Source of the DNA: Candidatus Kuenenbacteria bacterium
Lineage (GTDB): Bacteria; Patescibacteriota; Patescibacteriia; UBA2196; GWA2-42-15
Reading direction: 5' to 3'
Assembly: GCA_012798565.1 (NCBI GenBank)
Contig: JAAZMX010000056.1
Coordinates: 1 to 32,999, forward strand
DNA length: 32,999 nt
Shown here: positions 1-32,999 of the stretch, in pieces
Position numbering within the stretch: position 1 is the stretch's first letter
Layout: the number at the start of each line of letters is the position of its first letter
Position numbers and translations under genes: made by a program
The notes under the pieces: generated by a model
What the model saw: the letters and a program-made list of their open reading frames with translations, nothing else
Databases searched by the model: none
Told to the model about the DNA's origin: nothing

Positions 1-489
1 ATAACCATTTTTCTCCGCGTATGCCTGAACTGCAAAACCCAAGTCTCCCAATCTCGAGCCGTCTTTCACTGTTCTTATCCCTTGGAAAAATGACTCCTCT
101 GTCACCCTGATTATTTTTTTTGCCTCATCGGAAATTTTACCTACCCCCACTGTTCTGGCCATATCAGTATACAAACCGCCCTGTACCGGATAACGCATAC
201 CGATATCTATCCCGACGATATCGCCCTCTTTTAAAATCATTTCCTTGGTCGGCACGCCATGCACCACCGCTTCATTCGGCGACACACACAATGTCCCGCT
301 GAAACCCTGGTGTCCCTTAAACGCCGGGTGTCCGCCAGCTTCTATAATCAATTGCTCCGCGTATTGATCCAACTGCCAAGCGTTAATTCCCGGTTGCACT
401 CTTTTAATTACCAAGTCCAAAATCTTGGCCAGCTTGTGCCCACCTTCTTTAATAATTTTTATTTCTTGTGGTGTCTTTATTGTGGTCAT
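1..489 (-). CDS. map: methionine aminopeptidase type I, 3' end cut by window start
   Basis: Not in ORF track (open at window edge). Minus-strand translation from ATG at 489: MTTIKTPQEIKIIKEGGHKLAKILDLVIKRVQPGINAWQLDQYAEQLIIEAGGHPAFKGHQGFSGTLCVSPNEAVVHGVPTKE...GDIVGIDIGMRY..., typical MetAP. Confidence 0.93.
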   Translation of the reverse strand, partial: MTTIKTPQEIKIIKEGGHKLAKILDLVIKRVQPGINAWQLDQYAEQLIIEAGGHPAFKGHQGFSGTLCVSPNEAVVHGVPTKEMILKEGDIVGIDIGMRYPVQGGLYTDMARTVGVGKISDEAKKIIRVTEESFFQGIRTVKDGSRLGDLGFAVQAYAEKNGY

Positions 490-493
490 TTTA

Positions 494-1225
494 TTATTCT
501 AAAATTTCTTTACCGGCCTCACCGATAGCATATTTTATGGTTGCCTCGGCCAGCACCTCTACTGTATCAAATATTTTTATATCAACGTCTTCTTGTTTTA
601 AAATAATTGGCAAATCTGTACAAGCCAAAACCACTGCCTCTGCTCCGCGTCTCTCTAATCTATAAATAATATCTTTTAAACTCTTTTTATCTTTTTCTAA
701 TTTTTTACCAGCCAAAATATTTAAAATTATTCTTGTCAATTTCTTTTGCCCCGTTTTGTCAGGAAAAATTAACTCAATACCATTCTTCTCAAAGTCTCTG
801 TCAAAGCTCTTATATTTTATTGTTGTTTCAGTCGATAAAAAACCTACTCTTTTATACCCATTGGCCCTCAATACCTTAGCTGTTGTTAAAAAAATACAAA
901 TAAAAGGAACAGTAATTGATTTAGCCATCTCTGGATAAAAATAATGAGCCGTATTGCAAGGCATTACCATAAAATCAACTCCAATCGAATTTATCTTTTG
1001 GGCACCACCAATCAGTATGTTGAGTGTTTTTTGAGGCTCTTTTAAACCATCTACAATATCTGGAATTGGTAGATTATAAATAAAAATTTCCGGGTAATCA
1101 TCATCTTTCTTGGCTCCATATTGTCTCTGACACTGTTTTATCAAAGCATGATAAAAAATAGCCGTTGATTCTGGCCCCATACCGCCCAATACTCCAATTA
1201 TTTTTTTGCTTTTCTTCTTATTCAT
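494..1225 (-). CDS. aspartate/glutamate racemase family protein
   Basis: N-terminal IGVLGGMGPESTAIFYHALI, MPCNTAHYF and VLACTDLPIIL motifs of the Asp/Glu racemase family. Confidence 0.85.
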   Translation of the reverse strand: MNKKKSKKIIGVLGGMGPESTAIFYHALIKQCQRQYGAKKDDDYPEIFIYNLPIPDIVDGLKEPQKTLNILIGGAQKINSIGVDFMVMPCNTAHYFYPEMAKSITVPFICIFLTTAKVLRANGYKRVGFLSTETTIKYKSFDRDFEKNGIELIFPDKTGQKKLTRIILNILAGKKLEKDKKSLKDIIYRLERRGAEAVVLACTDLPIILKQEDVDIKIFDTVEVLAEATIKYAIGEAGKEILE

Positions 1226-1252
1226 AAATCTTAAATCCTAAATCTTAAATCC

Positions 1253-1894
1253 TTATTCTAGCTCCTTCATCACTTCCTCAAACACCTCCGCGATCGCCGG
1301 CCGACCATCAATCTTGTGATGAATGCCTTTATTTTTATAAAATCCAATTACCGGCTCAGTCACCTCATGATAAGTCGCTAATCGTTTTTTAAGTGCTTCT
1401 TCTGTTTCGTCATCGCGTATTATCAACCTCTCACCGTCGTTATCACACAAATCATCGTCCTTGGGCGGATTGTATTCAACGTGATAAACTGTCTGGCACT
1501 TCGGGCAAGTCCTCCGTCCGCCAATCCGCCGGATTGATTTCTCATCTGACAAATCTATTTCCAGAACATGCGTCAACTCATCTTGGCTGGCCAAAAATTC
1601 CGCCTGCGCCAAATTTCTGGGATAACCGTCCAAAATATAACCACCCTGCCCTTCCACCTTAATCTTGTCCGCCACAATTTTATTAACCAGCTCATCCGAC
1701 ACCAGATAGCCGGCATCAATCAGACTTTTTATTTCCTGCCCCAACTCGTCACCACTCTGTATTCTTTGTCTCAAAATATTACCCGTGGAAAAAATCGGCA
1801 AACCAAATTTCTCAGCTACCAATTGCGCTTGTGTGCCCTTGCCTGATCCTTGCGGACCAATAAATAGAATTTTGTATTTTTTGTTTTCCATCAT
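1253..1894 (-). CDS. adk: adenylate kinase
   Basis: GPQGSGKGTQAQ P-loop, DGYPRNLAQAEFL, RRTCPKCQTVYH zinc lid. Confidence 0.95.
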   Translation of the reverse strand: MMENKKYKILFIGPQGSGKGTQAQLVAEKFGLPIFSTGNILRQRIQSGDELGQEIKSLIDAGYLVSDELVNKIVADKIKVEGQGGYILDGYPRNLAQAEFLASQDELTHVLEIDLSDEKSIRRIGGRRTCPKCQTVYHVEYNPPKDDDLCDNDGERLIIRDDETEEALKKRLATYHEVTEPVIGFYKNKGIHHKIDGRPAIAEVFEEVMKELE

Positions 1895-1911
1895 ATTAAT
1901 AAATTTAAAAT

Positions 1912-2003
1912 GTAAATCTCAAAATGTAAAATGACAAAGAAAAATTAAAAATGAATCCATCCCGCGCTAGCGGGATACCAAAATTTTACATTTTGAGATT
2001 TGA
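1912..2003. repeat. intergenic nested inverted repeat: 19-bp perfect arms (1914-1932 / 1983-2001) around a core palindrome ATCCCGCGCTAGCGGGAT
   Basis: AAATCTCAAAATGTAAAAT and its exact reverse complement ATTTTACATTTTGAGATTT. Confidence 0.85.
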
Positions 2004-2020
2004 TTTTTTAATTTGGATAT

Positions 2021-2311
2021 CTATTGGCCCAACACCCCCCTCAAATTTTTTACGTCCACCTCGCTCAATCCCAATTCCACTCTTTTCTCGGCCAAACGTC
2101 GAACGATATTCTTATATTCAAATTCTGAAATTCCGCCTTCATCCAATTCCTTTTCCAGTTCTGCCTTGATCATTTCTTTCTGCGCCGGCTGTAAACTATC
2201 TATACTCCACACCAAATCCACTACATCCTGTCTGGTCAATTTCATCTTGCCATCACCAAAAGCCACTTTTTTCGTATGTGGTGTGATAGAAAATAAATCT
2301 AGTAGGCCCAT
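2021..2311 (-). CDS. hypothetical protein (96 aa, charged helical)
   Basis: ORF MGLLDLFSITPHTKKVAFGDGKMKLTRQDVVDLVW...; no family recognised. Confidence 0.7.
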   Translation of the reverse strand: MGLLDLFSITPHTKKVAFGDGKMKLTRQDVVDLVWSIDSLQPAQKEMIKAELEKELDEGGISEFEYKNIVRRLAEKRVELGLSEVDVKNLRGVLGQ

Positions 2312-2317
2312 AATAAT

Positions 2318-2776
2318 TTAATTTACATTAAACTTTTTACAAAAATAATTTAGCCTTCTTTCGATAATAATCAAAGGCAAAGAAAAAGCAAATAAAATCC
2401 AAGGGTATCTCTTCTGACCCTCGGCCTCGATCAGATACCCAACAAAATACCAAAAAATTGACATCGACGCGACCGACAATAATATAATAAAATAAAATTT
2501 AATAAATTTTAATTTTAAATTAGAATAAATTACTCTTAGGTTATTATTCAATCTCTCGAATACTGTCCAGGCAAGCGCCGGATATATAAACGGCATAAAG
2601 ATAAAACTAAAAATCAAAAAAAATTTATATAATCCCGTAAAATAGCCAATAATAAAAACTGCGATCTGGAGCAAAACAAAAATTTGCCAATAAATCCTAA
2701 GAATTAATAAAATTTGCTTTGAACTCAATCTCCTTTTCATAATAAGATAATTTTTATTATTTCTTGATTTTTGCAA
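2318..2776 (-). CDS. hypothetical integral membrane protein
   Basis: Several hydrophobic segments (IFVLLQIAVFIIGYF, FFLIFSFIFMPFIYPALAW, FYFIILLSVASMSIFWYFVGYL). Confidence 0.65.
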   Translation of the reverse strand: MQKSRNNKNYLIMKRRLSSKQILLILRIYWQIFVLLQIAVFIIGYFTGLYKFFLIFSFIFMPFIYPALAWTVFERLNNNLRVIYSNLKLKFIKFYFIILLSVASMSIFWYFVGYLIEAEGQKRYPWILFAFSLPLIIIERRLNYFCKKFNVN

Positions 2777-2808
2777 TCACCAGTTTTAATATTTTTATGC
2801 TTAAATGT

Positions 2809-3276
2809 TTAGATGTTTGCATGTTTAGATATTTCCAGATATTCCTTCACTCCTTTCAACCAGCCACCTTTAAAATATTTCTCCGGTTTAAACCGTTTTA
2901 ACTCCACAAACTTATATTCCAAATGATTTTGGCCCGGTACTATCTTGCCACTCAAATATCTAGCTTCAAATCCCACCGCGAATATTCTTACTTTTTCTTG
3001 CCGGCCATCTGACAAATTTTCCATCCGCTCATGCCGCATAAAAACCACCGGCTTCCCTAATTTATATTTCACCGCTCCACCCAATTCTTCTTTCATCTTT
3101 CTCTCTACTACTTTCTCCAATGACTTATCAAATTCATCATATTTCAATCGCCCGCCTGGCAAATCCCAACAGTCAAATTTATCTTTCAAAATCAAAAGCC
3201 GGCCCTGTTTATCAGTCATAAGCACCTTCATCGCCACGAAATACCAATCTTTGCCTGTTTGTTTTCTAATATCCAT
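2809..3276 (-). CDS. Nudix hydrolase
   Basis: CWDLPGGRLKYDEFDKSLEKVVERKMKEELG resembles a Nudix box. Confidence 0.85.
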   Translation of the reverse strand: MDIRKQTGKDWYFVAMKVLMTDKQGRLLILKDKFDCWDLPGGRLKYDEFDKSLEKVVERKMKEELGGAVKYKLGKPVVFMRHERMENLSDGRQEKVRIFAVGFEARYLSGKIVPGQNHLEYKFVELKRFKPEKYFKGGWLKGVKEYLEISKHANI

Positions 3277-3281
3277 ATAAT

Positions 3282-3737
3282 TTATATCTTCGTTAATTTA
3301 CATTCTAAAACTTTATCCCCTTCCCCAAAAACAATTTTACCTTCAAACTTTTTCCCTTCCAAAAACATCGGCAACCAATGCTGGTCACTCGGCCACATCT
3401 CCGCATAAGGTATTTCTGATAATTCAAACCATTTTGGAGTCATCTCCTCACTCTCTGCCAAATCGCCAACAAAATCATCACCTTGGTAAATATGCACTAT
3501 TGTATCCCATTCTGGTTTATGAGGAAATTTAAAATCTATAATTCCTTTTTTCTCGAATTCCCTCAAGGTCAATCCGCTCTCTTCTGTCAATTCTCTTTGC
3601 ATCGCTCCTTCAATTGTTTCCATTGCTTGTACCTTCCCGCCAAAACCATTCCAGCGCCCAGCGCCAAACCCCCGCTTTTTCATCCCGAGCAGTATCTTGT
3701 CGTCTTTAATTATCAGACACAGTGTTTGCGTGAGCAT
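3282..3737 (-). CDS. Nudix hydrolase, MTH1/8-oxo-dGTP diphosphatase-like
   Basis: GRWNGFGGKVQAMETIEGAMQRELTEESGLT; WDTIVHIYQGDDFVGDLAESEEMTPKWFELSEIPYAEMWPSDQHWLP. Confidence 0.88.
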   Translation of the reverse strand: MLTQTLCLIIKDDKILLGMKKRGFGAGRWNGFGGKVQAMETIEGAMQRELTEESGLTLREFEKKGIIDFKFPHKPEWDTIVHIYQGDDFVGDLAESEEMTPKWFELSEIPYAEMWPSDQHWLPMFLEGKKFEGKIVFGEGDKVLECKLTKI

Positions 3738-3740
3738 AAA

Positions 3741-4139
3741 TTACTTTATAATTTCGCCAAAAGCCCTTTCTGCTTTCTGCCTGTCTATCCCAAATTTTTG
3801 CAGGTGATTAACGACTTTTTCAATTCTTTTGTAATTACCCGCATAGCCAGAAATATTTTCCGACAGTCCAACTAATAAATAAATCTTATTCCAAACAGAT
3901 TTTCTATCCATAAATTTTTTTACCGAATGCCTCGTAATTTTCCAAATATCACCATCAATTCCAAATCTCCAATATAACCATAGCTGGAGGAAATGGAATA
4001 AATCTTCAAATTCTTCTTTTATCCCGCCCCAATTTATCCTCAAGATCTCTACAATTAACTCATTCACCTCCATCATTACGCAATGAAATCCAATAGACTT
4101 ACCATCAGTATATTCCTTTATGTATTGACTAATTTTCAT
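3741..4139 (-). CDS. hypothetical protein, possibly MazG-like
   Basis: MMEVNELIVEILRINWGGIKEEFEDLFHFLQLWLY weakly resembles an EExxD MazG-type helix. Confidence 0.5.
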   Translation of the reverse strand: MKISQYIKEYTDGKSIGFHCVMMEVNELIVEILRINWGGIKEEFEDLFHFLQLWLYWRFGIDGDIWKITRHSVKKFMDRKSVWNKIYLLVGLSENISGYAGNYKRIEKVVNHLQKFGIDRQKAERAFGEIIK

Positions 4140-4145
4140 AAATTT

Positions 4146-7058
4146 TTATCCCCCACAGCATTTCTTATACTTTTTTCCGCTCCCGCACGGACACGGATCA
4201 TTTCTACCCACTTTTACTTTTTTCTCCACTGGCGCTTCTTTCAAATCACTGCTGGCCAAACCCGCTATTTTCGCCGGCCGAGTTGCACTCACCGGCGTCT
4301 GCGCTTCAGCGCCCCCATAATTCTTAATTCCAGCTTGTCCGTCGAAGCCTTGGCGAAGGCGGGATTCATAATTCCCTTCCTTTTCCGCTCCCTGGAATTT
4401 CAAATTTTGACTTTTGCCTTTTGAATTTTGACTTTGTTCTACTGGTGCCAGCCCTACTTTGTAAATTGAATAGGCTACCTGCTTTTGAATATTATTCTGG
4501 AGCATAATAAACATCTGATACGCTTCGCGCTTATATTCCACCAGCGGATCTTTCTGTCCGTAGCCTTGTAGGCCTATCCCCGTGCGCAAGTGGTCAATCG
4601 CGTCAATGTGTTCCACCCACAGCATATCAATCGCCCTGAGCAGCACCATCTTTTCCACCTTGAGCATCAACGGCGCCTCGGTATCCCCTGTCTCAATTTT
4701 ATTAATTTTTTCTTCCAGCTCATCATAGGCCTTATGCGCCAAGTCAACCAGATAATTTATCAAGGTATCTCTGGCCCTGACATCCGCTTTTTTGTCACCG
4801 GCAGTCTTTTGAATGTCGTCCATCTTTAATCTCACGTTCAGAGGCAATGGCACGATCGTGTCCACCACTTCATAAATTTCTTCCACATTCCATTCATGTT
4901 CATCTTCAGACATCGTATGGAAAGCGATCACCTGTTCAATCTCCGCCTCCACCATTTCCATAATCATCTCTCGCAAACTCTTATATTCTCTTGATTGCTT
5001 CTCCTCGTTCTCCTGATTACTGATTACTGATTGCTGATTACTGGTTGTTGGTTTTTGGTTGTTGGTTGCTACGCTTCCTGTGTTTTCCTGCTTTAATGAT
5101 TCAAAAATCTCTAATATTCTATCTCTCTTCCGATAAATCACCTCTCGGTGTTTATTGATTACGTCATCATATTCCAATAAATGTTTGCGGATATCAAAAT
5201 TGTGTCCTTCCACTTTTTTCTGCGCCGCTTCCAAGGACTTACTCACCATGGAGTTTTCAATCGGCATATCATCCGGCAAACCCAGTCTTTCCATCACTGA
5301 TTGAATGCGATTAGAACCAAAAATTCGCATCAGATCATCTTCCAGAGAAACATAAAAACGCGATTCGCCACTGTCGCCTTGCCGACCGCTGCGTCCGCGC
5401 AACTGGTTATCGATCCGCCTTGATTCGTGCCTTTCTGTGCCTATCACATACAATCCGCCGAGATTTTTTATTTCTTCCTTGTCTTCCAGTGTTCCATCCA
5501 CGCCGCCAAGCACAATATCCACGCCGCGGCCCGCCATATTGGTAGCCAGTGTTACCGCGCCTCTCTTGCCCGCTTCGGCGATAATCTGCGCTTCACGCTC
5601 ATGATTTTTGGCATTCAAAATATTATGTGGAATACCTTCTTGCTCCAAATAATGGGATAAAATCTCATTTTTATGAATAGAAATCGTGCCCAAAAGCACT
5701 GGCTGTCCTTTCTCATGTTTCTCACGCACGTCTTTGATTACTGCCCGAAACTTTGCTTCTTCATTTTTATAAATCAAATCCTGCCGGTCGATTCTCGCGA
5801 CTGGTCTATTGGTCGGGATAACAATCACATCCAAATTATAAATTTTGGAAAATTCTTCCGCCTCGGTCGCGGCCGTACCGGTCATTCCCGCCAACTTTTC
5901 ATACATCCGGAAATAATTCTGAAAAGTCACCGTCGCCATCGTCACTGATTCTTTTTTTATTTCTACGCCTTCCTTGGCTTCAATCGCCTGATGCAATCCT
6001 TCAGAATACCGCCGACCATACATCATCCGACCGGTGAATTCGTCCACGATAATAATTTCTCCATCTTTCACCACATAATCTCTATCACGTTTGAATAATG
6101 TGTGCGCCTTGAGCGCTTGCTCGATATGGTGTACTTCGCTGATGCCTTTATCAGTATAAATATTTTCCACGCCCAGCCATTGCTCCATTTTCTTTATTCC
6201 TTCCTCAGTCAAACTGGCCGAACGCATTTTTTCGTCAATATTATAATCCTCGCCTTCTTTCAATTGCGGCATCAGACTGGCGAACCGGCGGTATTTATCC
6301 GTCGCCTCTTCCGCCGGCGCGGAAATAATGAGCGGCGTCCTGGCTTCATCAATCAAAATAGAATCTACCTCGTCAATAATGGCATAATGAAAACCGCGCT
6401 GCACCTTGGCCTCGCTCTCCGGCGCCATATTGTCACGCAAATAATCAAAACCAAATTCATTATTGGTGCCATAGGTAATATCACAACTATAAGCTTCTTT
6501 CCTGCTACACGGTTTCAAATGTCTCAATTTTGGGTCATCCGTTTCCCCGTTTTCAAATTCAAAATCGTAAACAAAAGCCTCTTCGTGAATAATTGCGCCC
6601 ACGCGTAAGCCTAGGGCATCATACACTCCGCCAATCCAACCAGTGTCTCTTTTGGATAAGTAATCATTGACTGTCACCACGTGCACGCCCTTGCCAGTTA
6701 AGGCGTTGAGCGTAGCTGCCGGCGACACTGCATAAGAAGTCTTGCCCTCCCCGGTTTTCATTTCCGCTATTTTGCCGTCATGCAGAGCATAAGCGCCAAC
6801 CATCTGCACGTCAAAATGCCCAGAACCCATCCGTCGCCTAGCAGCTTCTCTCACCGCCGCGAAAACCTCCGGCAACAAATCATCCAAAGTTTTGCCAGCC
6901 GCCAAATCTTTACGCCAATTAATAGCCATCTGTTGAAGTTCCTCATCGTTCTTTTCTTGAAAAAACGTCTCCAGTGAACGTATTTTATCTACAATTGGCG
7001 TAATATTTTGGATATATTTTTGGTTTGGATCCCCAAAGATTGCTGTCAATAACCCCAT
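4146..7058 (-). CDS. secA: preprotein translocase subunit SecA
   Basis: MKTGEGKTSYAVSPAATLNALTGKGVHVVTVNDYLSKRD, TNNEFGFDYLRDN, C-terminal NDPCPCGSGKKYKKCCG SEC-C zinc motif. Confidence 0.98.
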   Translation of the reverse strand: MGLLTAIFGDPNQKYIQNITPIVDKIRSLETFFQEKNDEELQQMAINWRKDLAAGKTLDDLLPEVFAAVREAARRRMGSGHFDVQMVGAYALHDGKIAEMKTGEGKTSYAVSPAATLNALTGKGVHVVTVNDYLSKRDTGWIGGVYDALGLRVGAIIHEEAFVYDFEFENGETDDPKLRHLKPCSRKEAYSCDITYGTNNEFGFDYLRDNMAPESEAKVQRGFHYAIIDEVDSILIDEARTPLIISAPAEEATDKYRRFASLMPQLKEGEDYNIDEKMRSASLTEEGIKKMEQWLGVENIYTDKGISEVHHIEQALKAHTLFKRDRDYVVKDGEIIIVDEFTGRMMYGRRYSEGLHQAIEAKEGVEIKKESVTMATVTFQNYFRMYEKLAGMTGTAATEAEEFSKIYNLDVIVIPTNRPVARIDRQDLIYKNEEAKFRAVIKDVREKHEKGQPVLLGTISIHKNEILSHYLEQEGIPHNILNAKNHEREAQIIAEAGKRGAVTLATNMAGRGVDIVLGGVDGTLEDKEEIKNLGGLYVIGTERHESRRIDNQLRGRSGRQGDSGESRFYVSLEDDLMRIFGSNRIQSVMERLGLPDDMPIENSMVSKSLEAAQKKVEGHNFDIRKHLLEYDDVINKHREVIYRKRDRILEIFESLKQENTGSVATNNQKPTTSNQQSVISNQENEEKQSREYKSLREMIMEMVEAEIEQVIAFHTMSEDEHEWNVEEIYEVVDTIVPLPLNVRLKMDDIQKTAGDKKADVRARDTLINYLVDLAHKAYDELEEKINKIETGDTEAPLMLKVEKMVLLRAIDMLWVEHIDAIDHLRTGIGLQGYGQKDPLVEYKREAYQMFIMLQNNIQKQVAYSIYKVGLAPVEQSQNSKGKSQNLKFQGAEKEGNYESRLRQGFDGQAGIKNYGGAEAQTPVSATRPAKIAGLASSDLKEAPVEKKVKVGRNDPCPCGSGKKYKKCCGG
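4331..4364. repeat. palindromic repeat read through in frame in SecA C-terminal linker (peptide RLRQGFDGQAG)
   Basis: cagcttgtccgtcgaagccttggcgaaggcggga, just upstream of the SEC-C motif. Confidence 0.6.
5013..5069. repeat. degenerate 7-bp tandem repeat inside secA
   Basis: ctgattactgattactgattgctgattactggttgttggtttttggttgttggttgc, encodes ATNNQKPTTSNQQSVISNQ. Confidence 0.8.
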
Positions 7059-7134
7059 AAAAAAAGAAAATAATCAATAATTTTAAAACAAAATAACAAG
7101 GTTATCTTATCATTTTACCGCCCAAAAAGCAAAA

Positions 7135-7154
7135 ATCCGGCTTTAAATCCGGAT
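7135..7154 (-). terminator. rho-independent terminator downstream of MFS gene
   Basis: Minus strand ATCCGGatttaaagCCGGAT followed by TTTTGCTTTTT. Confidence 0.7.
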
Positions 7155-7184
7155 TGGCCGCCCGCGCAACATCTTTCTATTATA

Positions 7185-7781
7185 CTACAACACTTTTCTA
7201 GGTAAAACCAATATAAAAAGCCCACAAAAAAATGAAATCCCGGCCATCACCATAAACATCAATCCAAAACCATAATGTTCCACCGTCCAACCGCCAACTA
7301 CCGCCGCTATCGCCGGCAAAAGATAAGCCAAACCATCATACAAACTCCACTGCCAGGCGGCTTCTTTCCTGTCGGTGTGCTTGCCATAAGTTGAATGAAA
7401 GGCCGGCCAAAAAAAAGCCATGCCCGCTCCCAAACAGGCCTGAGCCAAATAAAGCATCAAAATGCCGTCAGTTAAATAATATAGAATGTAAGCAAACCCT
7501 AAAATAAATTGTGAGTAAACAATTCCCAATTCCGTTTCTTTTAATTCATTTTCCCATTTGCCAACCACAAAAGTCAATAGCCCGGCCGTTAAAGAAAAAA
7601 CCGCCCAAGCATTAGCCGCCACTATTAGATCTTCGCCGATTGATTCCACAAAAATCGCGTAAATCGGGCTGAACATGCCAAAAGCAAAAGTAAAAAGACC
7701 GCTGACGGTCAATAAAACCCGCAATGAACCATTCAATTTGCTTTGGTATTGTAACTGATAACGTTGTTCGCTGTGTTGCAT
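7185..7781 (-). CDS. half-length MFS-type membrane transporter
   Basis: 198 aa, MFS-like GLFTFAFGMFSPIYAIFVESIG, ACLGAGMAFFWPAFHSTYGKHTDRKEAAWQWSLYDGLAYLLPAIAAVVGGW. Confidence 0.7.
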   Translation of the reverse strand: MQHSEQRYQLQYQSKLNGSLRVLLTVSGLFTFAFGMFSPIYAIFVESIGEDLIVAANAWAVFSLTAGLLTFVVGKWENELKETELGIVYSQFILGFAYILYYLTDGILMLYLAQACLGAGMAFFWPAFHSTYGKHTDRKEAAWQWSLYDGLAYLLPAIAAVVGGWTVEHYGFGLMFMVMAGISFFCGLFILVLPRKVL

Positions 7782-7831
7782 AATTATATTTTAGCAAACT
7801 TTCCCTACTTCCCAAAATCACTTATCCCCGT

Positions 7832-7859
7832 TTGACATTGCCCGCGGTAACTATATAAT
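7832..7859 (+). promoter_or_regulatory. sigma70-type promoter, exact consensus -35 and -10
   Basis: TTGACA (7832-7837), 16-nt spacer, TATAAT (7854-7859), upstream of the plus-strand Nudix gene. Confidence 0.75.
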
Positions 7860-7882
7860 CAAATCATCAAAACAAAAATCGT

Positions 7883-7910
7883 TCAGCCCCAGGCTGATTT
7901 TTATTTTTTA
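7883..7910 (+). terminator. terminator-like hairpin in the predicted leader of the Nudix gene
   Basis: TCAGCCccaGGCTGA followed by TTTTTATTTTTT, between the promoter and the start at 7927. Confidence 0.6.
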
Positions 7911-7926
7911 AAAAAATGGAGGGTCT

Positions 7927-8382
7927 TTGCAAAACAGAAAAACACTCACCGTGGTCAGGGCTGTCATTGTAAACCCGCGAACCGCTAAAATCCTGGTCAG
8001 CCAAAATCCTGACCACAAAAAACACGATGCGGGGCTCTGGGGCTTCCCCGGCGGTAAGCTAGAACCTCCAGAAACAGAGACTGAGGCTGTTGCCCTAGAA
8101 ATTCTCGGAGAAACTGGCACTATTATTCAGCTAACCGGATTTCTGATGCCCACCATCAATAATAAGCCGGCCCAACAAAATCTCTCGGCCATCATCACTC
8201 TTTATATGGTCGGAAAAAAGATCACTGATTCCACGGCCGATGATGGTCACGACGATAAGCCTCAAAACCTGCTCTGGCTCCCGCCCCAGGAATTATCCCA
8301 ACTCCCCCTCACTGCCTCCGCCCGCCAGGTCGCCAGCCAAATAACCAAACTTAAAAACATCGCCGACCTCCTTAAGCTATAA
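7927..8382 (+). CDS. Nudix hydrolase
   Basis: GLWGFPGGKLEPPETETEAVALEILGETG; TTG start with GGAGGG upstream. Confidence 0.85.
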   Translation: MQNRKTLTVVRAVIVNPRTAKILVSQNPDHKKHDAGLWGFPGGKLEPPETETEAVALEILGETGTIIQLTGFLMPTINNKPAQQNLSAIITLYMVGKKITDSTADDGHDDKPQNLLWLPPQELSQLPLTASARQVASQITKLKNIADLLKL

Positions 8383-8415
8383 ACCCCCGACCAAAAAGCC
8401 GGGGGTTCCTTTTTA
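8382..8415 (+). terminator. rho-independent terminator
   Basis: AACCCCCG accaaaaagc CGGGGGTT cctttttacc. Confidence 0.8.
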
Positions 8416-8448
8416 CCTAACACTTCAACACATTAACTCGTTAACGCG

Positions 8449-9846
8449 CTAACTGATTAATTCTTCCCCCACCTTATACGCCTCGCCCGCGCCCATTGTC
8501 ATCAAAATTTCACCTTTCTTCAAATTTTGACGCACATACCCTGCCGCTTCTCTCAAACTGGGAATGTAAACTGCCGGACTTCGCCTCCGGTATTTTTTAT
8601 TAATTAGATCAACAACATCTCGACTGGAAATTTGATGCTCATTTACTTCCCTGGCCGCGTAAATATCCACTAAAATCAAATTATCGGCCAAATTCAAAAC
8701 TTCCGCGAATTCTTTGAGAAAATCATGAGTCCGCGAATACAGGTGCGGTTGAAAAACCACCCACAATTTCTCCTTTTTGAATTTTTCTTTGGCCGCCCTC
8801 AAGGTCGCTTCAATCTCGGTCGGATGATGCCCATAATCATCGTAAATCTTCGCCCCACTTTTGGTTCTGCCCTTATATTCAAACCGGCGCCACACGCCGC
8901 CAAACTCCGCCAGCGCTTTTTGAGCCACTGCCGGTTTCACTCCCAGAATCGCGGCCCCGGCTATTGCTCCGAGTGCGTTATAAATATTAAAAACTCCCGG
9001 CACTTTTAATTTAAATATTCGCTGATTGTATTCCCGGAAAACCTTGCCTTTTGCCGCCAATTTGAATTCCACTGTCCCATTCTTCTTCGTCTTTATCTCT
9101 TTGGCCGAAAAATCCGCTTCATTTTTAATTCCCCAAGTTACCGCCCTTTCTGCTCCCCTGATTAATTCCCTTGTATTTTTATTATCAATATTGGCCACCA
9201 AAAATCCGCCCTTCCGAATCTGACTGACAAATTTTTTAAAGCTTTTCTTTGCTCCCACCAAATTTTTAAAGTAATCCAAGTGCTCCGCTTCCAGGTTGTT
9301 TATCACTGCCAAGTCAGGATGATAATTCAAAAAATTATCCTTATATTCGCATGCCTCAGACAATAAGTATTTTGAATGTCCCAGCCGAAAGTTGCTCCGC
9401 CACTCTTTGATCTTTGTGCCCACGAAAACCGTCGGGTCCAATCGCGCTCTCTCCATTATGAGCCCAAGCATCGCGGTAGTTGTACTCTTGCCATGCATGC
9501 CGGCCACGGTCACGGTAAACTTATCCCGTGACAGCAATCCGAGCAGTTGATAAATAGTTAATTTTTTGATCTTTAAAGTCCGAGCTATCTTTAATTCCGG
9601 ATTATCCGCCCCAATCGCCTGAGTATAAACAACCAAATCAAAATCCGAGGTGACATTCTCAGCCTTGTGACCGGTGTAAATTTTTGCTCCCAATTTCTTC
9701 AGATCTGCTATCAAGGGCCCGCTCTCCCGATCCGAACCCCAAACCTTCTTGCCTCGACTCAAAAAATATCGCGCCGCCGCCGACATCATTATCCCGCCAA
9801 TGCCGATAAAATATATTTTCTTTATTTTATTCAAATCAATTATCAT
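8449..9846 (-). CDS. murC: UDP-N-acetylmuramate--L-alanine ligase
   Basis: IYFIGIGGIMMSAAARYFLSRGKKVWGSD, AGMHGKSTTTAMLG, DDYGHHPTEIEATL. Confidence 0.95.
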   Translation of the reverse strand: MIIDLNKIKKIYFIGIGGIMMSAAARYFLSRGKKVWGSDRESGPLIADLKKLGAKIYTGHKAENVTSDFDLVVYTQAIGADNPELKIARTLKIKKLTIYQLLGLLSRDKFTVTVAGMHGKSTTTAMLGLIMERARLDPTVFVGTKIKEWRSNFRLGHSKYLLSEACEYKDNFLNYHPDLAVINNLEAEHLDYFKNLVGAKKSFKKFVSQIRKGGFLVANIDNKNTRELIRGAERAVTWGIKNEADFSAKEIKTKKNGTVEFKLAAKGKVFREYNQRIFKLKVPGVFNIYNALGAIAGAAILGVKPAVAQKALAEFGGVWRRFEYKGRTKSGAKIYDDYGHHPTEIEATLRAAKEKFKKEKLWVVFQPHLYSRTHDFLKEFAEVLNLADNLILVDIYAAREVNEHQISSRDVVDLINKKYRRRSPAVYIPSLREAAGYVRQNLKKGEILMTMGAGEAYKVGEELIS

Positions 9847-9930
9847 AAAATTCCATCAATAAAGTCTGGTCTGTCTTCCTTATTCAGTATTCAGACAGAT
9901 TTATCTTTATAACAAAACCTCATAAAAAAC

Positions 9931-10998
9931 TTACTTATTAATCTCTTCAATAATCTCCCCGAATCTCTCTTCGGCGCCCCACTTCATCACCCTGTGAATT
10001 TTATTACTCAATTCCTTCCGTCTATTTTTATTGTCTATTAATCCTTTAATTTTTTTAACCAAATCATCACTGTCCAATTCCTCTCCCCGTAGTACCTCCG
10101 CCGCTCCGCGCTCATAAAAATAACTGGCATTTTGCTCCTGGTGTGAGTTGGGGATGGGTATAATAATCACCGGTTTGGCCAAATAACTCACCTCTGTCAA
10201 AGTCGCCATTCCTGCCCTAATCACTACCACGTCAGCCATGGCAATCAAAGGAGTGATATTAACCAAAAATTCATATTGAACATAATTTTCATGCTCAAAA
10301 TTATCTTCCGCCTTGTGCTGGCCAGTGATATGAATCACCTGACAAAATTTTGTCAAGCCTTTCAGCGCATCCATCACCAGTTCGTTCACCCCCATAGCGC
10401 CCGTGCCTCCGGTTGTTACCACCACTATTGGCCAATCCTCTTTGAGCCCAAGTTTAATACGCCACTTTGCCTGATCTATCTTTTCTGCCGCTCGTAAATT
10501 ATTGCCCACTGGATTGCCAATGACTTCTGTTTTTCTCTGGGGAAATTTTTTAGCCGTTTCCGGAAAACAAACCGTGATTTTCTTGGCTGCCCCAACGCAT
10601 AGTCTATTCGCCAAACCAACTTTCACATCCTGCTGATGAATCACACTCGGAATGTTCAATAGCCAGCCAGCCCAAACAACTGGCACCGCCACAAACCCGC
10701 CAGCCGACACAATTACCCCTGGCCTGATCTTCATTAAGATAAAGAGCGACTCAACAAAACCGGCAATCACTCGAAAAAAATCCAAAAAATTTTGCCAACT
10801 GAAATAGCGCCTTAACCGCCCGGCAGTAATGCTTTTAAAATTAATATTATAATGCCGCACCACCTTTCCTTCCGGTCCTGTTTTGGTGCCAAGCCAATAT
10901 AGATCCGCGCCCGGATTCCTTGACTTCAAGACTTCAGCTACGGCGATCAATGGTGTCACCGAGCCCATTGTCCCGCCACCGGCAAATAAAACTTTCAT
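9931..10998 (-). CDS. murG: undecaprenyldiphospho-muramoylpentapeptide beta-N-acetylglucosaminyltransferase
   Basis: LFAGGGTMGSVTPLIAVAE, VSAGGFVAVPVVWAGWLLNIPSVIHQQDVKVGLANRL, VVIRAGMATLTEVSYLAKPVIIIPIP. Confidence 0.95.
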   Translation of the reverse strand: MKVLFAGGGTMGSVTPLIAVAEVLKSRNPGADLYWLGTKTGPEGKVVRHYNINFKSITAGRLRRYFSWQNFLDFFRVIAGFVESLFILMKIRPGVIVSAGGFVAVPVVWAGWLLNIPSVIHQQDVKVGLANRLCVGAAKKITVCFPETAKKFPQRKTEVIGNPVGNNLRAAEKIDQAKWRIKLGLKEDWPIVVVTTGGTGAMGVNELVMDALKGLTKFCQVIHITGQHKAEDNFEHENYVQYEFLVNITPLIAMADVVVIRAGMATLTEVSYLAKPVIIIPIPNSHQEQNASYFYERGAAEVLRGEELDSDDLVKKIKGLIDNKNRRKELSNKIHRVMKWGAEERFGEIIEEINK

Positions 10999-11005
10999 AA
11001 ATAGT

Positions 11006-12142
11006 TTAACGAAAACTTTTTAAGGCCTTGACCACTGGCCGCTCCTCGGTATGGCAGGATATGTTCACCACTATTCCTACCGCCGCCAGAAGTGTCATCA
11101 TCGCTGTCCCCCCATAGCTCACAAATGGCAAGGGTAAACCAGTCAAAGGCATCAATCCGAGCATTGCTCCTATATTAACAAAAAACTGCCCCAAAAGCCA
11201 AACCCCCACGCCAACTACCACCAATTGGCCAAAAGTGTCTGGCGTTCTTTGGGCAATTTTCATCATTCGATAAAAAATAGCTAAAAATAAAATAATAAAC
11301 AATGTCGTAATAACAAAACCCAGCTCCTCCGCTATTACCGCAAAAATTGAATCCCCGGCCACTTCTGGCAAATACTGGTATTTTTGTTTTGACTGGCCCA
11401 ATCCCAGACCTAACCAGCCGCCCGAACCTATGGCCAAAAGCGCTTGTTTGACATGATAACCAATACCCAAGGGATCAGCTTCCGGATTCATAAAAGCGGT
11501 TAATCTTTTCAAACGATAAGGCGCCGCCGCGATTAAAGCGCCCAGTGCCGCTGCTGCGCCGGTAACAACCAACATGATATGTCCCAAACGCGCCCCGCCA
11601 GCATAAAATACGACAACACTGGTCAAAACCAAAATAGAGACTGTCCCCACATCCGGCTGGATGATAATCAATCCCGCCACCAAGCCCAAATAAACCAAAA
11701 ACTGCAAAAAACCATAAGCAAAATCATGCACCTTTTCTTTTCTTTTTTCCAACCACGCCGCCAAATATAATAAAAAGGTTAATTTGACTATTTCCGACGG
11801 CTGTAAAGAAAAACCGAAAACATTGATCCATGATTTGGCTGTGCCATAACCGGCCGCCAAACCGGGAATAAAAACCAGTACTAAAAGTCCGATAGAAAAC
11901 CATAATAGCAAAGGCGCTATTTTTTTCCAAAGACGATAGTCTGTCCGGCTAAAAAATAAAAATAAAACCAAACCTGGCAAAAAACCCAACAAAAACTGGT
12001 GTTTCACGTACCAGTAACTGTCATGAAACTTGGTATAACCCAAAACCGACGAGGCCGATGACAGCATCACCATACCCAAAACTATCACCAAACCGATGAG
12101 AGTAACCAAAACATAATCTGGTTTGTGGGCCAACTTTTGCAT
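11006..12142 (-). CDS. ftsW: FtsW/RodA/SpoVE family SEDS glycosyltransferase, probably FtsW
   Basis: VLGMVMLSSASS, FGFSLQPSEIVKLTFLLYLAAWLEKR, LPEVAGDSIFAVIAEELGF, LPLPFVSYGGTAMM; next to murG/murC. Confidence 0.93.
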   Translation of the reverse strand: MQKLAHKPDYVLVTLIGLVIVLGMVMLSSASSVLGYTKFHDSYWYVKHQFLLGFLPGLVLFLFFSRTDYRLWKKIAPLLLWFSIGLLVLVFIPGLAAGYGTAKSWINVFGFSLQPSEIVKLTFLLYLAAWLEKRKEKVHDFAYGFLQFLVYLGLVAGLIIIQPDVGTVSILVLTSVVVFYAGGARLGHIMLVVTGAAAALGALIAAAPYRLKRLTAFMNPEADPLGIGYHVKQALLAIGSGGWLGLGLGQSKQKYQYLPEVAGDSIFAVIAEELGFVITTLFIILFLAIFYRMMKIAQRTPDTFGQLVVVGVGVWLLGQFFVNIGAMLGLMPLTGLPLPFVSYGGTAMMTLLAAVGIVVNISCHTEERPVVKALKSFR

Positions 12143-12229
12143 GATTCAATTTTACCGCAAATCAACTTTTCTAGCAAAACTTTACCAATCAAACTTAAAA
12201 TGTTATATTTGCTTTAATATTTTATTTTT

Positions 12230-12838
12230 ATGTCTAAAAAAATAAAAATTCTTGATTCCCAAACTGGCTATAATCTCCACGCCCCCCTTTATGACCAAAA
12301 GCTAGCCTATTTGGATTCTTTTGAGCAAAACCAATTCCTGCCGCTCTTGGGTAAGTTATCTGGCAAAAAAATTCTTGATGTTGGCGCTGGCACTGGTCGC
12401 CTATCTTTGCGTTTAACGGAAAAGGGGGCTGATGTCACTGCTCTGGATATCTCCCCCGAGATCCTCAAAATTTTGAGCAAAAAAAATAAAAATATTCAAA
12501 CAATCGTCGCCGATGCCGAATCACTCCCGCTACCTGATAATTCTTTCGACATCGTTGTCGCTGCTTTTTTAATTGTCCACCTCAAAGAACCAAAATATTT
12601 TTTTGCCGAGGCCTATCGTGTTTTAAAACCCGGTGGCATCTTAGCCATCACCAACATCAACCAAAAACGCCCGCCCGCCCTCCAGACCAAACAAGGACAA
12701 ATTATTATTGAGTCCTACTATCACCGCCCTGAACAAGTTATCAAAAAATTACAAACCCTTTCCTTCGCCATAATCAAAAACATCCTTCTCAAAGAAAAGG
12801 ATGTTTGGATCAATCAAATTATTCTCGCCCAAAAGTAA
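12230..12838 (+). CDS. class I SAM-dependent methyltransferase
   Basis: KILDVGAGTGRLSLRLTEKGADVTALDISPEIL; ADAESLPLPDNSFDIVVAAFLIVHL; YRVLKPGG. Confidence 0.92.
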   Translation: MSKKIKILDSQTGYNLHAPLYDQKLAYLDSFEQNQFLPLLGKLSGKKILDVGAGTGRLSLRLTEKGADVTALDISPEILKILSKKNKNIQTIVADAESLPLPDNSFDIVVAAFLIVHLKEPKYFFAEAYRVLKPGGILAITNINQKRPPALQTKQGQIIIESYYHRPEQVIKKLQTLSFAIIKNILLKEKDVWINQIILAQK

Positions 12839-12839
12839 A

Positions 12840-12856
12840 ACCGCCTCATCAGCGGT
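12840..12856 (-). terminator. rho-independent terminator overlapping the DUF4258-like stop codon
   Basis: Minus strand ACCGCtgatgagGCGGT followed by TTTACTTTT. Confidence 0.55.
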
Positions 12857-13217
12857 CTTCATTATTCATAATTCTTAATTCATTTCTCACTTCCTCCGGC
12901 ATCGGTATCTCCGCTCCCGGTTTTGTTATCCCCGGATATTTCCACGCCGAGATAATCACTATTTGTTTTTCCTTATTTTTGGATTTTGAATTTGGGATTT
13001 GGGATTTACCCTGGTACATCATCCAAATCTCATACGGATGTTTTATTGACCCGGCTCTCTGCATCGCCGCCGTGGTATTCTCCGTTATCCCCTCTTCCGC
13101 CCTTTTGGGATGACGCAAAATTCTTAATACCCTATTTTCGCTCAAACCATAATAACGCATTTTTTCTCGCGCGTGCTCTGTCCAATAAATTTTATTTTTT
13201 ACTAATTCTACCTGCAT
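12849..13217 (-). CDS. DUF4258-like protein
   Basis: VKNKIYWTEHAREKMRYYGLSENRVLRILRHPKRAEEG pattern; C-terminal IIISAWKYPGI. Confidence 0.6.
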   Translation of the reverse strand: MQVELVKNKIYWTEHAREKMRYYGLSENRVLRILRHPKRAEEGITENTTAAMQRAGSIKHPYEIWMMYQGKSQIPNSKSKNKEKQIVIISAWKYPGITKPGAEIPMPEEVRNELRIMNNEDR

Positions 13218-13223
13218 AAATAT

Positions 13224-13667
13224 TTAGTGAAAGCCATGTGCCCAGTCACCCAGCTTCTTGCCATAATAAGCGTTCCACGGATCAACCTTTACTCGCCGAC
13301 CATCCTTCATTCTGATCTGCAAATATTGATGCGGTGAAATATACCACACCAAACTGTATTTTAACTCTATATCCTCATCAACAAACCAGCCACTCTTCAC
13401 CAAAAAAACTCTAAGCAAATAATTCATCACGTGACAATGCATAAAACCCTTTTTGCTCCATAATCTCTCCAAGTCGCTATGAAACGCCTCGTGAATCCGC
13501 GTATAAGTCCGGAAACGAAAACCCCGATATCTCGCCGTTATTACTTGAAAAACTTTTTCCAAACATTCATTCTGGCCAGACACTTGCTTTAATTCCTGAA
13601 CAATTTTTTCCATTTCCGCTGGTAGTTTTTCCGGTATTGGTTTTTTGTGAAAAAAATTTGGGATCAT
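13224..13667 (-). CDS. transglutaminase-like domain protein
   Basis: Possible Cys-His-Asp triad: GFMHCHVMNYLLRVFL ... VWYISPHQYLQIRM ... RRVKVDPWNAYYGKKLGDW. Confidence 0.6.
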   Translation of the reverse strand: MIPNFFHKKPIPEKLPAEMEKIVQELKQVSGQNECLEKVFQVITARYRGFRFRTYTRIHEAFHSDLERLWSKKGFMHCHVMNYLLRVFLVKSGWFVDEDIELKYSLVWYISPHQYLQIRMKDGRRVKVDPWNAYYGKKLGDWAHGFH

Positions 13668-13956
13668 GATCCTGCTAAAAATTTATCGTATGCCCCTTCT
13701 AACTCATTACAAATTCTTTCCGCTTCGGCTGCTTCTTTTGGGTTAAAACTCATCAAAACTGAAAGTTCTTGCAATCTTTTTATTGTCTTTGCATTAAACT
13801 TAAAAAAATCCGCTATTCGCCCCCCCTTTCCGGACTACTACCTGAATAAGCTTCATCGAGTGCCTTACAGTAATCCAAAGCTTCCTTTATTTTGAGTGTC
13901 AAATTATTTGATCCTTCAGTTGTCTCGGATGTTCCCATTCTCTCTTTTCCTTCCAT
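13664..13956 (-). pseudogene. unannotated small gene split by an apparent frameshift at a 7-G run (minus strand); halves MEGKERMGTSETTEGSNNLTLKIKEALDYCKALDEAYSGSSPERGG and RIADFFKFNAKTIKRLQELSVLMSFNPKEAAEAERICNELEGAYDKFLAGS
   Basis: First half ends at TAG (13813-13815); after +1 nt at 13820-13826 the frame runs open to a TGA (13664-13666) overlapping the ATG of the next gene (ATGA). Confidence 0.65.
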
Positions 13957-13965
13957 AATTAATAT

Positions 13966-15375
13966 TTAATTTTTAATTTCTATCCCCAATTCCTCTAACT
14001 GCTCCCTCTTCACTTCGCTTGGTCCGTCCATCATTGGGTCGCGGTTATCTGCGGTTTTGGGAAAAGCAATAATCTCGCGGATATTTGGTTCGCCCGCCAA
14101 TAACATTACCAAACGGTCAAAACCCCAAGCAATACCGCCGTGTGGTGGCGTGCCAAATTTAAAAGCTTCCAAAACATGTCCGAACTGGGCTTGAATTTCT
14201 TTTTCACCATAACCCATAATTTCAAAAGTTGTTTTTAAAATTTCTGGTCTATGCGCCCGGATACTTCCCCCGCCAATCTCATAGCCGTTTAAAACCACGT
14301 CATATTGAGTCGTTAAAATCGACTCAATATTTTTTTTATTCATCAAATCTTCAATATATTCTGGTTTGGGTAGAGAAAATGGATTATGCGTAAAAGTCCA
14401 GCCACCATCTTCCGTCTTTTCGAAAAACGGAAAATCTACCACCCAACAAAAAGCTAACAAATTTGGATCTTCTTTATCTTTTCTCAAATCTGGTCGATCG
14501 GTGCCATATTTTTCCATCGCCTCCTTGTAACTCATTCTGGGAAAAGGGATCTCTTGAATCTTTTTTTCTGGCGCCACCTTTTTAACCACTTCAATCAGAG
14601 CTCTTTCATTTAACTCCATCACTTCATCACGTTCCACAAAAGACATTTCCAAATCCATTTGAGTAAATTCTGGCTGGCGGTCGCCTCTGGAATCTTCATC
14701 GCGGAAACATCTAGCCATTTGAAAATATTTTTCCGCGCCAGCTACCATCAAAAGTTGTTTATATTGCTGTGGGCTCTGCGGCAAGGCAAAAAATTTACCC
14801 GGATAATGTCTCGAGGGTACCAAAAAATCTCTCGCGCCCTCGGGTGTTGATTTAGAAATATAGGGCGTTTCAATTTCCAAAAAATCTTCTTTATAAAAAA
14901 ACTCCCTGGTCGCTCTGGCGATTTCGTGGCGCAAGACAATATTTTGTTTCATCCGCTCATGCCGTAAATCCAGATACCGATATTTCAAACGCAATTCCTC
15001 ATTGGCTTGTCGTTCTTCATTGTCTATTTCAAATGGCGGCGTCTCTGCTTTGGACAACACCACAATTTTTTTAGCCAAAACTTCCACCGTGCCAGTTGGC
15101 GAATTGGGATTAATTTGTTTTTCTCCGCGCGCTTGCACCACGCCTTCAATTTCCAAGACAAATTCCGGTCGGACTTCATTTAAAACTTCTTTAGATACAT
15201 CATCGAGTTCGTTTGGTACACACACCACCTGCACGATACCCCAGCGATCACGCATATCCAAAAAGACAATCTTGCCCATATTGCGCCGACTATTCACCCA
15301 GCCATTGAGTCTAACTGTTTCATTAATTTTAGTTACCACATCTTTTGATATAGTCCTGGTCATATATTTATTCAT
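13966..15375 (-). CDS. aspS: aspartate--tRNA ligase, bacterial-like but apparently GAD-less
   Basis: TPEGARDFLVPSR, FFALPQSPQQYKQLLMVAGAEKYFQMARCFRDEDSRGDRQPEFTQMDLEMSF, HGGIAWGFDRLVMLL. Confidence 0.95.
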   Translation of the reverse strand: MNKYMTRTISKDVVTKINETVRLNGWVNSRRNMGKIVFLDMRDRWGIVQVVCVPNELDDVSKEVLNEVRPEFVLEIEGVVQARGEKQINPNSPTGTVEVLAKKIVVLSKAETPPFEIDNEERQANEELRLKYRYLDLRHERMKQNIVLRHEIARATREFFYKEDFLEIETPYISKSTPEGARDFLVPSRHYPGKFFALPQSPQQYKQLLMVAGAEKYFQMARCFRDEDSRGDRQPEFTQMDLEMSFVERDEVMELNERALIEVVKKVAPEKKIQEIPFPRMSYKEAMEKYGTDRPDLRKDKEDPNLLAFCWVVDFPFFEKTEDGGWTFTHNPFSLPKPEYIEDLMNKKNIESILTTQYDVVLNGYEIGGGSIRAHRPEILKTTFEIMGYGEKEIQAQFGHVLEAFKFGTPPHGGIAWGFDRLVMLLAGEPNIREIIAFPKTADNRDPMMDGPSEVKREQLEELGIEIKN

Positions 15376-15379
15376 TAAT

Positions 15380-15488
15380 AATTTTAAAATCTAAATTTTA
15401 AATTTTAAAACAAATCTCAATTTTAAATTTTTAATTTTAAAATTATTTTAAAATTTGTCCCGAGCTCTCGGGATTAAAATTTAAAATT
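15380..15488. repeat. AT-rich intergenic repeat with core palindrome TCCCGAGCTCTCGGGA
   Basis: Repeated aattttaaaatt units flanking the palindrome at 15458-15473. Confidence 0.7.
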
Positions 15489-15489
15489 C

Positions 15490-16809
15490 TTACGGAGTAA
15501 GTCGATTTATCATCCTCGGAAACGGAATCGTTTCCCGCACGTGCTGCAAACCACACACCCATGCCACAATTCGCTCTAAACCAAATCCAAAGCCACTATG
15601 TGGCACAGAACCAAATTTACGCAAATCAACATACCACTGAAATGCTTCCATTGGTAAATTGTGTTCCTTAATTCTTTTCACCAAAGTTTCATAATCTTCT
15701 TCCCTTTGCGAGCCGCCAATAATTTCGCCATAACCCTCCGGCGCCAAGAGATCGGCGTTCAGACAATATTTTGGATTTTGCGGATCACGCTTCATATAAA
15801 ACGCTTTGACTTCCGCCGGATATTTTTCCACAAAAATTGGCTTATCATACTGTTTAGTCAAAATTGTTTCATCATCAGCGCCGAGGTCATCCATCTCGCC
15901 GATATCGCTCCCCAATTCGCGTAATTTTTTTACAGCCTCAGCATGAGTAATTCTATAAAACGGCGACTTGATATTTTCCAAAGGTTTAATATTGCGTTCC
16001 AAAATTGCCAATTCCACTTTATTTTCCGCCAAAACTTTTTGCACCATGTAGGAAATTAATTCTTCTTGAATTTTTAAATTTTCTTCATGCTCCACAAATG
16101 CCGCTTCGGCATCCATCATCCAAAATTCGGTCAAATGCCTTCTGGTTTTGGATTTTTCCGCGCGAAATACTGGCCCAAAATCAAACACCCGACCAAGTGA
16201 AGCAATTGCCGCCTCCAAATACAGTTGTCCTGATTGTGATAAATAGGCCTTGCCTAAATCAAAATATTCCACGCCAAAAAGTGTGGTTGTGCCTTCACAC
16301 GCCGCCGGTGTTAAAATCGGCGAATCAAATTTTACAAAATTATTTTGATTCATCCATTCATAGCAACCACGAATCAAAGTATCGCGCACTTTCTGAATCG
16401 CCCATTGATGGCTGGAGCGTAGCCACAAATGCCGATTATCCAACAAAAATTCCGGCCCGTGTTCTTTTTTGGCAATCGGATATTCTTCCTCTGGTATCTG
16501 ATAAATTTTAAAATCTTTGACCTGCAATTCAAATTCACCCGGGTGTTTTGGGTGTTCGGTCACTACGCCAGACAGTTCAACCGAAGTTTCCAGAGTTATT
16601 TTCTGCGCCTCATTCCATTTTTCTTCGCCCCGATTGTCACCCTGAACTTGTTTCAGGGTCTCTTTTTCCAAAATACACTGGCAAAAACCAGTCCCATCGC
16701 GCAACTGCAAAAACATAATCGAGCCCGATGAGCGAAAATTATAAATCCAACCACGCAATGTGGCTTCACTATCTTTAAATTGCGCTAAATCTTTTATAAA
16801 AACATTCAT
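15490..16809 (-). CDS. asnS: asparagine--tRNA ligase
   Basis: LRGWIYNFRSSGSIMFLQLRDGTGFCQC, GVEYFDLGKAYLSQSGQLYLEAAIASLGRVFDFGPVFRAEKSKTRRHLTEFWMMDAE, GFGFGLERIVAWVCGLQHVRETIPFPR. Confidence 0.95.
   Translation of the reverse strand: MNVFIKDLAQFKDSEATLRGWIYNFRSSGSIMFLQLRDGTGFCQCILEKETLKQVQGDNRGEEKWNEAQKITLETSVELSGVVTEHPKHPGEFELQVKDFKIYQIPEEEYPIAKKEHGPEFLLDNRHLWLRSSHQWAIQKVRDTLIRGCYEWMNQNNFVKFDSPILTPAACEGTTTLFGVEYFDLGKAYLSQSGQLYLEAAIASLGRVFDFGPVFRAEKSKTRRHLTEFWMMDAEAAFVEHEENLKIQEELISYMVQKVLAENKVELAILERNIKPLENIKSPFYRITHAEAVKKLRELGSDIGEMDDLGADDETILTKQYDKPIFVEKYPAEVKAFYMKRDPQNPKYCLNADLLAPEGYGEIIGGSQREEDYETLVKRIKEHNLPMEAFQWYVDLRKFGSVPHSGFGFGLERIVAWVCGLQHVRETIPFPRMINRLTP
16636..16662. repeat. palindromic repeat read through in frame in asnS (peptide ETLKQVQGD)
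   Basis: gtcaccctgaacttgtttcagggtctc: CCCTGAAC..GTTTCAGGG inverted repeat. Confidence 0.65.
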
Positions 16810-16833
16810 AAATCTTATTTTTTTGTATTATAC

Positions 16834-17595
16834 TTACTTCACTTCATAAACGACCGTCACTTCCACGCTCACCTCGTTTTGTCCCGTCTGAATTGAAGGT
16901 ACAGCCACTTCTGACGCTCCACCCATACCATAAGCCATGTCTTTGGCATAATTACTATAAACTGGTTGTTGATAAACCTGATTTTCATAAACATTAACAA
17001 TCTTACCTAAATGCATACCAGTTTTCTTGGCAATGGCCTCAGCTTTTTCTTTAGCTTTTTCAATCGCCCCGTCTCTGGCTTCCGCTTTTAATTCATATTC
17101 ATCATCAATGGTAAATTCAATATTACCGATTTGATTAGCGCCTTTCTCGGTTGTTTTGGCAATAGCCTCGCCAATTTTATCCAAATCTCTAATTTTTACG
17201 GCTACATTTTGACTAATTTCATAACCACGCAAAACCTGACGACTGGAAGACCAATCATAAACCGGGTTTAAATTATAATTTGTTGTTTTAATATCCTTTT
17301 CTTCAATACCAACCTTTTTTAAAACATCAATAATTTCGTTCATTTTTTTAGTATTGTCCTTAACAGCTTCAGCCGCAGTAGCTTTAGCTTCAGTTTTAAT
17401 ACCGACAGTTAAATTGGCAATATCTGGTTTGGCAAAAACTCGACCCGTGGCTGATACTGAAAACTGGTTATTAAAGTCGTCCTTGCGCAAAGCCATCACC
17501 ACGGAAACTATCACGATCGCCGTCACGCATAGCAACACCAAAATCTTATACCACATCATTGGCTTACGAGTATGCTCTTGATTCAGAATTTCCAT
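16834..17595 (-). CDS. SIMPL domain (DUF541) protein, membrane anchored
   Basis: N-terminal TM; FSVSATGRVFAKPDIANLTVGIKTEA; ATTEKGANQIGNIEFTIDD; VEVTVVYEV. Confidence 0.88.
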   Translation of the reverse strand: MEILNQEHTRKPMMWYKILVLLCVTAIVIVSVVMALRKDDFNNQFSVSATGRVFAKPDIANLTVGIKTEAKATAAEAVKDNTKKMNEIIDVLKKVGIEEKDIKTTNYNLNPVYDWSSSRQVLRGYEISQNVAVKIRDLDKIGEAIAKTTEKGANQIGNIEFTIDDEYELKAEARDGAIEKAKEKAEAIAKKTGMHLGKIVNVYENQVYQQPVYSNYAKDMAYGMGGASEVAVPSIQTGQNEVSVEVTVVYEVK

Positions 17596-17691
17596 ATATT
17601 TCCTTTTTAATCCGGCCCATTAAATGGCCGAATTTTAATTAATTATTCCCTTTTATAATATAATTAATTATATGTTTTTTGGGGACTTTAG

Positions 17692-17723
17692 TCAAAAAAA
17701 GATGCCCCCTGTTTTTGGGGACA
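17692..17723 (-). terminator. rho-independent terminator downstream of DUF378 gene
   Basis: Minus strand TGTCCCCaaaaacaGGGGGCA followed by TCTTTTTTT. Confidence 0.65.
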
Positions 17724-17742
17724 CCTCTCAAGCGCTAAATCC

Positions 17743-17949
17743 TTATTTTTTAGCAAACTTGCCGGAAACCAACAAGATATATACAGCAGACAAACCCACT
17801 AAAACATAAACGACCCTGGCAATAATAGACATGGCGCCAAAAATCGCCGCCACCAAATCAAAACTAAACAAGCCCACCAAAAGCCAGTTTAGGCCGCCGA
17901 CAATTATCAAAATAAGGGCAACCCAATCCAATGTTTTTAATTTATTCAT
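17743..17949 (-). CDS. DUF378 family small membrane protein
   Basis: LDWVALILIIVGGLNWLLVGLFSFDLVAAIFG ... RVVYVLVGLSAVY. Confidence 0.9.
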   Translation of the reverse strand: MNKLKTLDWVALILIIVGGLNWLLVGLFSFDLVAAIFGAMSIIARVVYVLVGLSAVYILLVSGKFAKK

Positions 17950-17963
17950 AATGTTACAATTAC

Positions 17964-17995
17964 TTATTAAATTATTAAATTATTAAATTATTAAA
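17964..17995. repeat. 8-bp tandem repeat (TTATTAAA)x4
   Basis: Four exact units just upstream of the DUF378 start. Confidence 0.9.
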
Positions 17996-18066
17996 CTAAG
18001 ACCTTTCTTAATTATTATAACACGCCATTGAAAAAAACAAAATTCTCTCTTATAATTAAAATCAAT

Positions 18067-20232
18067 ATGAAATTCCAACTTAAATCCAAATTTGAGCCCT
18101 CCGGTGACCAACCCCAAGCGATTAAACAATTAATCGCCGGTCTTGAGTCTGGACTAAAAAAACAAACTCTTCTTGGCGTGACTGGCTCGGGTAAAACTTT
18201 TACCATTGCCGGGGTGATTGAAAAAATTCAACTACCTACCTTAGTGATTTCTCATAATAAAACCTTGGCTGCCCAACTCTGCCAAGAATTTCGCGATTTC
18301 TTTCCAAATAATGCGGTGGAATATTTTGTTTCCTATTATGATTACTATCAACCTGAGGCCTATTTGCCTCATACCGACACCTATATTGAAAAAGAGGCGC
18401 AAATTAATGAAGAAATAGATCGCCTGCGCCATGCTTGCACTCAAGCTCTAATGACCAGACGCGATGTGATTATTGTTGCCTCTGTCTCGGCCATCTATGG
18501 CCTTGGTTCTCCTGAAGAATACGAGAGTATTGTTTTGCATTTACAACAAAATCAAAATTTAAATCGGGAAGAATTAACCAAGCAATTGATCAGTATGCAA
18601 TTTGAACGCACCAATGCCGATCTGCGTCGCGGTCAATTTCGTTTGCGCGGTCAAACTCTGGAAATCATGCCGGTTAATGAAGAAATTATCTATCGCTTAA
18701 TCATTGGCGAAAAAATTGAATTTATAGAATCTCTTGATCCCATCACTAGAAAAATAAAAAATGAATTAAAAGATATTTGGCTCTTCCCGGCCAAACATTA
18801 TGTCGCCAGCCCCGAAGCCCGGGAGCGTGCTTTCAAATCTATCAATGTCGAACTCAAAGAGCAATTAAACTATTTTAAAAAGAAAAATAAAATTTTAGAG
18901 TATGAAAGATTAAAACGTCGCACCCGTTATGATTTGGAAATGATTAAAAATATTGGCTATTGCAATGGCATTGAAAACTATTCCCGCCATTTTGAAAATC
19001 GCCAAGCCGGCGAACCACCTTTTACTTTGTTAGATTATTTTACTGCCAACACCCCTCCCCTTACTAAGGGTGGGGTTGGAAAAGATAATTTCCTCACCAT
19101 CATTGACGAATCTCATGTCACTCTCCCCCAAATCCGCGGGATGTACAATGGCGACAAAGCCAGAAAAGACACGCTTGTTGAACATGGGTTCCGACTACCT
19201 TCCGCTCGGGACAACCGCCCACTCAAGGCCTATGAGTTTGCTCAAAAAATAGACCAAATCATATATATGTCTGCTACACCGGCCGCGGACGAAATTCGCG
19301 AAAGCGAGCAAATTGTCGAACAAATTGTCCGACCAACTGGCTTGATTGATCCAGAAGTTATCATTAGACCAATCGTGGCCGGAGGGAATCTCCCCCTTGC
19401 CAAGGGGGAGTACTCCGCGAAGCGGAGGAAGGGGGTATCGCCAAAATCTCAAATCGAAGACCTCCTTATTCGCATTGAAGATCGTATTAAAAAACACGAA
19501 CGTGTTTTGGTGACTACTTTAACCAAACGCATGGCCGAGGACTTAACAGAATATTTAGAAAGAAAAAAAATAAAGGTTAAATATCTCCATAGCGACGTGG
19601 AAACCCTGGACAGAATCCAAACCATCACTGATCTGCGTCAGGGCAAAATTGATGTGATTGTCGGCGTCAATTTGCTCCGTGAAGGCTTGGATATCCCCGA
19701 AGTTTCTCTCGTGGCAATTTTAGACGCTGACAAAGAAGGATTCCTCCGCAATGAAACTTCTCTGATTCAAACTATTGGCCGGGCTGCTAGAAATGTCAAT
19801 GGCCAAGTGGTTCTTTACGCTGACAATATTACCAACTCTATCAAAGAGGCAGTCAAAGAAACCGACCGCCGGCGCAAAATTCAATTGGCCTACAACAAAA
19901 AACATGGCATCACCCCCAAAACTATTGAAAAAAATATTAAAAATATTTTAGAAGAATTTGGCATTACCAGCAAAGGCGACTCACGAACAGCCCGCCAGTT
20001 AAAAGATAAATCCCGAACCAAAGCTATTCTTTCTTTAGATCTCAAAGGGGACAAACGCCCCACCGCCGAAATTATTAAAGACAAAGAACAGCAGATGAAG
20101 CGAGCCGCTAAGGGATTAGAATTCGAATTGGCAGCGATTTTACGCGATGAAATTCACGAACTAAAAAAAATCCCAGGCGAGCGGAACCCCTCACCTTTCC
20201 ATAGTAGAAACAATAAACCTAAGCAACCATAG
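18067..20232 (+). CDS. uvrB: excinuclease ABC subunit UvrB (start moved from track TTG 18028 to in-frame ATG 18067)
   Basis: MKFQLKSKFEPSGDQPQAIKQL, GVTGSGKTFTIAGVI, SYYDYYQPEAYLP, IDESHVTLPQIRGMY, C-terminal UVR motif GLEFELAAILRDEIHELKK. Confidence 0.97.
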   Translation: MKFQLKSKFEPSGDQPQAIKQLIAGLESGLKKQTLLGVTGSGKTFTIAGVIEKIQLPTLVISHNKTLAAQLCQEFRDFFPNNAVEYFVSYYDYYQPEAYLPHTDTYIEKEAQINEEIDRLRHACTQALMTRRDVIIVASVSAIYGLGSPEEYESIVLHLQQNQNLNREELTKQLISMQFERTNADLRRGQFRLRGQTLEIMPVNEEIIYRLIIGEKIEFIESLDPITRKIKNELKDIWLFPAKHYVASPEARERAFKSINVELKEQLNYFKKKNKILEYERLKRRTRYDLEMIKNIGYCNGIENYSRHFENRQAGEPPFTLLDYFTANTPPLTKGGVGKDNFLTIIDESHVTLPQIRGMYNGDKARKDTLVEHGFRLPSARDNRPLKAYEFAQKIDQIIYMSATPAADEIRESEQIVEQIVRPTGLIDPEVIIRPIVAGGNLPLAKGEYSAKRRKGVSPKSQIEDLLIRIEDRIKKHERVLVTTLTKRMAEDLTEYLERKKIKVKYLHSDVETLDRIQTITDLRQGKIDVIVGVNLLREGLDIPEVSLVAILDADKEGFLRNETSLIQTIGRAARNVNGQVVLYADNITNSIKEAVKETDRRRKIQLAYNKKHGITPKTIEKNIKNILEEFGITSKGDSRTARQLKDKSRTKAILSLDLKGDKRPTAEIIKDKEQQMKRAAKGLEFELAAILRDEIHELKKIPGERNPSPFHSRNNKPKQP
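19049..19079. repeat. palindromic insertion in frame in uvrB (peptide TPPLTKGGVG)
   Basis: aacacccctccccttactaagggtggggttgg between DYF and FLTIIDESH. Confidence 0.75.
19390..19437. repeat. 48-bp palindromic repeat, copy 1, in frame in uvrB (peptide [16 protein letters not shown])
   Basis: CTCCCCCTTGCCAAGGGGGAGTACTCCGCGAAGCGGAGGAAGGGGGTA; 47/48 identical to 21074-21121. Confidence 0.95.
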
Positions 20233-20274
20233 CCGCAGGCGAGCACTGCACTCTAAGTTCTATTTTTCAATCTC

Positions 20275-20394
20275 ATGAATAGGAAAGGTGCGTGGGTGAA
20301 GATGGCCGCCAAAAGTTTGGAATTTGAACTCGCTGCCATCCTGCGTGATGAGATTAAGGAGTTGCGACACGAATTGACACGACGCTCTAAGTAG
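20275..20394 (+). pseudogene. diverged second copy of the UvrB C-terminal UVR motif: MNRKGAWVKMAAKSLEFELAAILRDEIKELRHELTRRSK*
   Basis: Same frame as uvrB after intervening TAG and TAA; SLEFELAAILRDEIKEL vs GLEFELAAILRDEIHEL with many synonymous differences. Confidence 0.8.
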
Positions 20395-20477
20395 AATATT
20401 ATTAAACCTAATCAAATCTTTTCACTTACCCCCTATATCTCCACCTTAGGGCGGTATTTGTGTATTGTGGCTTTTTC

Positions 20478-20592
20478 TGTCATTCCCGCCCGCTTCGCCG
20501 GAGCTTTAACGAGGCGAGTAAAAACGGGAATCCAGACAAAAAAACTGGATCCCCGGGTCTCCCCGCCCTGGGCGGGCCGCCCGAGGATGACA
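20478..20592. mobile_element. composite REP/MITE-like palindromic element
   Basis: TGTCATTCCCG ... GAGGATGACA ends, internal ATCCAGacaaaaaaaCTGGAT hairpin and CCCGCCCTGGGCGGGC palindrome; no ORF. Confidence 0.65.
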
Positions 20593-20601
20593 ATTGCTTT
20601 C

Positions 20602-20633
20602 ATGCTTTAATGCTTTAATGTTTTAATGAATTA
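20602..20633. repeat. degenerate 8-bp tandem repeat (ATGCTTTA) abutting uvrA start
   Basis: ATGCTTTA ATGCTTTA ATGTTTTA ATGAATTA. Confidence 0.85.
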
Positions 20634-20635
20634 CT

Positions 20636-23266
20636 ATGCAAGACAAAATCACCATCAAAGGTGCGCGCGAGCACAACCTAAAAAATATTAGCTTGGAATT
20701 ACCAAGAAATAAAATGATTGTTTTTACAGGACTGTCTGGTTCTGGCAAGTCCAGTCTGGCTTTTGATACCATTTTTGCTGAAGGCCAACGGAGATATATT
20801 GAATCTCTGTCTTCTTACGCCCGCCAATTTTTGGGTGGCATGCAAAAACCTGATGTTGATGAAATTGATGGTTTATCTCCGGCCATTTCTATTGATCAAA
20901 AAGCGCACAGCGCCAATCCCCGCTCCACCGTGGCCACTATCACCGAAATTTACGATTATCTACGCGTCCTTTATGCGCGCATTGGCGAACCGCATTGCCC
21001 CATCTGTGGCACCAAACTTTCCAAAATGACCACTGATGAAATGGCAGTGCAAGTTCATAAAAACCTCAAAAAACTCCCCCTTGCCAAGGGGGAGTACTCC
21101 GCGAAGCGGAGGGAGGGGGTACTGTCAAAAACTCAAACAGATAACGAACTTCTTATTCTCTCTCCTGTTGTCCGAGGACGCAAAGGCGAATATTATCAGA
21201 TGCTTTATGATTTCTATAATTCTGGTTTTTTGGAAGTCCGCGTGGATGGCAAAATAAAATCTCTGCGCAATCGCATTATCCTGCAAAAAAATTTCAAACA
21301 TACCATTGAGGTGGTTGTTGACCGCCTGCCTTTAACTCAAGAAAAAACCAACGGCCAAGAGTTCAACCGTCGCCTAAATGAAGCCATCGAAGCCGCCGTG
21401 GATTTATCCAATGGTCTTTGTGCTATCATCTATCCAAACAAAGAAGAACAAATTTTTTCTACCGAATATTCTTGCCCCCATGACGGTTATTCATTTCCAG
21501 AAATTGAACAGCGTCTTTTTTCTTTTAATTCTCCCTATGGTTATTGTGAACATTGTACCGGTCTCGGCACTGACGGCTTGTTTTCTGAAACTCCTTGTCC
21601 CAAATGTGGCGGCAAAAGATTAAATGATAACGCCCTCTCCGTAAAAATTAATAACAAAAACATTTGGGATTTTACCAATGAAACTATTGGCCAGGCCAAA
21701 ATCTTATTGGATAAAATTGAAAATAATATTTCCGCCCGCGATCTGGAAATCGCCGGTGTGGTTTTAAATGAAATAAAAAATCGTCTGCAGTTTATGTTGG
21801 ATGTCGGTTTACATTATATTAGTTTAAACAGAAAAGCCGGCACGCTGTCTGGCGGCGAAGCCCAAAGAATTCGCTTGGCCTCGCAAATCGGCACTCGATT
21901 AGTGGGTGCGCTTTATGTCTTGGATGAACCGACGATCGGTTTGCACCAAAGAGATAATGAAAAATTAGTTAATGCTCTTAGAAATTTGGCTGATGTTGGC
22001 AACACTATTATTGTCGTCGAACACGATGAAGACACAATTTTAATGAGTGATTGGATTGTGGACATCGGCCCCGGCGCTGGCGTCAATGGCGGTAACATTA
22101 TTTTTTCCGGTGACACAAATTTTATTCTGAATCCCGCTGCCAAGCGGGATGAAGAATCTCGTGGTAAAATTATGTCTATCGGTGATCCTAAAAAATCCCT
22201 TACCGGCCAATATCTTCGCCGAGAACTCACCATTCCCCTACCACAAAAACGTCGCAAAATTGATTCTTCCACGCCTCAAATAAAAATTACCGGCGCTTCA
22301 GAAAATAATTTAAAAAATATTAAAGTGGCCATACCGCTCCGTCGTTTTGTTTGCCTGACTGGTGTTTCTGGCTCTGGCAAATCCACTCTGATGGAATCCA
22401 TTATTTATCGCACTATTAATAATCGCCTCAATCATACTAAATACAAAGTCGGCGCCCATAAATCCATTACCGGCACTGAATATATTGATAAAATTGTTGA
22501 AATTGACCAATCGCCCATTGGCCGCACGCCACGCTCCAACCCGGCCACCTACACCAAAGCTTTTGATGAAATCCGCAATCTTTTTGCTATGGCCCCTGAA
22601 GCGCGCATGAAAGGCTTTGGTCCTGGTCGTTTTAGTTTTAACGTAGAAGGTGGCCGCTGTGAAAAATGTGCCGGCCACGGCACCCTCCAGATTGAAATGC
22701 ATTTCTTGCCCAGCGTGGAAATTGTCTGCGATGCCTGTCGGGGCCAAAGATTTAACAAAGAAACTTTGGCTATTCATTATAATAATAAAAATATTTCCGA
22801 TGTTTTAAACATGACCATTGCCGAGGCCGAGAAATTTTTCAAAGACATTCCTTTTATTTACGATAAACTGAAAATATTAAATGAAGTCGGTTTGGATTAT
22901 TTGACCCTTGGTCAATCGGCCACTACCCTATCCGGTGGCGAAGCTCAAAGAATTAAACTCTCCAAAGAATTGGCCAAACGCGACACTAGCAAAACCCTGT
23001 ATTTACTGGATGAGCCGACCACTGGTCTGCATTACGATGATGTTAAAAAACTAATTATGGTTTTACAACGCTTAGTTGATCGAGGCAATACTATTTTGGT
23101 CATTGAACACAATTTGGATTTAATCAAATGCGCTGATTGGATCATTGATCTTGGGCCCGAAGGCGGCGATCAAGGTGGTGAACTTATTTTTGCCGGCACA
23201 CCGGAACAAATCGCTCAATACAAATTTTCTCACACTGGAGAATATCTACGAAAAATTTTGAAATAA
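20636..23266 (+). CDS. uvrA: excinuclease ABC subunit UvrA
   Basis: [71 protein letters not shown], two LSGGEAQRI signatures. Confidence 0.98.
21074..21121. repeat. 48-bp palindromic repeat, copy 2, in frame in uvrA (peptide [16 protein letters not shown])
   Basis: CTCCCCCTTGCCAAGGGGGAGTACTCCGCGAAGCGGAGGGAGGGGGTA. Confidence 0.95.
22131..22163. repeat. palindromic insertion in frame in uvrA (peptide [12 protein letters not shown])
   Basis: ATCCCGCTGCCAAGCGGGATgaagaatctcgtg. Confidence 0.7.
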
Positions 23267-23304
23267 AAAAATCCCCACTCACAGTTTAACACTGGAATGG
23301 GGAT
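23262..23304 (-). terminator. rho-independent terminator for the 23310 minus gene
   Basis: Minus strand ATCCCCA...TGGGGAT followed by TTTTTTTATTTC. Confidence 0.65.
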
Positions 23305-23309
23305 AGCAA

Positions 23310-23735
23310 TTAGGGCATAAAATGGCGGATAACCCAAAAAATTCCCAAATCAGCACACCCTTGGACGAACGAAACCAGACAAACTTTTATTTTGTTCTGT
23401 TTAGTCTTGGTTTTGAGCAAAGCCAATGCCAAAGCTACTGCCAAGGTCACTATCCCATAGTAGACCATTGGTGCCGCCAAGGCGGCCGCTGATGCCGCCA
23501 CTAAAAAAGCCACTGCATTAAGATAGGCCAAGCGAAGTAATGCAGCGGCAAAGGCCAAAACCGCCACTAAAGTGGTCATCGGAGCCACATATGATGCGTC
23601 TTCGATAAAATAAGTTAAGACAACATAGGCCACAGTCACCAAAACCATGGCCCAAAAATTTGACCAGTAAATATTCTTCATAGCTTTCCCTCCCGTTATT
23701 TTAGGTTCTTGTTTTTTATTACTCAACCTTAACAA
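23310..23735 (-). CDS. hypothetical small multi-pass membrane protein
   Basis: Hydrophobic segments FWAMVLVTVAYVVLTYF, MTTLVAVLAFAAALLRLAYL, AAPMVYYGIVTLAVALALALL. Confidence 0.6.
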   Translation of the reverse strand: MLRLSNKKQEPKITGGKAMKNIYWSNFWAMVLVTVAYVVLTYFIEDASYVAPMTTLVAVLAFAAALLRLAYLNAVAFLVAASAAALAAPMVYYGIVTLAVALALALLKTKTKQNKIKVCLVSFVQGCADLGIFWVIRHFMP

Positions 23736-23747
23736 TTTCTCATTTTT

Positions 23748-25079
23748 ATGTCAACAACCACCCAACAACTAAAATCCCTTCCCCCCTCTCCCGGTATTTA
23801 CCTCTTTTATAATTCTAAAGGTGAGCTTATTTATATTGGCAAAGCCACTTCCCTAAAAAGCAGAGTGAAAAGTTATTTTTCCATTGGCCAAAAAAATCTC
23901 CGCCCAATTGAATCCATGATCCACGAAGTGAAAAATATTAAAACTATTAAAACCGATTCAGTTTTAGAAGCCATAATTTTAGAAGGCAATTACATTAAAA
24001 AATATCGTCCAAAATATAATGTGGATTGGAAAGATGATAAAAGTTGGAACTATTTAGCCATCACCAATGAAAAATTTTCCAGACTAATAACCATCCGCCA
24101 ACATGAGATCAACTTATTGAAAGAAAAAAGTAATTGGAAATTGGAAATTGGAAATTGGAAATTTTTATATGGCCCTTTCCCCTCCCTCAATACTGGTGAA
24201 ACCCTAAAAATTCTCCACAAATTATTTTACGTTTCCCGTTGTTCTCCTCCCCTCCTGCCTGAGGAGGGGGTAGGGGGTGGTGGGAGAAAAAAACCCTGTT
24301 TTGACTATCAGCTCGGATCTTGTCTTGGTGTTTGTACTGGCGAAATTACAGGCAAAGATTATCGGGAAAAAGTTATCAAACCTTTAACCGAATTTTTAAA
24401 AGGTAACAAAAAAAGACTGCTGAGTAATCTAAAAAAACAGATGACTCTAGCTTCGCGTCAACAAAATTTTGAAGAAGCTGCGAGATTGCGTAATCAAATC
24501 AAATCCTTGTCGCATATTCAGGATGTCACTTTATTAAATAAAGATTTATTCACAAATAATTTTGGAAATTGGAAACCTGCCCGTCCGGCAGGCGGGTTGG
24601 AAATTGGAAATTCGCTTCAATCCGTTAGGATTGAAGCCTATGACATTTCCAACCTCGGCCCCACTGGCAAGGTCGGCAGTATGGTTGTTTTTGATAATCA
24701 CGGCCCAGTCAAATCCGAGTATCGCAAATTTAAAATCAAAACCGTCTCTGGTCAAAGCGATGTCGATTGTTTAAAAGAAATTATTACTCGCCGTTTTAAT
24801 AATAATTGGCCCTTGCCAGATTTAATTCTTATTGATGGTGGCGTTCCTCAAGTTAATGCTGTCAAAAATGTTTTGCCTACCGTAGGGGCGCAAAATCTTG
24901 TGCCCAGGGTTATTGGCATCGCCAAAGGCCCCACCCGCAAAAAAAATGAATTTATTTTTGACAAAAACAATCAAAAAATCGCTGGCTTTATTCAAGCCAA
25001 CGAAAATTTGCTAATCCACGCCCGCGATGAAGCCCACCGCTTTGCGATTAGTTATCAGAAAAAATTAAGAAAAATATAA
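23748..25079 (+). CDS. uvrC: excinuclease ABC subunit UvrC, short form
   Basis: GIYLFYNSKGELIYIGKATSLKSRVKSYF (GIY-YIG), CFDYQLGSCLGVC, UVR motif NFEEAARLRNQIKSL, RIEAYDISNLGPTGKVGSMVVF, LILIDGGVPQVNA. Confidence 0.96.
   Translation: MSTTTQQLKSLPPSPGIYLFYNSKGELIYIGKATSLKSRVKSYFSIGQKNLRPIESMIHEVKNIKTIKTDSVLEAIILEGNYIKKYRPKYNVDWKDDKSWNYLAITNEKFSRLITIRQHEINLLKEKSNWKLEIGNWKFLYGPFPSLNTGETLKILHKLFYVSRCSPPLLPEEGVGGGGRKKPCFDYQLGSCLGVCTGEITGKDYREKVIKPLTEFLKGNKKRLLSNLKKQMTLASRQQNFEEAARLRNQIKSLSHIQDVTLLNKDLFTNNFGNWKPARPAGGLEIGNSLQSVRIEAYDISNLGPTGKVGSMVVFDNHGPVKSEYRKFKIKTVSGQSDVDCLKEIITRRFNNNWPLPDLILIDGGVPQVNAVKNVLPTVGAQNLVPRVIGIAKGPTRKKNEFIFDKNNQKIAGFIQANENLLIHARDEAHRFAISYQKKLRKI
24132..24163. repeat. 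8-bp tandem repeat (ATTGGAAA) in uvrC
   Basis: aattggaaattggaaattggaaattggaaat, peptide NWKLEIGNWK. Confidence 0.85.
24245..24286. repeat. palindromic insertion in uvrC (peptide SPPLLPEEGVGGGGR)
   Basis: cctcccctcctgcctgaggagggggtagggggtggtggga, inverted repeat CCCCTCCTGCCTGAGGAGGGG. Confidence 0.75.
24561..24612. repeat. palindrome flanked by TTGGAAATTGGAAA units in uvrC (peptide NWKPARPAGGLEIGN)
   Basis: ttggaaattggaaaCCTGCCCGtcCGGCAGGcgggttggaaattggaaa. Confidence 0.8.
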
Positions 25080-25102
25080 TCCTGCACTAAAAGTATAAAT
25101 AA

Positions 25103-25441
25103 CTATTCTTTAGTCATGGCATTCAAAATCGCACTCACTATCGTTAAGATAATACTAAATAGCATCGCCCACCCAAAACCAGAAACTTCAAAACCCGGCA
25201 CCAATTTGCCAACCAATAACACCATTAAGGCGTTGATCACCAAGGTAAAAAGGCCCAGCGTCAAAATATTGATCGGCAAAGTCAAAATAATAAAGATTGG
25301 CTTAATCACCGCGTTCACCAATCCCAAAACCACCGCCGCCAATAAAGCCGCTCCTAAACCCGTCAATTTTACGCCGGGTATTAAAAAAGCCGCGATTGTC
25401 ACCGCCACTGTATTAATAAGCCAATTAATAATTATTTTCAT
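25103..25441 (-). CDS. phage holin family (4-TM) membrane protein
   Basis: WLINTVAVTIAAFLIPGVKLTGLGAALLAAVVLGLVNAVIKPIFIILTLPINILTLGLFTLVINALMVLL. Confidence 0.88.
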   Translation of the reverse strand: MKIIINWLINTVAVTIAAFLIPGVKLTGLGAALLAAVVLGLVNAVIKPIFIILTLPINILTLGLFTLVINALMVLLVGKLVPGFEVSGFGWAMLFSIILTIVSAILNAMTKE

Positions 25442-25510
25442 ATATTTTTTTCAATTTATAAATAATCACGCCTGCCTTAATCATACAAAAATCTAAATAA
25501 TATTACAAAT

Positions 25511-25583
25511 ACCAAAAAACCCTACGATTTTTTGAATTGACCTTTATAAAGATCTTCTCAAAAAATAGTAGGGTTTGTTTGGT
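25511..25583. repeat. 73-bp near-perfect palindrome
   Basis: ACCAAAAAACCCTACGATTTTTTGA ... TCAAAAAATAGTAGGGTTTGTTTGGT, one mismatch and one bulge in arms. Confidence 0.85.
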
Positions 25584-25606
25584 TTGTTTGGTTTGTTTGG
25601 TTTTTG
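25572..25606. repeat. 9-bp tandem repeat (GGTTTGTTT)x3 plus partial
   Basis: ggtttgttt ggtttgttt ggtttgttt ggtttttg. Confidence 0.9.
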
Positions 25607-25629
25607 TTTTTTTTATAGAGAACTGTGTT

Positions 25630-25661
25630 GGGGGGATTGGGGGTAATTAGGTGGGTTTGGG
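25630..25661 (+). promoter_or_regulatory. putative G-quadruplex motif
   Basis: GGGGGGATTGGGGGTAATTAGGTGGGTTTGGG. Confidence 0.5.
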
Positions 25662-25804
25662 TTTTTGTTTTGTGCGGTTAAGCGGGGTTTTGTGAGAGAT
25701 TGGATGGTAGGATGATTTAAATATATCATATATTTTTATCTCTGCAAATCCCTATCTGTGGATAACTCTAAATAAATAATAATTAATTCTTATCTTAGCC
25801 AAAA

Positions 25805-25838
25805 TAAAATAACAAAAAATAACCCTCATCGGGTTATT
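25805..25838 (-). terminator. rho-independent terminator downstream of 25855 gene
   Basis: Minus strand AATAACCCgatgaGGGTTATT followed by TTTTTGTTATTTTATTTT. Confidence 0.8.
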
Positions 25839-25854
25839 CTCTACAATATATTAA

Positions 25855-26184
25855 CTATTCTTCTCTATTCAATTTACGAATATAACTTTGCACTTCCTCT
25901 ATATAATATTGATATCTCTCATCCGGCAATTGAGCAAGAATATCCTTCCTGCTCGGATCTTCTATCAAATCTTTAAGCACATATTCACCCTCACCGTCCT
26001 GCTCAATGTCAACTTTAATAATTGGTTCTTCATAGCCCTCTATGTACAAATCAGGAACTCCGCTAGCTGGAACAAAGAAACTCCCTTTCTTGCCATCAAT
26101 TAAAACTTCACATATTTTTTTACAATCTTTTGCTTCAGCCCTTTTTATAAATGACATAGCCCCGAATTCATTGCTTTCATCCAT
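25855..26184 (-). CDS. hypothetical protein (109 aa)
   Basis: ORF MDESNEFGAMSFIKRAEAKDCKKICEVLIDGKKGSFFVPASGVPDLYIEGYEEP..., with downstream terminator. Confidence 0.65.
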   Translation of the reverse strand: MDESNEFGAMSFIKRAEAKDCKKICEVLIDGKKGSFFVPASGVPDLYIEGYEEPIIKVDIEQDGEGEYVLKDLIEDPSRKDILAQLPDERYQYYIEEVQSYIRKLNREE

Positions 26185-26310
26185 ATAATTATATTTATTA
26201 ATTAATAAATATTATCTTACACTTAAACATAATTTATGTTTTTTACAAACAATATAAAAACTTTTACTGGGGGCCGTCTCGCAGATTCTTGCCCAGTTGA
26301 ATGACCGGGT

Positions 26311-26388
26311 GAACCGAGGACCTACTCCTTACCTGCCCGCGACACTTCGCTGCGCTTGCGTAGCGATGCGAGCGGGGCCATGGAGTTG
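26311..26388 (-). pseudogene. partial tRNA-Thr copy interrupted by a 46-bp palindromic insert (26333-26378)
   Basis: gaaccgaggacctactccttac + insert + catggagttg, the same segments contiguous in the intact tRNA. Confidence 0.8.
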
Positions 26389-26402
26389 TCGCCGTGACCA
26401 CA

Positions 26403-26474
26403 GCCGTTGCTCGGATTTGAACCGAGGACCTACTCCTTACCATGGAGTTGCTCTACCAACTGAGCTACAACGGC
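26403..26474 (-). tRNA. tRNA-Thr (anticodon GGT)
   Basis: GCCGTTG TA GCTC AGTTGGTA GAGC A ACTCC ATGGTAA GGAGT AGGTC CTCGG TTCAAAT CCGAG CAACGGC; CCA not encoded. Confidence 0.93.
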
Positions 26475-26504
26475 TAAAGTTACGACGCCAACAAAAATTA
26501 AATT

Positions 26505-27398
26505 CTACAATATATCTATCTTGTCTTTATAGCCCTGAAACTTTATTGGATTCTTCTCTATACCGGTTAAAGTATTAAAAGCTTTCAGCGCCAGCGGTTT
26601 ATTTTTGTTTATTATAGCCGCCTCAATCAAATAGTCAAGCGCCAGAACATTCTTGGGCTCCAGCTCTACTGCCTTCACGAAATATTCTTCAGCCACGTCA
26701 GCATAGCCGGTCTTACGGTAACTAAAACCTAATTTGATATAAACCCAAGCCTCCTCGCAGCCATTTTTAATAATATATTGGCTCAACTGTTTTAGTTCAT
26801 CCCATTTCTTATTCGCCACCAAAAGTTCGGCCAATATCTTCTGAGCTGGCAAAAAATTTGGGTCGATTCTCATTACATGTCGATAGGTCTCCTCTGCCAA
26901 CTGCCATTCTTTACGGTTCATATAAATTTCCCCGAGCGCCATATAAACTTCCTTATTTTTGGGATTATCTTTCAAAATGTCAATATATTTTTCTTCTGCT
27001 TCTTCTAATCTTTTTTTCTTAAATAAATCTTGCGCCAGCTGGAATTTTTCCTGCCACTCATTATCCAATTTTTTTTCTTCCTTAATAATTGTCTTCTCTA
27101 TAATCATCCTTCTCGATGACCGTTCTATTTTTCTCCCTCTCACTACTTTTATTGCTTTGGATGCCGTTACCGATACTTTTTTGATCGTCGTCATCACCAA
27201 ACCAATCATCCCTCCAAAGAGACCGGACAACCTTTTGCGCAATTGCGATTCCAATAACTGCTTCTTAACTTCACTTTGCTTTTCTTTGGGAATCTCTTCA
27301 ACCGCAATTAATTTCAATTTAGCGGCCTTCTTGCTGACTAGATAAATAATTACCGCACCGCAAAAAACAATTATAATTATTAAAATAAAATAAATCAT
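26505..27398 (-). CDS. TPR-repeat protein with N-terminal TM segment
   Basis: N-terminal ILIIIIVFCGAVIIYLV; repeats AEEKYIDILKDNPKNKEVYMALGEIYMNRKEWQLAEETYRHVMRIDPNFLPAQKILAEL. Confidence 0.85.
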   Translation of the reverse strand: MIYFILIIIIVFCGAVIIYLVSKKAAKLKLIAVEEIPKEKQSEVKKQLLESQLRKRLSGLFGGMIGLVMTTIKKVSVTASKAIKVVRGRKIERSSRRMIIEKTIIKEEKKLDNEWQEKFQLAQDLFKKKRLEEAEEKYIDILKDNPKNKEVYMALGEIYMNRKEWQLAEETYRHVMRIDPNFLPAQKILAELLVANKKWDELKQLSQYIIKNGCEEAWVYIKLGFSYRKTGYADVAEEYFVKAVELEPKNVLALDYLIEAAIINKNKPLALKAFNTLTGIEKNPIKFQGYKDKIDIL

Positions 27399-28159
27399 AG
27401 CTCGTTGATATTTTCAACAATTTTAATTAATTTGTCCGCTTCTAAGCTATTATTCCCGACTATCACGCCAGTGGAAATATTGCCAACAATAAACTCCCTC
27501 ACGTTTTCTTCGTCTACACTTCCCCCGTAAATCACTTCGAATTTATCAGCTAACTCTGCCCCCATTTCCACGGCCGTGTGCACAATAATCTGCACGATGT
27601 GTTGAAATATCCCGTGATCAACTGCCTGGCCGCTGCCGATCACCCACACCGGCTCATAAGCAATGATTATCTTTTGTCCTTCCTTCAGGCTTATGTCTTC
27701 CAGGGCTCTAGTCACCTGACCAATAATAACTACTTCTGTTTTTTTCTCCTCATATTCTCGAAAGGTTTCTCCAACACATACAATTGGTATCAAATTATTC
27801 TTGAGTGCCGCTTCCACTTTACGATTCACATCTTCATCTGTCTCTCCCAATTTGCGTCTTTCTGAGTGTCCAATAATAGCATATTCACACCCTATCTCGC
27901 GTGCCACTTTCGGCGATATTTGGCCAGTATAAGCTCCGCTGTCATGATAAAAAATATTTTGCGCTCCCAACTTTATCTTACTGCCAGCCAAAATCTTTCC
28001 CACCTCGGCCAAAGCTGTCGCTGTTGGACAAAGCACCATCTCTGCCTGGCCGCCATCCCTATATTTACGCTTCACTTCCTTGGCCAAGGTTAGACTCTCG
28101 GCTTGGCCAAGTTTCATTTTCCAATTGGCAATTATGTATTTTTTCTTTTGCTTAGTCAT
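27395..28159 (-). CDS. tpiA: triosephosphate isomerase
   Basis: IIANWKMKL, GAQNIFYHDSGAYTGQISP, YAIIGHSERR, IAYEPVWVIGSGQ, VIYGGSVDEEN. Confidence 0.97.
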   Translation of the reverse strand: MTKQKKKYIIANWKMKLGQAESLTLAKEVKRKYRDGGQAEMVLCPTATALAEVGKILAGSKIKLGAQNIFYHDSGAYTGQISPKVAREIGCEYAIIGHSERRKLGETDEDVNRKVEAALKNNLIPIVCVGETFREYEEKKTEVVIIGQVTRALEDISLKEGQKIIIAYEPVWVIGSGQAVDHGIFQHIVQIIVHTAVEMGAELADKFEVIYGGSVDEENVREFIVGNISTGVIVGNNSLEADKLIKIVENINEL

Positions 28160-28255
28160 ATAGAAAAAACTTGTTAATAATTTTTTTCAATTATTATCTT
28201 TCTATTTTAGTTTGTCTCCAGCGTGTTTTGATCCCCGTATCGCCTTATCCTCTTT

Positions 28256-29131
28256 TTATTGGTCTTGCCACTGCCAGTTATCAAACACCCATTGCGACAA
28301 AAATTTATTCTGCTGAAATCTTTCCTCTTCCGAACCGGCTCCCAAAATTACCACCACGATATCACCGCCAATTTCTTGACCGCGCACCATATTAGCTAGA
28401 CAAAAACCCGCTTCTTCCGTGTATCCGGTCTTGCCTCCGACAATAGTCAAATAACTTTTGAGTAATTTGTTGGTATTTATTATTTTATGCCTTTCTCCAT
28501 TGATATTATCGAAAGTATAATCAGCCATAGTCAGAGCTTCCTTTATTTCCTCTTGCTGTAAAGCAAATTTTATCAGCTTGGCGACATCAATCGCCGTTGA
28601 TTGATTACCTTGATCCAAGCCGGTTGGTTCCACAAAAACACTGTTTTTCAAGCCCAATTCCTTTGCCTTACTGTTCATTCTGGCAACAAACTCATCATAA
28701 CTCAATTCCGTCGCCCTGGCCAACTCATAAGCGGCACTGTTAATTGAACCGATTAGTGCTACCTTAAATAAATCTTTCAGTTCTACCTCCTCACCCGGCT
28801 TCCAGACCACTTTGCCTCCATTACTTTTGTCGTCTTGAGTGATCCTTATTTTTTTATCCCAGGTCCTACTGTTCTCCAAAAAAACCAAGGCTGTCATCAA
28901 CTTGGTAATGCTGGCTATTGGCCTTGACTTAAAACCATTCTTTTGATAAAGAATCTTCTCTGTGTTCACATCCAAAACCAAAGCGCTCTCCGCCTCAATG
29001 ACTGGACCAAAACTGCCAGTGATCTTGCGTCTGGGAAAAATTTCCTGGTGGCTGGTCAAACCAATGATTTCAGAAACTGGCAGCGCCAGTTGGCTGGCGA
29101 TCAATAAACTGATTAGAAAATTAAACATCAC
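28256..29131 (-). CDS. D-alanyl-D-alanine carboxypeptidase (S11 family)
   Basis: RPIASITKLMTALVFLE (SxxK), INSAAYELA, VGGKTGYTEEAGFCLA (KTG). Confidence 0.93.
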   Translation of the reverse strand: MMFNFLISLLIASQLALPVSEIIGLTSHQEIFPRRKITGSFGPVIEAESALVLDVNTEKILYQKNGFKSRPIASITKLMTALVFLENSRTWDKKIRITQDDKSNGGKVVWKPGEEVELKDLFKVALIGSINSAAYELARATELSYDEFVARMNSKAKELGLKNSVFVEPTGLDQGNQSTAIDVAKLIKFALQQEEIKEALTMADYTFDNINGERHKIINTNKLLKSYLTIVGGKTGYTEEAGFCLANMVRGQEIGGDIVVVILGAGSEEERFQQNKFLSQWVFDNWQWQDQ

Positions 29132-29669
29132 TCTCTTCTTTATTGGCTAAAATTTCATTCAAAGACTCGGCGCTCGACAACTGCTGATAATTCGGCAACT
29201 CTTTTGGTGACATTACCCCCAGATGTTTCATGAAACTTGGAGTAATTTGATACTTTGTCTGCTCAATTATTTTATCTTCTTCGGTCTGCACCAGACCCTT
29301 AATAATTAGGTTGCGTAAAATCAGGCTACAATTCACCCCGCGAACTTGTTCCAATTCCATCTTGGTAATCGGCCCACGATAAGCGATTACTGTTAGGGCT
29401 TCCAGCTGAGGTCGAGTCAATTCTCCTTCTATCTCCTCTTTTACCAATCCTTCAACCAAATCTTTATTTCTGGGACAACTGACCATCTGCACTTCCTGGC
29501 CAACCGTCAAAATATTTATCCCGCTTTCTTCGCCGTTGTAATGAGCCTTTAAATTCTCCAATACCACCTCTATCTCTGCTTCCGACCGCTGACACAATTT
29601 GGCTATTTTTTTCAATTCAATCGGTTTATTCAAAACAAATAATATTGATTCTACTTGCGCTTTCAACAT
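29121..29669 (-). CDS. scpB: segregation and condensation protein B
   Basis: VESILFVLNKPIELKKIAKLC; RPQLEALTVIAYRGPITKMELEQVRGVNCSLILRNLIIKGLV. Confidence 0.95.
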   Translation of the reverse strand: MLKAQVESILFVLNKPIELKKIAKLCQRSEAEIEVVLENLKAHYNGEESGINILTVGQEVQMVSCPRNKDLVEGLVKEEIEGELTRPQLEALTVIAYRGPITKMELEQVRGVNCSLILRNLIIKGLVQTEEDKIIEQTKYQITPSFMKHLGVMSPKELPNYQQLSSAESLNEILANKEESDV

Positions 29670-29672
29670 AAG

Positions 29673-30377
29673 TTATTGATGACTTAAATTACTAATCTTT
29701 ATTTCACCAAAAATTTCTTCTTGTTCAATGGCCAAATGTCTTTGCTTATTGAGCTCCAAAATACCGAGAAAGCTGACCACGATCTCTGTCTTGCTTTTGG
29801 CCTTGGCCGCTAACTCATGCCAGTGAAAAAAATTTCTCTCGGCCAAAAGGTTTCTGATTTCCTCTATTTTCTCTTTAATGGAAATTACCTGCGCCAAAGT
29901 CTTTTTAGGCAGTCTGGATAAAGCATCCAATTCCCCGACGATCGCCTCCATTGCCAGTTTTAATTTATTAATGTTTAGTGTTCTTGGCGGTCTGAACTCC
30001 GCCCCCGCTATCACGCCCAAATACTCTGGCCGGCCATAAGCATAATGCCCGCCCGTCGCCATCTCTCCGAGTATCACGCTTGCTTCCAAATATTTTTTAT
30101 ACAGTTTCAGTTGCCGTTCCAAATCTCCCGCGAAGTCTTCTTCGCCCAAGGCCAACTCTGGTAAAAGTGCCCTGGACTTTATCACCAAAAGCCTGGCTGC
30201 AATTAATAAAAAATCAGCCAAAACGTCGGGCTTTTTATCAGATAAAGAATCAATATAACTGATATATTGTTCAGTCACCGCTGAAAGAGAAACTTGAGTG
30301 ATATCCAGCTCCTCTTGCTCAATCAATTTGAGTAACAAATCAAGCGGACCCTCAAAATTATCCACTTTTATTCGCAT
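29673..30377 (-). CDS. scpA: segregation and condensation protein A
   Basis: VDNFEGPLDLLLKLIEQEELDITQVSLSAVTEQYISYI; ADFLLIAARLLVIKSRALLP. Confidence 0.96.
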   Translation of the reverse strand: MRIKVDNFEGPLDLLLKLIEQEELDITQVSLSAVTEQYISYIDSLSDKKPDVLADFLLIAARLLVIKSRALLPELALGEEDFAGDLERQLKLYKKYLEASVILGEMATGGHYAYGRPEYLGVIAGAEFRPPRTLNINKLKLAMEAIVGELDALSRLPKKTLAQVISIKEKIEEIRNLLAERNFFHWHELAAKAKSKTEIVVSFLGILELNKQRHLAIEQEEIFGEIKISNLSHQ

Positions 30378-30386
30378 AATTACTTT

Positions 30387-30974
30387 TTATTTTTTCTTCT
30401 TATTCTTGGCTTTCGGCCCGGCAAATGACCCGATCATTACTCTTTCTAATTTTATAAAACCTGCCACCGGCATCTTGATGCTCTCGGTAAAACTGCCTGA
30501 AGAAAAAATCGCCTTTTCTTTTTTGCTGAAACCCTTATCCATAAAAACAGGCAATTTGTAAAACGAGCCAAAAGCCGACATCGCGCCAGCTCCCACTTTA
30601 AATTTATCCTTCATATCCTTCTCTTTTGGCAAGTCCGTCTTGGCGATTTTATTATAAATATCTATCACCGGCTTCTTGCCTTTCTCTGGCTTGCGCGCAC
30701 GCAACTCTCGGTTCAGCTTCACTGCCCAGTCACTGACCACCTTGCTTAATTTTTTAAGATCAATGTTCTTGTCCGCTCCGACCACCGCCAAGGCATAGGG
30801 TTTTCTGCCATCTTCAAACGGTTTATTGAATTTCACCAAAAGACTCTTGGCAATCTCGCCCAACTTCACGTGCATCGTTGCTGCCACGTCATAAGCTGTA
30901 TAAACTGTCCTGTGCTCTAGCAATTGATACTTGACCTTATTATCATTTAGATACTTTATCAATTTTTTATTCAT
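30387..30974 (-). CDS. YbaK/aminoacyl-tRNA deacylase family protein
   Basis: LEHRTVYTAYDVAATMHVKLGEIAKSLLVKF; GAGAMSAFGSFYKLPVFMD. Confidence 0.82.
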   Translation of the reverse strand: MNKKLIKYLNDNKVKYQLLEHRTVYTAYDVAATMHVKLGEIAKSLLVKFNKPFEDGRKPYALAVVGADKNIDLKKLSKVVSDWAVKLNRELRARKPEKGKKPVIDIYNKIAKTDLPKEKDMKDKFKVGAGAMSAFGSFYKLPVFMDKGFSKKEKAIFSSGSFTESIKMPVAGFIKLERVMIGSFAGPKAKNKKKK

Positions 30975-31035
30975 ATGCTTGTAATTTAATTTATCATTTT
31001 AATCTTATTCCCCTTACTTGGTTTACTTAACTTGC

Positions 31036-31407
31036 TTAATTTGCTTGCTGCTTTCCTAGTCTTAATTTTGCCTTTTGCCCGCCGCGGCTCGATCTCGACG
31101 AGACGGGCCTTTTTAGCGGAATTCTCATCTGTTCGCCCAATAATTTCTTCGCCACCACCCGGCCCTCAGGTGTAATCCTGATCTCTTTTATAAACTGCCT
31201 CTCGCTTGTTATCTCGCCAAAGCCTACTGCTAAATCTCTCTTTATTAATCTCTCTATGCTTTTGGTAATAATTTTTACCATCAATTCATTTTTGGGTGGC
31301 TTGGCTGTCTGGCTGTAAAAATCAACCAGGCTACCACGAAAAATCCTGCCATTTCTAGCGTTAAAACACTCTAATAATATATATTTCTGCAAAGCCGATA
31401 ATTTCAT
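31036..31407 (-). CDS. hypothetical protein, possibly winged-helix
   Basis: KLSALQKYILLECF ... IERLIKRDLAVGFGEI ... IRITPEGRVVAKKLL. Confidence 0.6.
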   Translation of the reverse strand: MKLSALQKYILLECFNARNGRIFRGSLVDFYSQTAKPPKNELMVKIITKSIERLIKRDLAVGFGEITSERQFIKEIRITPEGRVVAKKLLGEQMRIPLKRPVSSRSSRGGQKAKLRLGKQQAN

Positions 31408-31467
31408 AATTAGCTGATTTCTCCCCCTTTTTTGCTATTTTATTATATCACACCACCCCCAAACGAG

Positions 31468-31492
31468 CAAAAAGCGGGGTTTTATCCCCGCC
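31468..31492 (-). terminator. rho-independent terminator downstream of ahcY
   Basis: Minus strand GCGGGGataaaaCCCCGC followed by TTTTT. Confidence 0.75.
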
Positions 31493-31572
31493 ATTCATTA
31501 AAACAGTTTATTTCCCTTTATCTCTACTGTATTTCCGTTTATTTCCACTTTATACTTTTACCCTTTGCCTTT

Positions 31573-32850
<1,278 letters not shown>

Positions 32851-32999
32851 TTATTTAATTGTAAGAATCACGAGCGTTGTTTACATTATAGGGTAAAAAT
32901 TTTTAGTCCTCTAAAGGTGCTAAAATGGTAGATTTACCCTTACCTTATACAAAAAGTTGTTTAAGGGGCAATTAGGAGCTAATAAGCAAACTATAAACA

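Follow-up and report, generated by a model that had tools for sequence, protein, structure and literature searches.

Most reports of palindromes inserted in frame in protein genes come from Rickettsia, Wolbachia and a scatter of REP-rich species. Rickettsia palindromic elements (RPE) and the protein-coding palindromes of Wolbachia lie in frame in unrelated conserved genes, and the translated inserts are presumed to be tolerated (PMC10969869, PMC2229807). RPEs are described as 105-146 bp long and Rickettsia-specific (PMC2229807). The account of GTAG- and CGTC-tagged and intragenic REPs in PMC3733652 lists repeats of the RPE-4/6 type in R. conorii uvrB, and RPE-1 in truB, and places small hairpins of REP size inside genes for excinuclease ABC, UvrD/REP helicase, recBCD and truB in several phyla. 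It describes multiple inserts per gene, suggests loops or linkers as their sites, and in the sections consulted makes no mention of Patescibacteria. MITEs such as ERIC, Neisseria Correia and YPAL are short, non-autonomous and carry open reading frames that form fusions with genes of the host (PMC2229807, PMC10969869). Palindromes in frame, also within uvrA, uvrB and truB, are thus known already from Rickettsia and from other bacteria. The novelty here lies in the element family, in its hosts and in loops that are occupied recurrently.

The window, a stretch of 32,999 nucleotides from Candidatus Kuenenbacteria (source genome G000), encodes UvrB and UvrA on the forward strand. The uvrB gene (18028..20232) codes for 734 amino acids from a mechanically assigned start, with homology from about residue 15; it is identified by the NCBIfam equivalogs NF003673 and TIGR00631 (968 and 963 bits) and by 15 solved UvrB chains. 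The 876-residue UvrA (20636..23266) is assigned by NCBIfam NF001503 (1255 bits) and by solved UvrA chains. Sequence, fold and orthologue alignment delimit in each gene a 48-bp two-hairpin element on the forward strand, at 19390..19437 in uvrB and 21074..21121 in uvrA. Direct reading bears out the first-pass annotation in its placement of the two copies, their common phase, their 47/48 identity and the near-identical peptides that they add, 16 residues in each protein. The annotation was also right about two adjacent hairpins, but the 7-bp stem it gave to hairpin 1 extends to 9-10 bp on refolding. In the uvrB copy this hairpin, CTCCCCCTT-GCC-AAGGGGGAG, spans 19390..19410 (forward strand) and is followed by the 6-bp hairpin 2, CTCCGC-GAA-GCGGAG (19413..19427, forward strand); their counterparts in the uvrA copy fold at 21074..21094 and at 21097..21111, both on the forward strand. 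Folded as single-stranded DNA, the two 48-mers have an MFE of -16.0 and -17.1 kcal/mol; relative to dinucleotide shuffles, none of which (0/200) is as stable, this gives z scores of -4.4 and -4.5. An Rfam scan of the window returned a tRNA only.

Like RPEs, the element is a palindromic repeat found in frame in unrelated genes (uvrA, uvrB, truB, mnmA and others); it is set apart from them by its length of 48 bp, its two hairpins, an apparently different sequence and its hosts, Patescibacteria and other phyla. With GTAG/CGTC REPs it shares the short hairpin, the many dispersed copies and the sometimes intragenic location. Unlike them it has neither tag, and forms a fixed composite of two hairpins and a GGAGGGGGT end. 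The MITEs mentioned above measure about 100-200 bp and mostly have terminal inverted repeats and target-site duplications; in the 48-bp element the 5' CTCCCCC and 3' GGAGGGGGT are near-complementary.

Comparison with orthologues establishes that the 48-mer is an insertion in both genes. In the same-genus genome G001 the uvrB site is empty (RPIV-SSTKNK-SQIEDLL), and no other UvrB orthologue recovered carries the copy; apart from unrelated inserts, the site is empty in these too. The copy in uvrA is common only to G000 and G001 (44/48 nt) and is absent from the other UvrA orthologues recovered. The same residues are therefore not a feature of distant orthologues, and no counterpart to either insert was found in the 15 solved UvrB chains or the solved UvrA chains. 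At the uvrB site the net length difference from G001 is 17 codons, as against an element of 48 nt, so a clean target-site duplication is not definable there. Misassembly of a metagenome bin could in principle create such inserts, the source assembly being a draft that consists of 75 contigs, contains Ns and has shared repeats at many contig ends. However, both open reading frames run in frame into orthologous sequence on either side of the insert, the uvrA copy is present in the independent genome G001, and an insert in uvrA of another genome, G007, has its match in a named public record (L259). An artefact is thereby largely refuted, and we give it hardly any weight.

Since it is common to the same-genus genome and absent elsewhere, the uvrA copy is older than the uvrB copy, and either predates the split from the sister species or was homogenised. 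Third codon positions in the uvrA copy are conserved at 15/16 between G000 and G001, against 53/80 locally (P 0.013), and therefore homogenisation or hairpin constraint also acts. The two uvrA copies differ by three codon changes, each of which alters the peptide. The uvrB copy would then have arisen after the G000/G001 split, from the same source as the uvrA copy and possibly from the uvrA copy itself. One alternative to general mobility is that the uvrB copy was made locally from the one in uvrA, 1.6 kb away, by duplication, template switching or conversion. The two are near-identical neighbours that share orientation and frame, and the assembled genome holds no other full copy equally close. 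Yet the uvrB copy is flanked on both sides by native uvrB and not by uvrA sequence, and local copying bears only on where one copy came from and how it got there: dispersal happens anyway, because diverged family copies lie on other contigs in unrelated genes and in other phyla. We regard local copying as possible but rather unlikely as a substitute for mobility.

Related copies were indeed found elsewhere in the source genome, in truB in a shifted frame, in mnmA on the opposite strand, in a PEP-synthase-like gene (5' hairpin only) and at a further place (C44) outside any detected ORF. Those in truB, mnmA and the PEP-synthase-like gene are diverged or partial relative to the 48-mer. The family is thus read in at least two frames and on both strands. 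The first-pass annotation had proposed a mobile repeat that preserves the reading frame, analogous to Rickettsia palindromic elements. A mobile in-frame palindrome of this kind gains support from three findings: G001 has an empty uvrB site, other copies lie in unrelated genes and are read in other frames, and further phyla show the same architecture. The 48-bp element itself need not move in a way that preserves the frame, because it is GC-rich, all six of its frames are open, its copies in this genome vary in frame and strand, and insertions out of frame would be lost from needed genes.

This architecture, CTCCCCCTTnnnAAGGGGGAG-T[A/C]-variable hairpin-GGAGGGGGT, is seen in Bacteroidota, Ignavibacteria, Nitrospinota and other Patescibacteria, and the composite element occurs at 63 loci in several phyla. 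The 5' hairpin recurs in 56/381 genomes of the host's class, in which the reversed control pattern gave 0. Hosts with a high copy number include G007 (STB_112) and Bacteroidaceae RGIG3638. The counterpart of hairpin 2 across phyla is variable and usually self-complementary, and it pairs better in real copies than in chimeras of different copies. Elsewhere the element lies in frame in TsaD, CysRS, a UvrD-type helicase and radical-SAM proteins; tsaD and cysS are genes of the essential type. No match to the element turned up among phage records, plasmid records or viral contigs, so these sources offer no carrier. A literature search with the literal element sequence returned nothing relevant, and one for Patescibacteria and palindromic repeats nothing on point in titles and abstract starts.

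The hairpin shape, the REP size and the intragenic habit of the element could also point to a classical REP mobilised in trans by a RAYT, a Y1/HUH transposase, and G000 has three matches to PF01797 (Y1 transposase). Direct reading of both strands shows that neither 48-mer has the GTAG or CGTC tag (no GTAG, CTAC, CGTC or GACG). Moreover, PF01797 was not detected in G007, G074, G149, G230, G340 and G013, which hold the 5' hairpin in 16, 18, 10, 10, 7 and 4 copies, respectively. Classical RAYT mobilisation is in our view unlikely; RAYT as the sole mobiliser is unsupported by the distribution of PF01797 relative to hairpin copies.

We favour, with a probability of roughly 0.8, the reading that the 48-mer represents a non-autonomous mobile palindrome of REP/RPE-like type, which inserts at many sites and whose in-frame copies in tolerant loops are retained by selection. 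The repeat unit would consist of the fixed GC-rich 5' hairpin, the variable second hairpin and the GGAGGGGGT end, and would be transposed in trans through a hairpin-forming single strand by a putative mobiliser. Copies would enter many chromosomal sites in either orientation, and those disrupting needed genes would be lost. The survivors would have a net length that is a multiple of three and no stop, would sit in a surface loop or inter-domain linker, and would be translated as a presumably neutral peptide.

Other palindromes are found in the same genes. uvrB holds a second one in frame, of different sequence (PPLTKGGVGK, 19054..19083, forward strand; CTCCCCTTACTAAGGGTGG core at 19055-19073; hairpin P 0.047), which is absent in G001 and nearly all orthologues; another palindrome occupies that loop in G018. 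uvrC carries PLLPEEGVGGG at 24249..24281 (forward strand; CCCCTCCTGCCTGAGGAGGGG; hairpin P 0.006), absent from the G001 orthologue. The UvrA insert loop holds other palindromes in G007, G031 and G018, and the UvrB insert loops in G031 and G018. Over 629 orthologue pairs, protein insertions of G000 are enriched in hairpins: 13 GC-rich hairpins of 8 bp fall in 2,700 insertion-zone residues against 11 in about 178,000 aligned residues (odds ratio 78, P 4e-18), and 12/63 inserts have a hairpin P<=0.01 where 0.6 are expected. For insertions of G001 the enrichment is unclear (1 vs 10, P 0.13). A phenomenon known from Rickettsia is thus extended to new lineages, and the process becomes visible in Patescibacteria through the genome-wide 78-fold hairpin enrichment, the same-genus empty site and an architecture common to several phyla.

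The recurrence in repair genes could instead reflect a peptide with a function, or a regulatory hairpin, under selection in both UvrA and UvrB, for example to tune their interaction or the mutation rate. Hairpin inserts of G000 (P<=0.05) fall in uvrB, uvrC and a uvrD-like gene in 5/19 cases (expected 0.24), and still in excision-repair genes in 3/17 when uvrB is removed (P 4e-4), a test that is partly circular because the window was chosen for uvrA/uvrB and includes uvrC. uvrA is also hit in G007 and G031, and a uvrD-like gene in G007; the intragenic REP account of PMC3733652 reports the same repair-gene bias and speculates upon mutators. Against such a function, the same loops hold unrelated sequences in different genomes, all three codon changes between the uvrA copies of G000 and G001 alter the peptide, and the element is also in truB, mnmA, tsaD and others, in other frames. 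We consider a selected function improbable. It is equally improbable that these are undescribed cross-phylum two-hairpin mobile palindromes preferentially entering, or kept in, uvrA, uvrB, uvrC and uvrD of reduced-genome bacteria and altering repair; if true, a selfish repeat would tune the mutation rate of its host. The finding of independent palindromes in the same loops of UvrA and UvrB opens two old questions to testing: how such elements can move and leave genes intact, and why genes for excision repair and tRNA modification are repeatedly hit.

Insert peptides of SecA and AsnRS resemble other repeats; their hairpin signal is not significant and they are not counted among the features described here. 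uvrC has a second small insert, GGLEIGN (24591..24611, forward strand), which lies beside a CCTGCCCGTCCGGCAGGCGGG hairpin (hairpin P 0.031) and is absent from the G001 orthologue.

The window is the complete contig C17 of a 1.06 Mb draft genome in 75 contigs (G000). Its uvrB (18028..20232, +) and uvrA (20636..23266, +) genes, firmly identified by their sequences, carry in-frame 48-bp elements at 19390-19437 (+) and 21074-21121 (+), respectively. The two copies share 47 of 48 positions in equal phase, as the first-pass annotation had described, and the two adjacent hairpins that it proposed are recovered when each 48-mer is folded as single-stranded DNA (z ~ -4.4). All six reading frames are open in both. 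Their placement in loops that are short in other bacteria also holds. UvrB orthologues of relatives have no homologous residues at the site and solved UvrB structures lack a counterpart, while among relatives and solved UvrA the uvrA insert was found only in G000 and the same-genus genome G001. Sequence comparison thus identifies both 48-mers as insertions. At the uvrB site G001 reads RPIV-SSTKNK-SQIEDLL, G000 being longer by a net 17 codons; G001 UvrA carries its insert as LPLTKGEHSVKRREGV, identical to G000 at 44/48 nt. The uvrB copy is the younger of the two, as G001 UvrB lacks it while G001 UvrA has its insert.

Of the 863 16-codon windows of uvrA, the inserted copy alone keeps 15 or more of its 16 third positions between G000 and G001 (P 0.013 against the local rate of 53/80; P 0.0013 against the gene rate of 484/862), and all three changed codons in it alter the amino acid. 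This pattern, based on small numbers, fits a DNA hairpin that is constrained or homogenised rather than a protected peptide.

The earlier idea of a mobile repeat is supported by further copies in G000: diverged full-length ones in truB, with the frame shifted relative to the uvrA and uvrB copies, and in contig C44, outside every ORF detected; a partial one in mnmA, on the opposite strand; and, in a PEP-synthase-like gene, just the first (5') hairpin. Coding DNA holds copies on either strand and in two or more frames, so G000 gives no sign of movement itself respecting the reading frame. Survivorship explains the bias to in-frame copies.

Comparison of 629 orthologue pairs of G000 and G001 (the latter covered nearly in full, except for ~52 kb on contig C29 and a short C23 tail) yielded 93 insertions that are 7 aa or longer, of which G000 carries 67. 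Ranked against control segments from the same gene, 12 of the 63 testable G000 inserts fold above 99% of controls (expected 0.6) and 19 above 95% (expected 3.2). The insertion zones of G000 (2,700 residues) contain 13 GC-rich hairpins of 8 bp or more, its aligned regions (~178,000 residues) 11 (odds ratio 78, P 4e-18); the same contrast in G001 (1 versus 10) is not significant. Hosts in G000 include UvrB (two sites), UvrC, a UvrD-type helicase with a nuclease domain, TruB, MnmA, an RsmA/KsgA-type methylase, a tetrapyrrole-methylase-family protein and a Memo-AMMECR1 fusion (G000:C63:2800-4383) with a two-hairpin palindrome within its inter-domain linker. Small inserts in SecA (ESRLRQGFDG, window 4338-4367, -) and AsnRS (KQVQGDNR, window 16630-16653, -) are absent from G001 and resemble other repeat-derived peptides; their hairpin signal is not significant in the same-gene control fold test.

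The UvrA loop holds unrelated palindromes in the same-order relative G007 and in G031 and G018. The UvrB loop of the 48-mer is filled by a different palindrome in G031 and, in G007 and G018, by repeat-like sequence rich in AT; a second UvrB loop (window 19054-19083) has palindromes in G000 and G018. These are independent insertions at the same tolerant positions. Aligned with solved UvrB, the uvrB insert lies directly after the conserved RPTGL-DPE and ahead of the QI-DL-I helix start, a site we take to be an inter-domain linker; the uvrA insert presumably lies within the UvrB-binding region. AT-rich or other low-complexity repeat-like sequences such as KSEIRNQKSGLTDYELQVTDYKLQ are in frame in UvrB at loci L109 (G007), L111 (G018), L118 and L129 and resemble dispersed AT-rich families of G000, for example a 134-member cluster. 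The UvrA loop of G031 (L147) combines a widespread GTCATTGCGAGGAGC...GCAATCTC-type repeat with a C-rich palindrome, and a similar repeat occurs in an insert of G000:C75.

The pattern CTCCCCCTTnnnAAGGGGGAG-N8-38-GGnAGGGGGT matched 63 stretches in named genomes, with hosts including Bacteroidota, Ignavibacteria, Rhodothermales, Nitrospinota, Marinamargulisbacteria, Andersenbacteria, Peregrinibacteria and other Patescibacteria. By-eye alignment reveals a single architecture: a fixed 5' hairpin, T[A/C], a second hairpin varying in sequence, and GGAGGGGGT. Pairing in the second hairpin averages 4.1 bp within copies versus 3.2 bp in chimeras of different copies, and 38% of the former against 15% of the latter pair over 5 bp or more. 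Of 381 genomes of the class, 56 carry the 5' hairpin, in up to 18 copies each; its reversed control pattern gave 0 matches in these 381. In other genomes, TsaD, CysRS, radical-SAM and UvrD-type proteins carry in-frame copies, either inside a domain or at the junction between two. The goat-rumen Bacteroidaceae RGIG3638, rich in copies (L280, L283), has a radical-SAM ORF with two composite elements in frame and a TsaD with one. The element was unmatched in phage records, plasmid records and viral contigs.

The element has inserted, dispersed and conserved its hairpins. Most likely it is a non-autonomous hairpin copied in trans to new sites, selection then purging harmful copies; we infer a single-stranded hairpin intermediate and neutrality of the insert. 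The Y1 transposase profile PF01797 is present in G000 and was undetected in six genomes holding 4-18 copies of the 5' hairpin. For the uvrB copy, whose nearest sequence is the uvrA copy of the same genome, short-range copying out of uvrA is a realistic competing route. In-frame palindromes are on record in Rickettsia and other bacteria (PMC10969869, PMC2229807), and the 48-mer element is a variant on these, not a new category; it differs from Rickettsia palindromic elements in size and host. PMC3733652 places REPs inside uvrA, uvrB, UvrD-type, recBCD and tRNA pseudouridine synthase genes and judges their repair-gene bias hard to call fortuitous; the GTAG/CGTC tags that it gives for REP families are missing from the 48-mer. 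This bias reappears in G000, where uvrB, uvrC and the uvrD-like gene hold 5/19 hairpin inserts (expected 0.24), or 3/17 with uvrB excluded (P 4e-4), but is no more than suggestive, since uvrC shares the window.

Past the uvrB stop, the part of the gene that encodes the UvrB C-terminus recurs in diverged form at window 20284-20370 (with 20190-20300; AAKSLEFELAAILRDEIKEL...), and this downstream copy is closer to the native G001 end than uvrB's own end is; CACCTTTCC...GGAAAGGTG inverted repeats lie between the two segments. UvrB was unmatched in G002-G005 (same family) and G008 (same order), genomes 84-95% complete; all have UvrA-type matches. The window UvrA (20636-23266) lacks ~115 residues of solved UvrA (chain positions 303-417) and is therefore of the short type; a longer paralogue lies at G000:C55:210-2984. 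The intergenic region upstream of uvrA (20470-20600) is GC-rich and contains GTCATTCCCGCC...GAGGATGACA, akin to other common dispersed repeats. An exact 24-nt direct repeat occupies 26310-26333 and 26418-26441, its second copy overlapping a predicted tRNA gene (26402-26474).
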